The notes under the pieces were generated by a model. It was not told the DNA's origin and searched no databases. It saw nothing but the letters and a program-made list of their open reading frames with translations. Made by a program: the position numbers and the translations under genes. From Goekera deserti (GTDB taxonomy: Bacteria > Actinomycetota > Actinomycetes > Mycobacteriales > Geodermatophilaceae): DNA of 64,000 nt. Below, in pieces: positions 1 to 64,000 of this stretch (position 1 is the stretch's first letter; every line of letters begins with the position of its first letter). The stretch is from positions 124,001 through 188,000 of the forward strand of contig NZ_JAAGWK010000021.1 of assembly GCF_010685995.1 (NCBI RefSeq), given 5' to 3'.

Positions 1-452
1 TCGACGACCTGGCGGCTGGCGTCGTCGGCCACCTCGCCGAAGATCGTGTGCTTGCGGTTGAGGTGCGGGGTGTTGGCGACGGTGATGAAGAACTGCGAGC
101 CGTTGGTGCCCGGGCCGGCGTTGGCCATGGCCAGCAGGTACGGCTTGGAGAAGGCCAGGTCGGGGTGGAACTCGTCGCCGAAGCGGTAGCCGGGGCCGCC
201 GGTGCCCTGACCGAGCGGGTCGCCGCCCTGGATCATGAAGTTGGGGATGACCCGGTGGAAGATGGTGCCGTCGTACAGCTTGTCGGTGGTCTTCTGCCGC
301 GTCTGCGGGTGCGTCCACTCCCGGCTGCCCTCGGCCAGCTCCGCGAAGTTCGCGACCGTCTTGGGCGCGTGGTCGGGGAAGAGGTCGACGGTGATGTCGC
401 CGTGGTTGGTGTGCAGGACGGCGCGCCGTGCGGCGGGGGTCTGTTCAGTCAC
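1..452 (-). CDS. ppiA: Peptidyl-prolyl cis-trans isomerase, cyclophilin type (3' end cut by window)
   Basis: Cyclophilins isomerise Xaa-Pro peptide bonds and assist protein folding. The translation carries the family core in order: FHRVIPNFMIQGGDP, then NAGPGTNGSQFFIT, then HLNRKHTIFGEV. No signal peptide is visible, so a cytosolic form is likely. The start is the GTG at 452; another in-frame GTG lies 6 bases upstream. The C-terminus runs off the left edge. The start overlaps the end of the next upstream gene by a few bases, so the two are probably co-transcribed. A cyclophilin beside the Ala/Ile tRNAs and gyrA matches the Mycobacterium ppiA neighbourhood, which is why the symbol is given. 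Confidence 0.93.
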   Translation of the reverse strand, partial: MTEQTPAARRAVLHTNHGDITVDLFPDHAPKTVANFAELAEGSREWTHPQTRQKTTDKLYDGTIFHRVIPNFMIQGGDPLGQGTGGPGYRFGDEFHPDLAFSKPYLLAMANAGPGTNGSQFFITVANTPHLNRKHTIFGEVADDASRQVV

Positions 453-939
453 GCCCACCACTGTCCCACCCCGGCCTGGACGGAGGGGCCGCACCCTCGT
501 CGTCCGAGGCAGGTCGTGCGGCCCCACGGCGCGCTGGTCGGCCCGGCAGGGACAGGTCGAGGTCCCAGCGCAGCTGTTCCACACGCGGCAGCGCGACGGG
601 GTCCTCGAGCCAGCCGGCCACCTCCAGGCTGGACAGCCAACCGTCGTGCACGAACAGCAGGAGCGTGGCGACCAGGTCCCCGTCGGCGTCCACGACCCCC
701 ATGTCCACCTGCACGGGGTTCGCCGCCGACGACCGCGGCATTCCGTCCGGCACGTGGAGGTCCAGGGTGCCGCAGCCGCACGCGCACCCGGGGGACACCC
801 GCACCTGGCGAGCCTGCTCTCGCAGCTCAAGTACACCGGGGAACTCGTGCCCGAGGACGGCGTCCAGCAGCTCTGCCTCGTCAGCGGTCATCGGCCGGGG
901 GTCGGGGTCCCGCTGCGGGCTCACGCCCACCTGCACCAC
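445..939 (-). CDS. Conserved hypothetical protein with CxCGCG motif
   Basis: I do not recognise a named function. The soluble product of about 148-164 residues has a short cysteine motif (CACGCGTLDLHV) followed by an acidic and hydrophobic C-terminal half (LLLFVHDGWLSSLEVAGW), then a low-complexity tail. There is no signal peptide or membrane segment. The coordinates give the longest frame; an internal ATG at 891 (MTADEAELL) is a plausible true start. It overlaps the cyclophilin start by 8 bases, so translational coupling is likely. The cysteines could bind a metal, but that is only inference. Confidence 0.6.
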   Translation of the reverse strand: MVQVGVSPQRDPDPRPMTADEAELLDAVLGHEFPGVLELREQARQVRVSPGCACGCGTLDLHVPDGMPRSSAANPVQVDMGVVDADGDLVATLLLFVHDGWLSSLEVAGWLEDPVALPRVEQLRWDLDLSLPGRPARRGAARPASDDEGAAPPSRPGWDSGGRD

Positions 940-1150
940 CGGCCCCCGGCCAGGAGCGACGACGACGGGGAGGAGCTCGGCGGCGACGACGTGGACTGCA
1001 TCAGGCCATCCTGGCGGGAGTTCGTGCCCCCCATGCCAGCCAGGTCGCTCGCCGGACAGGACCCAGGGCTGAGCTCGATGGTCCCTCGCTGTTCAGCGAG
1101 CGGTCGGGGCCGTGGACCCTCTCACGCCCGGAGCGACGCTGCTCGCCGGC

Positions 1151-1393
1151 TCACGTGAACCCCTCGGTCCAGGTGATCTCGTCCAGTGGGTGTGCTCCCA
1201 GGTAGAAGTCGTCCGGGTACTCGATGAAGCCAGGCTGGATGATCAACTGTCGGCGAGCGGCCTCTGCCTGAGCCTCGCTCGAGAAGACGCCGCAGAGCTT
1301 GTCGTCGGTCTCGATGGGGTCTACCTCGGGATCGAGCTCTTCCTGGCCCTCCAGCGGCCGCATGTGCCACAGCAGGTACACGTCCACGGGCAC
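1151..1393 (-). CDS. Small hypothetical protein (VYLLWH type, 80 aa)
   Basis: This is an 80-residue acidic protein starting MPVDVYLLWHMRP and ending WTEGFT. The pattern VYLLWH, then KLCGVFSSEAQAEAA, then QPGF and DEITWTEGF resembles small bacterial proteins grouped as DUF7336, whose function is unknown; I am recalling that family from memory. The order looks like a single strand-helix-strand fold. It lies alone between the 445-939 gene and the tRNA-Ala. No operon partner is evident. Confidence 0.65.
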   Translation of the reverse strand: MPVDVYLLWHMRPLEGQEELDPEVDPIETDDKLCGVFSSEAQAEAARRQLIIQPGFIEYPDDFYLGAHPLDEITWTEGFT

Positions 1394-1462
1394 CAGCTCC
1401 CGTGCGATGGTGGGCCTCGACGGACGAGAGCCGTCCGAGGCATGGCGACGTCGACGACGTGC

Positions 1463-1538
1463 TGGTGGAGACGAGGGGAATCGAACCCCTAACCCCCGCC
1501 TTGCAAAGGCGGTGCTCTGCCAATTGAGCTACGTCCCC
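1463..1538 (-). tRNA. tRNA-Ala (anticodon TGC)
   Basis: The minus strand reads GGGGACG at the 5' end (1538 downward) and CGTCTCC plus discriminator A at the 3' end, giving a full acceptor stem with a G3-U70 wobble, the known alanine identity pair. The anticodon loop CTTTGCAAAG places TGC at the anticodon. The TpsiC arm contains GGTTCGATTCC. The 3' CCA is encoded (1463-1465). In Mycobacterium a tRNA-Ala and tRNA-Ile also follow gyrA. Confidence 0.97.
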
Positions 1539-1574
1539 GGACGACGGGAGCGGGGCGGATGCCCCGCTCCGACG

Positions 1575-1727
1575 TCAGCCGGTGGGCCTGCCGGTCGGTG
1601 TGCTGACGGACTGCGGACCGCGGGTGGCCTCGGCCCAGAGGTCGGCGTCGCCCGGGGTGGCCGACTTCCGGCGGACCGCGACCAGGGCGCCGGCGGCGAG
1701 GGCCGCGAGAGCCAGCTTCTTCAGCAC
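1575..1727 (-). CDS. DLW-39 family small protein (50 aa)
   Basis: This short frame between the two tRNA genes starts with GTG at 1727 and is preceded by GGAGACC as ribosome site. The product begins with a hydrophobic helix (LKKLALAALAAGALVAV), then RRK, then a short tail containing DADLWAEA. The DLW tripeptide after a single N-terminal helix is the hallmark of the actinobacterial DLW-39 family, which is known for this position near gyrA. Function is unknown. A membrane-anchored or membrane-associated peptide is likely. Confidence 0.8.
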   Translation of the reverse strand: MLKKLALAALAAGALVAVRRKSATPGDADLWAEATRGPQSVSTPTGRPTG

Positions 1728-1810
1728 GCTTGGTCTCCTCCGCCGTCGCCCCGCCGGAGCGGTGACCGGACTGCCGGCCCACCGGAGAATCCCGGTGGGA
1801 GGTGCACGAG

Positions 1811-1884
1811 TGGGCCTGGGAGGACTTGAACCTCCGGCCTCATCCTTATCAGGGATGCGCTCTAACCGCCTGAGCTACAGGCCC
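1811..1884 (-). tRNA. tRNA-Ile (anticodon GAT)
   Basis: The minus strand gives the acceptor stem GGGCCTG (5' end at 1884), D arm AGCTCAGGCGGTTAGAGC, anticodon stem-loop CATCC-CTGATAA-GGATG with anticodon GAT, and T arm GGAGGTTCAAGTCCTCC. The length is 74 bases. No CCA is encoded at the 3' end, unlike the tRNA-Ala next to it, so CCA must be added by an enzyme such as the one encoded at 40286-41770. Confidence 0.97.
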
Positions 1885-1971
1885 GTGAACCTCGTCGAGC
1901 CTACCTGCCTGCCCGCCTGACCCATCACGGGGGGTGCGGGGATGGAACGGCCCCGCTGCAGGCGCTGGAAC

Positions 1972-2031
1972 AGGCCCCGTCCCGAGGCTCGCCCCGCGCA
2001 GAGCGTGGGGTGAGGAGGACGGGGTCCTCTT
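1972..2031. repeat. Stop-proximal palindromic element, copy 1
   Basis: A GC-rich imperfect inverted repeat lies directly after the DUF3566 stop codon. It has outer arms near GGCCCCGTCC and GGACGGGGTCC and a centre CGCGCAGAGCGTGG shared with the copy at 16883-16944. It probably folds as a terminator hairpin, and it belongs to the dispersed family described in the findings. Confidence 0.6.
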
Positions 2032-2778
2032 TCAGTCGCGCTCGGCGAGCGTGACCTCCAGGCCACCGACCAGGTCGGCGCACAGGTTGTACATCAGGGT
2101 GCCCACCGTGGCCAGGGCGGTGAACAGCACCACGTTGATCGCACCGATCACCGCGGCGCCACCGAAGACGATGCCGGGGGTGATGAACTCCGTGGCCGCC
2201 TCCTCGCCACCGGTGGCGGTGGTGTTCAGCTGCCCGATGAGGTCGTTGAGGGTGTCGAAGACACCCAGCCCGCCGAGGATCCCGTAGAGCAGCCCGACGG
2301 CCACCATCCACACGAAGAAGAACGCGATCGACAGCACCAGGGAGATCTTCAGCGCCGACCAGGTGTCCAGGTTGCGCAGCTGGAGCCGGGCCCGCCGGGG
2401 TCCGCGCGCCGACCGCCCGCGCCCGCTGCTCTCGGTCGTGCTCTCCGCGGCGTTCGGGCCTGCGGCGTTCCCGCGACCGGTGGCCCCTGCCCCGGTGCGG
2501 CCGGGACTGCCGGCCGGCGCGGCACCGCGCGTGCCCGTCGCTGCGCCCGTCGCCAGGGCGCTGGTCTGGGCCGTGTCGTTGGGGGACATCGGAGCACTCC
2601 TGGCGTTCGAAGGGGCAGCGGCCGACCCGGTGGCGGCGCCGGCTGGCGGCCCCCCACCGGCACTCGCTCTGGCGGGCATCTCCTGGGTCGACGGGCTGCC
2701 GGTGGCCGCCGGGGTGGACGAGCCGCGTCGGCCCGACCGCGCGGCGGTGCGCACGGCACCCTCTGGCCGGTCGGCCAT
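2032..2778 (-). CDS. DUF3566 membrane protein
   Basis: The first 115 residues or so are a low-complexity Pro/Ala/Gly/Arg-rich segment, probably cytosolic. The C-terminal half is the DUF3566 domain: ARLQLRNLDTWSALKISL leads into one membrane helix (SIAFFFVWMVAVGLLYGIL), then a loop, then a second helix (GAAVIGAINVVLFTALATVGTLMY). The ATG at 2778 starts the longest frame. The gene follows gyrA on the same strand with about 150 bases between, as Rv0007 does in Mycobacterium. Its role is not known. Confidence 0.9.
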   Translation of the reverse strand: MADRPEGAVRTAARSGRRGSSTPAATGSPSTQEMPARASAGGGPPAGAATGSAAAPSNARSAPMSPNDTAQTSALATGAATGTRGAAPAGSPGRTGAGATGRGNAAGPNAAESTTESSGRGRSARGPRRARLQLRNLDTWSALKISLVLSIAFFFVWMVAVGLLYGILGGLGVFDTLNDLIGQLNTTATGGEEAATEFITPGIVFGGAAVIGAINVVLFTALATVGTLMYNLCADLVGGLEVTLAERD

Positions 2779-2931
2779 GCTCGTCTCCCGTCCTCGAGCG
2801 GCGCGCGCTCGTCTGCGTCCGGCGCGCGAGGCGCAGGCGGCGCGTACACGCCGGTCAGAACCGTACTGGCCGCACGGACGCCGGGCGAGACGGCGACGTC
2901 TCGCCCGGCGGACCAGCCAGGTGACCCCAGA

Positions 2932-6663
<3,732 letters not shown>

Positions 6664-6802
6664 GCGGTTCTCCACAGGTCAGTACACAGCGGTGGACAAA
6701 AGTCCTGGTCAGGTTGCGTGTGGGCAACGCCCGGGGGTGTGTCGGGTGGACAGCCGGCGTCCACCGGACTCATCAGTCGAGTCCCGTGCAGGGACCCACC
6801 CC

Positions 6803-6859
6803 GGCCCCCTCGCAGGGGCCCGCCCTGAGCTTGCGAAGGGTGGGGGCGAGGGGGTCCTT
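6803..6859. repeat. Stop-proximal palindromic element, copy 2
   Basis: The element lies directly after the gyrB stop codon. Outer arms are GGCCCCCTCGC and GCGAGGGGGTCC, and the inner part is CCCGCCCTGAGC-TTGCGAAGGG. The inner part is shared almost base for base with the inverted copy at 54176-54232. It probably terminates gyrB transcription before gyrA or acts as a processing site. Confidence 0.65.
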
Positions 6860-8959
<2,100 letters not shown>

Positions 8960-9125
8960 TCAGCGGGGCACTCAGGCGGCTGCTGGCGATGTGTCATGCC
9001 CAGACTACCTCCTCCGGACGACAGGACCGCGCCGTCCGCGCCACCAGACGGGATCTGCGCCCCTCCCGACACATCGACCACCACCGGTCTTGCCCCACCC
9101 CCTGACACGCCGCCGACGGCAGCCA

Positions 9126-9188
9126 GGGGGCGGTGCCGACGGGCGGCCAGGGGCCGGTGCCGGCAGGCGGGAGGGGCCGGTGCCGGCG
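9126..9188. repeat. Short GGGCCGGTGCCGG direct repeats
   Basis: Between the permease stop codon and the gyrB promoter region a unit close to GGGGCCGGTGCCGGC is repeated about 2.5 times with a period of about 24-27 bases. The copies begin near 9127, 9150 and 9173. The repeats could be simple slippage products or part of a terminator. No protein-coding signal is seen. Confidence 0.45.
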
Positions 9189-10589
9189 TCAGTCGGCCAG
9201 CCGCTCCGGGTCCAGCTCGGGCGTGCCCCGCCCGGCCCGGCGGCCGACCAGCACCGTCACGCCCCACAGCAGGACGCCGATCGCCAGCAGCACGCCGGCG
9301 ATCTGGTACTGCACCACCGGCCGGCCGGCCCATGGCGTGGCGAGGAACGCGCAGGCCAGCGCACCGACGACGGGCAGCACGGTCGGCGTCCGGAAGTGGT
9401 CGGCGTCCACCGGGTCGCGGCGCAGCACCAGCACCGCGATGTTGACGACGGTGAACACCAGCAGCAGGAGCAGGGCCGTCGTCCCGCCCAGGTCGGGCAC
9501 CGCGCCGACGAAGGTGATCAGCCCGAACGCCAGGGCGGTGGTGAACAGGATCGCCACCGTGGGGGTGCGCCGGTCGGGGTGCACCCGCCCGAGCAGCGGC
9601 GGCAGCACGCCCTCCCGGCTCATCCCGTAGACCAGGCGGGAGGCCATCAGCATGTTGATCAGCGCGGAGTTGGCGACGGCGAACATGGTGATCACGCCGA
9701 ACAGGCCGAGCGGGAAGCCCGGAGCCCCGGCCTCGACCACCTGCAGCAGCGGGGTGTCGCCCTCGCTGAGCCGGTCGGCCGGCACCAGGGTGATCGCCGA
9801 GACCGACACCAGCACGTAGATCACGCCGGTCAGGGCCAGGCCGGTGAGCAGCACCTTGGGGAAGATCCGCCGGGGGTCCTTGCACTCCTCGGCCATGTTG
9901 ACCGAGTCCTCGAAGCCGACCATCGCGAAGAAGGCCAGCCCGGTCGCCGCGATCACCCCGCCCAGCAGCGACATGTCCCCGGTGTCGGCCTGGGTCACCC
10001 GGGAGACGTCGCCCTCGCCCACCCCGATCGCCCACATCCCGATGCCGATGACGATCAGCAGGCCGGTGAGCTCGACGCAGGTGAGCACCACGTTGGCCTT
10101 CACGCTCTCGCCCACACCGCGCATGTTGACCAGCGCCACCAGGCCCATGAAGCCCAGCCCGATGAGCGTGATGCCGATGCCCTCGCCCAGCTCCAGGCCG
10201 AAGACGCTGGCGGCGTTGGCGGCGAACGCCCGGGCCGCCGTGGACGCCGAGGTGATGCCGGAGCTCATCACGGCGAAGGCGACCAGGAACGTCAGGAAGT
10301 GCACCCCGAACGCCTTGTGCGTGTACAGCGCCGCACCGGCCGCCCGGGGGTACTTGGTGACCAGCTCCAGGTAGCTGAACGCGGTGACCAGCGCGACCAG
10401 GAACGCGACCAGGAACGGCGCCCAGACGATGCCGCCCACCTGGTCGGCCACCTGCCCGGTCAGCGCGTAGATGCCGGTGCCGAGCACGTCGCCGACGATG
10501 AACAGCAACAGCAGCCCCGGGCCCATCACCCGGCGCAGCTCGGTCTGCTCTCCGCCGGTGCCGTGCTCGGTGCGGGTCGACTCGGCCAT
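9189..10589 (-). CDS. APC family amino acid permease
   Basis: This 466-residue integral membrane protein is predicted to import amino acids or related amines by cation symport. The N-terminus has the APC consensus around helix 1 (FIVGDVLGTGIYALTGQVADQVGG) and a conserved helix 2 loop (YLELVTKYPRAAGAALYTHKAF). The GFEDSVNMAEECKDPRRIFPK motif near the middle is typical of the cationic amino acid or YfnA-like branch. About 12 membrane helices are visible. The start is the ATG at 10589, with GAGGAGG upstream. Substrate cannot be read from the sequence. The gene is an insertion into the usual recF-gyrB order. Confidence 0.9.
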   Translation of the reverse strand: MAESTRTEHGTGGEQTELRRVMGPGLLLLFIVGDVLGTGIYALTGQVADQVGGIVWAPFLVAFLVALVTAFSYLELVTKYPRAAGAALYTHKAFGVHFLTFLVAFAVMSSGITSASTAARAFAANAASVFGLELGEGIGITLIGLGFMGLVALVNMRGVGESVKANVVLTCVELTGLLIVIGIGMWAIGVGEGDVSRVTQADTGDMSLLGGVIAATGLAFFAMVGFEDSVNMAEECKDPRRIFPKVLLTGLALTGVIYVLVSVSAITLVPADRLSEGDTPLLQVVEAGAPGFPLGLFGVITMFAVANSALINMLMASRLVYGMSREGVLPPLLGRVHPDRRTPTVAILFTTALAFGLITFVGAVPDLGGTTALLLLLVFTVVNIAVLVLRRDPVDADHFRTPTVLPVVGALACAFLATPWAGRPVVQYQIAGVLLAIGVLLWGVTVLVGRRAGRGTPELDPERLAD

Positions 10590-10668
10590 GACCGCCTCCT
10601 CAGGGCCGCCGGAGCAGGCGGTCAGCAGAGCGTGGCGGCTCCGCCCGCCGACGGCCACTCGGGACGCC

Positions 10669-10682
10669 GTTCCACGTGGAAC
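10669..10682. promoter_or_regulatory. parS-like ParB-binding site 1
   Basis: The perfect 14-base palindrome GTTCCACGTGGAAC matches the bacterial parS core (GTTYCACGTGRAAC). It lies between the permease and ABC transporter genes, about 8 kb from the probable origin. Confidence 0.8.
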
Positions 10683-10717
10683 CGTCTCGACCCCTCGGCC
10701 CGACCGGCCCGGCCGCC

Positions 10718-10784
10718 GGCCCCGGTGCAGGGCCCCGCGCCGCACGGAGCGTGGTGCGGGGGGCACCGGGGTCCTTCGACTCCC
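10718..10784. repeat. Stop-proximal palindromic element, copy 3
   Basis: The inverted repeat directly follows the ABC transporter stop codon. Outer arms are GGCCCCGGTGCAGGG and GCACCGGGGTCC, with centre CGCACGGAGCGTGGTGCG. It is closely related to the copies at 15769 and 16883. Confidence 0.65.
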
Positions 10785-12701
10785 TCAGGCGAGCAGCTGC
10801 GCCCTGGCCAGCTCGCGGTACAGCGGGTTGGTCTCCACCAGCTCGGCGTGGGTGCCCGCGCCCACCACCCGGCCGGCGTCCAGCACCACGATCTGGTCGC
10901 TGTCCAGCACGGTCGAGAGCCGGTGGGCCACCACGAGCAGCGCCCGGTCGGCCGCCGCGCGGGTGAGCGTCTCGCGCAGCAGCGTCTCGTTGCGGGCGTC
11001 CAGGCTGGCGGTGGGCTCGTCGAGCAGCAGCAGCGCCGGGCGGGCCAGCAGCGACCGGGCGATGGCCAGCCGCTGGCGTTCCCCGCCGGAGAGCAGCACG
11101 CCGTCGTCGCCGACCAGCACGTCCAGGCCCCGCTCCGAGCGCTCCACGATGCCGGTCAGCCCCACCTCGGCCAGCGCCCGCCACAGTTCGTCCTCGGGCG
11201 TGTCCGGCGCGGCCAGCAGCAGGTTCTCCCGCACCGTGCCGGCCAGCACCGGGGCCTCCTGCTCCACGTAGCCCACCCGCGCCCGCACCGCCGCCTGCGG
11301 CAGCTCCCGGACGTCGGTGCCCGCCCAGCGGATCTCGCCGCCGGACAGCGGGTAGAAGCCCTCGATCAGTGCCAGCAGCGTCGACTTGCCCGCACCCGAG
11401 GGGCCCACCAGTGCGGTGCGGGTGCCCGCCGGCACGGAGAACGAGATGCCGTGCAGCACCCCGGTGCCGTCCGGGTAGCCGAAGTCGACGTCCACCAGCT
11501 CGAGCAGCGGGGTGGGGTCACCCGCGACGGGGACCCGGGGTGACGTGGTGGCCGACCCCAGCTGCGGGCGGTCGTCGTCCTCGGGGGTCAGGTCGAGCAC
11601 CTCCTGCACCCGGGCCAGCGCGCCGAGCCCGCTCTGCAGCTCGGTGTAGGCGCGGATGCCCTGGCCCAGCGGCTGGATCAGCAGGAACAGGTAGAGGATG
11701 AACGCGACCAGCTGGGAGACCTCGATCGAGCCCTGGGCGACCCGGTAGCCGCCCAGGCCGAGCACGGCCAGGAACGCACCCTGGACGGCGATCGAGCTGG
11801 CCGGGGAGACCAACGCCTGCAGCCGGGCCACCCGGACGCCGGCCCGGTAGGCGCCCTGGGCGCTGTCGCCCACCAGCGTCACCTCGCGCGCAGTGGCACC
11901 ACTGGCCCGGATGGTGCGCACCGCCGACAGTGCCCGCTCCACCGCCGCGCTCATCGCGCCGACCTGCTCCTGCGCCTGCCGGGACAGCACCCGCACCCGC
12001 CGCGCCGCCGCGACCGCGGTGCCCACACCGACCGACACCGACAGCACGGTGACCAGCAGCAGCCAGCCGTCGACCAGCGCCATCGCCACCAGCGCGCCGA
12101 CGCCCACCAGCACCGACCCGCCCAGGTCCACGATCCCGGAGGTGACCGTGGCCCGTAGCAGCGTGGTGTCCGCGCCCACCCGGGACATCAGGTCACCGGT
12201 GCGCCGCCGGTCGTACTCCACCACCGGCAGCCGCAGCAGCCGGTCGGCCAGGGTGCGCCGGGTGGACAGCACCACGCCCTCGGCGGTGCGCTGCAGCAGG
12301 TACTGCTGCCACGCGCTGAGCACCGCCGACCCCACCAGGACGACGACCAGCACGCTGACCAGCGGCAGCAGCGGCTCGTCGGTGCCCACGACGTCGATCA
12401 CCCGGGCGACCAGCGCCGGCTGCGCCAGTGCCGCCGCCGCCCCGACCAGCGACAGCAGGGCGGCGGCGGTCAGCGGGCGACGGTGCGGGCGCAGCAGCGG
12501 CACCAGCTGCCGGACGCCGGCCGTCCGCGGCGGCTGCGGGCCCGTGCTGTCACCCGGGGGTGTGCTCCCGCCGGAGGACGTGCTGCCGGCGGAGGACGTG
12601 CTGCCGGCGGAGGACGGCGGGCCGGCGCCGCCGGCCTGGTCGCGCGGCGTCGTCGCGGTGCCGCGCCGCCCGTCCTCCGCGCGGACCGGGGCGTCGGTCA
12701 G
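10785..12701 (-). CDS. ABC exporter, fused membrane and ATPase domains
   Basis: This is a half-transporter of the type IV exporter fold, probably acting as a dimer. About 60 residues of low-complexity Ser/Gly/Pro sequence precede six membrane helices. The ATPase domain follows: Walker A GPSGAGKST, ABC signature LSGGERQRLAIARSLL, Walker B LLLLDEPTASLD and H-loop VVAHRLST. All catalytic residues are present. Substrate is unknown. The start is uncertain: CTG at 12701 overlaps the stop of the preceding gene, while the nearest in-frame GTG (12815) would overlap that gene by over 100 bases. It is probably co-transcribed with the upstream 366-residue gene. Confidence 0.88.
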   Translation of the reverse strand: MTDAPVRAEDGRRGTATTPRDQAGGAGPPSSAGSTSSAGSTSSGGSTPPGDSTGPQPPRTAGVRQLVPLLRPHRRPLTAAALLSLVGAAAALAQPALVARVIDVVGTDEPLLPLVSVLVVVLVGSAVLSAWQQYLLQRTAEGVVLSTRRTLADRLLRLPVVEYDRRRTGDLMSRVGADTTLLRATVTSGIVDLGGSVLVGVGALVAMALVDGWLLLVTVLSVSVGVGTAVAAARRVRVLSRQAQEQVGAMSAAVERALSAVRTIRASGATAREVTLVGDSAQGAYRAGVRVARLQALVSPASSIAVQGAFLAVLGLGGYRVAQGSIEVSQLVAFILYLFLLIQPLGQGIRAYTELQSGLGALARVQEVLDLTPEDDDRPQLGSATTSPRVPVAGDPTPLLELVDVDFGYPDGTGVLHGISFSVPAGTRTALVGPSGAGKSTLLALIEGFYPLSGGEIRWAGTDVRELPQAAVRARVGYVEQEAPVLAGTVRENLLLAAPDTPEDELWRALAEVGLTGIVERSERGLDVLVGDDGVLLSGGERQRLAIARSLLARPALLLLDEPTASLDARNETLLRETLTRAAADRALLVVAHRLSTVLDSDQIVVLDAGRVVGAGTHAELVETNPLYRELARAQLLA

Positions 12702-13798
12702 CGGAGTGCGGCGAGCGCGCCGACGACCGCGGTCAGGATGCGCCCCTGGTGCTGGATCAGCTCCGGCCGGTGACCGTCCGGGCGGATCGCGGCCACGTGG
12801 CCGGCGGCCGACCACAGCTCGTCGCCGTCGTCACTGCCGAGCAGGAGCTGCCGCACGACGACGTCGTCGACCAGCCGGCGCAGCTGCGGGGTGTCCTCCG
12901 GGGCCAGCAGCACCCAGCGGGTGTCGAACTCCGGGTCACCGCTGGGCAGGTGCAGCAGGCCCCCGGTGCGGTGCTTCCAGAACCGGGCCGGGGAGAGCCG
13001 GAACGAGGGCAGCTCACCGAGCACCGGTGCCGCGGTCACCGCCCAGCGGGGCTGGGCGTACCGGCCCGAGGTGTAGACGACGTCGAAGGCGACCAGCTCC
13101 AGGCTGCCCAGCCGGCCGCGCAGCACGTTGCCCGGCCGGTCGTCCTTGGAGGGGCGGACCGGGGACGCCGCGACCAGCTGCGCGAGGACGGCGTCCTCCG
13201 GGCCGGTGCCGTCGGAGGGCACCCAGCCGTTGTCCATGCCCCAGCCCTGGGCGCCGACCAGGTCGCCCTGGTACCGGAACACCTGGTCCCCGACGCGGTC
13301 GGCGCGGCGGCGGGCGGGGCGGGCGGCACCCCAGAAGCCGCGCTGCCCGCCCTGCTCCTGACCGGGCTGCTCACCGGGCTGCTGCTGGCCGGGGGCCCAG
13401 GGCTGCTCGGCGGCGGAACCCCACGGCTGCTGCGGGGCCCACTGCTGCTCCGGCTGCTGCACCGGCTCCGGCCCGCCGCCGGCGACCTGCCCGGGCTGGC
13501 GGCCGGCGATCTGGTCGGGGGTGGGGCCCCACTGACGCCGCGGCTCGGCCGGCGGCGGGGCGCCGGCCGACGGGTCGGCGGGCCGGACGGGGCGCTCGGG
13601 CTCGGCGGCCGGCAGCGACCAGCCCGGGGGCTCCCAGGCGGCCGGCGGGCCGGCGTCCGGGGTGGGACCCGGCGTGGCGCCCGCGGGGTCCTGCCCCGGC
13701 CGGCCGGCCGGCGTGCTGCCACCGCCCAGGTGCTCCGGCTCGCGCCAGCCCTGACCGTCGGGTCCGTCGAAGCCGTCGCGGTCGCGGGGGCTGCTCAT
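12698..13798 (-). CDS. Hypothetical protein with Pro/Gln-rich N-terminal half
   Basis: I do not recognise a family. The 366-residue protein starts at the ATG at 13798 (GGGAGAACGACC upstream). Residues 1 to about 165 are Pro/Gly/Gln-rich and probably disordered. The rest looks like a folded domain with aromatic and acidic motifs (DQVFRYQGDLVGAQGWGMD, FWKHRTGGLLHLPSGDPEFD, TRWVLLAPEDTPQLRRLVDD). No signal peptide or membrane helix is seen. It starts 11 bases after the dciA stop and touches the start of the ABC exporter, so the three genes form an operon. A role with the exporter or with replication is possible, but nothing in the sequence decides this. Confidence 0.72.
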   Translation of the reverse strand: MSSPRDRDGFDGPDGQGWREPEHLGGGSTPAGRPGQDPAGATPGPTPDAGPPAAWEPPGWSLPAAEPERPVRPADPSAGAPPPAEPRRQWGPTPDQIAGRQPGQVAGGGPEPVQQPEQQWAPQQPWGSAAEQPWAPGQQQPGEQPGQEQGGQRGFWGAARPARRRADRVGDQVFRYQGDLVGAQGWGMDNGWVPSDGTGPEDAVLAQLVAASPVRPSKDDRPGNVLRGRLGSLELVAFDVVYTSGRYAQPRWAVTAAPVLGELPSFRLSPARFWKHRTGGLLHLPSGDPEFDTRWVLLAPEDTPQLRRLVDDVVVRQLLLGSDDGDELWSAAGHVAAIRPDGHRPELIQHQGRILTAVVGALAALR

Positions 13799-13809
13799 GG
13801 TCGTTCTCC

Positions 13810-14310
13810 CTATCCGTACGTGTCGCGCGGACCGCGTCCGCGCACCGAGCGTGGTCCCTTGCTCCAGCTCGGAGCCGTCGGACCGACAACGCGCAACCGG
13901 GTCACGACGTCCCCGCCGACCTGGGCGCGCAGCCGGTTCAGGATCGTCGGGGCCAGCAGCCGCAGCTGGGTGGCCCAGGCGGTGGACTCCGCGACGACCA
14001 GCAGCTCCCCGTCGGTGAGCGTCTGCGGGCGGCAGTGCGCGGCGATGTCGCTGCCCACCAGCGCCGACCACCGGCCGAACACCGAACCCACCAGGGTCTG
14101 CGTCGTCCAGTCCTCCTCGCGCACCAGCGACTGCACCAGCGAGCCCAGCGTCTGCGGGTCGTCGGCACCGGGGTGCGCGCCGGTCCACCGGCGTCGCGGG
14201 CCGGCGATCCGCCGCCGGGTCGGCCGCGGCCGCGACGCCGACGCCGCCCGGGCGGCGTCCAGCGCGGCTCGCGCGATGTCACTGGGCCGGGCCGGGCGCT
14301 CCTCGCTCAC
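13810..14310 (-). CDS. dciA: DciA-like helicase-operator protein (DUF721)
   Basis: DUF721 proteins next to recF are DciA, the ancestral factor that helps load the DnaB helicase in bacteria without DnaC. The 166-residue product has a basic N-terminal stretch (RPRPTRRRIAGPRRRWTG), then the DUF721 domain: FGRWSALVGSDIAAHCRPQTLTDGELLVVAESTAWATQLRLLAPTIL and a basic C-terminal tail. The GTG at 14310 (VSEERPARPSDIA) gives the usual length; the longer frame to 14433 is low complexity. Its expected partner, DnaB, is encoded at 54.8-57.4 kb. Confidence 0.9.
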   Translation of the reverse strand: MSEERPARPSDIARAALDAARAASASRPRPTRRRIAGPRRRWTGAHPGADDPQTLGSLVQSLVREEDWTTQTLVGSVFGRWSALVGSDIAAHCRPQTLTDGELLVVAESTAWATQLRLLAPTILNRLRAQVGGDVVTRLRVVGPTAPSWSKGPRSVRGRGPRDTYG

Positions 14311-14401
14311 GAGCCCATCCTGCCGCCGTCCCCCACCCACCGGGCCCCCGACCCCACCTCCCGTCCCGTGTCGCGACGACGGCCGGGTCCCCGACGGCCC
14401 T

Positions 14402-14557
14402 TCCCGCGCAAACGGCCGGACGACACCGGCCACTCCCGCGCAAACGGCCGGACGACGACGGCCACTTCCGCGGGAACAGCCGGACGACCACGGCCACTCC
14501 CGCGGAAACGGCTGGGACGACCACGGCCACTCCCGCGGGAACGGCCGGGGACGGCAG
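14402..14557. repeat. 32-bp tandem array, about 4.8 copies
   Basis: Five successive units start at 14402, 14434, 14466, 14498 and 14531. Each is 32 bases except the fourth (33) and the truncated last. Units begin TCCCGCGCAAACGGCCGG or a close variant and end ACGGCCAC. Each contains the core CCGCG-N-RAACRGC. The array fills the recF-dciA gap; no reading frame explains it. Confidence 0.85.
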
Positions 14558-14571
14558 GCAGGGCCGGCGGG

Positions 14572-15720
14572 TCAGGGGGTCAGGAGGGTGGCGGTGCCGT
14601 CGGCGACGCGGACGCGGGCGCCCTGCAGGGCCGCCGGCACGTCCTCGGCGACGGCGGCGGTGATCAGCGTCTGCTCGGCGCTGACGGCCAGCCGGGCCAG
14701 CGCGGTGCGGCGGCCCTGGTCGAGCTCGGCGAACACGTCGTCCAGCACCAGGACCGGGTTCTCGCCCTCGTCCCGGAACAGCGCGAGGCAGGCCAGCTTG
14801 AGGGCCAGGGCGAAGGACCAGGACTCCCCGTGGCTGGCGTAGCCCTTGGCCGGCGCGGGGCCCAGGTGCAGCACCAGGTCGTCGCGGTGCGGCCCGACCA
14901 GGGTCACCCCGCGGTCCACCTCGTCCCGGCGGCGCTCCTCGACCCGGGCACGCAGCGCCGCCGTCAGCTCCGCCGTGCCGGGCACCGGGGCGCCGGGCGC
15001 CAGCGGTGACCCGTCGCCGGCCAGCGGCACGGTGCTGGTGTAGCCCAGGCCGACGGCGTCCGCGCCGGGCCCGGCCACCTCCGCGTAGGCGGCGGACACG
15101 TGCGGCGCCAGGGCGGTGACCAGCCGCAGCCGTGCCTCCAGCAGCTGGGCACCGAGCTCGGTGAGGTGGGTGTCCCAGACGTCCAGGGTGGCCAGCGCGT
15201 TGCCCCGGGCCAGCCGCGCGGTCTTGAGCAGGGCGTTGCGCTGCTTGAGCACCCGCTCGTAGTCGCTGCGCACCCCGGCCATCCGAGGGGTGCGGCTGAC
15301 CAGCAGGTCGTCGAGGAACCGGCGCCGCTCGGTCGGGTCGCCGCGCACCAGCGCGAGGTCCTCGGGGGCGAAGAGCACCGTCTTCACCAGCCCGAGGACC
15401 TCGCGCGGGCGGGGCAGCGGCGACCGGTTCACCCGCACCCGGTTCGCCCGCCCCGGGTTGATCTCCACCTCGACCAGCAGCTCGCGGTCGTCCCGCCGCA
15501 CCGCCGCCCGGACGACGGCCTGCGGCGCCCCGTGCCGCACCAGCGGGGCGTCGGAGGACACCCGGTGGCTGCTCAGGGTCGCCAGGTACCCGACCGCCTC
15601 CACCAGGTTCGTCTTGCCCTGCCCGTTGCGCCCGACGAACACCGTCGGGCCGGCGGTCAGCGCGAGGTCGCACGTCTCCCAGCTGCGGAACTGACCGACC
15701 TGCAGGTGCCTCAGGTACAC
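14572..15720 (-). CDS. recF: DNA replication/repair protein RecF
   Basis: RecF is an SMC-like ATPase that helps load RecA at gaps and stalled forks. The 382-residue protein has Walker [10 protein letters not shown] near residues 33-41, then [39 protein letters not shown] and the signature [15 protein letters not shown]. Walker B is [11 protein letters not shown] near the C-terminus. The start is a GTG at 15720. It lies between gnd and dciA on the same strand. Unlike the compact Mycobacterium order, a tandem repeat array separates it from dciA. Confidence 0.97.
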
Positions 15721-15768
15721 GCCCCCACCCTCCCGACTGGAGCGTCCACCCCTGAAGCCCGACCGAAC

Positions 15769-15829
15769 GGCCCCCCTGCAGGGTCCCGGGGCGCGCGAAG
15801 CGTGTCCCGGGGGGCAGGGGGGTCCTTCA
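15769..15829. repeat. Stop-proximal palindromic element, copy 4
   Basis: This is the best-preserved copy, directly after the gnd stop. The arms GGCCCCCCTGCAGGGTCCCGGG and CCCGGGGGGCAGGGGGGTCC pair through most of their length, around the loop CGCGCGAAGCGTGT. Confidence 0.7.
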
Positions 15830-16768
15830 TCAGGCGGGCTTCTCGGCCTCCGGCTTCACGGCCTCCACGGCGTGGACGGCGTGCCCACCGAACTGGTTGC
15901 GCAGCGCGGCGACGGCCTTCATGGTCGGCGAGTCGGTCTGCCGGGACGCGAAGCGGGCGAACAGCGACGCCGAGATGGCCGGCATGGGCACGGCGTTCTC
16001 GATCGCCTGCTCGACGGTCCAGCGGCCCTCGCCGGAGTCCTCGGCGTAGCCGGTGATCCGGTCCAGACCCGGGTCCTCCTTGAGCGCCAGGACGAGCAGG
16101 TCCAGCAGCCACGAGCGGATGACGGTGCCCTGGGTCCAGGAGGCGATGACGCCGGGGACGTCCTCGACCAGGTCGACGGCGGCCAGCAGCTCGTAGCCCT
16201 CGCCGTAGGCCTGCATCATCGCGTACTCGATGCCGTTGTGGACCATCTTGGAGAAGTGCCCGGCGCCGACCGGCCCGGCGTGCACGAAGCCGGCTCCGGC
16301 CTCGCCGGCGGTCTGCTCCTCGGTGGACACCGGCGGCTTGAGCGCGTCGAAGACCGGCTGCACCTTGGCGACGTCCTCGACCGATCCGCCGACCATCAGC
16401 GCGTAGCCGTTCTCCAGGCCCCAGACGCCGCCGGAGACGCCGGCGTCGACGTAGCCGATGCCCTTGGGCGCCAGCTCGTCGGCGTGGACCTTGTCGTCGG
16501 TGAACTTGGAGTTGCCGCCGTCGACGATCACGTCGCCCTCGCTCAGCAGCTCACCGAGGGCCCGCACGGTCTGCCGGGTGGGGTCGCCGCTGGGCACCAT
16601 CACCCACACCACCCGCGGGGCCTCCAGCGCCGCGACGAGTGCCTCCAGGCTGTCGACGTCCCGCTTGCCCGGGGCGTTGTCGTACCCGATGACCTCGTGG
16701 CCGGCCCGGCGGATGCGCTCCGCCATGTTGCCGCCCATCTTGCCCAGTCCGATCAGCCCCAGCTGCAC
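15830..16768 (-). CDS. gnd: 6-phosphogluconate dehydrogenase, decarboxylating (short type)
   Basis: Gnd converts 6-phosphogluconate to ribulose 5-phosphate and CO2 in the pentose phosphate pathway, here probably with NAD. The 312-residue product has the Rossmann motif [10 protein letters not shown], substrate-binding DGGNS and [10 protein letters not shown], and the catalytic stretch [24 protein letters not shown]. The length is that of the short dimeric GndA class, not the 470-residue enzyme. The GTG at 16768 has GGGAG upstream. A gnd gene between dnaN and recF is also found in Streptomyces, so this is ancestral order and not an insertion. Confidence 0.95.
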
Positions 16769-16882
16769 GTCGTCTCCCTCTGGTCGGTCCTGGCCGCTGC
16801 ACGCCGCGCGCAGCGGTCCTCGCTCGTCATCGTGCTCGCCCGTACCGACGCCCGCGCGTCGGCCCCCGATCACGGCTGGAAC

Positions 16883-16944
16883 GGCCTCCTCGCCGGGCCC
16901 GGGCCGCGCAGAGCGTGGTCCCGGGGGGCGAGGAGGTCCTCCTG
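16883..16944. repeat. Stop-proximal palindromic element, copy 5
   Basis: This inverted repeat directly follows the dnaN stop codon. The arms are GGCCTCCTCGCCGGGCCCGGG and CCCGGGGGGCGAGGAGGTCC, with centre CGCGCAGAGCGTGG shared with copy 1. Changes in one arm are matched in the other, which suggests selection for pairing. Confidence 0.68.
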
Positions 16945-18102
16945 TCAGCCGGGGAGGCGGACCGGCATGATCAGGTACCGGTAGCTGCCGGGGCGCACCG
17001 CGGGCTTCTCCGCGGCGTCCGGGTCGCGCTCGGGCTCGACCCCGGAGAGCACCGCGGGCTTGAGCGCGCTGGTGAAGTCCATCCGGGCGCGCTCGGTGTG
17101 CACCGCGGCCAGGCCGTCGAGCAGGAACGTCGGGTTGAAGCCGATCGTCAGCGGGTCGCCGTCGAACTCGACGTCGCAGCGCTCCTCCGCCTGGCCCTCG
17201 TCGTCGCTGCCGCCGGCCTTGAGGGTCACCGTGCCCGGGGTGAACTCGCAGCGCAGCGGGGTGCCGCGCTCGGCGACCAGGGCCACGCGCTTGGCGGCGT
17301 CGGTGAACATGCCGACCGGCAGCGTGGCGAACGACGTCGAGGAGCTCGGCATGATCGCGCGGTACTTGACGAACTCGGCGTCCAGCAGCCGGGTGGTGGT
17401 CTGCCGGTCCTTGCCCGAGAGGCCGAGGATGCCCTCCCCGGAGGTGCCGGAGGACAGCGACAGCACCACCTCGGGCCCGCTGGTGAGCGTCTTGGCCGCG
17501 TCGGCGAGGGTGCGCGCCGGGACGAGCACGGCGGCGGTCAGGCCCGGGGTCTCCGGGCGCCAGGCGAACTCGCGGACGGCGAGCCGGTACCGGTCGGTGG
17601 CCGCCAGGGTGACCAGGTCGTCCTCGATCTCCAACCGGACGCCGGTGAGCATGGGCAGGGTGTCGTCCCGGCCGGCGGCGATCGCGACCTGCCCGACGGC
17701 CTCGGCGAAGGCGTCGCTCTCCACGACCCCGGCGGCCGACGGCATCGAGGGCAGCGAGGGGTAGTCCTCCACCGGCAGGGTGGGCAGCGAGAAGCGGGCG
17801 TTGCTGCAGCTGATCGACAGCCGGGAGCCCTCGGCGACGATCTCCACCGGGTGCGGCGGCAGCGCCCGGGTGATCTCGGCGAGCAGGCGGCCGGGCACCA
17901 GGGCGCGGCCGCCGTCGGTGGCGTGCACGTCCACCTCGGAGCGGGCGGAGACCTCGTAGTCGAAGCCGGAGACCGACAGTGTGTTGCCCTCGACGTCCAG
18001 CATGATCCCGGCCAGCACCGGGACCGAGGGCCGCGGCGGCAGGCTGCGGGCCGTCCAGGCCACGGCGTCGGCCAGGACCTCACGTGCCACCCGGAACTTC
18101 AT
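16945..18102 (-). CDS. dnaN: DNA polymerase III beta sliding clamp
   Basis: DnaN is the ring-shaped processivity clamp of the replicative polymerase. The 385-residue length fits three clamp domains. Family signatures include MKFRVAREVLADAVAWTARSLPPRPSVPVLAGIML at the N-terminus, GFDYEVSARSEV, LPTLPVEDYPSLP and RYRLAVREF, and the C-terminal YRYLIMPVRLPG typical of actinobacterial clamps. The start is the ATG at 18102. It is transcribed away from the probable origin that separates it from dnaA. Confidence 0.98.
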   Translation of the reverse strand: MKFRVAREVLADAVAWTARSLPPRPSVPVLAGIMLDVEGNTLSVSGFDYEVSARSEVDVHATDGGRALVPGRLLAEITRALPPHPVEIVAEGSRLSISCSNARFSLPTLPVEDYPSLPSMPSAAGVVESDAFAEAVGQVAIAAGRDDTLPMLTGVRLEIEDDLVTLAATDRYRLAVREFAWRPETPGLTAAVLVPARTLADAAKTLTSGPEVVLSLSSGTSGEGILGLSGKDRQTTTRLLDAEFVKYRAIMPSSSTSFATLPVGMFTDAAKRVALVAERGTPLRCEFTPGTVTLKAGGSDDEGQAEERCDVEFDGDPLTIGFNPTFLLDGLAAVHTERARMDFTSALKPAVLSGVEPERDPDAAEKPAVRPGSYRYLIMPVRLPG

Positions 18103-18523
18103 GACGACCCCATCCTGCTCGCTGGCCCTGCTGGCTGGCGGCGGCCGGTCGGCCCGCCGTCGGTGCACATCTTCGCGTGCTGCCCCTCCCGATGGCACAC
18201 CCGGTCGGCCGATCTGCCTGGTCGGTGCGCTCCTGGTCCTGGACTCCCGCGGTGCGGTCCGGGCCGGTGCTCCCCAGCCTGGATGTGGTTCAAGGACTTC
18301 TCCGGGATACAGCTCATCTTCGTCATCACTGGTGTGGAAGCTGGGGACATCACCCGTTCGCCCAGGTCAGCCCCCGAACAGGCCTGTTGGTGAGCTGTGG
18401 GTGGTGACGACGTCGTCGGGGTCGACCAGTGGAGAAGTCGACATCTGTGCACCGGTCGGCCGTTGTGTCCACCCCCTCTCCCCTGGTAGCCCGCAGGTTG
18501 TCGGCAGGGCTGGGGACAACGCC

Positions 18524-18556
18524 GTCCCGGGTCACGCTTCGTGACCCGCGCGGGAC
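18524..18556. promoter_or_regulatory. Long hairpin inside oriC
   Basis: The perfect inner stem GGGTCACG / CGTGACCC (loop CTT) is flanked by the outer arms GTCCC and GGGAC, with four unpaired bases on one side. It is the strongest palindrome in the origin region. Protein-binding site or structured origin element; which one is not determined. Confidence 0.7.
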
Positions 18557-18601
18557 GCGTTTTCCCCCACCTGTGCACATTCCTGGGGAGAACCCTGCTG
18601 G

Positions 18602-18619
18602 TGTGACGGCTCCGTCACA
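18602..18619. promoter_or_regulatory. TGTGACGG-CT-CCGTCACA palindrome in oriC
   Basis: Perfect 8-base arms lie around a 2-base centre. The ends TGTGA...TCACA recall CRP/FNR operators, but the spacing is 8 and not 6, so assignment to a CRP protein is doubtful. It sits about 190 bases from the dnaA stop. Confidence 0.6.
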
Positions 18620-18751
18620 GCACGCGTGGCGTCCCGGACGTCACTCAGCGTGGTCCCCACCGGCCGCCCGACCCCCGCCCCACCTGCACGGACGAGGTCG
18701 AGGAGTCGACCCGGCAGCGCCGCCGACCACCGCACGGTCACCTCGCCAGGA

Positions 18752-18808
18752 GGAAGGACCCCGTCCCCCTCGTCCCTCGCACGCTCGGGTGAGCCTCTGG
18801 ACGGGGCC
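18752..18808. repeat. Stop-proximal palindromic element, copy 6 (inverted)
   Basis: It lies directly after the dnaA stop, in the opposite orientation to copies 2-5: AAGGACCCCGTCC on the left and GGACGGGGCC on the right. It shares GTGAGCCTCTG-N-ACGGGGCC with the copy at 46833. Confidence 0.62.
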
Positions 18809-20680
18809 TTACTGGCGGGCGCGGCTCTTGATCCGGGCGGTGAGCTCGGTGACCTGGGTGTAGGTGGCCCGGCGCTCGCTCATCAGCCCGGTGATCTTCT
18901 TGACCGCGTGCATGACCGTGGTGTGGTCCTTGCCGCCGAAGGACGCCCCGATGCGGGGCAGCGACAGCTCGGTCAGCTCACGGCACAGGTACATGGCGAT
19001 CTGCCGGGCGTTGACCAGGGTGCGGCTGCGGTTGGCGCCCTGCAGCTCCTCCATCGTCACCGAGAAGTACTCGGCGGTGGCGGCCATGATGATCGCCGCG
19101 GTGATCTGCGGGCCCTGCTCGTCGCTGATCAGGTCCTTGAGCACCATCTCGGCCAGCGACAGGTCGACCGGCTGCTTGTTCAGGCTGGCGAAGGCGGTGA
19201 CCCGGATCAGCGCGCCCTCGAGCTCGCGGATGTTGGTCTGCACCTTGCTGGCGATGAACTCCAGGACGGCGTCCGGCGCCTGCAGCCGCTCGCCCCACGC
19301 CTTCTTGCGCAGGATGGCGATGCGCGTCTCCAGGTCCGGTGCCTGGACGTCGGTGATCAGGCCCCACTCGAAGCGGGTGCGCAGCCGGTCCTCCAGCGTG
19401 GTCAGCTTCTTCGGCGCCCGGTCGGAGGTGATCACGATCTGCTTGCTGGCGTTGTGCAGCGTGTTGAAGGTGTGGAAGAACTCCTCCTGCGTCCGCTCGG
19501 CGCGCTCCAGGAACTGGATGTCGTCGATGAGCAGGAAGTCGATGTCCCGGAAGCGGCGGCGGAAGTCCTCGGCCCGGCCGGACTGCACCAGGTTGATGAA
19601 CTCGTTGGTGAACTCCTCGGTGGACACGTAGCGCACCCGCACGTTGGGGAACATCCGGGCCGCGTAGTGCCCGATCGCGTGCAGCAGGTGGGTCTTGCCC
19701 AGCCCGGAGTCGCCGTAGATGAACAGCGGGTTGTAGGCCCGCGCCGGCGCCTCGGCCACGGCGACCGCCGCGGCGTGGGCGAAGCGGTTGCTGTTGCCGA
19801 TGACGAAGCTGTCGAAGACGTACTTGGCGTTGAGGCCCGGGTCGAGCCCGGCGGCCCGGTTGCGGTCGGCGAACTGCGCGACGCCGCCGGGTCCGCGCCG
19901 GTCCCCACCGCGCTGGTCTCCCCCGCGCTGGTCCCGGGACGCCGGCGGGCCGTCGTCGTCGGAGGCACGGCGGGAGTCGGCCCGCCGTGCGTTGTCGAAG
20001 GTGAGCACGTCGGCCTGGCCACCGTCGTCGCCGGCCCAGCCCCGGTCGCCGTCCCGGCGGTCGTCCCGGCGGTCGTCCCGGCCGGCAGCATCCGGGCGGC
20101 GCTCGTCCCAGCCGCGGTCCCGGTCCCAGGCCGGTGCTGCGCGCGGGCCGTCGCCGCGTCCGGTGTCCCGGTCACCCCGGTCGTCGCGGTAGGGCCCGCG
20201 GGACCAGTCGCGGCCGTCGCCGGACTCGGGGTAGTGGCTGGCCCGGCCGTCCTGGCGCAGCGGGTCGGGTCGGGTGGGGTCGGAGCGGACACCGAAGGCG
20301 CTGCGCCCGTCGTCGGCCTGGGCGCGCGCGGCGCGGTCCTCCTCCTCGCGGTCGGCGTCGGCCGCCGACCACGGGCGCCGGGTGGGCGGCTCGCCGATGG
20401 TCAGCTGCTCGGGTGCGGACGGCACGTCCTCCAGCTGCACCGCGACGTGGATGTCACGGCCGAACTCCTGGGACAGCGCCTCGGCCAGCACCAGCCGCAT
20501 CCGCGACTCGAGCACGGTCTGGGTGAACTCGTTGGGCGCGGCCAGCACGGCGGTGTCCTCGAAGACACCCACCGGACGGGTCAGGTTCAGCATCGCGTTC
20601 TGCTGGGGGGAGAGGCTGGCGGCGAGCCGCTCGCGGATCTGGTCCCAGACTCCTCCCAGGTCGACCGTGGCATCGGTCAT
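18809..20680 (-). CDS. dnaA: Chromosomal replication initiator DnaA
   Basis: DnaA binds origin boxes, melts oriC and recruits DnaB. The 623-residue protein has domain I (1 to about 90). A long Arg/Asp-rich linker (about 100-270) contains repeats such as [10 protein letters not shown] and [11 protein letters not shown]. The AAA+ core carries Walker A GDSGLGKT near 323-330 and Walker [12 protein letters not shown]. Domain IV has the box-binding signature [19 protein letters not shown]. The long linker accounts for the size, as in Streptomyces. The start is the ATG at 20680 with GAGGAGG upstream. Confidence 0.98.
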
Positions 20681-21296
20681 GGGTGGTGTCCTCCTCGGAG
20701 CGTGCCGGTGCCCTCCCGGGTGGCCCGCCGACGTCGGCCCCGCGGGCCCCGGGCACGAGCCCGGCGGGCACACGGCGTCCACATGCGTGTCCACAGACTG
20801 TGCACGCACGGCACGACTGCTGCCAGCCAGGCGGGGCGGGGATCGCGGTTCTCGGCGTCTGCGCAGGTGCCACCTGGTCAGGGCGACGGTGCTGGTCGAT
20901 CGACGGCCGGTGGGCCGACGGGCTGAGCGGGGGTGCGACCTGCCAGGGAGCCCGACCAGCCGCCCGGACGACGCTAACAGCCTCGTCCACAGCCCGGCAA
21001 CGACGCCGCGGCCGGGTGCACGGCTCCCGGCCCGGCGCGTCGGCGCAGGCCGGAGGGGCCGCGACGGGGCGGTCCGCCACCGGTGGCGGCGGCACCTCGG
21101 CTATGCTGGTCGGCGTCTGTGGACTGTGGGCACCGGTGCGTTCGATCCCGGTGTGCCCGCCGGCCGCAGCACACCAGCCTCGAGGTGTCCGTGGGGCCGT
21201 GGTCGTCGATGTCGACGTCCCCGGCGGGCGGCGCCTCCACGTGCACGGGTCGCAGGGCCCGTGCACGACCATCGATGTCGTGTAGTGGGAGTCCTC
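20681..21296. other. dnaA-rpmH divergent intergenic region
   Basis: These 616 bases between dnaA (minus) and rpmH (plus) hold both promoters. DnaA-box-like half sites are scattered: GTGTCCACA near 20788, CGTCCACA near 20984 and TGTGGACTGTGG near 21118. On the plus strand CTATGCTG (21101) could be an rpmH -10 element. No convincing gene is seen; frames through it are low complexity. Confidence 0.6.
20972..21000 (-). promoter_or_regulatory. Candidate dnaA promoter with DnaA-box-like spacer
   Basis: On the minus strand TTGCCG (21000-20995) and TTAGCG (20977-20972) are separated by exactly 17 bases, a good match to a housekeeping sigma promoter. The spacer contains TGTGGACGA, close to an inverted DnaA box, which would allow DnaA to repress its own gene. 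It lies about 290 bases before the dnaA start codon. Confidence 0.5.
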
Positions 21297-21434
21297 GTGA
21301 GCAAGCGCACGTTCCAGCCGAACAACCGTCGCCGGTCCAAGACCCACGGGTTCCGGCTGCGGATGCGCACCCGCGCAGGCCGCGCGATCCTCGCCGGCCG
21401 CCGCCGCAAGGGTCGCGACAACCTCTCCGCCTGA
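21297..21434 (+). CDS. rpmH: 50S ribosomal protein L34
   Basis: This is a 45-residue, strongly basic protein ([24 protein letters not shown], then [18 protein letters not shown]), a textbook L34 sequence and length. The start is the GTG at 21297, with GGGAG upstream. It leads the rpmH-rnpA-yidD-yidC-jag-rsmG run, with the next gene starting two bases after its stop. Confidence 0.98.
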
Positions 21435-21435
21435 G

Positions 21436-21891
21436 GTGCTGCCCGCGCAGGCACGCCTGCGCCGGCGGCCGGAGTTCACCGTGGCCGTCCGGTCCGGCCG
21501 GCGTGCCGGCCGGCCGACCATGGTCCTGCACTACCTCGACCAGCGCGTCGTCCCTGGCGACGGCGTCCCCGGTGGTCTCGTCGCCGGGGACGAGGGCGCA
21601 CGGTCCACGGACGGCCCGCGGGCCGGTTTCGTCGTGGGGAAGTCCGTGGGCAACTCGGTCTGCCGGCACCGCGTGACCCGGCAACTGCGGCACCTGGTGC
21701 GCGCCGAGCTGCACCGGCTCCCGGACGGCGCGGACCTGGTGGTCCGGGCCCGACCGGAGGCGGCGACCGCCGGCTCCGCCGCGCTCGGCCGGGACCTGCG
21801 GGCCGGGTTGGACCGCGTGCTGGGCCGCTCGGCCGCGACCGCACGACCCTCGTCGTCACGCTCGTCCGCCCCCCGGGCCGACCAGCCGTGA
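21436..21891 (+). CDS. rnpA: Ribonuclease P protein component
   Basis: RnpA binds the RNase P RNA and helps it process tRNA 5' ends. The 151-residue product starts [26 protein letters not shown] and has the RNR-type motif [25 protein letters not shown]. The loop before this motif (about 20 residues rich in Gly and Asp) is longer than usual. The GTG start at 21436 follows the rpmH stop closely, and the stop overlaps the yidD start, so the genes are translationally coupled. Confidence 0.95.
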
Positions 21892-22304
21892 CCCGGGGCC
21901 GGCTGCGGGGCGCCCTGGTGTCCGCCGTCCGCTGGTACCAGCGTGCGGTGAGCCCGGTGCTGCCCCCGCGGTGCCGGTTCCACCCCAGCTGCAGCGCCTA
22001 CGCGGCCGAGGCCCTCGAGGTGCACGGCGCCGGGCGCGGCTCCTGGCTGGCGCTGGTGCGGCTGGCCAAGTGCGCGCCCTGGCACCCCGGCGGGGTCGAC
22101 CTGGTGCCCCCGGCCCGCACGCCCGCCGGTGCGGGTGCGCCGCGCGGTGGAACCGACGGCGGCTCCCCGTCGTCGGAACAGCTGACCACCGGTCCGGCCG
22201 CGCGCACCGCCGGCGGGCTCCTGCCCGCACCCGACCGTCCCGCACGTGTTCCCAGCCCGGCGCCCCCCCGCCCGGACGCCGAGGAGGAGACCTCCGTTGC
22301 TTGA
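21888..22304 (+). CDS. yidD: Membrane protein insertion efficiency factor YidD
   Basis: YidD is a small membrane-associated protein that aids YidC-dependent insertion. The conserved core is at the N-terminus: [34 protein letters not shown], then [12 protein letters not shown]. The last 60 residues or so are a Pro/Gly-rich tail beyond the usual end. It starts at a GTG that overlaps the rnpA stop (GTGA), and its own stop overlaps the yidC start by 8 bases. Confidence 0.95.
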
Positions 22305-23430
22305 CTGGATCTACACCGCCATCGCGTGGGTGATGAAGTCGTGGCACTCCGTGCTCTCCACGTTCCTCGACCCGGCCGGCGGCATCACCTGGGCGCTGTC
22401 CATCGTGCTGCTCGTCGTCACCATCCGGGTGCTGCTGTTCCGGCTGTTCGTCAAGCAGGTCAAGTCGCAGCGGGCGATGCAGGAGATCCAGCCGGAGCTC
22501 GCGAAGATCAAGAAGCAGTACGGCAGCGACAAGCAGGGCTACAGCCAGGCCGTGATGGCCCTGCAGAAGGAGCGCGGCGTCAACCCGCTGGCCGGCTGCC
22601 TGCCGATCCTGCCGCAGATCCCGGTGTTCATCGGCCTGTTCCACGTGCTGCGGCGGATCGCCCCGGGCAAGGACGGGCTCTACACCTGGAGCGACCAGCT
22701 CACCGACCAGGCGGCCAAGGCCGACCTCTTCGGGGCACCCATCTCGTCGTCGTTCAACATGATGGACCCGAAGAAGACCGACCTGCTGGCCCTGCCCGGC
22801 GTCAGCTACACCAACATCCGCGTCGTCGCGATGATCCTCATCGTGATCATGTGCTTCACGACGTACTACACGCAGAAGCAGATCCAGCGCCGCTCCGGGC
22901 CGGTCGAGGGCCAGGCGGCCACCATCCAGAAGCTGCTGCTCTACGGCATGCCGGCCAGTCTCTTCGTCTCGGGCTTCCTGTTCCCGATCGGGGTGCTCCT
23001 CTACTGGTTCACCAACAACCTGTGGACGCTGGGCCAGCAGTTCTACATCCTCAAGAAGCTGCCCCCGCCCGGGTCGCCCGCGGCCCTGGCCAAGGCCGCC
23101 GCGGAGAAGCCGGCGATCGACCCCAAGGCCCTGGCACCCCGCCCCGGCGCCAAGCCGGTGCGGCCCAAGCGCGGCGCCGCCGGCGGTGGAGCCGCCGGCA
23201 GCGTGGCCCCCAGCAGCACCATCGACGCCGCCTCGGTGGGCGCCGGTGACGTGCCCTCCACCGGCGGTCCCGACATCGCCGACGTCACCCCGCCCACGGC
23301 CGACGTCGCGCCGGCCCGCCCCACGAACGGGCGTCCCCGTGGCGGGGGCGGCTCCAGCGCCGCGGGCTCGCCGGGTGGCGGCAAGGCCGGGCAGGGCCCG
23401 GCCAACCGGGCCCGGCGCAAACGGCGCTGA
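22297..23430 (+). CDS. yidC: Membrane protein insertase YidC (Oxa1 family)
   Basis: YidC inserts and folds inner-membrane proteins, alone or with SecYEG. The 377-residue protein is the five-helix type: helix near 5-40, then [40 protein letters not shown], the conserved [23 protein letters not shown], and terminal helices ([19 protein letters not shown]). A basic Pro/Ala-rich C-terminal tail of about 100 residues ends RARRKRR, consistent with ribosome contact. The start is the TTG at 22297, chosen because GAGGAGGAGA precedes it. Confidence 0.96.
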
Positions 23431-23538
23431 CCTGCTCGCCCGCCGCGCGGCGTTCGTCCGGGACGCCGGCCCGCGAGGCACTCCCCCTCCCCCGGGTCCG
23501 CCCCGGTCGCCTGCTGCACGCCTGAAGAGGATGAGTCC

Positions 23539-24195
23539 ATGAGCGCTCCCCAGCTGAACCAGTCCGACACCGCGGTGACCGCGGAGGCCACCTCCGACGA
23601 CGTCCTGGTGCCGTCCGGCACGGACACCGAGCCTGCCCTGCCCGACGCCGACGCCGTCTCCGACGACGCCGTCGTCGAGCCCGTCGAGGTGGTGTCGGAC
23701 ACCGACGACGACGAGGACGACGACGAGGAGGCCGACGACCTCCTCGTGCAGGAGGGCGACGTCGCCGGTGACTACCTCGAGCGCCTGCTGGACATCCTCG
23801 ACGTGGACGGCGACATCGACCTGGACGTCGAGGGCGACCGGGCGTCGGTGGCCGTCGTCGGTGGCGGGCTGAGCACCCTGATCGGCCCGGACGGCGCCAC
23901 CCTGGAGGCACTGCAGGAGCTGACCCGGCTGGCCGTGGCGCAGTCGACCGGCACGCGCAGCCGGCTGATGCTGGACATCGGCGGGTACCGGGCCAAGCGG
24001 CGCGCCGACCTCACCGCGCTGGGTGCCGAGGCCGCCCGCCGGGTGGCGGAGAGCCGGCAGCCCGAGCGGCTGACGGCGATGAACCCGTTCGAGCGCAAGG
24101 TGGTGCACGACGTCATCGCCGGTGCGGCGGGTGTGCGCAGCGAGTCCGAGGGCGAGGAGCCGAACCGCCGCGTCGTGGTCCTGCCGGACGCGTGA
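23539..24195 (+). CDS. khpB: RNA-binding protein Jag/KhpB (KH and R3H domains)
   Basis: The protein has a very acidic N-terminal stretch (residues about 40-75, DTDDDEDDDEEADD), a KH-like domain (DYLERLLDILDVDGDIDLDVEGDRASVAVVGG, then IGPDGATLEALQELT), and a C-terminal R3H domain with the R-x3-H signature in ERKVVHDVIA. Jag/KhpB proteins bind RNA and affect cell elongation in other bacteria. It follows yidC by 108 bases, and its stop overlaps the rsmG start (GTGA). Confidence 0.93.
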   Translation: MSAPQLNQSDTAVTAEATSDDVLVPSGTDTEPALPDADAVSDDAVVEPVEVVSDTDDDEDDDEEADDLLVQEGDVAGDYLERLLDILDVDGDIDLDVEGDRASVAVVGGGLSTLIGPDGATLEALQELTRLAVAQSTGTRSRLMLDIGGYRAKRRADLTALGAEAARRVAESRQPERLTAMNPFERKVVHDVIAGAAGVRSESEGEEPNRRVVVLPDA

Positions 24196-24890
24196 GCGGG
24201 CCCGCGAGCGCCTACGGCGAGCACGGCACGGGCGCGGCGGACCCGGGCCGCGAGCCGGCGCCGGCGACGCCGGAGCTGGCGCGGGAGGTCTTCGGCGACG
24301 CGCTGGCCGACGCCGAGCGCTACGTGGCCCTGCTGGCCGACGGAGGTGTCACCCGCGGGCTGATCGGCCCCCGGGAGGTGGCCCGGTTGTGGGACCGGCA
24401 CGTGCTCAACAGCGTGGCTGTCGGGGACGCCGTGGCGCACGGGGCGCACGTGGTGGACGTCGGCAGCGGCGCCGGCCTGCCGGGCATCCCGCTGGCCCTG
24501 GCCCGGCCCGACCTCTCGCTGACCCTGGTGGAGCCGATGGCCCGCCGGGTGGAGTTCCTGGAGGAGGTCGCAACCGAGCTGTCCCGGCCGTGGCGGGTCG
24601 TGCGCGGCCGGGCGGAGGAGCGCTCGGTCGCCCGCGCCGTCGGGCCGGTGGACGTCGTCACGGCCCGGGCGGTGGCGCCGCTGCCTCGGCTGGTCGGCTG
24701 GTGCCGGGGTCTGCTCCGGCCCGGGGCCCAGCTGGTCACGCTGGTGGGCGCCCGGGCGCTGGCCGAGCTGCCCGGCCTCGTGCCGGAACTCGAGGCCGCC
24801 GGGATGCGGGACGTGCACGCCCGCGCGGTGGGTGGGAACCTGGGCGCTGCTGCCACTACCGTGGTGGTGATGACCAGGAGTGGTCGGTGA
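24192..24890 (+). CDS. rsmG: 16S rRNA (guanine-N7) methyltransferase RsmG
   Basis: RsmG (GidB) methylates a guanine in the 530 loop of 16S rRNA with S-adenosylmethionine; loss of function gives low-level streptomycin resistance. The 232-residue product has the signature RHVLNSVAVGDAV, the SAM-binding motif VDVGSGAGLPGIPLALARPDL and the VVTARAVAPLPRLVGW motif. The start is the GTG at 24192. The gene lies just before the parS sites and parA, as in Mycobacterium. Confidence 0.96.
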   Translation: MSGPASAYGEHGTGAADPGREPAPATPELAREVFGDALADAERYVALLADGGVTRGLIGPREVARLWDRHVLNSVAVGDAVAHGAHVVDVGSGAGLPGIPLALARPDLSLTLVEPMARRVEFLEEVATELSRPWRVVRGRAEERSVARAVGPVDVVTARAVAPLPRLVGWCRGLLRPGAQLVTLVGARALAELPGLVPELEAAGMRDVHARAVGGNLGAAATTVVVMTRSGR

Positions 24891-24967
24891 TCTCCGGTCC
24901 GCCGGGGAGCGCACGGCCGCGTGGCGTCGCCGCCGGGTCCGGGGGTGGCGCGGGCGCGCGGCACGTC

Positions 24968-24981
24968 GTTCCACGTGGAAC
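24968..24981. promoter_or_regulatory. parS-like ParB-binding site 2
   Basis: The perfect palindrome GTTCCACGTGGAAC lies in the rsmG-parA gap, about 55 bases upstream of the parA ribosome site. Confidence 0.9.
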
Positions 24982-25001
24982 GGGCACCGGTACCCGACTG
25001 C

Positions 25002-25015
25002 GTTCCACGTGAAAC
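25002..25015. promoter_or_regulatory. parS-like ParB-binding site 3
   Basis: GTTCCACGTGAAAC is identical to the B. subtilis-type parS core. It lies 34 bases from site 2 (about three helical turns) and just upstream of parA, so ParB bound here may also repress parAB. Confidence 0.93.
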
Positions 25016-25034
25016 GGGCAGGGAGAATGCAGGC

Positions 25035-26108
25035 ATGACCGACCCGGGCGAGCGTCTGCGCAGCAGTCTGGCTGCTGACCAGGCCACCACGGCCGGCGTC
25101 GAGTGGGACACCCCCATCGCGATGGAGGCCATGCGCGCCTCCCGGGTGCTGCACGCCGCGGACCAGGAGCCGCTGCCGGCCCCCGGCCGGATCCGGGTGA
25201 TGACCATCGCCAACCAGAAGGGCGGGGTCGGCAAGACGACCTCGACGGTGAACCTGGGCGTGGCCCTGGCCATCTTCGGGTTGCGCACCCTGGTCATCGA
25301 CCTCGACCCACAGGGCAACACCAGCACGGCGCTCGGCGTGGACCACAGCGTCGGCACGCCGTCCATCTACGACGCCCTGGTCGGGGACAGCACGCTGGCC
25401 GAGGTCACCCACCCGACGACGGCGAGCCCGAACCTGACCTGCGTGCCGGCCACGATCGACCTGGCCGGCGCGGAGATCGAGCTGGTCTCGGTGGTGGCCC
25501 GCGAGTACCGGCTGCGGCGGGCGATCGAGCTCTACCTGCAGGAGCTGCCCGCCGACCAGCGCCCGCACTACGTGCTGATCGACTGCCCGCCGTCCCTGGG
25601 GCTGCTCACGCTGAACGCGCTGGTGGCCGGGGACGAGGTGCTCATTCCCATCCAGTGCGAGTACTACGCACTGGAGGGCCTGGGGCAGCTGCTCTCCAAC
25701 ATCGACCTGGTGAAGGCGCACCTCAACCCCGGCATTTCGGTGAGCACCATCCTGCTCACCATGTACGACGGCCGGACCAAGCTCGCCGACCAGGTGGCCG
25801 ACGAGGTGCGCAGCCACTTCGGCAGCGTCGTGCTCACCGCGGTCATCCCCCGCAACGTCCGGGTGTCCGAGGCGCCCGGGTACGGCCAGTCCGTGCTCAC
25901 CTACGACCCGGGTTCCCGGGGCGCGACCAGCTACGTGGAGGCCGCCCGGGAGCTCGCCTTCCGGGGTGCCGGGCTGAAGCCCCAGGTGGCCGCCCCACCG
26001 CCGGCGCCGGTCGTGGCCGGGCCGCCGGTGGCGGCGCTCATCCTGGGCGAGCCACCGATGGCCTCCCGGTCCGTCGGGCACCGCGCCGGCCGCGAGGACC
26101 CGACCTGA
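25035..26108 (+). CDS. parA: Chromosome partitioning ATPase ParA (Soj)
   Basis: ParA binds the nucleoid as an ATP dimer and moves ParB-parS complexes. The 357-residue protein has the deviant Walker [15 protein letters not shown] with both lysines, then [33 protein letters not shown] and [14 protein letters not shown]. An N-terminal segment of about 55 residues precedes the ATPase, as in other actinobacteria, and a short Pro/Ala tail follows. The ATG at 25035 has GGGAGA nine bases upstream. parB begins 52 bases downstream. Confidence 0.97.
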
Positions 26109-26160
26109 TGCGCTCCTGCAGGAGCACCCCGGATCAGCACACCGCCAGCGAGGAGACAGC

Positions 26161-27192
26161 GTGACCAAGCGCGGTGGACTGGGGCGCGGACTCGCGGCCC
26201 TCATCCCGACGAGTGCGCCGGCGCCGGAGCCGTCCACAGTCGACGACCGGGCCGCGGACGGCACGGCTGCCGGCGGCACGTCGGCAGGCGGGACGGCGGT
26301 CGCCACGGTCGATCCCCCGGCGATGGCGGCCACCCTCCGGAACGCCGCCGATGCCTCCGCACATGCGGAGACCTCGACAGTCCCTGGTGCTCAGTTGCGG
26401 GAGATCCGGGTCGAGGAGGTCGTCCCCAACCCGAAGCAGCCGCGCTTGGTGTTCGACGACGAGGCGCTGGAGGAGCTCACCCACTCGGTCCGGGAGTTCG
26501 GCCTGCTGCAGCCCATCGTGGTGCGCGAGCGCCCGGACGGCGGCTACGAGCTGATCATGGGCGAGCGCCGGCTGCGTGCCGCGCGCGCCGCCGATCTGGG
26601 CACCGTGCCGGCCATCGTCCGGGACACCGACGACGACGCCATGCTGCGCGACGCCCTGCTGGAGAACATCCACCGGGTGCAGCTGAACCCGCTGGAGGAG
26701 GCAGCCGCCTACCAGCAGCTGCTGCAGGAGTTCGGGGCCACGCACGAGGAGCTGGCCGGCAAGCTCGGGCGCAGCCGCTCCCAGGTCACCAACACCATCC
26801 GGCTGATGAAGCTGCCGGTGAAGGTGCAGACCCGGGTGGCCGCCGGCGTGCTGTCCGCCGGGCACGCCCGGGCCCTGCTGGGGCTGGCCGACAACGAGGC
26901 CATGGACGCCTTGGCCACCCGGATCGTGGCCGAGGGCATGTCGGTGCGGGCCACCGAGGAGGCGGTGGCGCTGGCCGTCGCCGAGCAGCCCGCCACCAGC
27001 CGCCGCAGCCCCCGCACGATCAGCGCGCCCGGCGTAGAGGACCTCGCGAGCCGGCTGTCCGACGTCTTCGAGACCAACGTCAAGATCCAGATCGGCCGGT
27101 CCAAGGGCCGGATCGTCGTCGAGTTCGGCTCGGTGGACGACCTGCAGCGGATCATCGGCCACATGTCCGCCGACATCACCGGCCGGGCGTAA
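26161..27192 (+). CDS. parB: Chromosome partitioning protein ParB (Spo0J)
   Basis: ParB is a CTP-dependent DNA clamp that loads at parS and spreads. The 343-residue protein starts [15 protein letters not shown], typical of ParB N-termini that stimulate ParA. A low-complexity linker follows, then the CTPase fold ([33 protein letters not shown], with GERRLRAAR). The helix-turn-helix is [23 protein letters not shown], and the C-terminal part is a dimerisation domain. The start is the GTG at 26161. Its predicted sites are at 10669, 24968, 25002 and 40560. Confidence 0.97.
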
Positions 27193-27253
27193 GGACCGGC
27201 CACCGGTCGTCACTGACGATTTCGGCCCCGCTGTCCGGCAGCGGTGTCCGACG

Positions 27254-28273
27254 TCAGACGCGGGTCTCGGCGCGGCGGGCCAGGAGCTGGGCGAGGACGT
27301 CGCCCAGCCGGTGCCCGGCGGCCTCGACGGCCATCGGGAACATCGACGTCTCGGTGAGGCCCGGGGAGACGTTGACCTCCAGGAAGTGCACCTCGCCGTC
27401 GGGCGAGACGATCGCGTCGGTGCGGCTGAGGTCGGCGAGCCCCAGGGTCCGGTGCGCCTGCACGGCCACCTCGGCGGCCCGGCGGGCGACCTCGGCGGAC
27501 ACCCGGGCCGGCACGTGGTACTCGGTCAGCCCCGGCGTGTAGCGGGAGGTGTAGTCGAAGACGCCGGACTCCGGCTCGATCTCCACCGCCGGCAGCGCCT
27601 CCGGGCCCTCCCCCAGGTCGATCACCGAGACGGCGAGCTCCACGCCGTCCACGAAGCGTTCCACCAGCACGGTGTCGCCGTAGGCGAAGCAGCTGACCAT
27701 GGCCGCCGGCAGGTCCTCGACCCGGGCCACCTTCTGCGCCCCCAGCGCCGAGCCCCCGGACGCCGGCTTGACCATCAGCGGCATGCCGAGCCGGGCCACG
27801 ATCAGGTCGAGCACGGCCCCGGCGCCCAGCTCCCGGAAGGTGCTGTGCGGCAGGGCCACCCAGTCGGGGGTGGCGACGCCGGCGGTGCGCACCATCGACT
27901 TCGCGGCCGGCTTGTCCCAGGCCAGCCGGCAGGCGGCGGCGGGCGACCCGACGTAGGGGATGCCGGCGAGGTCCAGCACCGCGCGCAGCGCGCCGTCCTC
28001 ACCGGTGGCGCCGTGCAGGGCGATGAACACCGCGTCGGCGGGCGCGGCGGCCAGCCCGGGCAGCAGCTCGCCGTCGGCGTCGCGCAGCTCGGCGTCGACG
28101 CCGGCCCGGGTCAGCGCGTCCACCACCTGGGTGCCGGAGGAGAGGCTGACCTCCCGTTCGAACGTCAGCCCCCCGGCCAGGACGACGGCGCGCAACGGGT
28201 CCCGGTCGGTGCTCCAGCGGGTGCCGGCCACGGAGACCCCGCCGCCGGCCGCGCGTGCCTCGGTGTCGCTCAT
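27254..28273 (-). CDS. ddl: D-alanine--D-alanine ligase family ATP-grasp enzyme
   Basis: Ddl joins two D-alanines for the peptidoglycan pentapeptide. The 339-residue product shows the family layout: VVLAGGLTFEREVSLSSG near the N-terminus, ALHGATGEDGALRAVLDLAGIPYVGS, MVKPASGGSALGAQKV, and the metal/ATP site HFLEVNVSPGLTETSMFPMA. The start is the ATG at 28273, overlapping the upstream aminotransferase stop by 4 bases. Ddl is not normally found beside parB, so this may be a second Ddl-like enzyme. Its substrate is inferred only from motifs. Confidence 0.85.
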   Translation of the reverse strand: MSDTEARAAGGGVSVAGTRWSTDRDPLRAVVLAGGLTFEREVSLSSGTQVVDALTRAGVDAELRDADGELLPGLAAAPADAVFIALHGATGEDGALRAVLDLAGIPYVGSPAAACRLAWDKPAAKSMVRTAGVATPDWVALPHSTFRELGAGAVLDLIVARLGMPLMVKPASGGSALGAQKVARVEDLPAAMVSCFAYGDTVLVERFVDGVELAVSVIDLGEGPEALPAVEIEPESGVFDYTSRYTPGLTEYHVPARVSAEVARRAAEVAVQAHRTLGLADLSRTDAIVSPDGEVHFLEVNVSPGLTETSMFPMAVEAAGHRLGDVLAQLLARRAETRV

Positions 28274-29751
28274 GCCCCGGTTCCCCCGTCGGACTCGATC
28301 GGCGCCGTGCTGCCCTCGCTGGAGCCGGCGTTGGCCGGCCCGATCAGGGGCGCCGGCGTGCTGGTGCGCGGGCCGCCGCGCGGACCCGGCGTGACCGGGC
28401 GGGCGGCCCGGAAGGTGCCGGTGTCCACGGTGTCGAAGGTGGAGTGCAGGTCGAGCTCGGCCTCGATGACCCGGGCCAGGCGGCGCACGCCCTCCCGGAT
28501 CCGTTCCGGCTCGGGGTAGCAGTAGGACAGCCGCATGTACTCCCGGCCGCTGCCGTCGGCGTAGAAACCGATGCCCGGCACGTAGGCGACGTGGGCGTTG
28601 ACCGCTCGGGGCTGCATCAGCTTGGCGTCCAGGCCGTGCGGCAGCTTCAGCCACACGTAGAAGCCGCCGCGCGGGCGGGTCCAGGTGGTGCCCGGCGGCA
28701 TCAGCGCGGTCAGCGACTCCAGGCAGGCGTCCCGGCGTTCCCGGTACAGCTCGCTGAAGACCTTGATCTGCTCCCGCCACGGCTGGGTGTCCAGGTACCG
28801 GGCGACGGCGTACTGGGTGAGCGAGGGCGGGCAGAGCACCTGCGCCTCGGTGGCCAGCACGAGCTTCTCCCGCACCGCCAGCGGCGCGAGCACCCAGCCC
28901 ACCCGCAGGCCCGGGGAGAACGTCTTGGAGAACGACCCCAGGTAGATGACCCGCTCGGAGTTCCGGGCGCGCAGGGCCCGCATCGGCTCCTGCTCGAAGC
29001 CCAGCAGGCCGTAGGGGTTGTCCTCGATCACCAGCAGGTCGTAGCGGTCGGCGATGGCCACGATCGCCTGGCGGCGCGGCTCGCTCAGCGTCACGCCGGC
29101 GGGGTTGTGGAAGTTGGGCACCGTGTAGAGGAACTTGACCCGGTCACCGGCGGCGCGGGCTTCCAGCAGGGCCTGCTCCAGCGCCTCGGGGACCAGCCCG
29201 TCGTCGTCCATGGCGACGTGCCGCACGCGCGCCTGCGCGGACTGGAACACGCCGAGGGCACCCACGTAGGACGGCGCCTCGGCGAGGATCACGTCACCGG
29301 GGTCGATGAAGACCCGGGTGACCAGGTCGAGCCCCTGCTGGGAGCCGACGGTCACCACGACCTCGCTGGGCGACGCGTCGGTGATGCCCTCCAGCGCCAT
29401 GACGTCGCAGATCCGCTCGCGCAGCCGGGGGTCGCCCTGGCCGGAGCCGTACTGCAGGGTCTGCGCACCCATGCCGCTGACCAGCTCGCCGATCATCGAC
29501 CCGACGGCGTCCAGGGGCAGCGCGGTGACCGCGGGCATGCCACCGGCCAGGGAGACCACCTCGGGCCGGCTGACCACGGAGAACAGAGCCCGGATCTCCG
29601 AGGACTTCATCCCGTGGGTGCGTGCCGCGTACCTGTCCGCCAGGGGGTCCAGCCGCGGGTGCCGCGGGGAGACGGAGCTGCTGGAGGAGGGGGCCGCACC
29701 GGGTGAGTGCGTCCCCAGCTGACCGGAGGGGTCGGGCACGGGAGGGGGCAC
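28270..29751 (-). CDS. PLP-dependent class I/II aminotransferase
   Basis: The product is a fold-type I aminotransferase of about 490 residues. Visible motifs are YGSGQGDPRLRERI, TVGSQQGLDLVTRVFIDPGD, YTVPNFHNPAGVTLS, the PLP aspartate stretch IEDNPYGLLGF, and the lysine in YLGSFSKTFSPGLRVGW. This is typical of the LysN/2-aminoadipate-like and MocR-related enzyme group. The first 40 residues and the last 50 are low complexity. It is coupled to the D-Ala-D-Ala ligase gene by a 4-base overlap. A link to D-amino acid or wall metabolism is possible, but the substrate is not known. Confidence 0.88.
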   Translation of the reverse strand: MPPPVPDPSGQLGTHSPGAAPSSSSSVSPRHPRLDPLADRYAARTHGMKSSEIRALFSVVSRPEVVSLAGGMPAVTALPLDAVGSMIGELVSGMGAQTLQYGSGQGDPRLRERICDVMALEGITDASPSEVVVTVGSQQGLDLVTRVFIDPGDVILAEAPSYVGALGVFQSAQARVRHVAMDDDGLVPEALEQALLEARAAGDRVKFLYTVPNFHNPAGVTLSEPRRQAIVAIADRYDLLVIEDNPYGLLGFEQEPMRALRARNSERVIYLGSFSKTFSPGLRVGWVLAPLAVREKLVLATEAQVLCPPSLTQYAVARYLDTQPWREQIKVFSELYRERRDACLESLTALMPPGTTWTRPRGGFYVWLKLPHGLDAKLMQPRAVNAHVAYVPGIGFYADGSGREYMRLSYCYPEPERIREGVRRLARVIEAELDLHSTFDTVDTGTFRAARPVTPGPRGGPRTSTPAPLIGPANAGSSEGSTAPIESDGGTGA

Positions 29752-29820
29752 CCTCGCGAGTCTAGGCAGTCGAGGGACGGAGGGGTCCCGGACGGGCCGC
29801 CTGCTGGGACCGGTGTGGCC

Positions 29821-30963
29821 TCAGATGCCTGTGGGGAGCAGGAAGGTGCCGGTCTTCGGGTCGTTCTCAGCCGGCAGGAACAGCCGCTGGACGGCGGCCA
29901 CGGCGGCCTGCGCGATGGTGCTGCGCAGCCGGGCGTCGAGCAGCAGCATCCGGTCGACCGGGTGCGACAGGTAGCCGCAGTCGACCCGGACGGCGGGCAT
30001 CCGGGTGAGCCGGAGCAGATCCCAGGTCTTGGCGTGGGAGCCGCAGTCCAGCATCCCGGTGCGGGCGATGACCTCGCGGCGCAGCAGGTTGGCGAACTGC
30101 TCACCGACCGTGGAGCTCACCCCGGAGCCGTTGCCGTAGTAGTAGCTGGCCACCCCGCGGGCGTGCGGCGAGCCGTGCGCCTCCATGTGCAGCGAGATGA
30201 ACAGGTCGGCCCGCGCGTCGTTGGCGAACGCGGTGCGCTCGTGCATGTCCGGGCCGCCGGTGCGCCCGCGGGTGAGGAACACCTTGGCCCCGGCGGCCGC
30301 CAGCCGGCCCTCGATCCGGGAGGCCAGGTCGAACACCAGGTCGGACTCGGTGGTCTCCCCCGCCGTGTAGCCGGTGTCCTCGCCGCCGTGCCCGGGGTCG
30401 ATCACGATGACCCGGCCGATCAGGTGCGGCCCGGACTCCACCAGGACGGCGCTCTGCCGCAGCAGCTGCGGCCGGCCGCCGGTGACCCGGCGCCCCAGCT
30501 GCTTGAGCGCGCGCAGCGTGCCCGGCCCGCAGGTGCCGTCCGGGATGAGGCCGTAGTCGCGCTGGAAGGCCCGCAGGCCCGCCTCGGTCTCCGCGCCGAG
30601 GATGCCGTCGGCCCGGCCGGCGTCGTAGCCCAGCTCCAGCAGGCGCTCCTGCAGGTTGGTGACGTCGTCGCCGCGCAGCGGGCGCTCCGGGTCGTAGCGC
30701 AGCAGCCGGTCACCGAGGGACCAGCGGGCCTCGGTCAGCGCCTGGTAGGTCTCCTCGCCGACCCGGCCGTCGACCGAGAGGCCGCGCACCTGCTGGAAGT
30801 GCCGGACGGCCAGCTCGGTCTCGGCGTCGTACGGCGCGTCGTCGCCGGTGCCGTTCGGGTGGGCGCCGTGTGCCGTGGCCGCGCCGAGCAGGCCGAGCCG
30901 GCGCAGCGCCGCGCGGACGTCGGTGACGGCGGGACCGCGGTCGCCGGGGCCCAGGGGTTCCAT
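29821..30963 (-). CDS. cwlM: CwlM-like peptidoglycan regulator (degenerate amidase)
   Basis: Two peptidoglycan-binding repeats (about 8-78 and 95-155) precede an Amidase_3 domain (about 183-365). The predicted zinc ligands are present (H192 in DPGHGG, E206 in TESDL, H259 in FISLHM), but the catalytic glutamate position is Asp328 (VRVDCGYLSHP), as in Mycobacterium CwlM. That protein is cytosolic and, when phosphorylated, activates MurA instead of cutting wall. No signal peptide is seen. Position next to trxA-trxB and parB matches cwlM. The ATG at 30963 has a weak GGGAAG site; the ATG at 30981 is an alternative. Confidence 0.9.
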   Translation of the reverse strand: MEPLGPGDRGPAVTDVRAALRRLGLLGAATAHGAHPNGTGDDAPYDAETELAVRHFQQVRGLSVDGRVGEETYQALTEARWSLGDRLLRYDPERPLRGDDVTNLQERLLELGYDAGRADGILGAETEAGLRAFQRDYGLIPDGTCGPGTLRALKQLGRRVTGGRPQLLRQSAVLVESGPHLIGRVIVIDPGHGGEDTGYTAGETTESDLVFDLASRIEGRLAAAGAKVFLTRGRTGGPDMHERTAFANDARADLFISLHMEAHGSPHARGVASYYYGNGSGVSSTVGEQFANLLRREVIARTGMLDCGSHAKTWDLLRLTRMPAVRVDCGYLSHPVDRMLLLDARLRSTIAQAAVAAVQRLFLPAENDPKTGTFLLPTGI

Positions 30964-31131
30964 GCGGGTGTCGCTTCCCATCGTGTGGTCGATTGTCGTC
31001 CCTGCCGGAGTCCGGCGGGACGGCGGGGGCCCGTACGTCCACTGTCGTCGGCTGAACGCCACCGCACAACTCAGCGTCGCCGGACGCGGCAGGGCCTGGC
31101 GACGGCGGCCCGCCGCCCGTGCCGGGGACGG

Positions 31132-31197
31132 CGAAGGGCCCCCTCGCCGCCACCGCGAGCGAGCTCGCAGCAGGACCCGGCGAGGGGGCCCTCAGAA
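31132..31197. repeat. Stop-proximal palindromic element, copy 7
   Basis: First of two adjacent copies downstream of trxA. Outer arms are GGGCCCCCTCGCC and GGCGAGGGGGCCC; the centre is CGCGAGC-GAGCTCGC. Confidence 0.65.
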
Positions 31198-31198
31198 G

Positions 31199-31258
31199 AA
31201 GGACCCCCTCGCCCCCACCGCGAGCAAGCTCGCGGCGGGGCCCTGCGAGGGAGCCTCG
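31199..31258. repeat. Stop-proximal palindromic element, copy 8
   Basis: Second adjacent copy. It has AAGGACCCCCTCGCCCCCAC on the left and GGGGCCCTGCGAGGGAGCC on the right, with the inner hairpin CGCGAGCAAGCTCGCGG. Confidence 0.65.
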
Positions 31259-31288
31259 ACGTGCAGCAGGACTACGGCGAAACTGTGA

Positions 31289-31615
31289 TCACAGGTAGTC
31301 GGCCAGGTCGGACAGGATGGCGCCCTTGGGCTTGGCACCGATGATGCTCTTGACCGGCTTGCCGCCCTGGAACACGGTCATCGTCGGGATCGACATGACC
31401 TGGAAGTCCCGCGCGGTCTGCGGGTTCTCGTCGATGTTCAGCTTGGCGATGGTGAGCTTGTCGCCGTGCTCGGCGGCGATCTCCTCGAGCACGGGGGCGA
31501 CCATCTTGCACGGGCCGCACCACTCGGCCCAGAAGTCGACGAGCACGGGCTTGTCGCTGCCCAGCACGTCGGCGGCGAAGCTGGTGTCGGTGACGGTCAC
31601 GGTGTTGCCTGCCAT
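31289..31615 (-). CDS. trxA: Thioredoxin
   Basis: This is a small cytosolic disulfide reductase of 108 residues, the classic thioredoxin length. The active site is FWAEWCGPCKMVAPVLEE, and the cis-proline loop is MSIPTMTVFQGGKP. The start is the ATG at 31615 with GAGAGG upstream. Its reductase TrxB is encoded directly upstream on the same strand (31779-32789), so the pair forms the NADPH-driven thiol system. Confidence 0.97.
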   Translation of the reverse strand: MAGNTVTVTDTSFAADVLGSDKPVLVDFWAEWCGPCKMVAPVLEEIAAEHGDKLTIAKLNIDENPQTARDFQVMSIPTMTVFQGGKPVKSIIGAKPKGAILSDLADYL

Positions 31616-31670
31616 GGGAGTGCCTCTCGTGTGTGTCTCGTTGGATGCGAAAAGGCCAGCTGACATTCGT

Positions 31671-31722
31671 CTGCCCGGCCCCCGACGCGCGAGCTTGCGA
31701 GCGTGGTGGGGGGCAGAGGGAC
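31671..31722. repeat. Stop-proximal palindromic element, copy 9
   Basis: This copy lies in the trxB-trxA gap, with the centre GCGCGAGCTTGCGAGCGTGG. It is shorter and less symmetrical than the others and abuts copy 10. Confidence 0.5.
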
Positions 31723-31780
31723 GAAGGACCCACTCCTACCCAGCACGAGCAAGCTCGCACTGGGGCCCTGGAGGGGGCCT
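31723..31780. repeat. Stop-proximal palindromic element, copy 10
   Basis: It directly follows, and by two bases overlaps, the trxB stop codon. AAGGACCCACTCC and GGAGGGGGCC form the outer arms, and GCACGAGC-AAGCTCGC forms the inner hairpin, as in copy 8. Confidence 0.6.
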
Positions 31781-32789
31781 AACGCTCGTCGAAGGTGTCG
31801 GCGAGCCAGCGCTCGGCGTCGATCGCCGCGGCCGCACCGGTGCCGGCCGAGGTGATGGCCTGCCGGTAGATGTGGTCGACCACGTCGCCGCAGGCGAAGA
31901 CGCCGTCGATGTTGGTGCGGGTGGTCGGGTGCTCGACCTGCACGTAGCCCTCGTCGTCCAGCTTGAGCTGGCCGGCGAACATCTCGCTGCGCGGGTCGTG
32001 GCCGATGGCGACGAACAGGCCGGTGACCGGCAGCTGCTCGGTGGCGCCGGTGGCGACGTCGGTGAGCTGGACCGAGGAGACGGCGCTGTCGCCGACCACG
32101 TCGGTGACCTGCTTGCCCAGCGCCCAGCGGATCTTCTCGTTGTCCTGGGCCCGCTTCACCATGATCTTGGAGGCGCGCAGCTCCTCGCGGCGGTGCACCA
32201 CGGTGACCGACCGGGCGAAGCGGGTGAGGAAGGTGGCCTCCTCCATCGCGGAGTCACCACCGCCGACGACCGCGATGTCCTGGTCGCGGAAGAAGAACCC
32301 GTCACACGTGGCACAGGCCGACACGCCGTGCCCGAGCAGCCGCTGCTCGTTGTCCAGGCCGAGGTAGCGGTACTTGGAGCCGGTGGCCACGATGACCGCG
32401 TGCGCCCGGTGCACCTCCGAGCCGACCGTGACCACCTTGGGGGTGGCGGTGAGGTCGACCTCGGTGACGTCCCGGGAGACGAGCTCGGCACCGAAGCGCT
32501 CGGCCTGGGTGCGCATGTCGTCCATCAGCTGCGGACCCTGGACCCCCTCGGGGAACCCGGGGAAGTTCTCCACCTCGGTGGTGGTCATCAGGGCGCCGCC
32601 GTACTGGGAGCCCTCGAACACCAGCGGGTGCAGGTTGGCACGCGCGGCGTAGGTGGCGGCGGTGTACCCCGCGGGCCCGGACCCGATGATGATCAGGTCA
32701 CGGACGCCGTCGTGCTCCGCCGGCGGGATGACCGGCGGTTCCCCGGTGGCGGGGACCGTGGGGCCGGGGGTGGGCTGGGAGTTCGTCAC
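31779..32789 (-). CDS. trxB: Thioredoxin reductase
   Basis: This FAD enzyme transfers electrons from NADPH to thioredoxin. The 336-residue protein has the FAD motif [18 protein letters not shown], the redox pair in [13 protein letters not shown], the NADPH motif [15 protein letters not shown], and the C-terminal FAD motif [24 protein letters not shown] Pro-rich N-terminal leader of about 30 residues precedes it. The GTG at 32789 is the assumed start; its ribosome site is weak. Confidence 0.96.
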
Positions 32790-32835
32790 GGGCGGCACAA
32801 CGACGATCGTAGGGGCGGCATTCCCCGGCCGCTCC

Positions 32836-32885
32836 GGGCCCGCAGGGCCCACCTCGGGCTGGGCCCGCAGGGTCCACCCCGGGCT
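32836..32885. repeat. 25-bp tandem duplication upstream of trxB
   Basis: Two adjacent 25-base units (32836-32860 and 32861-32885) begin GGGCCCGCAGGG and end GGGCT. They differ at only two positions. They fill most of the gap between the pseudokinase stop and the trxB start. Confidence 0.8.
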
Positions 32886-32913
32886 CGCGAGCACCAGCGG
32901 GACGGGGTCGCCC

Positions 32914-34641
32914 TCAGCCGGCGGACTGCACCGACACCTCGGCCAGGCCGGCGTCGAAGCCGTCGTCGGTGGGCACCAGGCCGGTGACCCAGACCAGCAC
33001 GTACCGGGCGGTGACCGGCTCGGCCAGCGGCAGCGTGTCGGTCCCGGTCAGCGTGGCGGTGGCAGCGACGGCGTAGTCGTCCAGGCCACCGGACGCCGTC
33101 TCCCCGGTGCGCACCTCGACGGTCGAGCCGGGCTGGGTGGTGCTGATGGTGACGCTGCCGACGGCCTGCGGTGAGCCCAGGTCGTACAGGATCCCGACGC
33201 CGTCCTTGAGGTTCCCGAAGGTCGCCGAGCCGCGGTAGGTGACCGTGGTCCAGCTGGTCGCCGGGTCGCCGTCGAAGGACAGCGGTGCGTCCTCGTCGTT
33301 CTCGGACTCGTCGTCGCCCTGCGGGTCGAACACGGTCCCGGCGGCGATCGGCAGCGGCCCGGACGCCGGGGGCGGCGGTGCCGCGGCGGAGGTGGTGGTG
33401 GACACCGGCGCGGGGCCGGTGCCCTCCTGGTCGACGGAGCCGGCCACCGAGAGCAGGTTGTTGCCCACCCACCAGGCGAGCACCACCACCATCGCCAGGG
33501 CGAGCAGGGGCAGCCCGACGACGGCGAGGCGCCGGCGTGCGGTCGACCGGGGGACGTCGTCCTCCAGCTCGTCGTCGGCGATGTCGTCGGCGGGGCCCCA
33601 GGGCAGCAGCGCCTCCCGCTCCGGGTCCGGGCGCGCAGCAGGCGCCGGGGGTCGCGGTGGCGGCGGGGGCTCCAGGCGGATCGGCGCGAAGGCGGCGGTG
33701 CTGGTGGCCAGCGGGTCGTCGTCCCGGGGTGCCGGGGCACCGGCAGCGCGTGCCTGCTCGGCCGCCCGCTGCTCGGCTGCCCGCTCGTCGGCCGCCCGCT
33801 CCTCGGCCGCCCGGCGGCGGGCCTCGTCGGCGGCGTCGGCGTCGGCGAGGTCGCGGCGGTCGCGCAGCCGGCGCAGCCAGCCGCTGTCGGTGGTGTCGTC
33901 CGGCTTCACCGAGGGCAGCGGGGAGGTGTGGCCGGTGGGCCGCCGCTCGCCGAGCAGGGCGACCATCGCGGCCGCGCTGGACAGCCCGGCGCCCGGCTCG
34001 GTGGACCGGGCCCGGCGCACCAGGGCGGCGAGGTCGGGCTGGCTGATCGCCGGTGGGTGGGCCGAGGGCTGGGTGCCCGGCCAGTGCCCGGTCAGCGCGG
34101 CCTCCAGCAGCGCGCCGAGGGCGGCGATGTCGCCCTGCACGGTGCCGGTCGCGGCCGGCACCGCGAGCAGGCCCACCAGGCCGCCGGGCCGGAGCACGAC
34201 GTGCTCCGGGGTGAGCCCGCCGACGGCGAGCCCCACGCGGTGCGCCTCGCCGACGCCCTCGGCCAGCCGGCGCACCAGGTTGCGGGCGTCGCGCTCGGTC
34301 AGCGGCCCGCTCTCCAGCCGCTCGGCCAGCGTCGGACCCTCCAGCCACTCGTTGACGACGTAGGCCGCACCCGGGGTGCCGTCGGCGCCGGAGCTGCTCT
34401 CGGCGGCGTCGTACACCATCGCCAGGGCGGGGGTGGCCAGGCCGCCGGCGGTCAGCGCGCGGGTGATCCACTCGCGGGCGGCGGGACCGCCGGGGGTGTG
34501 GATGCGGACCGCGACGTCCCGGTTGAGGACCTTGTCCCGGGCGCGCCAGGACCGGATCACACCGGTGGCCGTGGGCTCGTCGGGGGTGATCTGGTCGATC
34601 GGGCGGTAGCGGTCGGGCAGCCCGGTGGACGTCGACGTCAC
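32914..34641 (-). CDS. Membrane-anchored pseudokinase with extracellular discoidin-like domain
   Basis: Residues 1 to about 235 have the shape of a Ser/Thr kinase, but all three catalytic positions are lost: the VAVK lysine is Arg46, the HRD loop reads [12 protein letters not shown] (139-150), and no DFG is present. An Ala/Glu/Arg-rich coiled segment (about 268-300) and one membrane helix (372-392) follow. The outer Thr/Pro linker leads to a discoidin-like beta domain (about 440-575). In Mycobacterium such a pseudokinase is fused to MurJ (Rv3910) and binds FhaA. Here it is separate but coupled: its ATG overlaps the murJ stop. Confidence 0.87.
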
Positions 34642-37238
34642 GGACGTTGCCGACCTCCTGTGCTCACCGCCGGGGGACGTCCCGGCGCATCGGCGTCACC
34701 CTGGTCGGGGCCCCGCGGTGGACCGCTGCCCGGACGACGGCTCCTGATGCGGTCCAGGACCCCTCGCGCCTCGGGCACCCGAGCCACCACGGCACCCGCG
34801 GAGACCGCGACGCCGATGACCACCGTACCGACGAGGAGGGTCACGAGCGACCCCGCGACGCCCTCGCCGACGGCCCGCTCGACCAGCGTCACAGCCCCCC
34901 AGCCGAGCAGTTCGGCCACCACGGAGGCCGCGGCGGTCCGGAGCAGCGTGTCGAGCGCGTCGCGCGTGCGCAGAGCACCCAACCGGCGACGCAGAGCGAT
35001 GTCACCGGCGATCCACCCGGCGACGTAGGTCACACCCGTGGCGAGCATGAGACCCGCCACCACATGGCGCGGCTCGACCACCACCGGGACGAGCAGCATC
35101 AGCGGCACCCGGACCGAGACCATGGCCACCTGGATGAGCGTCGGCGTCCGGGCGTCCTTCATGGCGTAGAAGACGCGCAGCTGCAGCAGGGTCACCGCCA
35201 TGGGCAGCAGCCCGAAGGCGCCGATGGCCAGCGCGGTGCCCACGGCGCGAGCCTCTTCAACCGTGGTGTTGCCGTGCCCGAACGCGACCGTCGCGGTGGC
35301 CGGGCCCAGCACCACGAGCAGTGCCGTGACGGGCAGCAGCCCCAGGGCCGACAGGCGGGTCCCCAGCACCAGGTCGGCGACCACCCCGGGTACGTCGGCC
35401 CGCGCAGCAGCACGGCTCATCCGCGGCAGCAGCGCCGTCAGCAGCGCGACACCGATGATTCCGTAGGGCATCTGGAAGAGCAGGCTCGCGTTGGCGAACG
35501 CGGCCTGCCCGAGCCCACCGGACTCGGCGGCCTCACCGGCCACCCGGCTGGCCACGACCACGCCCACCTGGCTCACCAGGACGTAGCCGATCACCCAGAT
35601 GCCCAGCGAGCTCGCCTCGCCGAGGCCGGTGCCCCGCAGCCCCCACCGCAGCCGCAGCGGCACACCGTTGCGGCCCAGGAGCGGGAGCAGGACGAGCGAC
35701 TGGACGGCGATGCCCAGCAACGTGCCCAGGCCGAGCAGCCAGACCTGCCACGGCTCGATGCTGACCGCGGTGATCTGTCCCGGTCCGCTGGCCAGTCCGA
35801 GGATCCCGGCGGTGGCGATCACGACGACGTTGTTCAGCACCGGTGCCCACGCCGGTGGACCGAAGACCCCGCGTGAGTTCAGGATCGCCCCGGCCATGGC
35901 CCCGACGCCGTAGAACACGATCTCGACCAGCAGGATCCGAGCCAGCCAGTTCCCCAGTGCCCGCTGCTCGGTGCTCCCGGAGATGCCGAGCAACTCGGTG
36001 AGCAGGGGTGCCGCGACCACGGCCACGACCGTCAGCAGGGTCAGCCCGGCGAGCATCAGGGTCATCAGGCGCTGGGTGTAGGCCACACCGCCGTCGGCGT
36101 GCTTCTCCTGCGCGCTGACCAGCAACGGGACGATCACCGAGGTGAGCACGCCGCCGAGCAACAACTCGTAGACGATGTTCGGCAGCGTGTTCGCCACCGT
36201 GTAGGCGTTGTTGACGGTGAGCGCGCCGAGGCCGAGCACAGCGGTCAGAGCCACCGTGCGCACGAACCCGGTCAGCCGGGAGACCGTGGTGGCCACGGCC
36301 ATGCCGCCGACGGCGCGCAGCAGGCCCCGGCTGCCGCCGGGTCGCTCGCCGGCGGGCTGCGGGCGTTCCTCGCGCTGCCGGTACGGCGGCGGCACGGGTG
36401 GCAGCGCCGAGATGAGGTGGATCTCGGTGGGCGGGGACAGCGATCGTCGCCGGTCGTCCTGCCAGGCCGACGACCGCGCGGCCCGGCGGGCGGGTGGCGG
36501 CGGGACCGGCGGCAGCGGCGGGCGCCCCGGCACCGGCGGCGGCGCAGCCACCGGCGGCCCGCCCACGCCCGGCGCGCGCCCGCCGGCCGACGGGCCGCCG
36601 CCGGACGCGCCACCGCCGGACGGTGGGCCGGGTACCGCGTAGTGCGGCGGCAACGGCAGGTCGCCCACCCGGGGTTGCCGGGCACGCGGCGGGGGCGGGA
36701 CGGGTGGTGGCGTCGGTCGGGGGACGGGGCGGGCCGCCGCGTCGGCCGGTGGTGACGCCTGCCCGGCCAGCGCACCCGCCGAGGGGGCGGCGCTCGGCGG
36801 CCGGACACCGCCGTACGGCGCGACCGGCAGCGGCGCCGCACGGCGCGGTGCGCCCGGACCCGCACCGGCCGGTGCACCGGCCGGCCGTGCCGGGGCGGCC
36901 CCGGAGCCGGACCCCGGTGCGGCCGGCTGTACCGGCGCGGGCCCGGAGCCAGGCCGCGGTGCGGCCGGCGGGCCGGCGGCCGGGGCAGCAGTCACGGGTC
37001 GACCACCGGCCGGAGGCTCCGGGGCCGCACGGTCCAGGGTCGGGGGGGCAGGTGTCGGACGTTCGGGTGCCGGGTGCTCAGGAGCGCCCCGCTCGTGGGT
37101 CGGGCGTTCGGGGGTCGGGCGGTCGTCGGCGGGAGCGCCGGCGGGGCCCGGGTCGGCGGGCAGGGCGTCGCCCTCCCGACCGGGACCGGTGGTCTCGGCA
37201 GCGGCCTCGGGTGGGACGCCGCGCGGGGTGCCGCTCAC
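34638..37238 (-). CDS. murJ: Lipid II flippase MurJ (MviN) with long Pro-rich N-terminus
   Basis: MurJ moves lipid II across the membrane for wall synthesis. Residues 1 to about 300 are an extreme Pro/Ala/Gly-rich segment with many PxxP repeats, probably cytosolic and disordered. The MOP-fold core then starts (LLRAVGGMAVATTVSRLTGFVRTVAL, NAYTVANTLPNIVYELLLGG) and runs through about 14 helices. Its C-terminus lacks the pseudokinase found in Mycobacterium MviN; that domain is encoded by the next gene. The GTG at 37238 overlaps the stop of the DUF6049 gene. Confidence 0.93.
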   Translation of the reverse strand: MSGTPRGVPPEAAAETTGPGREGDALPADPGPAGAPADDRPTPERPTHERGAPEHPAPERPTPAPPTLDRAAPEPPAGGRPVTAAPAAGPPAAPRPGSGPAPVQPAAPGSGSGAAPARPAGAPAGAGPGAPRRAAPLPVAPYGGVRPPSAAPSAGALAGQASPPADAAARPVPRPTPPPVPPPPRARQPRVGDLPLPPHYAVPGPPSGGGASGGGPSAGGRAPGVGGPPVAAPPPVPGRPPLPPVPPPPARRAARSSAWQDDRRRSLSPPTEIHLISALPPVPPPYRQREERPQPAGERPGGSRGLLRAVGGMAVATTVSRLTGFVRTVALTAVLGLGALTVNNAYTVANTLPNIVYELLLGGVLTSVIVPLLVSAQEKHADGGVAYTQRLMTLMLAGLTLLTVVAVVAAPLLTELLGISGSTEQRALGNWLARILLVEIVFYGVGAMAGAILNSRGVFGPPAWAPVLNNVVVIATAGILGLASGPGQITAVSIEPWQVWLLGLGTLLGIAVQSLVLLPLLGRNGVPLRLRWGLRGTGLGEASSLGIWVIGYVLVSQVGVVVASRVAGEAAESGGLGQAAFANASLLFQMPYGIIGVALLTALLPRMSRAAARADVPGVVADLVLGTRLSALGLLPVTALLVVLGPATATVAFGHGNTTVEEARAVGTALAIGAFGLLPMAVTLLQLRVFYAMKDARTPTLIQVAMVSVRVPLMLLVPVVVEPRHVVAGLMLATGVTYVAGWIAGDIALRRRLGALRTRDALDTLLRTAAASVVAELLGWGAVTLVERAVGEGVAGSLVTLLVGTVVIGVAVSAGAVVARVPEARGVLDRIRSRRPGSGPPRGPDQGDADAPGRPPAVSTGGRQRP

Positions 37239-39733
37239 ACCGGGCTCCGGGTGGGGGGTCGGCGGGTGGGGTCGCCGTCGGCCGGGCCGGCGTCGCGGCC
37301 GGCGCCGGACCCGGCCGCCGGCGACGCGCCCACCAGGTCGGCATCGGCGTCGTCCCGGTCGTCGTCGTGGAGGGACCCGGCCCGGCGGCGGCGCAGCACG
37401 AAGAGCACCAGGCGGCGCAGGAACAGCAGGGCCAGCAGCGCGGCCGCCCCGAAGGTGACGGCCAGGGTGATCGTGCCGTAGGCGGTGCTGCGCACCTGCA
37501 TGTCCACCGGCTCGCCGAGGCTGCCGCCGCCCGGGGTGCTGAGCGTGGCCGTCACTGCGAAGCTGCCCGACTGGCTCACCTCGGAGGCCACCGTCACCAC
37601 GCGGCGGGACTCCAGGTCGACCTGTTGCAGGCCGCCGTCCTCGGTGGTCAACCCTGCGTTGGCCAGTGCGCGCACCTCCACCCGCACCTCGACGGCGAAA
37701 GGCAGGTCGTTGCTCACGGTGAGCACCAGCGGGGCGTCGCTGGAGGCCAGGCTGTAGGTGCCGTCCGCGGGCTCGAGCAGGGTCACCCGCCGGGTCAGGT
37801 CGAGCAGCCGCTCGCGCACCGCCGCAGCGGCCTCGGCGAAGCCGTCCGGGTCACCGCGCCACGACGACGCCACCGACCGGTCGATCGCGGCGTCGTAACC
37901 GCGTAGCGCGGTGTCCGGGTCGCCCACCACGGCGGTGGCGAAGTCGGCCCGCACGCCGAGGGCGGCGCCGACGTCGCCCAGGGCCGGCCCGCCGAGCTGG
38001 TCCGGGCCCGCGGTGGCGGGCAGCAGCTGTCCGGCGTCGGCGACCGGGCCGGCGGTCAGCTGGCCGAGGGAGGCGACGTCCAGCCAGGGCTGCTCGGCGG
38101 CGTCGGCGAGCAGCGCGGTGGCGGCGGCCGGGTCGACGTCGACCTGGCGGGGCGGCACGACCAGCACCGTCTGCCGGCTGCCGCCCGCGGCCGCGAGCTG
38201 GGTGCCGAGCACGGCGAGCTCGGCGAGGTACCGCTGCTCGGCGGCGCGTGCTCCGGCCGGGTCGTCGCCCAGCGCGGCGACCGCGTCGCCCAGGCCGCTG
38301 TCGGCGACCAGCGTGGTCAGCGGACCGGCGTCGGTGTCGGTGTCCACCCGGGCGGTGGCGGTGGAGCCGTCGTCACCGACCGCGGTGCCGGGGTCGGCCC
38401 AGGACTGCTCGGCGAGCACCAGCTGCCGCACCCCGGCGTCCTGCAGGGTGGTCAGCGTCTCGGTGCGCAGCGTGCCGCCCACCGGCCAGGCCAGGTCGGT
38501 GCGCGGGGTGACCCCGAGGGCGGTGCGCAGCAGCGCGGCGCCCGTCCCGGCGCCGGCGTCCGCCGACCCGTCCCCGGACGGCTCCGCGGCCGGGGTGGTC
38601 GCCTCCGTGCCGGACGGCGTCACGGGGGTGGCCCCGTCGGTCGGCGCCGCTGACTCCCCCGCCGTCGTACCGCCCGTCTGCCCGGCCGTGCCCCCCGGCG
38701 AGGTCCCGCCCTCCGCCGGGGGGTCGGCGGCCGCCGTGCCGGGCAGCGCGCGGCGCACGGCGTCGCCGCCGCCGGCGGTCTGCAGCGCGTCGAGGTCGGC
38801 GTCGGCGTAGGGCAGCGCGAGCACGTCCTGCTCGGCGGCCACGGCGCGCAGCCGGGCCAGGTAGGCCTCGGCGTCCTCCCGGCCGGCGCCGTCGGTGGTG
38901 CCCCCGGAGCCGTCCGGCACCCGGTAGCCGCCGGCCATGGTGGTGAGCTCCTCGACCAGCGCCGGGTCGACGGCGAGGGTCACCGGCACGGCGGGTGCGT
39001 CGCTGTCCGGGCGCCGGGGCAGGTCCTCCACGGTGGCCAGGGCGCGGTCGAGCCGGCCACCGGGGGCGATCTCGCCGGCCAGGTCGTCGTCGGTGAAGTC
39101 GCCGTCCGGGGCGCGGTGCGGGCGGTCGGTGATCGGCCACAGCACGCCCACGGCCGTGCGCGCGGTCGGCGTGGCGGGCGCCACCACCAGGTGCGTGGTC
39201 AGCTCGCCGACCCGCTCGGTCAGCCCGTCCGGGTCGGTGCCGTTGACGTTGACCAGCGCGGGGTAGACGCCGTCACCCTCCAGCCGGAGCTCGGTGGCCG
39301 ACGTGACGTAGCGGAAGGGCATCGACTCCCCCGCCGGCAGCTCGTCGTCCACGGGTGCGAACGCGGCGGCGGCGGTGGTGGTCGGCGACGGGTCGGCGAG
39401 GTCGTCGGCCAGCGCCTGCCGGGTGCGCAGCTGCTCGCCGCGCTGCACCCGCAGCGTGAGGTCGGTCAGGGTCTCCTCGCCGGTGTTGGTGATCCGGCCG
39501 CTGACCACGATCTCCGCCCCGGGGGCGATGCTGCGCGGGGTCAGCTCGGTCAGCGTCACCTGCACCTGCCGGGCGGCGTCGTCGGTGCCGGGCCCGTCGC
39601 CCGGGGCGGCGCCGGCCGGCAGACCGCCGAGCAGCGGCAGCACGCCGGCGGTGCAGGCGGCGACCAGCGCCGCCGTCGCGCGCCGGCGGCCGGGGGGGCG
39701 TCCGCCGGTGCGGCCGGCAGCCCGCCCGGTCAC
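37235..39733 (-). CDS. DUF6049 family secreted/membrane protein
   Basis: This 832-residue protein of unknown function corresponds to the gene between the Nudix hydrolase and mviN in Mycobacterium (Rv3909). It has an N-terminal signal peptide (about 20-42, ending PAGAAPGDG), a beta-rich domain with [27 protein letters not shown], and a central alpha/beta part with [24 protein letters not shown]-terminal Ig-like region precedes a single membrane helix ([22 protein letters not shown]) and a basic tail. Most of it is therefore outside the membrane. It is coupled to its neighbours by 4-base overlaps on both sides, which suggests a role with MurJ. Confidence 0.88.
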
Positions 39734-40206
39734 GCCGTGTCGGCCAGCAGACCGGGGGCGCGCTCGACCAGGGCCCGCTCGTCGGCGTAGGCGAGCCGCC
39801 CGCTGAGCTCGTCCAGCGGCACCCAGGCGACCTCGGTCACCTCGACGTCGGCGTCGGACAGCACGCCGCCGACCGCGCGCAGCAGGAAGTGGTGCACGGT
39901 CTTGTGCACCCGCCGGCCGTCGGCGACGAACCAGAAGTCGATGATGCCCAGCGGCGCGACGACCTCGCCGAGGATGCCGGTCTCCTCCGCCACCTCGCGG
40001 ACGGCGGTGTCCTCCGGGGTCTCGCCGGCCTCGATGTGGCCCTTCGGGAGGGACCAGAGCAGCCGGCCCCGGCGGTCGGTGCGGCCGATCAGGGCAGCTC
40101 TCGGGCCGGTGACCTCGTCCTCGGCCACCACCAGGCCCCCGGCGGAGGTCTCGTCGACCCGGCGCAACCGGCGGCCCGGGCGCCGACGTCCGCCCGTCCC
40201 AGCCAT
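39730..40206 (-). CDS. Nudix hydrolase (MutT4-like)
   Basis: The 158-residue protein carries a complete Nudix box ([20 protein letters not shown] followed by TGI), the metal-binding site for hydrolysing nucleoside diphosphates linked to another group. The substrate is not readable. Gene order matches mutT4 (Rv3908) beside pcnA and DUF6049. The ATG at 40206 gives the normal size. It is the first gene of the Nudix-DUF6049-murJ-pseudokinase run, divergent from pcnA. Confidence 0.92.
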
Positions 40207-40285
40207 GCCGAGAGGGTAGCGCGACCGCTGGGGACGACCGGTGTGCGACGAGCCAGCGGCACGAGCCCGACTACGGTGGGCGGTC

Positions 40286-41770
40286 GTGTCTGCCCAGCCG
40301 CCTCCCCCCGGCCACCCGCCGCCGCCCGTGCCGGCAGCAGTGCAGGCGACGGTGCGCGAGCTCGTCGACCTGTCCCCCGTGCTGACCGAACTGGGCCGCC
40401 GATTCACCGCCGCCGGGTTCCAGGCGCACCTGGTCGGCGGCTCGGTGCGGGACGCGCTGCTCGCCGCCGGGGCCGGCTCCCCCGGCGTGCCCGGCGACCT
40501 CGACGTCACCACCGACGCGCGCCCGGAGCAGACCCTGGAGCTGCTGCGCGGCTGGGCCAGTTCCACGTGGAACACGGGCATCGCCTTCGGCACGATCGGT
40601 GCCGAGGTCCGGGGTCTGCCGGTGGAGATCACCACCTTCCGGGCCGACCGCTACGACCGGGAGTCGCGCAACCCCGAGGTCGCCTGGGGTGACTCGCTGC
40701 ACGACGACCTCGCGCGCCGCGACTTCACGGTGAACGCGATGGCGGTCTCCCTCGGGCCCGACCGCACCGTCACCGACCCCTTCGGCGGGCTGGGCGACCT
40801 GCTGGCCCGGCGGCTGCGCACCCCCGGGTCGGCCGCGGACTCCTTCGCCGACGACCCGCTGCGGATGCTGCGCGCGGTGCGCTTCGTGGCCCAGCTCGAC
40901 CTCACCCCCGGCGACGACGTCGTGGCGGCGATGACCGGGATGCACGGCGAGCTGGCCCGGATCACCGCCGAGCGCGTGCAGCACGAGCTGTCCCGGACGC
41001 TGCTCAACCCCGACCCGCGCGCCGCCCTGGAGCTGTTCGTCTCCACCGGCCTGGCCGACGTCGTGCTGCCCGAGCTGTCCGCGCTGCGGATGGAGATCGA
41101 CGAGCACCACCAGCACAAGGACGTCTACGTGCACTCGCTGACCGTGCTGGACCGGGCCATCGCCCTGGAGCAGGCCGCCGGCGGCCCACCGGACCTGGTG
41201 CTGCGGCTGGCTGCGCTGCTGCACGACATCGGCAAGCCGGCCACCCGCCGGCACGAGGCGCGCGGCCGGGTGTCCTTCCACCACCACGAGGTCGTCGGCG
41301 CCAAGCTGGTCCGCAAGCGCCTGCTGGCGCTGCGCTACCCCAAGGACGTCGTCGAGGCGGTGGCCCGGCTGACCTTCCTGCACCTGCGGTTCCACGGGTA
41401 CGGGCGCGGGGAGTGGACCGACTCCGCGGTGCGCCGGTACGTGACCGATGCCGGGGACCTGCTGCCCCGGCTGAACAAGCTGGTGCGCTCGGACTGCACC
41501 ACCCGCAACCAGCGCCGGGCAGCCCAGCTGGCCGCCACCTACGACTCGCTGGAGCAGCGGATCGCCGAGCTGTCCGCGGCCGAGGACCTGGCGCGGGTGC
41601 GGCCGGACCTGGACGGCAACCGGATCATGGAGCTGCTGGGCGTGCCCCCGGGCCCGGACGTCGGCCGGGCGTGGCGCTTCCTCAAGGAGCTCCGGCTGGA
41701 ACGCGGCCCGCTGGACCCCGAGGTGGCCGAGGCCGAGCTGCTGGCCTGGTGGGCGGCCCGCGACAGCTGA
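40286..41770 (+). CDS. pcnA: CCA-adding tRNA nucleotidyltransferase
   Basis: This enzyme adds or repairs CCA at tRNA 3' ends. The 494-residue protein has the class II nucleotidyltransferase motifs: [30 protein letters not shown], then RDFTVNAMA and [20 protein letters not shown]-terminal HD domain carries [15 protein letters not shown]. The GTG at 40286 is chosen because the longer frame reads through low-complexity sequence. The tRNA-Ile in this window lacks an encoded CCA and needs this activity. A parS-like site lies inside the coding region. Confidence 0.95.
40560..40573. promoter_or_regulatory. parS-like ParB-binding site 4, inside pcnA
   Basis: This is the perfect palindrome GTTCCACGTGGAAC within codons for SSTWNT of pcnA, about 22 kb from the probable origin. 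ParB sites inside genes are common. Confidence 0.8.
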
Positions 41771-41809
41771 GCTGGGGTGCGGGCGCGCAGGGACCCTGCG
41801 CGCCGGACC

Positions 41810-43246
41810 TCACACGTGCGGCGCGGAGCTGCTCCGGCCCGTGGCCTGAGCGGAGTGCGGCGGTGCAGGTCCCCGGCGCGCCGGCACTCCACCACGCGCG
41901 CGGGGTGCACTGAGCCGGGCGTAGGCGGCGGCCAGCAGCAGGTGGCCGCCGGCGATCGTCAGCACCATCGCGACCGAGCGGCCACCGGCCGGCAGCAGCA
42001 GGGCAGCGACGACGAGCGCGCTCACGTTCATGACGTTGAACAGGGTGTCGTAGACGGAGAACACCCGGCCGCGGTACGCGTCGTCCACGGTCTGCTGCAG
42101 GGTGCTGTCCACGCAGATCTTCACGCCCTGGGCGACGAAGCCGTGCACCAGCGCGGCGGCCACCACCAGCTCCGGGCGGAACAGCGGGCCCAGGACGCAC
42201 TGGGTGACGCCGGCGACGGAGAGCAGCAGCACCGTCCAGCGCCGCGTGCCGATCCGGCGCACGACCGGCGGTGTGCACGACGCCGCAAGCAGGGTGCCGA
42301 CCCCGCCCGCGGCCAGCACCTGGCCGAGCCCGGCCAGGCCGCCGGGGAACAGCGAGCCGTCCGCGGGGAACGTGCCGCGGTAGAGCAGCAGGATGGTCAT
42401 CGTCAGCAGGCCGTACAGCAGCCGGTGCCCGCCCAGCACGGACAGTGCCAGCGTTGCGGGCCGCCGGTCCCGGATGTGCCGGGCGCCGGCGACCAGGCCG
42501 GAGACGCCGGTCCGCAACGCGCCGAGCAGCGGCAGCCCGGCGGCGGGACCGGTGGTGGCCTCCCGCCCGTCCGGGCCCAGGGCGTCGCGGCGGAACCCGG
42601 CGGCGGACGCGGCCGCGAGCAGGTAGGGCACCGCCGCGCACAGTGCGACGGCGGCGTACCCCGCGCTGGTGGCGCCGGTGAGCTGCAGGACGCCGATGGC
42701 CGCACCGCCACCCACGACCGTGGCCACCGCACCCGAGGTGGTGGACAGCGCGTTGGCCGGCACCAGGGCGGGGTCCGGGGGCAGGGCGGGGGACGGCGAC
42801 GGCGTCCCGGTGGTGTGCGGCAGCCCGGCGGACAGGGCGGAGAGGACGAAGCGGTTGACCGAGAACACGGCCAGCCCGGCGAGGTAGAACCCGGCGCCCT
42901 GCACCTGCGCGTGCACCAGGCCGGCGACCAGCACGACCAGCACCGACCGCACCAGGTTGGACACCAGCAGCACCTGGCGCCGGCTCCACCGGTCGAGCAG
43001 CACCCCGACGAAGGGGCCGACCAGCGAGTAGGGCAGCAGCAGGACCGCGAAGCCAGCGGCGACGTCGAGCGGGTCGGTGGCGTCCTGCGGGTCGAACAGC
43101 ACCGTGCCGGCGAGCGCTGCCTGGAAGACGCCGTCCCCGAACTGGCCCGGCAGCCGGGTCAGCAGCAGGCGGCGGAAGCCCCGCCGCCGGAGCAGCGCAC
43201 GGGCGGTCACGGGCGCCTGCTGCACGCGGCGCACTGTACGGGCCAC
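41810..43246 (-). CDS. MFS transporter
   Basis: A 478-residue membrane protein with about 12 helices in two halves. Helix 2-3 loop VGVLLDRWSRRQVLLVSN matches the major facilitator motif A. The second half repeats the pattern with LLAASCTPPVVRRIGTRRW and VDDAYRGRVFSVYDTLFNVMN, as in drug-efflux or enterobactin-exporter-like members. The GTG at 43246 follows GGGGGA. The substrate is unknown. The basic, Ser-rich tail is probably cytosolic. Confidence 0.88.
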   Translation of the reverse strand: MARTVRRVQQAPVTARALLRRRGFRRLLLTRLPGQFGDGVFQAALAGTVLFDPQDATDPLDVAAGFAVLLLPYSLVGPFVGVLLDRWSRRQVLLVSNLVRSVLVVLVAGLVHAQVQGAGFYLAGLAVFSVNRFVLSALSAGLPHTTGTPSPSPALPPDPALVPANALSTTSGAVATVVGGGAAIGVLQLTGATSAGYAAVALCAAVPYLLAAASAAGFRRDALGPDGREATTGPAAGLPLLGALRTGVSGLVAGARHIRDRRPATLALSVLGGHRLLYGLLTMTILLLYRGTFPADGSLFPGGLAGLGQVLAAGGVGTLLAASCTPPVVRRIGTRRWTVLLLSVAGVTQCVLGPLFRPELVVAAALVHGFVAQGVKICVDSTLQQTVDDAYRGRVFSVYDTLFNVMNVSALVVAALLLPAGGRSVAMVLTIAGGHLLLAAAYARLSAPRARGGVPARRGPAPPHSAQATGRSSSAPHV

Positions 43247-43347
43247 GCCCGTGTCCCCCGGGTCGTCGCCGGGCGATGCCGTACGCGTCCGCCGCACCGC
43301 TCGCCGGACCCCGCCCACCCGGCCGATCTGGGGCACACTGGACCGCG

Positions 43348-44040
43348 ATGAACGCTGTCCCCTCATCGCCCGATCCCGAGTCCCGACCGCCGGTGCGGCC
43401 GGTCGCCGGGGCACGCCGACGTGGTGTGCCCGGGCTGTCGATCGGGTCGGTCACCGACGTCGTCCCGGGCTCGCTGCTGGTCGCGATGCCCGCGCTGGAC
43501 GACGAGAACTTCGCCGGCGCCGTGGTGTACGTGCTCGACCACGGCGACACCGGCACGCTGGGCGTCGTCCTGGGGCAGCCGAGCGAGGTGCAGATCCGCG
43601 ACGTGCTGCCGGGCTGGTCGGACCTGGCCGTGGAGCCCGGTGTCTTCCACGTGGGCGGTCCCTGCGAGGCCGACACGGCGCTGTGCCTGGCGGTCTCCGG
43701 CCCGCCGGCGCGCCGCCCGGCGCGCTCGGCCACCGACGAGGAGGACGACGACGGCCTGCGGTCGGTCGCTGCGGGGGTGCACCTGGTCGACCTGGACGCC
43801 GACCCGGGCGCGCTGGCCGGCCGGCTGACCGGGCTGCGGGTGTTCGCCGGGTACGCGGGCTGGTCGCGCGGTCAGCTGGCGGTCGAGATGGGCCAGGGCT
43901 CGTGGGCCTGCGTGCCCGGCTCCCCGGACGACGTGCTGAGCAGCCGGGCCGGCGCCGACCTCTGGCGCGCGGTGCTGCGCCGCCAGCGTGGGCCTCTCGC
44001 GGTGCTCGCCACCGCGCCCACGGACCCCTCGGAGAACTGA
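43348..44040 (+). CDS. YqgE/AlgH family protein (UPF0301)
   Basis: A 230-residue protein with the family motifs GSLLVAMPALDDENFAGAVVYVLDH, GTLGVVLGQPSE, VFHVGGPCEADTALCL and FAGYAGWSRGQLAVEMGQGSW. The family has a known fold but no settled biochemical role. The ATG at 43348 begins after a short gap from the divergent MFS gene. A strong terminator hairpin follows about 65 bases after the stop. Confidence 0.93.
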   Translation: MNAVPSSPDPESRPPVRPVAGARRRGVPGLSIGSVTDVVPGSLLVAMPALDDENFAGAVVYVLDHGDTGTLGVVLGQPSEVQIRDVLPGWSDLAVEPGVFHVGGPCEADTALCLAVSGPPARRPARSATDEEDDDGLRSVAAGVHLVDLDADPGALAGRLTGLRVFAGYAGWSRGQLAVEMGQGSWACVPGSPDDVLSSRAGADLWRAVLRRQRGPLAVLATAPTDPSEN

Positions 44041-44105
44041 GCTCCCCGGCCCCGCGGCGTGTCGGCTTCGCGTGTCGTGCCGGGCTCTGATATCACATAC
44101 GCAGG

Positions 44106-44136
44106 AGGGGGCGGCCTGGGGAAGAGGCCGCCCCCT
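44106..44136. terminator. Bidirectional intrinsic terminator
   Basis: A perfect 12-bp stem (AGGGGGCGGCCT / AGGCCGCCCCCT) with a 7-base loop GGGGAAG lies between the convergent YqgE gene and the lipoprotein gene. There is a short T run on the plus side. Confidence 0.88.
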
Positions 44137-44157
44137 TCCTCCATGTCCGGCCTTCGC

Positions 44158-44925
44158 TCAGACGCCGAGCCGCCCGGCGACGTCCGGGTAGTCCGCGGCT
44201 GCGACCGTCTGGTCCTCGGCGGGCAGCGTGATCTCCCGCGAGCCGTGGTCGGACAGCGTGATCGTCACCGAGAAGTCCTGCTGCGGCAGCGGCGTCACGT
44301 ACTGCAGCAGCAGCTGGCTGGACGCCGCGACCGAGACCGTGGCGCCGCTGCCGGTGCGGTAGTCGACGGCGAGCTGACCGTCGATGGAGCGCTGGCCCTG
44401 CCAGGTGTAGTCGCGCTCCAGGATGGCCCGGGGGTCGTCCGCGGTGCGTGCCGACAGCCGGGGCACCAGCTGCACGAGCACGTCGACGAGCGAGGCGCTG
44501 CCCCCGGCCTGGGTGACGATCGGCCGCCGCATGACGCTGATGCCCGGCCGGCCCTGGGCGGCGAGGGCGTCGGTCAGACCGGGCACGTCACCGAACCAGA
44601 TCTCGTCGGGGTCGAACCACAGGGTGCGGCTGTCGTCCGGGCGCCCGTCGCCGAAGGTGGTCACCGCGGTGGCGGTGCCGATCTGCCGGGCGAAGTCGAC
44701 CTGCCCGGTCAGGGTGAGCACGGTGCCCTCGGCGTAGGGGGCGGTGAGCACGAAGTCCGCGCCGCCCTCCTGGAAGTCGCGGTACAGCAGCCCGGCGAGC
44801 ACCTCGGCCTCCTGGGAGGTGATGGCGTCGCCGGGGGTGCGCTCGGCCGCCCCGTCGTCGCTGCACCCGGCCAGCAGGGCCAGCACCAGCCCGAGGGCAA
44901 CGAGGAGACGGCGGGCCGCTGGCAT
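44158..44925 (-). CDS. LppX/LprAFG-like lipoprotein
   Basis: A 255-residue exported lipoprotein. The signal peptide is MPAARRLLVALGLVLALLAGC with lipobox LLAGC, so the mature protein is anchored at Cys21. The mature part, with alternating beta strands and VDYRTGSGATVSV, resembles the LppX/LprG group that carries lipids in mycobacteria; that assignment is tentative. The start is the ATG at 44925. Upstream lies a pair of TTCTGTACAGAA palindromes, so the gene may be regulated. Confidence 0.8.
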   Translation of the reverse strand: MPAARRLLVALGLVLALLAGCSDDGAAERTPGDAITSQEAEVLAGLLYRDFQEGGADFVLTAPYAEGTVLTLTGQVDFARQIGTATAVTTFGDGRPDDSRTLWFDPDEIWFGDVPGLTDALAAQGRPGISVMRRPIVTQAGGSASLVDVLVQLVPRLSARTADDPRAILERDYTWQGQRSIDGQLAVDYRTGSGATVSVAASSQLLLQYVTPLPQQDFSVTITLSDHGSREITLPAEDQTVAAADYPDVAGRLGV

Positions 44926-44984
44926 GGCACCAGCGTAGGAGAAGCCCCCGTCGTCCCCCCGCCTGTCGCCTGCCGCCCCCCACC

Positions 44985-45019
44985 GACCCGACCCGACCCG
45001 ACCCGACCCGACCCGACCC
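44985..45019. repeat. GACCC pentanucleotide repeat, 7 copies
   Basis: Seven exact head-to-tail copies of GACCC lie 60 bases upstream of the lipoprotein start codon. Copy number could vary by slippage and alter promoter spacing. Confidence 0.9.
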
Positions 45020-45024
45020 TCGCG

Positions 45025-45063
45025 TTCTGTACAGAAAGCGCTGCGCTTTCTGTACAGAAAGCG
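45025..45063. promoter_or_regulatory. Paired TTCTGTACAGAA palindromes
   Basis: Palindrome one is TTCTGTACAGAA (45025-45036). Palindrome two is the perfect 20-mer CGCTTTCTGTACAGAAAGCG (45044-45063). Together positions 45027-45040 and 45044-45057 also form a 14-bp perfect inverted repeat around CTG. It lies between ino1 and the lipoprotein gene. It could be an operator for the lipoprotein gene, a terminator of ino1, or both. Confidence 0.75.
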
Positions 45064-45107
45064 GAGGGGCAGGAACGCGGGGCGGGGCGGGGTCGGAGGT
45101 GAGGGCC

Positions 45108-46187
45108 TCAGCGCTCGGCGTCGCCCCGGATGAAGGCCTCGACCGCGTCCCGGGCCTGGCTGTCGTCGTACTGCTCCGGCGGGCTCTTCATGAAGTACGA
45201 GGACGCCGACAGGATCGGCCCGCCGATGCCGCGGTCCTTGGCGATCTTGGCGGCGCGGACGGCGTCGATGATGATGCCGGCCGAGTTCGGGGAGTCCCAG
45301 ACCTCCAGCTTGTACTCCAGGCTCAGCGGCACGTCGCCGAAGGCGCGGCCCTCCAGGCGCACGTAGGCCCACTTGCGGTCCGAGAGCCACGGCACGTGGT
45401 CCGACGGGCCGATGTGCACGTTGCCCACGCCCATGTCCCGGTCGACCTGGCTGGTGACCGACTGCGTCTTGGAGATCTTCTTGGACTCCAGGCGCTCGCG
45501 CTCGAGCATGTTCTTGAAGTCCATGTTGCCGCCGACGTTGAGCTGCATGGTGCGGTCCAGCCGCACGCCGCGGTCCTCGAACAGCTTGGCGAGCACGCGG
45601 TGGGTGATGGTGGCACCGACCTGGCTCTTGATGTCGTCGCCGATGATCGGCACGCCGGCGGCGGTGAACTTGTCCGCCCAGGCCTTGGTGCCGGCGATGA
45701 ACACCGGCAGCGCGTTGACGAAGGCGACGTCCGCGTCGATGGCGGCCTGGGCGTAGAACTCGGCGGCCTGCTGCGAGCCGACGGGCAGGTAGCAGACGAG
45801 GACGTCGGCGCCGGACTCGCGCAGCGCGGTGACCATGTCCACCGGCTGCTCGTCGGACTCCTCGACGATCTCGCGGTAGTACTTGCCGAGCCCGTCCAGG
45901 GTGGTGCCGCGCTGCACGGTCACGCCCAGCGGTGGGACGTCGGCGATCTTGATGGTGTTGTTCTCGCTGGCGACGATCGCCTCGGACAGGTCGCGCCCGA
46001 CCTTCTTGGCGTCGACGTCGAACGCGGCGACGAACTGGACGTCGGAGACGTGGTAGTCGCCGAAGCGCACGTGCATCAGCCCGGGGACCGACTGCGTGTC
46101 GTCGGCGTCCCGGTAGTACTCGACGCCCTGGACCAGCGACGCGGCGCAGTTGCCGACGCCGACGATGGCGACCTTGACCGATGGCAT
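45108..46187 (-). CDS. ino1: Inositol-3-phosphate synthase
   Basis: Ino1 makes myo-inositol 3-phosphate from glucose 6-phosphate with NAD, the first step to phosphatidylinositol and mycothiol in actinobacteria. The 359-residue product has the NAD motif [20 protein letters not shown], the family signatures [12 protein letters not shown] and [19 protein letters not shown], and [13 protein letters not shown], plus YFMKSPPEQ near the C-terminus. It is directly downstream of a PadR-type regulator, as in Mycobacterium (Rv0046c-Rv0047c). Confidence 0.97.
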
Positions 46188-46215
46188 GGGGTTTCTCCTC
46201 TGGGGTGGGGGTGGG

Positions 46216-46785
46216 TCAGTTCGGGGGGTCGGGCGGCGGGTTGCGTTCGCGGTCGATCAGCTCGGCCAGCCAGCGCACCTCGCGGTCCACCGACTCCAGC
46301 CCGTGCCGCTGCAGCTCGAGGGTGTAGCGGTCCATCCGCTCCCGGGTGCGGGCGAGGGTGGCGCGCATGCCGTCGCGCTGCTGCTCGACCAGGCGGCGGC
46401 GGCCCTCGAGGATCCGCAGCCGGACGTCGGCGGCGGTGTGCGCGAAGTTGGCGAGGTGCACGCTGAACTGGCCGGCGTCGTCGTAGGCGTCCGGGCCGGC
46501 CTCGCTGACGAGCTGGGCGAACCGCTCCCGCCCCTGGGGGGTGATGGTGTAGACGATCTTGCCGCGACGGCCGGTCAGCGGCGGGGCGCCCGCGGGCAGC
46601 AGCGTGTGCAGGTCGCGGTCGTCGGCGGCGATCAGCCCGGCGCCCTGCATCCGCTTGAGGGCCGGGTACAGCGATCCGAAGGAGATGCTGCGCCGCCCGC
46701 CGAGCACGGTGGCGAGCTCCTTGCGCAGCTCGTAGCCGTGCACGGGCGCCTGCTGGAGCAGGCCGAGGATCGCGAACTCGAGCAC
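46216..46785 (-). CDS. PadR family transcriptional regulator
   Basis: A 189-residue protein with the PadR winged helix ([23 protein letters not shown], then [18 protein letters not shown] and [13 protein letters not shown]) and a C-terminal helical dimerisation domain ([19 protein letters not shown]). The GTG at 46785 is chosen because GGAGGGAGG precedes it; an upstream ATG at 46831 would place the predicted operator inside the gene. It lies 28 bases before ino1 on the same strand and probably controls itself and ino1. Confidence 0.92.
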
Positions 46786-46811
46786 CCGGCCTCCCTCCGA
46801 CCATCGTGACG

Positions 46812-46830
46812 ATGTATCGGGACGATACAT
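46812..46830. promoter_or_regulatory. PadR-type operator
   Basis: ATGTATCG-GGA-CGATACAT is a perfect 8-bp inverted repeat. PadR regulators typically bind ATGT...ACAT palindromes. It sits 27 bases upstream of the padR start, which fits autorepression. Confidence 0.8.
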
Positions 46831-46832
46831 GC

Positions 46833-46887
46833 AGGACCCTGTCCTCCTCCCGCCTCGCAGGCTCGGCGTGAGCCTCTGAACGGGGCC
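46833..46887. repeat. Palindromic element, copy 11 (promoter-side)
   Basis: AGGACCCTGTCC and GAACGGGGCC form the arms, with GTGAGCCTCTG shared with copy 6. Unlike the other copies it lies between two divergent genes and not after a stop codon. Confidence 0.55.
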
Positions 46888-46941
46888 GCGAGGGCGTCGG
46901 ACCCCTCGTCCGGAGGGTGCCCGCTGCGTAGGATCGAGCCC

Positions 46942-47364
46942 GTGACCGGGCGCCGATCGGTGGTGGACCACTCGTTGCAACGGCGTGCCGTGCTCGCCGC
47001 CGTCCACTCCGGACGCACCGCGCGGGACGAGGTGTGCGACGCGGGCCCCTACCTGACCCGGGCGGCCGAGTTCCACGGTGAGCCGCTCGACGTCCCCTGC
47101 CCGGTCTGTGGCCGGCAGCGGCTCACCCGGGTCAACTACGTCTACGGTGAGGCACTGGGCCTGACGGCCGGCCAGGCGAAGACGTCCGCCGAGCTGGTCC
47201 GGATGGACGCAGCGCAGGAGGAGTTCTCCGTCTACGCCGTCCAGGTCTGCCGCAGCTGCGGCTGGAACCACCTGGACCAGTCCTACCTGCTGGGGGCCGA
47301 GCCGGTCCCGGGGCAGGAACGCCGCCGGAACCGGCGCCGCACCGCCACCGAGCAGCACCGGTAG
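46942..47364 (+). CDS. DUF5318 zinc-ribbon-like protein
   Basis: A 140-residue protein with two cysteine pairs (CPVCGR near 53 and CRSCGW near 94), consistent with one zinc site, and a basic C-terminal tail (RRRNRRR). Order between padR/ino1 and ponA matches Rv0049 of Mycobacterium, a member of DUF5318 with no known function. The start is a GTG at 46942. Confidence 0.85.
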   Translation: MTGRRSVVDHSLQRRAVLAAVHSGRTARDEVCDAGPYLTRAAEFHGEPLDVPCPVCGRQRLTRVNYVYGEALGLTAGQAKTSAELVRMDAAQEEFSVYAVQVCRSCGWNHLDQSYLLGAEPVPGQERRRNRRRTATEQHR

Positions 47365-47553
47365 GGGTCCGGCTCCTGCCCGGACACCGGCCACGGCTGC
47401 CGTCCGCCGTGACGGTCGTCGCCGGGCTGGCGGGCGGGCCTTCCCCCCGACTCACAGCCCCAGACAGCATCCTGTGCTGGGACCATCGGGCCGCAGTCCG
47501 CGTCCCGCCCACCTGACCGTCCAGCGCACCGACCGAGGAAAGGGGCCACCGCC

Positions 47554-50055
47554 GTGCCTCCCCACGACGAGACCTCCCCCGTCGGATCGCGTTCCGGCTC
47601 GGTCCGGCGTCCCCCGCCGGACCGGTCCCGCCCGACCGGCGGCGGCGGTGGCCGGTCATCCGGTGGCCGGCCGTCCTCCGGTGGCCGGTCGTCCTCGGGT
47701 GGTCGGCCGTCCGGTGGTCGCCCCGCGGCGAGCGGTCGCGGTGGCGGCCGGGCGCGGACGACGGCCACGCGCACGGGCACCCGTCCGGCCGGGGCGCGCA
47801 AGAAGAAGCGGCCCCGCACCCGCAAGCAGCGCTGGATGCGCCGGTTCAAGTTCCTGCTCGGCGGCGTCGCCGGGCTGTTCGTGCTGTTCGCGGTGTTCAT
47901 CGGCGTCGTCTACGCCACCACCGAGGTGCCGTCGCTCAGCTCGCTGCAGACCAACCAGTCCTCGATCATCTACTACTCCGACGGCACCACCGAGATGGAC
48001 CGGCTGGGCACGGAGAACCGCACCAACGTCACGATCGACCAGATCTCCGAGCCGGCCAAGTACGCCGTGCTGGCCGCGGAGAACCGCAGCTTCTACACCG
48101 ACCCGGGCATCTCGTTCACCGGGATCGTGCGTGCCGCGTGGAACAACGTCACCGGTGGCTCGACGCAGGGCGGGTCGACGATCACCCAGCAGTACGTGGG
48201 CCTGTCCTTCCTGGACAACACCACCAGCTACTCGGGCAAGTTCAAGGAGATCTTCCTGGCGGTGAAGCTGGACAACACCGTCTCCAAGGACGAGATCCTG
48301 CAGAACTACCTGAACACGATCTACTACGGGCGCGGCGCGTACGGCATCGAGGCCGCGGCGAACACCTACTTCGGGGTGCCGGCATCCCAGCTGACCGCGG
48401 AGCAGGGGGCGGTGCTGGCCGTGCTCATCCGCAACCCGACGTTCTACGACCCGGAGAGCAACCCCGAGGGCGCGCAGGACCGCTGGGGCCTGGTGCTCGA
48501 CGGCATGCAGGGCGAGGGCTGGCTGACCGCCGAGCAGCGTGCGGCGGCGGTGTACCCGCAGGTCATGCCCCGGGTGACGAGCACGTTGGGCACCCTGCCC
48601 GAGGGCCCGGAGGGCCTGATCGTCACCCAGGTCCAGGACGAGCTGGCGGACGTCTACGGGTACGAGCGGGACGAGCAGCAGACCGGCGGTCTGCGGATCA
48701 CCACGACCATCGACAAGCCCAAGCAGGACGCCGCGGTCGCGGCCGTGGCCGACGTCATGGAGGCAGACGCCAGCAACGGCGGGGACACCGAGCTGCGCCA
48801 GGCACTGGTCGCGGTCGACCCGCGCACCGGTGGGGTGCTGGCCTACTACGGCGGTTCCCTGGGCACCGGCACCGACTACGCGCAGGCGCAACGCGCCCCC
48901 GGCTCGTCGATGAAGCCCTACACCCTGGCGGCCGCGCTGGAGGAGGGGATCAGCGTCAACGCCCGGCGGGACGGCAGCTCGCCGCAGACCTTCCCGGACC
49001 GCACCCAGCCGGTGCGCAACTCCGGGAACGCGCAGTGCGCCTCGTGCACGCTGGTGCAGGCGATCACCCGCTCGCTGAACACCACCTTCTACGGCCTGGC
49101 CTACGAGGTCACCCCGGAGAAGGTGCGCGACGTCGCGCTGGCCGCCACCGGCATGCCCGACATCTGGCCCAGCGGCTACCTCAACGGTCAGCGGACCCTG
49201 TCCGTCCCGACCGACCCTTCCCTTCCCCCGTCCCCGCAGACGCAGTCGGCCGGCGCGGCCATCGGCATCGGTGAGTACGCCATGCGCCCGATCGACCAGG
49301 CCGCCGGCTTCGCCACCTTCGCCAACGGCGGCCTGCGGCACGCCACCCACTTCGTCGCCCGCGTCACCGACACCACCGGTGCCGTGCGGGTCGACAACAC
49401 CACCGGCGACGAAGGCACCCAGGCCGTGCCGGCCGACGTCGCCAACGACGTCACCTTCGCCCTGGAGGGCGTCGCGTCCTACTCCAAGCGGGCCCTGGAC
49501 GGCGCGCGGCCGGTGGCCAGCAAGACCGGCACCCAGGGGCTCAACGCGCAGGACAACTCCGACGCCTGGATGGTCGGCTACACCCCGTCGATCTCCACCG
49601 CGGTGTGGATGGGCAAGGACAACACCAACGACCCGATCGTCAACGCCAACGGCGGGATCATCTTCGGGTCCGGGCTGCCCGGTGCCATCTGGCAGGAGTT
49701 CATGGACACCGTCCTGGACGGGACGCCCGAGGAGCCGCTGCCCACCAAGGCGCTGATCCGGGGCGACACCGGCCGGGGCGTGCCGGAGGCCACCACGGCG
49801 CCGCAGACCACGCAGCCGCGGGCCACCACCCAGGCGCCGGCACCCACGACCGACGCCCCGGCGCCCACCGCGGAGTCCGAGCCCACGGCGACGGCGACCA
49901 CCGAGGCGCCGCCGCCCACGGTCGCAACGCCGACGACAACGGTGCCGCCGCCCGCGCAGCCGTCGGTGCCCGTCGCCCCGGGGGTGCCGCCCACGCAGCC
50001 CGGTACACCGCCGGGGCAGGGCCTGCCCGCCCCGCCGACCCAGCCCGACCGCTGA
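47554..50055 (+). CDS. ponA: Bifunctional class A penicillin-binding protein
   Basis: This enzyme polymerises and cross-links peptidoglycan outside the membrane. The N-terminal 95 residues are Gly/Ser/Arg-rich and cytosolic, followed by one membrane helix (about 100-124). The GT51 domain has the catalytic E176 in AAENRSFYTDPG and GGSTITQQYVG. The transpeptidase domain has SSMK (Ser451, Lys454), SLN (507-509) and KTG (657-659). A Thr/Pro-rich tail of about 80 residues ends the protein. The GTG at 47554 follows GAGGAAAGG. Position equals ponA1 (Rv0050). Confidence 0.96.
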   Translation: MPPHDETSPVGSRSGSVRRPPPDRSRPTGGGGGRSSGGRPSSGGRSSSGGRPSGGRPAASGRGGGRARTTATRTGTRPAGARKKKRPRTRKQRWMRRFKFLLGGVAGLFVLFAVFIGVVYATTEVPSLSSLQTNQSSIIYYSDGTTEMDRLGTENRTNVTIDQISEPAKYAVLAAENRSFYTDPGISFTGIVRAAWNNVTGGSTQGGSTITQQYVGLSFLDNTTSYSGKFKEIFLAVKLDNTVSKDEILQNYLNTIYYGRGAYGIEAAANTYFGVPASQLTAEQGAVLAVLIRNPTFYDPESNPEGAQDRWGLVLDGMQGEGWLTAEQRAAAVYPQVMPRVTSTLGTLPEGPEGLIVTQVQDELADVYGYERDEQQTGGLRITTTIDKPKQDAAVAAVADVMEADASNGGDTELRQALVAVDPRTGGVLAYYGGSLGTGTDYAQAQRAPGSSMKPYTLAAALEEGISVNARRDGSSPQTFPDRTQPVRNSGNAQCASCTLVQAITRSLNTTFYGLAYEVTPEKVRDVALAATGMPDIWPSGYLNGQRTLSVPTDPSLPPSPQTQSAGAAIGIGEYAMRPIDQAAGFATFANGGLRHATHFVARVTDTTGAVRVDNTTGDEGTQAVPADVANDVTFALEGVASYSKRALDGARPVASKTGTQGLNAQDNSDAWMVGYTPSISTAVWMGKDNTNDPIVNANGGIIFGSGLPGAIWQEFMDTVLDGTPEEPLPTKALIRGDTGRGVPEATTAPQTTQPRATTQAPAPTTDAPAPTAESEPTATATTEAPPPTVATPTTTVPPPAQPSVPVAPGVPPTQPGTPPGQGLPAPPTQPDR

Positions 50056-50072
50056 GCCCGGCAGACCCGGGC

Positions 50073-51584
50073 GTGAGCGCGACGCACCCGGCACCCGGGC
50101 AGCCGGCACCCACCGACCGCGCGGCACCGGACCTGCCCGACCGGGTGGTGCCGAGCTGGAGCGACCGGGTCGTCGCCCAGGCCAGCGAGGCGTTCGGTGG
50201 CCCCTGGGGCCGGCACGCCGTCACCGGCCGGGCCCTGTTCTGGACGCCGCTGCGGATCTGCCTGCTGTTCACCGTGGCGGTGCTGGCGCTGGCCTGGGCC
50301 AAGCAGGACCCGTGCGCCGACGGGAACTGGACGGGGTCCAAGCAGTACACGCACTTCTGCTACTCCGACACCGTCCCGCTGTTCGGGCTGCGCGGGCTGG
50401 CCGACGGCTCGGTGCCCTACCTGGACTCCCCGCTGGAGTACCCGGTGCTCACCGGCGGGTTCATGTGGGTCGCGGCCTGGGTCGCCCGGGGCTACGACCA
50501 GCTGACCCAGTCGGTGGGCGTGCTGCCGGCCGTGGTGCCGGTGCAGAGCTACTACGTGGTCACCTGCCTGCTGCTCTCGGTGTGCGCGCTGCTCACCACC
50601 CGGGCGGTGCTCGGGCTGGCCGGCCGCCGCCCGTGGGACGCGGCGATGGTCGGGCTGTCCCCGCTGCTGTTCGTGCACGCCTTCACCAACTGGGACCTGT
50701 TCGCGGTGGCGCTGTCCACCCTGGGGCTGTGGGCGTGGGCCCGCCGGCGCCCGGCGCTGGCCGGCGTGCTGATCGGCCTCGGGGTCGCCGCGAAGCTCTA
50801 CCCGGTGCTGCTGCTCGGCGTCCTGCTGGTGCTGTGCCTGCGGGCCGGGATGCTGCGTGCCTGGGCCACCGCGGCGGCCGGCGCCGCCGTCGCCTGGCTG
50901 GCGGTCAACGTGCCGATCGCCGTGCTGGCCCGGGAGAACTGGCTGGAGTTCTTCACCCTCAACAGCAGCCGGCCGGCCGACCCGGACACCATCTGGAACC
51001 TGGCGCTGACGGCCACCGACAACCGGCTCTTCGACGGCCCGCTCGCGCCCGGGCAGACGCCGTCCGAGCTCAACGCGGTGATCGCCGTCGGGCTGGTGCT
51101 GCTGGCCGCCGCCGTCGGCTGGCTCGCGCTCGCTGCACCCGTGCGGCCGCGGGTGGCCCAGCTGGCCTTCCTGCTGGTCGCCGGGTTCCTGCTGGTCAAC
51201 AAGGTGTGGAGCCCGCAGTACTCGCTGTGGCTGCTGCCGCTGGCCGTGCTCGCCCGGCCCAGCTGGCGGGCGCTGCTGCTCTGGCAGGCCACCGAGGCGC
51301 TGCTGTGGGTGCCGCGGCTGCTCTGGTACCTGGGCACCGACAACAAGGGCGTCGACGTCGGCTGGTTCTTCCTCGCCGTCGGCATCCGGGACGTCGCCGT
51401 CCTGGTGCTGGTGGCCCTCGTCGTGCGGGACGTGTGGGACCCTGCTCGCGACCTGGTGCGGCGCAGCTGGCCCGGCACCGACGACCCCGCCGGCGGCGTG
51501 CTGGACGGCGCCGCCGACCGGTTCACCCTGCGCCGGCGCCCCCAGGTGGACCCGACCCCGCCCAGCATTGATCAGCTGAGCTGA
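50073..51584 (+). CDS. GT87-like polyprenol-phosphate-dependent mannosyltransferase
   Basis: A 503-residue membrane protein with about 10-12 helices. After a Pro-rich head, the first outside loop has [32 protein letters not shown], with the acidic and aromatic residues expected at the catalytic loop of GT-C enzymes. Later [17 protein letters not shown] and [16 protein letters not shown] match the DUF2029/GT87 family, which in mycobacteria adds mannose to cell-envelope glycolipids. The GTG at 50073 is 17 bases after the ponA stop. Acceptor unknown. Confidence 0.88.
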
Positions 51585-51649
51585 TCACCGTCCGTCCTGG
51601 CTCACCAACGCTGGTGAGCTCGGCGGGAGTTGGATCAGCTCAGCTGATC
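51569..51649. terminator. Triple-palindrome terminator between convergent genes
   Basis: Three inverted repeats lie in a row: TGATCAGCTGAGCTGATCA (51569-51587, containing the GT87 stop), GCTCACCA-ACGC-TGGTGAGC (51600-51619), and GATCAGCTCAGCTGATC (51633-51649, abutting the endonuclease IV stop). The first and third are copies of one sequence in opposite orientation. Confidence 0.8.
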
Positions 51650-52466
51650 ACCGTACGGGCAGCGCCGAGCGCAGCAGCTCGATCTCCGCGGCGTGCGAGG
51701 CGGCGTCGCCCGGGGTCTCCAGCACCACCGGGCAGCCGGCGTCGGCGGCCACCTGCAGCAGCAGCTCGGTCGGGATCTCCCCGCCGGACAGCGGTGCGTG
51801 CCGGTCGCGGCCGGAGCCGGCGGGGTCGCGGCTGTTGTTCAGGTGCACCAGGTCTATCCGGCCGGTGACCGCCCGCACGTCCTCGACCGCGGTGGCCAGG
51901 TCCCAGCCGGCGGCCCAGGCGTGGCAGGTGTCCAGCACGAAGCCGGCACCGAACTCGCCGACCGCGTCCCACAGCCGGGCCAGCGCGTCCAGCTCGCGGG
52001 CCATCGCCTTGTCCCCGCCGGCGGTGTTCTCGATCAGCACCGGCAGGCCGAAACCGCCGTCGTCGGCCTGGCGGGCGAAGGTCTTGCGCCAGTTGTCCAC
52101 CCCGGCCGCCGGGTCGTCCTTGGCCAGCACGTGCCCGCCGTGCACCACCATGCCCCGGGCGCCGACCGCCACCGACGCGGCCGCGTGCTGGGCCAGCTGC
52201 TTGCGGCTGGGGATCCGGATGCGGTTGTTCGTCGACGCCACGTTCAGCACGTACGGCGCGTGCACGAACACCGCGACGTCGCCGGTGCGCAGGTCGGTCT
52301 CGTCCGGCCGCGGGAGCGGTGCCTTCCAACCCTGCGGGTCGGCGAGGAACACCTGGACGGCGTCGGCCCGCACCTCCGCCGCGCGGGCCAGGGGGCCGCC
52401 GTCGAGCAGCTCGTTGTCGTCGGTGAGGCCGGGGCCGACGTGGACGCCGATCGGGTGTGCAGACAC
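51648..52466 (-). CDS. nfo: Deoxyribonuclease IV (AP endonuclease, Nfo family)
   Basis: A TIM-barrel metal-dependent enzyme that cuts DNA at abasic sites in base-excision repair. The 272-residue product has the expected ligand motifs in order: [63 protein letters not shown] and VLETPGD. The GTG at 52466 ([12 protein letters not shown]) begins the conserved part. It is convergent with the GT87 gene and divergent from rpsF. Confidence 0.93.
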
Positions 52467-52647
52467 GTCCGCGACCCTAGGCCGGTGCACCGGCAGCGGG
52501 GCTGTGGACGACCGGTCCGCTCCTCTCCCGACGGCTGGTAACCTGCTCGGAGCGCGTCCTGGCTCCTGCCCGGGCGCGCGACGCGTGTACAGCCCTCCTG
52601 TCGCAGATCGACTGCGGCCGCTGAGACCAGAGGAGGTGGGGTTCTCC

Positions 52648-52938
52648 GTGCGTCACTACGAACTGATGATCATCCTCGACCCCGAGCTCGAGGAGCGCAC
52701 CATCGCTCCCAGCCTGGACAGGTTCCTGACCGTCATCACCAACTCCGGCGGCACCGTCGGCAAGGTGGACGTGTGGGGCCGTCGCCGGATGTCGTTCGAG
52801 ATCAAGAAGAACGTCGAGGGCATCTACGCCGTCATCGACATCGACGCCACTCCCGCTGCGGTCATCGAGCTGGACCGTCAGCTGAACCTCAACGAGTCCA
52901 TCCTGCGCACCAAGCTGATGCGGCCCGAGGTCCACTGA
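52648..52938 (+). CDS. rpsF: 30S ribosomal protein S6
   Basis: S6 binds S18 in the platform of the small subunit. The 96-residue product starts [26 protein letters not shown] and contains the typical [21 protein letters not shown]. The GTG at 52648 follows AGAGGAGGTGGGG. It is the first gene of the rpsF-ssb-rpsR-rplI operon; ssb begins two bases after its stop. Confidence 0.98.
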
Positions 52939-52940
52939 CC

Positions 52941-53441
52941 ATGGCCGGCGAGACCATCATCACCGTCATCGGCAACCTGACTGCCGACCCGGAGTTGCGG
53001 TTCACGCCGTCCGGCGCAGCCGTCGCGAACTTCACCATCGCCTCGACGCCGCGGACGTTCGACCGCCAGTCGTCGGAGTGGAAGGACGGCGAGGCCCTGT
53101 TCCTCCGCTGCAACGTCTGGCGCCAGGCGGCCGAGAACGTCGCCGAGTCGCTCACCCGCGGATCGCGGGTCATCGTCTCGGGGCGCCTCAAGCAGCGTTC
53201 GTTCGAGACGAAGGAAGGCGAGAAGCGCACCGTCGTCGAGCTCGAGGTCGACGAGGTCGGCCCCTCGCTGCGCTACGCCACCGCGAAGGTCACCAAGGCC
53301 AACCGCGGTGACGGCGGCGGCGGTGGTGGCGGCTTCGGCGGCTCCTCCGGTGGCGGCTTCGGCTCCTCCGGTGGCGGTGGCGGCGGGTCCAGCGACCCGT
53401 GGTCCACGCCCGCGCCGTCGTCCGACGAGCCTCCTTTTTGA
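52941..53441 (+). CDS. ssb: Single-stranded DNA-binding protein
   Basis: SSB coats single strands during replication and repair. Residues 1 to about 115 are the OB fold ([32 protein letters not shown] and [19 protein letters not shown]). A Gly/Ser-rich linker follows. The conserved acidic tip is shortened here to SSDEPPF, the docking tail for partner proteins. It sits between rpsF and rpsR, the usual actinobacterial order. Confidence 0.98.
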
Positions 53442-53476
53442 TCCACTCTCCCCAGCACTGACCCAGGAGACCCCCT

Positions 53477-53713
53477 GTGCCCAAACCGCCCATCCGCAAG
53501 GTCAAGAAGAAGGTCTGCCAGTTCTGCAAGGACAAGGCGACCGGTGTCGACTACAAGGACACCACCCTGCTGCGCAAGTTCATCTCCGACCGCGGCAAGA
53601 TCCGCGCTCGCCGGGTGAGCGGCAACTGCAGCCAGCACCAGCGCGACGTCGCCGTGGCCGTGAAGAACAGCCGCGAGATGGCCCTGCTGCCCTACACGTC
53701 GACGGCGCGCTGA
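53477..53713 (+). CDS. rpsR: 30S ribosomal protein S18
   Basis: A 78-residue basic protein with [19 protein letters not shown] and [29 protein letters not shown], the S18 core. Cysteines at the N-terminus (CQFC) and later (GNCSQHQ) make it a zinc-binding type S18. It starts with GTG and ends two bases before rplI. Confidence 0.97.
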
Positions 53714-53715
53714 TC

Positions 53716-54171
53716 ATGAGCGACTCACGACTCATCCTCACCGCGGAGGTCACCGGTCTCGGTTCCTCCGGCGACATCGTCGAGGTCAAGGGCGGGTACG
53801 CCCGCAACTACCTCCTGCCCCGCGGCCTGGCCATCCAGGCCACCAAGGGTGCCGAGAAGCAGATCGCGGCCCTGCGCCGCGCGCGTGCCAGCCGCGAGGC
53901 GCACACGCTCGAGGACGCCAAGGCCCTCGCCGGCTCGCTGTCGAAGCTGACCGTGACCCTGCCGGCCAAGGCCGGTCAGGGTGGTCGGCTGTTCGGCCGG
54001 ATCACCACGGCCGACGTCGTCGCCGCGGTCAGCGCCGCCGGTGGCCCCGACCTCGACCGTCGTCGGGTCGAGCTGCCGAACAGCATCAAGAGCACCGGCA
54101 CGCACACGGTGACCGTCCGGGTCCACCCGGAGGTCACCACCGAGGTCACCCTCGAGGTCGTCGCCAGCTGA
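53716..54171 (+). CDS. rplI: 50S ribosomal protein L9
   Basis: A 151-residue L9. The N-terminal domain has the signature VTGLGSSGDIVEVKGGYARNYLLPRGLA, followed by the long connecting helix and a C-terminal domain (GQGGRLFGRITTADVVAAV and GTHTVTVRVHPEV). The start is the ATG at 53716. Confidence 0.98.
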   Translation: MSDSRLILTAEVTGLGSSGDIVEVKGGYARNYLLPRGLAIQATKGAEKQIAALRRARASREAHTLEDAKALAGSLSKLTVTLPAKAGQGGRLFGRITTADVVAAVSAAGGPDLDRRRVELPNSIKSTGTHTVTVRVHPEVTTEVTLEVVAS

Positions 54172-54175
54172 AGAG

Positions 54176-54232
54176 TGCCCCCCTTCCCCCCACCCTTCGC
54201 AGGCTCAGGGCGGGACCCTGGAGGGGGCCGTG
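54176..54232. repeat. Stop-proximal palindromic element, copy 12 (inverted)
   Basis: It directly follows the rplI stop. The reverse complement reads GGCCCCCTCCAGGGTCCC, then GCCCTGAGCCTGCGAAGGGT, nearly identical in its core to copy 2 after gyrB, 47 kb away. Confidence 0.65.
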
Positions 54233-54551
54233 CACGGCTCCTGTGGGGGCGTCGGACCCCGGTCCGGCGCCCCTGCAGGTGTTCCCGGAGCATGCAGGCG
54301 GGCGCTGTGCCCCGGGTGCGCCGGACGAGTCCTGCCAACAGGCCCGCGCCGCTTCGGCGGCACCTGTGGAGGCGGAACGCCCCGTCCCAGGGCGCGGACC
54401 GGTGCGCCACGCCGGGGCCGAGAAACTTCGGTGACTTCTTCCCGTCCACAGGCTGTCCGGCACGTTGCCGCAGGTGAGGAGCGTGTCGCGGGCCGCCGGG
54501 CGGCCGCCGTCCCCCGCTGCCTCCACACGGCGCCTCCGTGCGTCCACCGAC

Positions 54552-54560
54552 TTGTCCACA
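54552..54560 (+). promoter_or_regulatory. DnaA box upstream of dnaB
   Basis: An exact match to the actinobacterial DnaA box TTGTCCACA. It could let DnaA control dnaB, or titrate DnaA. A second half site, TTGTGCAGA, follows. Confidence 0.6.
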
Positions 54561-54770
54561 GGTTGTGCAGAGAGGCGTCCCCAACGGTGTTGGACGCCGG
54601 CCCCGCGGGTTCCTAGCGTCGACCCCAGCAGCCGCGGGGCACCGTCCCGCGGCATGCGCCCGGCGGCCGGCGTTCTGTCGGTACGGGGCGCTAAGCAGTA
54701 CCCGACACCGACGGCGCCGACCTGGCGCCGCCGGCGGCGACGACGTTCGTGGAAGGTGGGGGACCAGCGC

Positions 54771-57383
54771 GTGGCAGTGGTCGACGACATCAGCCGGCCC
54801 AAGGCGGCGGCGCCGGAGTACGACCGGCAGCCCCCTCAGGACGTCGCTGCCGAGCAGTCGGTCCTCGGCGGGATGCTGATGTCCAAGGACGCCATCGCCG
54901 ACGTCGTGGAGGTCCTGCACGGCAACGACTTCTACCGACCCGCCCACCAGATCGTCTACGACTGCATCCTCGACCTCTACGGCCGCGGCGAGCCGGCCGA
55001 CGCCATCACCGTCGCCGCCGAGCTGAATCGCGCCGACCAGCTGTCCCGGATGGGCGGCGCGGTCTACCTGCACACCCTGATCGCCTCCACGCCCACGGCG
55101 GCCAACGCCGGCTACTACGCCGCGATCGTGGCCGAGCAGGCCGTGCTGCGCCGGCTGGTCGAGGCCGGCACCCGGATCGTGCAGATGGGCTACGGCGCCG
55201 CCGGCGGCGGGGGCGACGTCGACGACATCGTCGACCGGGCCCAGCAGGAGGTCTACGACGTCACCGAGAAGCGCATGAGCGAGGACTACTCGCGCCTCGA
55301 GGACGTCCTGCAGCCCACCATGGACGAGCTGGACGCGATCGCCTCCCGCGGTGGCACCGCCCGCGGTGTGCCCACCGGCATCCGCGACCTCGACGAGCTG
55401 ACCAACGGCCTGCAGGCCGGCCAGATGATCGTCATCGCCGCCCGTCCTGGCGTGGGCAAGGCCCTGGCCCTGGACACGCCGCTCGCCACGCCCGGCGGTT
55501 GGACGACGATGGGCGAGATCACCGTGGGGCAGCAGGTGCTCGGTGCCGACGGCCGGCCGACCACGGTGGTGGCCGCGACCGAGGTGCTGCGCGGGCGCCC
55601 CTGCTTCGAGGTGCACTTCTCCGACGGCTCGGTCGTCGTCGCCGATGCCCAGCACCAGTGGCTGACCCACGACCGGGCCAGCCGGCGCGCCGCGCAGGAG
55701 GCCCGGGCGGCCGGGGGCACGCGGGCGCCGCGTCAGGTCCCCGCGGTCCGGACGACCGAGGAGCTGGCCCGCACCCTGCGCTGCGCCACGGCGGACGCCC
55801 GGCTGAACCACTCGGTGACCAACGCCGCCCCACTGGAGCTGCCCGACGCCGACCTGCCGGTCCCGCCCTACGCCTTCGGGGTGTGGCTGGGCGACGGCTC
55901 CTCCGCGGCGGCCCAGTACACCAGCGACGACCCGGAGATCGCGGTCCACATCGAGGCCGAGGGCCTGGTCGTCACGCCGACCGGCGCCGACCGGCGGTAC
56001 TCCCTGCGGCTGCCCGCCCACCCACCGGTGGCCGAGCGGACGTGCCCGATGTGCGGCGGGTCGTTCCTGCCGAGGACCTCGCAGGTCCAGACCTGCGGGA
56101 AGGCCTGCGGCGGGCGTCTGCGGGCCTCGGGCGGGGTCGGCCGCAGTGCCACCTGCGCCGAGTGCGGCGGGCCGTCCGCCGGCCTCGCGCAGTGCCAGGG
56201 GTGCCGGGACCACCACGGGACGGTGCAGGCGCGGCTGCGTTCCCTGGGCGCGCTGGGTGACAAGCACATCCCCGTCCGGTACCTGCGGGCGTCGGTCGCC
56301 CAGCGACGGGCGCTGCTCGCCGGCCTGCTGGACAGTGACGGCACGGTCGCGCCGAACGGCGTGGTGCAGTTCGCGGTGACCAGCCGGCGGCTGGCGGAGG
56401 ACGCCCGGGAGCTGATCGCGAGCCTGGGCCACCGTGTGCGGATGTCGCGCAAGCCCGTCGCCGGGCGCGGCCCGGACTCCTCGACCTGCTTCACCCTCAC
56501 CTTCAGCACCGACGACGAGGTCTTCCGGCTGGAGCGCAAGAAGCTGGCGCACAAGGAGCGAGGTGCGCGCACGTTCACCGCTCGGGGTGTCCGGTTCATC
56601 ACCGACGTGCGGCCGGTGGACAGCGTCCCCGTGCGGTGCATCCAGGTCGATGCCGACGACCACCTCTTCCTGGCCGGGCGCAGCTTCATCCCGACCCACA
56701 ACTCGACGCTCGGGCTGGACATCGCGCGCTCGGCCGCCGTGAAGCACGGCAAGGCCGCCTGCATCTTCTCCCTGGAGATGAGCAAGCACGAGATCACCAT
56801 GCGTCTGCTGTCCGCCGAGGCAAAGGTGCCGCTGCACCACATGCGCGCCGGCACGCTGAGCGACGAGGACTGGTCGAAGCTGGCCCGTCGGATGGGTGAG
56901 GTCGCCGATGCGCCGCTCTACATCGACGACTCCCCCAACATGACGATGATGGAGATCCGGGCCAAGGCGCGGCGGCTCAAGCAGCGCAACGACCTCGAGC
57001 TGGTGGTCATCGACTACCTGCAGCTGATGACGTCGGGCAAGCGGGTGGAGAGCCGCCAGCAGGAGGTCTCGGAGTTCTCCCGCGCGCTGAAGCTGCTGGC
57101 CAAGGAGCTCGAGGTGCCGGTGATCGCGATGAGCCAGCTGAACCGTGGGTCCGAGCAGCGTCAGGACAAGAAGCCGATGCTGTCGGACCTCCGCGAGTCG
57201 GGCAGCATCGAGCAGGACGCGGACATGGTCATGATGATCCACCGCGAGGACATGTACGAGAAGGAGTCCCCGCGGGCCGGCGAGGCCGACATCATGCTGG
57301 TCAAGCACCGCAACGGCCCCACCGCCAACGTCACGGTCGCCTTCCAGGGCCATTACAGCCGCTTCGTCGACATGGCCAACTGA
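54771..57383 (+). CDS. dnaB: Replicative DNA helicase DnaB, intein-containing precursor
   Basis: DnaB is the hexameric 5'-3' helicase of the replisome. The N-terminal domain starts at PPQDVAAEQSVLGGMLMSKDAI. The RecA-like domain begins TGIRDLDELTNGLQAGQMIVIAARPGVGK. The P-loop is cut after this Lys230 by a 414-residue intein, then resumes STLGLDIARSAAVKHG, FSLEMSKHEITMRLL, VVIDYLQLM, LNRGSEQRQDKKPMLSDLRESGSIEQDAD and MLVKHRNGP. The spliced protein has about 456 residues, normal for DnaB. The GTG at 54771 follows GGTGGGGGA. ATP binding needs splicing. Confidence 0.97.
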   Translation: MAVVDDISRPKAAAPEYDRQPPQDVAAEQSVLGGMLMSKDAIADVVEVLHGNDFYRPAHQIVYDCILDLYGRGEPADAITVAAELNRADQLSRMGGAVYLHTLIASTPTAANAGYYAAIVAEQAVLRRLVEAGTRIVQMGYGAAGGGGDVDDIVDRAQQEVYDVTEKRMSEDYSRLEDVLQPTMDELDAIASRGGTARGVPTGIRDLDELTNGLQAGQMIVIAARPGVGKALALDTPLATPGGWTTMGEITVGQQVLGADGRPTTVVAATEVLRGRPCFEVHFSDGSVVVADAQHQWLTHDRASRRAAQEARAAGGTRAPRQVPAVRTTEELARTLRCATADARLNHSVTNAAPLELPDADLPVPPYAFGVWLGDGSSAAAQYTSDDPEIAVHIEAEGLVVTPTGADRRYSLRLPAHPPVAERTCPMCGGSFLPRTSQVQTCGKACGGRLRASGGVGRSATCAECGGPSAGLAQCQGCRDHHGTVQARLRSLGALGDKHIPVRYLRASVAQRRALLAGLLDSDGTVAPNGVVQFAVTSRRLAEDARELIASLGHRVRMSRKPVAGRGPDSSTCFTLTFSTDDEVFRLERKKLAHKERGARTFTARGVRFITDVRPVDSVPVRCIQVDADDHLFLAGRSFIPTHNSTLGLDIARSAAVKHGKAACIFSLEMSKHEITMRLLSAEAKVPLHHMRAGTLSDEDWSKLARRMGEVADAPLYIDDSPNMTMMEIRAKARRLKQRNDLELVVIDYLQLMTSGKRVESRQQEVSEFSRALKLLAKELEVPVIAMSQLNRGSEQRQDKKPMLSDLRESGSIEQDADMVMMIHREDMYEKESPRAGEADIMLVKHRNGPTANVTVAFQGHYSRFVDMAN
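55461..56702 (+). mobile_element. DnaB intein, class 3 type with endonuclease and Cys clusters (414 aa)
   Basis: The insert starts with Ala (ALALDTPLATPGGWTTMGE), not Cys, and ends FIPTHN before Ser. It has the class 3 triplet: Trp67 (ADAQHQW, block B), Cys393 (VRCIQV, block F) and Thr412 (PTHN, block G), so Cys393 should start splicing. LAGLIDADG motifs are LGDGS (143-147) and LAGLLDSDG (286-294). Between them lie CPMC...CGKAC (C195, C198, C212, C216) and CAEC...CQGC (C232, C235, C245, C248), two likely zinc sites. Confidence 0.9.
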
Positions 57384-57419
57384 CCTGCCCCGTCCGGGAC
57401 TCCGGTCCCCGGTGGCAGG

Positions 57420-57474
57420 CAGTGGCCCGTCAGCGGCCAGTAGGGAGCCCGACGTGGCCGCTGACGGGTCACTG
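57420..57474. terminator. Long hairpin terminator after dnaB
   Basis: A 20-bp stem with a single G-T mismatch (57420-57439 against 57455-57474) encloses a 15-base loop. It begins 37 bases after the dnaB stop and lies just before the convergent CsoR-like gene. No T run follows. Confidence 0.85.
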
Positions 57475-57503
57475 CTCGCGGTCAGCCGCCTGCCTGGGCG
57501 CGG

Positions 57504-57770
57504 TCAGGCCAGGGCCAGGAACAGCTTCTCCATCTTCTTCACGTCGACGCCGTCCAGGCCCTCGTCGGACTCCGCGAGGCAGTGCTGCAGGCCGGTGGCG
57601 ACGATCGCGTAGCCGCTGCGGGCGATCGCCTTGTTCACGGCGGCCAGCTGGGTGAGCACCGACTCGCAGTCCGAGCCCTCCTCCATCATCCGGATGACGC
57701 TGCCGAGGTGGCCGTGCGCTCGCTTCATGCGCGTGATGATCGCCTTGATCTCGGTGGGTTCGAGGTCCAC
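57504..57770 (-). CDS. CsoR/FrmR-family metal-sensing repressor
   Basis: An 88-residue all-helical protein of the DUF156 family (ITRMKRAHGHLGSVIRMMEEG, VLTQLAAVNKAIARSGYAIVATGLQHCL). The residues corresponding to the CsoR copper site are present: Cys35, His63 and Cys64. Loss of repression on metal binding is expected, but the inducer is not proven. The GTG at 57770 has AGGA upstream. It is divergent from an MMPL pump, and two G/C-tract palindromes of the CsoR operator kind lie between. Confidence 0.9.
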   Translation of the reverse strand: MDLEPTEIKAIITRMKRAHGHLGSVIRMMEEGSDCESVLTQLAAVNKAIARSGYAIVATGLQHCLAESDEGLDGVDVKKMEKLFLALA

Positions 57771-57908
57771 GGGTCCTGCTCTCTGGGTCTGGTGGCGGTC
57801 GACCGCGCCGGACCCGCGCCCCGCGTGACGGGCCCGAGGTGGGACGGCGGCTGCTCGGGGTCGGTGGGCTGACCGCCGACCCCCTCGATGGGACGAGCTC
57901 AGGCTACA

Positions 57909-57960
57909 ACCCCCTGGGGGGATCTGCTACGGTCGCGCTGCTTTATCCCCCCGGGGGGAT
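57909..57960. promoter_or_regulatory. Two CsoR-type operators between csoR-like and MMPL genes
   Basis: Site 1 is ACCCCCTGGGGGGAT (57909-57923). Site 2 is the perfect 16-mer ATCCCCCCGGGGGGAT (57945-57960). Their starts are 36 bases apart. Paired C/G-tract palindromes with A/T edges match the type 2 operators of CsoR/RcnR-like proteins. Both lie upstream of the MMPL start at 58010. Confidence 0.82.
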
Positions 57961-58009
57961 GCAGGCGATCCACGAACTCCTCCCGGCACGGACCCACTGG
58001 AGGCCCCGC

Positions 58010-60241
58010 ATGACGTCGACCACCGGCCGACCCCCTGCCCTGCTGCCGCCCGACCCCGCCGCGCCGGGCGCGGCACGAGGCGACACCCCCGACCCGGTGG
58101 GTGTCCGACGCCGGTTCGGGCCGCTGGGGCGGCTCGGTCTGGCCGTCGTCGACCACGGCCGGGTCACCGCGATCGTGTGGCTCCTGCTGGTCATCGGCCT
58201 CGGCGCCTTCGCCCCGCGGGTGGAGGCCGAGCTGTCCGGGGCCGGCTGGCAGGCCGACGGCTCGGAGTCGGTGGCGGTCCGCGAGCTCGCGCAGGACCGG
58301 TTCGGCGGCAACGCCAGCCACGCCCTTCAGGTCGTCGTCCACTCCGACGACGGCCCGGTCACCCAGGGCCGGGGCGCGGAGGTGCTGGCGCAGGCCACCG
58401 CCCTCCTGGAGGCCGACCCGCGGATCTCGTCCGTCGTCCAGCCCCAGCCCGGTGCCATGCTCTCCGCCGACGGGTCCACGGCCGTCCTGCTCGCCGGGGC
58501 CGACGCCGACACCAACGACATGGTCCGCGCCGCCGACGCGCTGACCGAGCCGCTGGAGGCCCTGTCCGGGGACGGCGTCGAGGTCGACCCGACCGGCTCC
58601 TCGCAGCTGTGGAGCGACTTCAACGAGGCCAACCTGCAGGCCATGCTCCAGTCCGAGCTGCTCTCCTGGCCGCTGACCCTGGCCATCCTGGTGGTCGCGT
58701 TCGGTGCCCTGGTCGCCGCCGGGCTGCCACTGCTGTTGACGCTGGCCGGGCTCGTCGCCTCCGCCGGGTCGTTGGTGCTGGTCAACCAGCTGGTGCCCGT
58801 CTCCATCTGGGCGCTGAACTTCGCGCTGATGTTCGCCCTCGCCCTGGGCATCGACTACGCGCTGTTCGTCGTCGTCCGGTTCCGGGCCGCGCGCGCGGCC
58901 CAGGCGGCGGCCGGGCAGCAGGGCCGGCCGGCTGCGCGGCTCGCCGTCGCCGAGACCATGGACACCGCCGGCAAGGCCGTGCTGCTGTCCGGCGTCACCG
59001 TCCTGGTCTCGCTGAGCGCGGTGATGATCGTGCCCAGCCCCTCGTTCCGCTCGATGGCCGGCGGGATCATGCTCGCCGTCGTCTTCGTGCTCGCCGCCAC
59101 CCTCACCCTGCTCCCGCTGGTGCTGGTGCGGCTGGACCACCGGGTCGACGCTCTCTCCCTGCCGTGGACCGCGCGCGCCGAGCACCGGTCCCCGCGCTTC
59201 GCCGCCTGGGGTGCCCACCTGTGGAAGCACCCCGTGCTCGCCGGGGTCGCGTCCACGGTGGTCCTGCTCGCGCTCGCCGCGCCCGTCGTCGGGCTCAGCA
59301 CCGCCATGCCCTCGATCGCGGTGCTCCCGGAGGATGCCCCGGCGCGCGAGGGCTACGACCGGGTGCAGGAGGCGTTCGGCGTCGGGGCGCCCGGCGCCCT
59401 GCAGGTGGTCGCCGACGCCGCCGACGCCGACGCCACCGTGCAGGTCCTGGACCAGGACCCCGGGATCGCCGCGGTGGCGCCACCGGTGCCCGCCACCGAC
59501 GGCAGCGCGCAGGTGCTCGTGCAGGCCGCGCCCACCGTCGACCCGTCCGACCCGGCACTCGCCGAGACCGTGGACCGGCTGCGGGACCAGCTCCCCCGGT
59601 CGGCGCTCGTGGGTGGCGCCGCGGTGGAGAACCTGGACCTGGAGTCCGAGCTCGACGCCGTCACCCCGGTGGTGGTCGTGACCGTCCTGGTGCTCGGGTT
59701 CCTGCTGTTGCTCGTCGCGCTGCAGGCGCCGCTGATCTCCCTGCTCGGCACCCTCGTCAGCCTGCTGTCCACGGCCGCCGCGTTCGGCGTCGCCCGCCTG
59801 GTCTTCCAGGAGGGCATCGGGGCCGGCCTGCTGGGCTTCCAGTCGCAGGGCTTCCTGGACGCCTGGGCGCCGGTGTTCTTCTTCGCGATGATCTTCGCGA
59901 TCGCGATGGACTACACCGTGTTCCTGCTGGCCTCGGCCAAGGAGCACTGGGAGCGCACCGGTGACCCGCGGGAGGCGATGGTCGGCGCGATGGCGCACTC
60001 CGGCCGGGTCGTCTTCGCCGCGGGCGCGGTGATGGTGGTCGTCTTCGCCACCTTCGCGCTCTCCGGCCCGCTGCCGCCCAAGGAGATGGGCATCGTGCTG
60101 GGCGTCGCCGTCCTGCTGGACGCCTTCCTGGTGCGGCTGGTGCTGCTGCCGGTGCTGCTGCGCCTCACCGGCCGGGCCGCCTGGTGGACCCCGGCCTGGC
60201 TGGCCCGCGTGCTGCCCGACATCCGCTTCTCGCACTCCTGA
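58010..60241 (+). CDS. MMPL family transporter
   Basis: A 743-residue RND-superfamily pump with two repeats of one helix, an outer loop and five helices. The conserved stretches are LIGLGAFAPRVEAELSG, then GIDYALFVVVRFR in the first half, and AMDYTVFLLASAKEHWERTGDPREAM in the second half; the central Asp-Tyr pairs are the proton-relay positions. MMPL pumps usually move lipids or small molecules outward. The ATG at 58010 follows GGAGG. Control by the adjacent CsoR-like protein would make it metal- or thiol-stress-induced. Confidence 0.93.
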   Translation: MTSTTGRPPALLPPDPAAPGAARGDTPDPVGVRRRFGPLGRLGLAVVDHGRVTAIVWLLLVIGLGAFAPRVEAELSGAGWQADGSESVAVRELAQDRFGGNASHALQVVVHSDDGPVTQGRGAEVLAQATALLEADPRISSVVQPQPGAMLSADGSTAVLLAGADADTNDMVRAADALTEPLEALSGDGVEVDPTGSSQLWSDFNEANLQAMLQSELLSWPLTLAILVVAFGALVAAGLPLLLTLAGLVASAGSLVLVNQLVPVSIWALNFALMFALALGIDYALFVVVRFRAARAAQAAAGQQGRPAARLAVAETMDTAGKAVLLSGVTVLVSLSAVMIVPSPSFRSMAGGIMLAVVFVLAATLTLLPLVLVRLDHRVDALSLPWTARAEHRSPRFAAWGAHLWKHPVLAGVASTVVLLALAAPVVGLSTAMPSIAVLPEDAPAREGYDRVQEAFGVGAPGALQVVADAADADATVQVLDQDPGIAAVAPPVPATDGSAQVLVQAAPTVDPSDPALAETVDRLRDQLPRSALVGGAAVENLDLESELDAVTPVVVVTVLVLGFLLLLVALQAPLISLLGTLVSLLSTAAAFGVARLVFQEGIGAGLLGFQSQGFLDAWAPVFFFAMIFAIAMDYTVFLLASAKEHWERTGDPREAMVGAMAHSGRVVFAAGAVMVVVFATFALSGPLPPKEMGIVLGVAVLLDAFLVRLVLLPVLLRLTGRAAWWTPAWLARVLPDIRFSHS

Positions 60242-60287
60242 CCCCCGCACCCGCCACCCGCACACCGAGACGATCGAGAGGGACGAC

Positions 60288-60455
60288 ATGTGCCGAGCAA
60301 CCCCCTGCAGCACCTGCGGGAGGACCACCTGGGCCGGCTGCGGCCAGCACGTCGCGCAGGTCCGGGCGAGCGTGTCCGCCGCGCAGTGGTGCCCCGGGCA
60401 CCCGGGCGCCACCGAGGCGCGACGCTCGCTGTGGAGCCGGGTGCTGCGCCGCTGA
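60288..60455 (+). CDS. Cys-rich mini-protein (55 aa)
   Basis: A small frame directly after the MMPL gene: ATG at 60288, GAGAGGGA upstream, and a start 47 bases after the MMPL stop. The product begins MCRATPCSTCGRTTWAGCGQ and has Cys2, Cys7, Cys10, Cys18, His21, Cys35 and His38, arranged as CxxC, CxxH and CxxH pairs. The TCGxTTWAGCGxHV pattern is one I know from short conserved proteins in actinobacteria and fungi without a firm function. Zinc or copper binding is likely. Co-transcription with the pump is inferred from spacing. Confidence 0.8.
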   Translation: MCRATPCSTCGRTTWAGCGQHVAQVRASVSAAQWCPGHPGATEARRSLWSRVLRR

Positions 60456-60465
60456 CGGCCGCAGG

Positions 60466-61416
60466 TCAGCCCGCCCGGCGCCGCTCCACCGGCAGGTGCA
60501 CCGGCGGCGTCGGGAACGGGCTGGCCCCGACGACGCCGCCGGCGGCCGCGGCCAGCTCCGGCTGCTCGCGGCCGGCGCTGCGCCGGGCCAGCACCAGGAC
60601 GCCGCCGACCAGCAGCACCACACCGATCAGCTGACCGCTGCGGGCGACCGCGCCCAGGGCCAGCGACTCACCGAACACCGGGCCGGCCAGCCCGATCGCG
60701 ATCAGCGGCTCCAGCACGGCCATCGCCGGCAGCGACTCGATGAGCGCACCGGTCTGGTAGGCCCACTGGGCCATCGTGATGCCCACCGCGCCGCTGAGGA
60801 CCAGGGCGTAGAACGGCCAGGACACCAGCCAGCGGTCGACGTCCACCTCCACCAGCGCCTTCAGCTGCAGGCCGGTGCTGCCGAAGCCGCACCCGGAGGC
60901 GATGCCGAGCACCAGGGCCCGGTGCGGCGCGTTCGGCCGCAGCGCCCACACCGCCGCGAGCAGGGCCACCCCCACCGCCGCGGCGACGCACAGCCCGAGG
61001 GCGAGGTCGGTGGCCCCGCGGCCCTCCCCGGGGTGCGCGGCGAGCAGGAAGACACCGAGTCCGACGACGACCACCACCGCCGCCGCCCACTGCACCCGGT
61101 CGGGCAGGGCGCGGCCCGGGTGCAGCCGGTCCACCACCGCACCCAGGACCAGCGACAGCACCAGACCGCTGGACAGCAGCGGCTGCACGAGCACCACCGC
61201 ACCGTGGTGCAGCGCGAAGGCGTGCAGGGTGAGGCCGACCACCGCGGCGAACTGACCGGCCAGCCAAACGGGGTGCCGGATCAGCTTCTGCAGCAGCCGG
61301 AGCACCCGCCCGGCGCCCTGCCCGGAGTCCACCGAGCTGGCCGCCCGGTGCTGCACCACGGTCGACACGGCGAAGGCGGACGCGGAACCCAGGGCCAGCA
61401 GGACGGCGGCGATCAC
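60466..61416 (-). CDS. EamA/DMT-type membrane transporter
   Basis: A 316-residue protein with about nine to ten membrane helices in two halves (LLALGSASAFAVSTVVQHRAA at the start; AVLEPLIAIGLAGPVFGE near the end, a typical EamA motif). Proteins of this kind export metabolites or act as magnesium/metabolite carriers. The start is taken as the GTG at 61416; the upstream extension is low complexity. It is convergent with the mini-protein gene, 10 bases between stops. Confidence 0.82.
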   Translation of the reverse strand: MIAAVLLALGSASAFAVSTVVQHRAASSVDSGQGAGRVLRLLQKLIRHPVWLAGQFAAVVGLTLHAFALHHGAVVLVQPLLSSGLVLSLVLGAVVDRLHPGRALPDRVQWAAAVVVVVGLGVFLLAAHPGEGRGATDLALGLCVAAAVGVALLAAVWALRPNAPHRALVLGIASGCGFGSTGLQLKALVEVDVDRWLVSWPFYALVLSGAVGITMAQWAYQTGALIESLPAMAVLEPLIAIGLAGPVFGESLALGAVARSGQLIGVVLLVGGVLVLARRSAGREQPELAAAAGGVVGASPFPTPPVHLPVERRRAG

Positions 61417-61957
61417 GCGGCACCGCGGCGGCCACGGCACCCGGCCGGCCGGGGCGCGGGTGCGCCGGGCCGGTGCGGGCGGTGGTGTGGCAGCTGGTCG
61501 CTCACGGGTGCCCCTGTCGCTCGTCGCACGGTCCTGTCGCCCCCCAGTGGACCAGGCCGGACCTGCCCCGGCGCGCCCACCCGCCCGATCATCGCCGGTT
61601 CCCTGGCGATCCGCTGCCAGCGACCTGCCCGTCAGCCGCCACCCGGGCAGGTCCCGGGTCGACACGGGCACCCGCGGAGGACGGCGACCCGGACCACCCC
61701 GGCCGGTTCGGCGCGCCCGTCGCCCTGACCTGCGACGACGTGTCGGCAACCGGTCAGGACGGTGTCCCGCGGCCGACCGGAACCGGCTGGAGGGGTGTCC
61801 GGGGCCGGCCGAACCGTCTCGGCGACGCCCCGGACGTCGTCCCGAACCGGGTGGGCCGGTTACCGCACGCCGGTCACCGCACCGGCCGGTGGCAGCCGGG
61901 TACGACACGCTCCGTGACGTCCCACCGGCAGGGCGGCCACCGGCCGATCATCGGGGG
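61417..61957. other. Divergent intergenic region
   Basis: These 541 bases separate the EamA gene (minus) from the CGNR gene (plus). Frames on both strands are Pro/Arg-rich and show no family motif. Promoters for both flanking genes are expected, but no clear -10/-35 pair or palindrome was found. Confidence 0.5.
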
Positions 61958-62602
61958 ATGACGTTCGTGATGGTCGGGGGTCGGCTGAGCCTGGACTTCG
62001 TCGCCACCCTGACCGAGCGCCGGCACGAGCCGGTCGAGCAGCTGCTCGAGCCCCGCGACCTCTCCACGTGGGCCGGTGAGGTGGCCCTGGTCGACGAGGA
62101 CCTGGACGTGTCCCCGGACGAGCTGGCCGAGGCCCGCGCCCTGCGCGAGGCGATGCACCGGGTGGTGCTCGCGCGGACCGCCGAGGGACAGCTGCGCGCC
62201 GCCGACATCGCCGCGCTGAACCGGGCCGCCCGGCACGCCCCGGTGGCCCTGCAACTGGCCTGGAGCGGGGGGCTGCGCCGCCGGGGCGACGTCCGGCAGG
62301 TGCTGGCCAGCATCGTCCGCGACGTGCTGGAGCTGCTGGACTCCGACCAGCTCGCGCGGGTGCGGGAGTGCGACCGGGAGGAGTGCACCCGGCTCTACGT
62401 CGACGCCTCGCGCACCCGCAACCGCCGCTGGTGCGACATGGCCGAGTGCGGCAACCGCGCCAAGGTGGCCGCCTTCCGCCGTCGTCAGCACGGCTGGGAC
62501 GAGCGCACCGGCCCGCTGTGGACCGGGCCGCCGGTCCCGCTGACCGCCATCCGCGGCCGCGAGGAGCCGCTGCGCCGGTCGGAGGTCGTCCCCGACCCCT
62601 GA
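61958..62602 (+). CDS. CGNR zinc-finger (ABATE) regulator
   Basis: A 214-residue protein. The N-terminal ABATE domain starts RLSLDFVATLTERR and includes ELAEARALREAMHRVVLARTAEG. The C-terminal CGNR zinc finger is CDREECTRLYVDASRTRNRRWCDMAECGNRAKVAAFRRR, with the four cysteines and the name-giving CGNR. The family is thought to contain transcription regulators of stress genes. The ATG at 61958 has GGGGG close upstream. Confidence 0.93.
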   Translation: MTFVMVGGRLSLDFVATLTERRHEPVEQLLEPRDLSTWAGEVALVDEDLDVSPDELAEARALREAMHRVVLARTAEGQLRAADIAALNRAARHAPVALQLAWSGGLRRRGDVRQVLASIVRDVLELLDSDQLARVRECDREECTRLYVDASRTRNRRWCDMAECGNRAKVAAFRRRQHGWDERTGPLWTGPPVPLTAIRGREEPLRRSEVVPDP

Positions 62603-62673
62603 GGACGGCGGGCCGTCACGCTGCGCAGCGGGGACGGGGACCGGTCGACCGTGACGGGTCCGCACCCGGCACG

Positions 62674-63717
62674 ATGTCCGCCATGGACGAGCCCGTGCCA
62701 CGTGTGCCAGCGAACCGGCCGGGTGGGCGGGCCCGGGCGGCCGACGTCGCCGCCGCCGCGCGGGTGTCGATCGCCACGGTGTCGCTGGTGGCCAACGGCA
62801 AGGCGGCCGGACGCGTCTCCATGCAGACCCAGGCCCGCGTCGAGCAGGTGATCGAGCAGCTCGGGTACGTGGCCGACCCGGCCGCCCGCAGCCTGGTCAC
62901 CGGCCGCCGGCAGTGCATCGCCCTGCTCGCCCACGACATCACCAACCCGTTCATCTCGCTGATCGCGGCGGGGGTGACCCGGGCCGTGGGCACCGGCACC
63001 CAGCTGCTGCTGGCCTCCGCCGGCGCCGACGTGCGCCCCGACCTGGCCCGGATCGCCGCGTTCGGGGTGGACGGCATCCTGGTCGACCACCCGGCGTCCG
63101 AGCACGTGGCCGGGCTCGGCGTCCCGGTGGTGCACCTGGACGACCCGGACGCCGACGAGAGCCTGCCGCGCGCCTACTTCGACCTCGCCCCCGGCGGCGC
63201 GCTGCTGGCCGGGCACCTGGCCGGGCTGGGCCACCGGCGGCTGCTGTACCTGGACGCCACCCGGCCGTGGGCCACCTTCGCCCGCCGGCGCACCCACCTG
63301 CTGACCGGGCTGTCCAAGCTGGCACCGGACACGATCGTCACCCCGGCCCGCTCGGACATCGACATCGACACCACCCGCCAGCTGGTGCGCCGCACCTGGC
63401 CCCGGTGGCGGGTCGACGGGGTCACCGCGATCGTGACCGCGACCGACGTCCAGGCGTTCGGGGTGCTGGCCGGCCTCGCCGACCTCGGGGTGTCGGTGCC
63501 GGGGCAGGTGTCGGTGGCCTCGTTCGACAGCGTGCCGTTCGCGCAGCTCACCGCGCCCCCGCTCACCGCCGTCGCACTGCCGGCCGAGCAGCTCGGGCAC
63601 ACCTCGGCGACCCTGCTGCTGGCACTGATCGACGGCCGGGAGCTGGGCAGCCGGGTGCAGGTCATCCCGTCGTCGCTGGACGTCCGGTCGTCCACCGGGC
63701 CGGCCGTCACCCGCTAG
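62674..63717 (+). CDS. LacI family transcriptional regulator
   Basis: A 347-residue repressor-type protein: HTH ARAADVAAAARVSIATVSLVANGKAAGRVS near 20-49, hinge helix and QLGYVADPAARSLVTGR, then a periplasmic-binding-protein-like domain (IALLAHDITNPFISLIAAGV, ending VSVASFDSVPFAQLTAPPLTAV). The ATG at 62674 or at 62683 could be the start. A palindrome typical of LacI operators directly follows the stop, before a sugar kinase gene, so the likely target is that kinase and its operon. Confidence 0.93.
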   Translation: MSAMDEPVPRVPANRPGGRARAADVAAAARVSIATVSLVANGKAAGRVSMQTQARVEQVIEQLGYVADPAARSLVTGRRQCIALLAHDITNPFISLIAAGVTRAVGTGTQLLLASAGADVRPDLARIAAFGVDGILVDHPASEHVAGLGVPVVHLDDPDADESLPRAYFDLAPGGALLAGHLAGLGHRRLLYLDATRPWATFARRRTHLLTGLSKLAPDTIVTPARSDIDIDTTRQLVRRTWPRWRVDGVTAIVTATDVQAFGVLAGLADLGVSVPGQVSVASFDSVPFAQLTAPPLTAVALPAEQLGHTSATLLLALIDGRELGSRVQVIPSSLDVRSSTGPAVTR

Positions 63718-63731
63718 GTCAAACGCTTGAC
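63718..63731. promoter_or_regulatory. LacI-type operator
   Basis: GTCAAACGCTTGAC is a near-perfect palindrome with the central CG typical of LacI/GalR-family sites. It lies one base after the lacI-like stop codon and 43 bases before the kinase start. Confidence 0.75.
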
Positions 63732-63774
63732 TAGCATGGCCGCGACCTCGACGGACGACGGCTGGAGGACGGCG

Positions 63775-64000
63775 ATGGCACCGGTGCTGCTGGTGGCCCT
63801 CGGCGACCTCGTCGAGGACGTCGTCGTGTGGGTGGACGGGCCGGTGCGGCACGCCACCGACAACCCCGCGCGGGTCACCCGCACCCGGGGCGGCAGCGCG
63901 GCGAACGTGGCGGTGCTCGCCCGCGCGCAGGTGCCCACCCGCTTCCTCGGCCGGGTCGGCGACGACGCCCTCGGCCACGCGCTGGTCGCCGGACTGGCCT
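63775..64000 (+). CDS. PfkB family carbohydrate kinase (5' part, cut by window)
   Basis: The first 75 codons of a ribokinase-like sugar kinase: LVALGDLVEDVVVW, then RTRGGSAANVAVLARA and FLGRVGDDALGHALVAGL, which are the N-terminal PfkB signatures. The ATG at 63775 is preferred over the ATG at 63736 because GGAGG precedes it. Substrate, and the catalytic Asp at the C-terminus, lie outside the window. Confidence 0.9.
   Translation, partial: MAPVLLVALGDLVEDVVVWVDGPVRHATDNPARVTRTRGGSAANVAVLARAQVPTRFLGRVGDDALGHALVAGLA

Follow-up and report, generated by a model that had tools for sequence, protein, structure and literature searches.

The window analysed here is a 64,000-nt stretch of Goekera deserti DNA (assembly GCF_010685995.1, contig NZ_JAAGWK010000021.1, positions 124,001–188,000), and all coordinates below are counted from its first nucleotide. 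A gene for an 88-aa CsoR/DUF156-family repressor lies on the reverse strand at 57504–57770. Diverging from it on the forward strand are the genes for a 743-aa MMPL/RND-type pump (58010–60241) and a 55-aa Cys/His-rich mini-protein (60288–60455), and two C/G-tract palindromes are found in between. The coordinates and the matches to PF02583 and PF03176 confirm the three genes and the divergent order that were originally predicted. The 55-residue protein does follow the pump, though by 46 bases and not 47. All three reading frames are open. The gene divergent from the regulator encodes an MMPL protein rather than a P-type ATPase, and the mini-protein matches no described family. The other neighbours, read by eye, include a helicase gene and a 316-aa ORF at 60466–61416. 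A sigma-70 promoter scan of positions 57400–60700 found no site.

Relatives of the locus were drawn from two sets, with genes called by a simple custom script. Loci from the Geodermatophilaceae (the family set) were chosen for a mini-protein match or a strong regulator, and wider loci were chosen for a mini-protein match (the best 80 of at least 582). The two sets yielded 103 distinct mini-proteins from 124 loci, and since some genomes sit in both sets, counts are given per distinct mini-protein.

A two-cysteine regulator and its putative operators

The regulator belongs to the CsoR/RcnR (DUF156) family, scoring 74.2 bits with PF02583, for which the cut-off is 22.8. In an alignment to Mtb CsoR and others, Gly60 occupies the position of the copper-ligand His, leaving the Cys-His-Cys ligand set of Cu(I)-sensing CsoR proteins incomplete. 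The original prediction had pointed to a Cys35/His63/Cys64 set, and all three residues are present. Their conservation was compared in 63 regulators, several of them near-identical, that come from the 80 mini-protein loci (the best 80 of at least 582). Both Cys35 and Cys64 are invariant (63/63 each), whereas His occurs at position 63 in only five and is unconserved. Position 60 is Gly in 32 of these regulators, Ala in 31 and His in none. When the family loci are considered with the best 80 of at least 582 wider loci, the copper-ligand His is absent from 117 of 118 regulators. With two conserved cysteines and no His ligand, the window regulator is, by residue pattern, of the two-cysteine type represented by persulfide-responsive CstR and S. 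coelicolor ScCsoR. The best NCBIfam match was FrmR, whose 36.5 bits fell short of the cut-off of 133; formaldehyde sensing of the FrmR type was set aside because the context of the regulator consists of sulfur genes.

In a regulator tree calculated from few columns and with 36 open forks, the window regulator clusters with Nocardioidaceae, Kribbellaceae and a single locus from Blastococcus, and the remaining family regulators fall elsewhere. The support for this 10-row clade is 100/100. From this tree of the regulator, horizontal transfer of the locus is a suggestion only.

As had been predicted, two C/G-tract palindromes separate the regulator from the pump. Putative operator 1 (AACCCCCTGGGGGGAT, 57908–57923) and putative operator 2 (ATCCCCCCGGGGGGAT, 57945–57960), neither assigned a strand, are 37 bp apart, and the second lies approximately 50 bp ahead of the pump ATG. 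Both are intact and the second is a perfect palindrome. Nowhere else in the window genome (4.84 Mb) is WWCCCCCNNGGGGGWW matched exactly, and they are the sole sites in the window under the C/G-tract pattern. From their form and their position in the promoter that would be controlled, the putative operators resemble those of the ScCsoR type.

Across 141 loci, 125 such palindromes were identified compared to one in a single Markov shuffle, and 113 of the 125 are intergenic, falling between called genes. For 12 of the 21 mini-proteins without a nearby regulator, a palindrome is positioned ahead of the mini-protein or its operon; 24 of the 103 distinct mini-proteins (family set plus the best 80 of at least 582 loci) have no operator by the rule used. 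The operator variant of the window comes in pairs about 35 bp apart and tracks the clade of the window regulator, accounting for 12/12 sites in the loci of that clade and 1/113 elsewhere. The lone outside site belongs to a Nocardioides locus with no called regulator.

The pump and the mini-protein

Translation of the pump likely starts at the ATG at 58010, behind a GGAGG at 57999–58003. The protein matches PF03176 (MMPL) with 197.2 bits and has the two Asp-Tyr pairs of MMPL/RND transporters, encoded at 58853–58858 and 59909–59914; such pairs have a role in the proton relay of MmpL proteins. MMPL pumps transport large hydrophobic compounds. MmpL3 exports trehalose monomycolate, and MmpL4 and MmpL5 export siderophores. 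The window pump is like these proteins in its two Asp-Tyr pairs and in having MmpL3 as its closest solved chains by sequence (E 6e-40). It differs from them in its length of 743 aa, its distinct subfamily and its genomic partners.

The MMPL search of the 112 family genomes, in which the best nine candidates per genome were scored, gave 12 matches at E 1e-150 from nine genomes. At a looser limit, applied to six genomes, other MMPL proteins top out at 36–37% identity and at most 282 bits. These comparisons place the pump in a separate MMPL subfamily with its own genomic partners. An MMPL gene is found near 16 of the 103 distinct mini-proteins; two of these matches are weak and 14 score above 300 bits. 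The original prediction would have failed had the gene order not been conserved, and it stands on this point because all 12 close MMPL matches adjoin a mini-protein; sensor, pump and mini-protein are a recurring set.

The CxxC (7/10), CxxH (18/21) and CxxH (35/38) pairs of the mini-protein are present as predicted, with Cys2 as an addition. Residues Cys2, Cys7, Cys10, Cys18, Cys35 and His21 are invariant in 106/106 distinct relatives and His38 is kept in 92/106. The window protein has Ser30 where 99/106 relatives have Pro. No family match was identified in Pfam or NCBIfam, and PHROGs gave only two weak hits, at E 0.011 and 0.17, neither with an assigned function. Against PDB sequences, the best match had an E of 0.16 and none was accepted. 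The structure model (mean pLDDT = 72.9, pTM = 0.41) is composed of strands at residues 3–6 and 13–16 and a helix at 19–28. A Foldseek search with this model identified seven matches at E 10, some of which were zinc fingers, and none at 0.001; with VIA-align, none of 10 chains reached Z 2, and no fold is assigned. The seven Cys/His positions and the modest model would allow the mini-protein to bind metal, for example a structural zinc.

Sulfur genes in the neighbourhood of relatives

In the 112 family genomes, 41 of 48 mini-protein matches have a strong regulator match no more than 5.5 kb away. Viewed from the regulator, 41 of 61 strong family regulators have a mini-protein within 5.5 kb and 20 have none. 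When the family set is taken with the best 80 of at least 582 wider loci, a two-cysteine regulator is within 7 kb of 82 of the 103 distinct mini-proteins, and the other 21 have no regulator nearby. At least one sulfur profile (rhodanese, persulfide dioxygenase or TauE) is within 7 kb of 76 of the 103; taken separately, the dioxygenase profile is near 52, the rhodanese profile near 54 (36 short proteins) and TauE near 43.

Of the 34 family genomes that match the mini-protein strongly, 33 also have a persulfide dioxygenase when the best 14 candidates per genome are scored; in this count the dioxygenase may lie away from the mini-protein. Two genomes (G023 and G007) with weak mini-protein matches, E 4.5e-4 and 9.1e-4, were dropped from an initial 36. 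The sole exception is the window genome, where the search for a persulfide dioxygenase returned no match. Its rhodanese and TauE genes sit elsewhere with no operator site, and control of dioxygenase, rhodanese or sulfite exporter genes, as for CstR and ScCsoR, is not seen at the window locus. The lack of a sulfur enzyme in the window module itself counts against a sulfur switch.

Likeness to characterised circuits

ScCsoR in S. coelicolor (PMC7533328) is a repressor with two cysteines, both of which are required for release by HSnH. Its two sites, of the form ATACCn6GGTAT, are located at −48 and −9, and it controls a rhodanese gene as well as pdo, which shares a transcript with tauE. The window locus is similar with respect to a two-cysteine CsoR-family repressor, two palindromic sites (those of ScCsoR are 39 bp apart) and the sulfur genes present in its relatives. 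In contrast to the ScCsoR circuit, the window locus has an MMPL pump and a mini-protein and no dioxygenase, rhodanese or TauE gene, and the operator flank reads ATCC/AACC rather than ATACC (PMC7533328).

CstR from S. aureus, and from a cst-like operon of E. faecalis, is likewise a di-thiol repressor of persulfide-handling genes. Its targets are rhodaneses, a CoA-persulfide reductase and sulfur-oxidation genes; the excerpted texts name neither an MMPL nor a mini-protein (PMC9405070, PMC9918477). The SUL module of Arthrobacter plasmids contains a CsoR, a small hypothetical protein, two rhodaneses, TauE, a putative sulfur dioxygenase, a DUF302 protein and a transporter (PMC6305408). It brings together a CsoR, a small hypothetical protein (likened by description only) and a transporter, although the transporter is MFS and not MMPL. 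Apart from this related module, a search of open-licence PMC papers gave none on the CsoR/MMPL/mini-protein gene set among the matches listed, and the string TTWAGCG led to a single paper, on malaria parasites. A Thermus two-cysteine CsoR homologue, TTHA1953, is reported not to be released by NaHS (PMC10318464), and therefore two cysteines are no proof of persulfide sensing.

Proposed function and alternatives

From gene families, residue pattern, palindromes, co-occurrence and the absence of a dioxygenase match, there is a good likelihood that the module is a sulfane-sulfur (persulfide/polysulfide) responsive switch. The three genes look like a cut-down form of a known sulfur-stress circuit, and the best reading is that they form a variant, or a remnant, of the sulfane-sulfur regulon of actinobacteria built on efflux plus mini-protein. 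The two-cysteine sensor probably controls the pump and the mini-protein. As a CstR/ScCsoR-like repressor, it would occupy the two C/G-tract operators and shut the divergent pump promoter, with persulfide, which the original prediction had listed among the exposures to try, as the leading candidate for the inducer. Many relatives carry the same switch together with rhodaneses, a TauE sulfite exporter and a fusion of persulfide dioxygenase to rhodanese. The window genome gave no match to such a dioxygenase, and therefore the response there would be efflux plus mini-protein. We infer the inducer and the direction of regulation, and likewise that the pump and mini-protein are co-transcribed. The favoured guess for the pump substrate is a hydrophobic or organic sulfane-sulfur compound, and the mini-protein may be a thiol protein, perhaps stabilised by zinc, with a job in carrying or trapping sulfane sulfur or in assisting its delivery.

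Two other loci, L141 and L175, also consist of a regulator, an MMPL and a mini-protein with no dioxygenase among the genes displayed. In both, the pump is separated from the mini-protein by a CMD-family gene, and the regulator has a DUF302 gene (scanned in L141) next to it. Such neighbours, the large hydrophobic compounds carried by MMPL pumps and the missing dioxygenase match in the window genome would suit a repressor that senses an organosulfur or electrophilic toxin. The MMPL would then export the toxin or its thiol conjugate, with the sulfane-sulfur enzymes of the relatives as a side branch. This arrangement is unlikely given that the usual partners, dioxygenase, rhodanese and TauE, indicate sulfane sulfur that is inorganic or bound to thiols.

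The original prediction favoured a metal as the signal, with a regulator that senses Cu(I) or another metal, an MMPL that exports the metal or metal-damaged lipid, and a mini-protein that acts as a chaperone or buffer. A CsoR-family regulator and seven Cys/His positions in the mini-protein are consistent with this role. Of the 40 distinct mini-proteins in the family set, nine also have a P-type-ATPase-like gene (cluster 7, named by motifs) no further than 7 kb away. At L094 and L095 such a gene directly adjoins the mini-protein, and L095 additionally has a Cys-His-Cys CsoR. Metal sensing was tried first by residue pattern and placed below the sulfur reading, as the ligand-position His is absent from the window regulator and from 63/63 relatives (best 80 of at least 582 loci). 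Furthermore, His63 is unconserved, sulfur genes dominate the context (76/103 distinct mini-proteins), and the window genome encodes a separate CsoR paralogue that shows the Cys-His-Cys spacing and has a site of its own upstream. A metal-stress module is thus decidedly improbable. A decaying remnant that has lost its dioxygenase, rhodanese and TauE genes and retains no present sulfur-stress function would explain why the window genome alone among the 34 lacks a dioxygenase and why Ser30 replaces the usual Pro, but open frames, retained invariant Cys/His residues in regulator and mini-protein, intact palindromes and the similar composition of L141 and L175 make it very improbable.

Returning to the sulfane-sulfur switch, sensing of this kind is already known; what accompanies it here is a mini-protein for which the libraries searched contain no family model. 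Sensor, pump and mini-protein are retained in the window genome and the oxidising enzyme was not found, which makes it a natural experiment on what the pump and the mini-protein do by themselves. A bolder and rather doubtful extension is that the mini-protein founds an unnamed family for sulfane-sulfur handling, as a carrier, trap or adaptor, in actinobacterial CstR-type regulons, and that the linked MMPL subfamily exports sulfane sulfur or an adduct, so that this genome would resist persulfide by export and not oxidation. If true, a persulfide-linked pump would represent a new kind of cargo for the MMPL family.

Relatives of the mini-protein were also identified in plasmid records, where 28 of 32 have no annotated feature at the match in a gene table that is incomplete by its own description. 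On a Rhodococcus plasmid, the relative comes after a sigma-factor gene.

Gene composition of the locus

The 88-aa regulator gene (57504–57770, − strand) matches the CsoR family in Pfam (PF02583) and is divergent from an MMPL pump gene (58010–60241, + strand; PF03176). A gene for a 55-aa Cys/His-rich mini-protein (60288–60455, + strand) starts 46 bases past the pump gene, and two palindromes, AACCCCCTGGGGGGAT at 57908 and ATCCCCCCGGGGGGAT at 57945, lie between the divergent regulator and pump genes. Pfam and sequence analysis confirmed each of these components of the original prediction at the window locus; the metal-stress role assigned to them is displaced by one in sulfane-sulfur response, given a glycine at the copper-ligand histidine position of the regulator and a genomic context composed mostly of sulfur genes. 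With moderate to good confidence, the set may be considered a persulfide- or polysulfide-responsive repressor with an efflux pump and the mini-protein. In this reading it is a variant of a known regulon type that includes a widespread mini-protein without a family name.

A helicase gene (54756–57383, + strand; DnaB as judged from reading the sequence) is interrupted in frame at its P-loop by an intein-like insert, which ends ...THN before STLGLD and contains two Cys-rich clusters.

Regulator class

In M. tuberculosis CsoR, two cysteines and a histidine serve as ligands. Cys35 and Cys64 of the window regulator align with both cysteines; however, the ligand histidine is replaced by Gly60, which speaks against a copper-type CsoR. 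The histidine is also absent in two of ten aligned PDB relatives, 7mq1 and 7mq3, which are deposited under the name CsoR and which we take to be a CstR. Among the 63 regulators found at the best 80 of at least 582 mini-protein loci, both cysteines are kept in all 63. Position 60 is occupied by Gly in 32 and by Ala in 31, and position 63 is variable with His in only five. When these loci are combined with those of the window's family (Geodermatophilaceae), the ligand histidine is missing in 117 of 118 regulators; the sole exception is the second regulator of family locus L095.

S. coelicolor ScCsoR has two cysteines that are both required for release by hydrogen polysulfide; its ATACCn6GGTAT sites are found ahead of pdo and in the stretch that separates its own gene from a rhodanese gene (PMC7533328). 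A second study presents CstR as a di-thiol repressor responsive to persulfide (PMC9405070). In its two-cysteine pattern and palindromic operators, the window regulator fits this persulfide-responsive class (ScCsoR/CstR), as judged from sequence. A regulator 95% identical to it is found at locus L128 of Nocardioides sp. CFH 31398, and strong matches in its own family share 38–54% identity, apart from the window's own and that of family genome G013.

A second CsoR of the window genome (contig C32, 334645–334887) keeps the Cys-His-Cys spacing (EDHMAHC). An ATACCCC-type site lies upstream of it, 64 bp beyond the matched region, and another at C32:305781 precedes a His-rich ORF. Together these are perhaps the copper regulon of the window genome.

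Predicted operators

Within the 4,841,546-base window genome, exact WWCCCCCNNGGGGGWW occurs only as the two window palindromes; one mismatch adds three further places, and a reversed control pattern occurs twice per strand. When 141 loci were scanned with a strict rule (a 16- or 17-mer with 7 or more of 8 pairs, a CCCC/GGGG core and AT-rich flanks), 125 sites were identified, of which 113 are intergenic by the gene calls and 12 lie within called genes; a single first-order shuffle of the same loci gave one site. The sites stand before the regulator, sulfur genes, MMPL or the mini-protein gene itself, and one is also present for 12 of 21 mini-proteins without a regulator in the fetched stretch.

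A variant form of the site has C as its third base. All 12 sites at the 11 loci of the window regulator's clade (two of these loci come from one genome) are of this form, against 1 of 113 elsewhere, the latter at the Nocardioides locus L150 where no regulator was called. Among the computational evidence, this co-variation of site and clade is the strongest indication that the window regulator would bind these putative sites. By a looser rule, paired sites occur at 10 of the 11 clade loci, with a start-to-start distance of 32 to 36 bp (37 between the window 16-mers), and L141 has one; L150, outside the clade, also has a pair. For ScCsoR, the two sites are at −48 and −9. Neither rule found a site in L186, which adjoins the clade in the tree.

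Genomic company of the mini-protein

The mini-protein had no match in Pfam or NCBIfam, two weak PHROG matches, both of unknown function, and no convincing match among PDB sequences (best E 0.16). Its predicted structure is a modest model for which structure searches found no match. Counting second copies, there are 106 distinct sequences; M1, C2, C7, C10, T14, W15, G17, C18, G19, H21 and C35 are invariant in all of them, and 92 keep H38. Genomic company is the sole guide to its presumed function.

Mini-protein matches number 48 in 36 of 112 family genomes. For 41 of them, one of 61 strong regulator matches is no more than 5.5 kb away; 20 of the 61 regulators have no mini-protein match within that distance. 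In gene maps of 60 fetched family stretches and the window, a frequent order with many variations is regulator, rhodanese, dioxygenase-rhodanese fusion, (MMPL), mini-protein, (rhodanese with YgaP-type membrane part) and TauE. Pfam supports the rhodanese, TauE and YgaP-like names for one representative of each, the last slightly below cut-off (24.5 bits). The metallo-beta-lactamase part of the fusion is a weak match, also below cut-off (E 0.00067); the fusion is probably a persulfide dioxygenase given its metallo-beta-lactamase/rhodanese composition and the S. coelicolor parallel.

An alignment search of genome contigs identified at least 582 relatives. The stretches fetched for the best 80 contain a regulator in 63, rhodanese profile in 35, dioxygenase profile in 32, TauE in 22 and MMPL in 14. 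For 103 distinct mini-proteins, a two-cysteine regulator accompanies 82, any sulfur profile 76, and an MMPL above 300 bits 14. Two observations count against a context of sulfur genes alone. Of 40 distinct family mini-proteins, 9 have a P-type-ATPase-like protein encoded within 7 kb (L068, L070, L073, L074, L075, L085, L090, L094 and L095), and at L095 the mini-protein is near both a gene of this kind and a CsoR with the Cys-His-Cys set. The mini-protein is present in 177 of 393 genomes sampled from the class (E 0.001) and 39 of 296 from the phylum (E 1e-8).

The dioxygenase (E 1e-25) is present in 55 of 112 family genomes and in 33 of 34 with a strong mini-protein match, the exception being the window genome. 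There (61 contigs, completeness 100), the same query gave no full match, only partial matches in separate places to the rhodanese (36%) and metallo-beta-lactamase (30%) parts. Elsewhere that genome has eight rhodanese-domain and four TauE-family matches, none near a site from the WWCCCCCNNGGGGGWW search.

The pump belongs to a distinct subfamily. At E 1e-150 there are 12 matches in 9 of 112 family genomes, the window's own (100%) and eleven at 75–78% identity, and each adjoins a mini-protein. Subfamily members score at least 1117 bits versus at most 282 bits (identity at most 37%) for other MMPLs in six genomes (E 1e-10). The nearest solved chains by sequence are MmpL3, then MmpL5 and MmpL4. 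Pump and mini-protein with a regulator nearby also occur in L141 (Nocardioides), alongside genes matching DUF302, CMD and YgaP-like models, and in L175 (a Nocardioidaceae bin), in orders not identical gene for gene to the window.

On a Rhodococcus erythropolis plasmid (L249, NZ_AP018735.1, 3221–4162), the gene for a sigma factor of the sigma-70 family is followed, after about 97 bases, by a mini-protein relative with no gene listed under it; TauE and rhodanese genes are at a distance of about 3 kb. This neighbourhood is a second regulatory setting of the mini-protein family. Locus L146, from a record labelled Acidobacteria, has a mini-protein, dioxygenase, rhodanese and TauE arrangement resembling actinobacterial loci and is possibly a mis-binned contig. 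At L177 (6616–7691) and L182, two mini-protein paralogues enclose a gene of thioredoxin size, with the regulator adjoining. In L177 Pfam identifies this gene as a thioredoxin, and the second paralogue there ends in RCSC.
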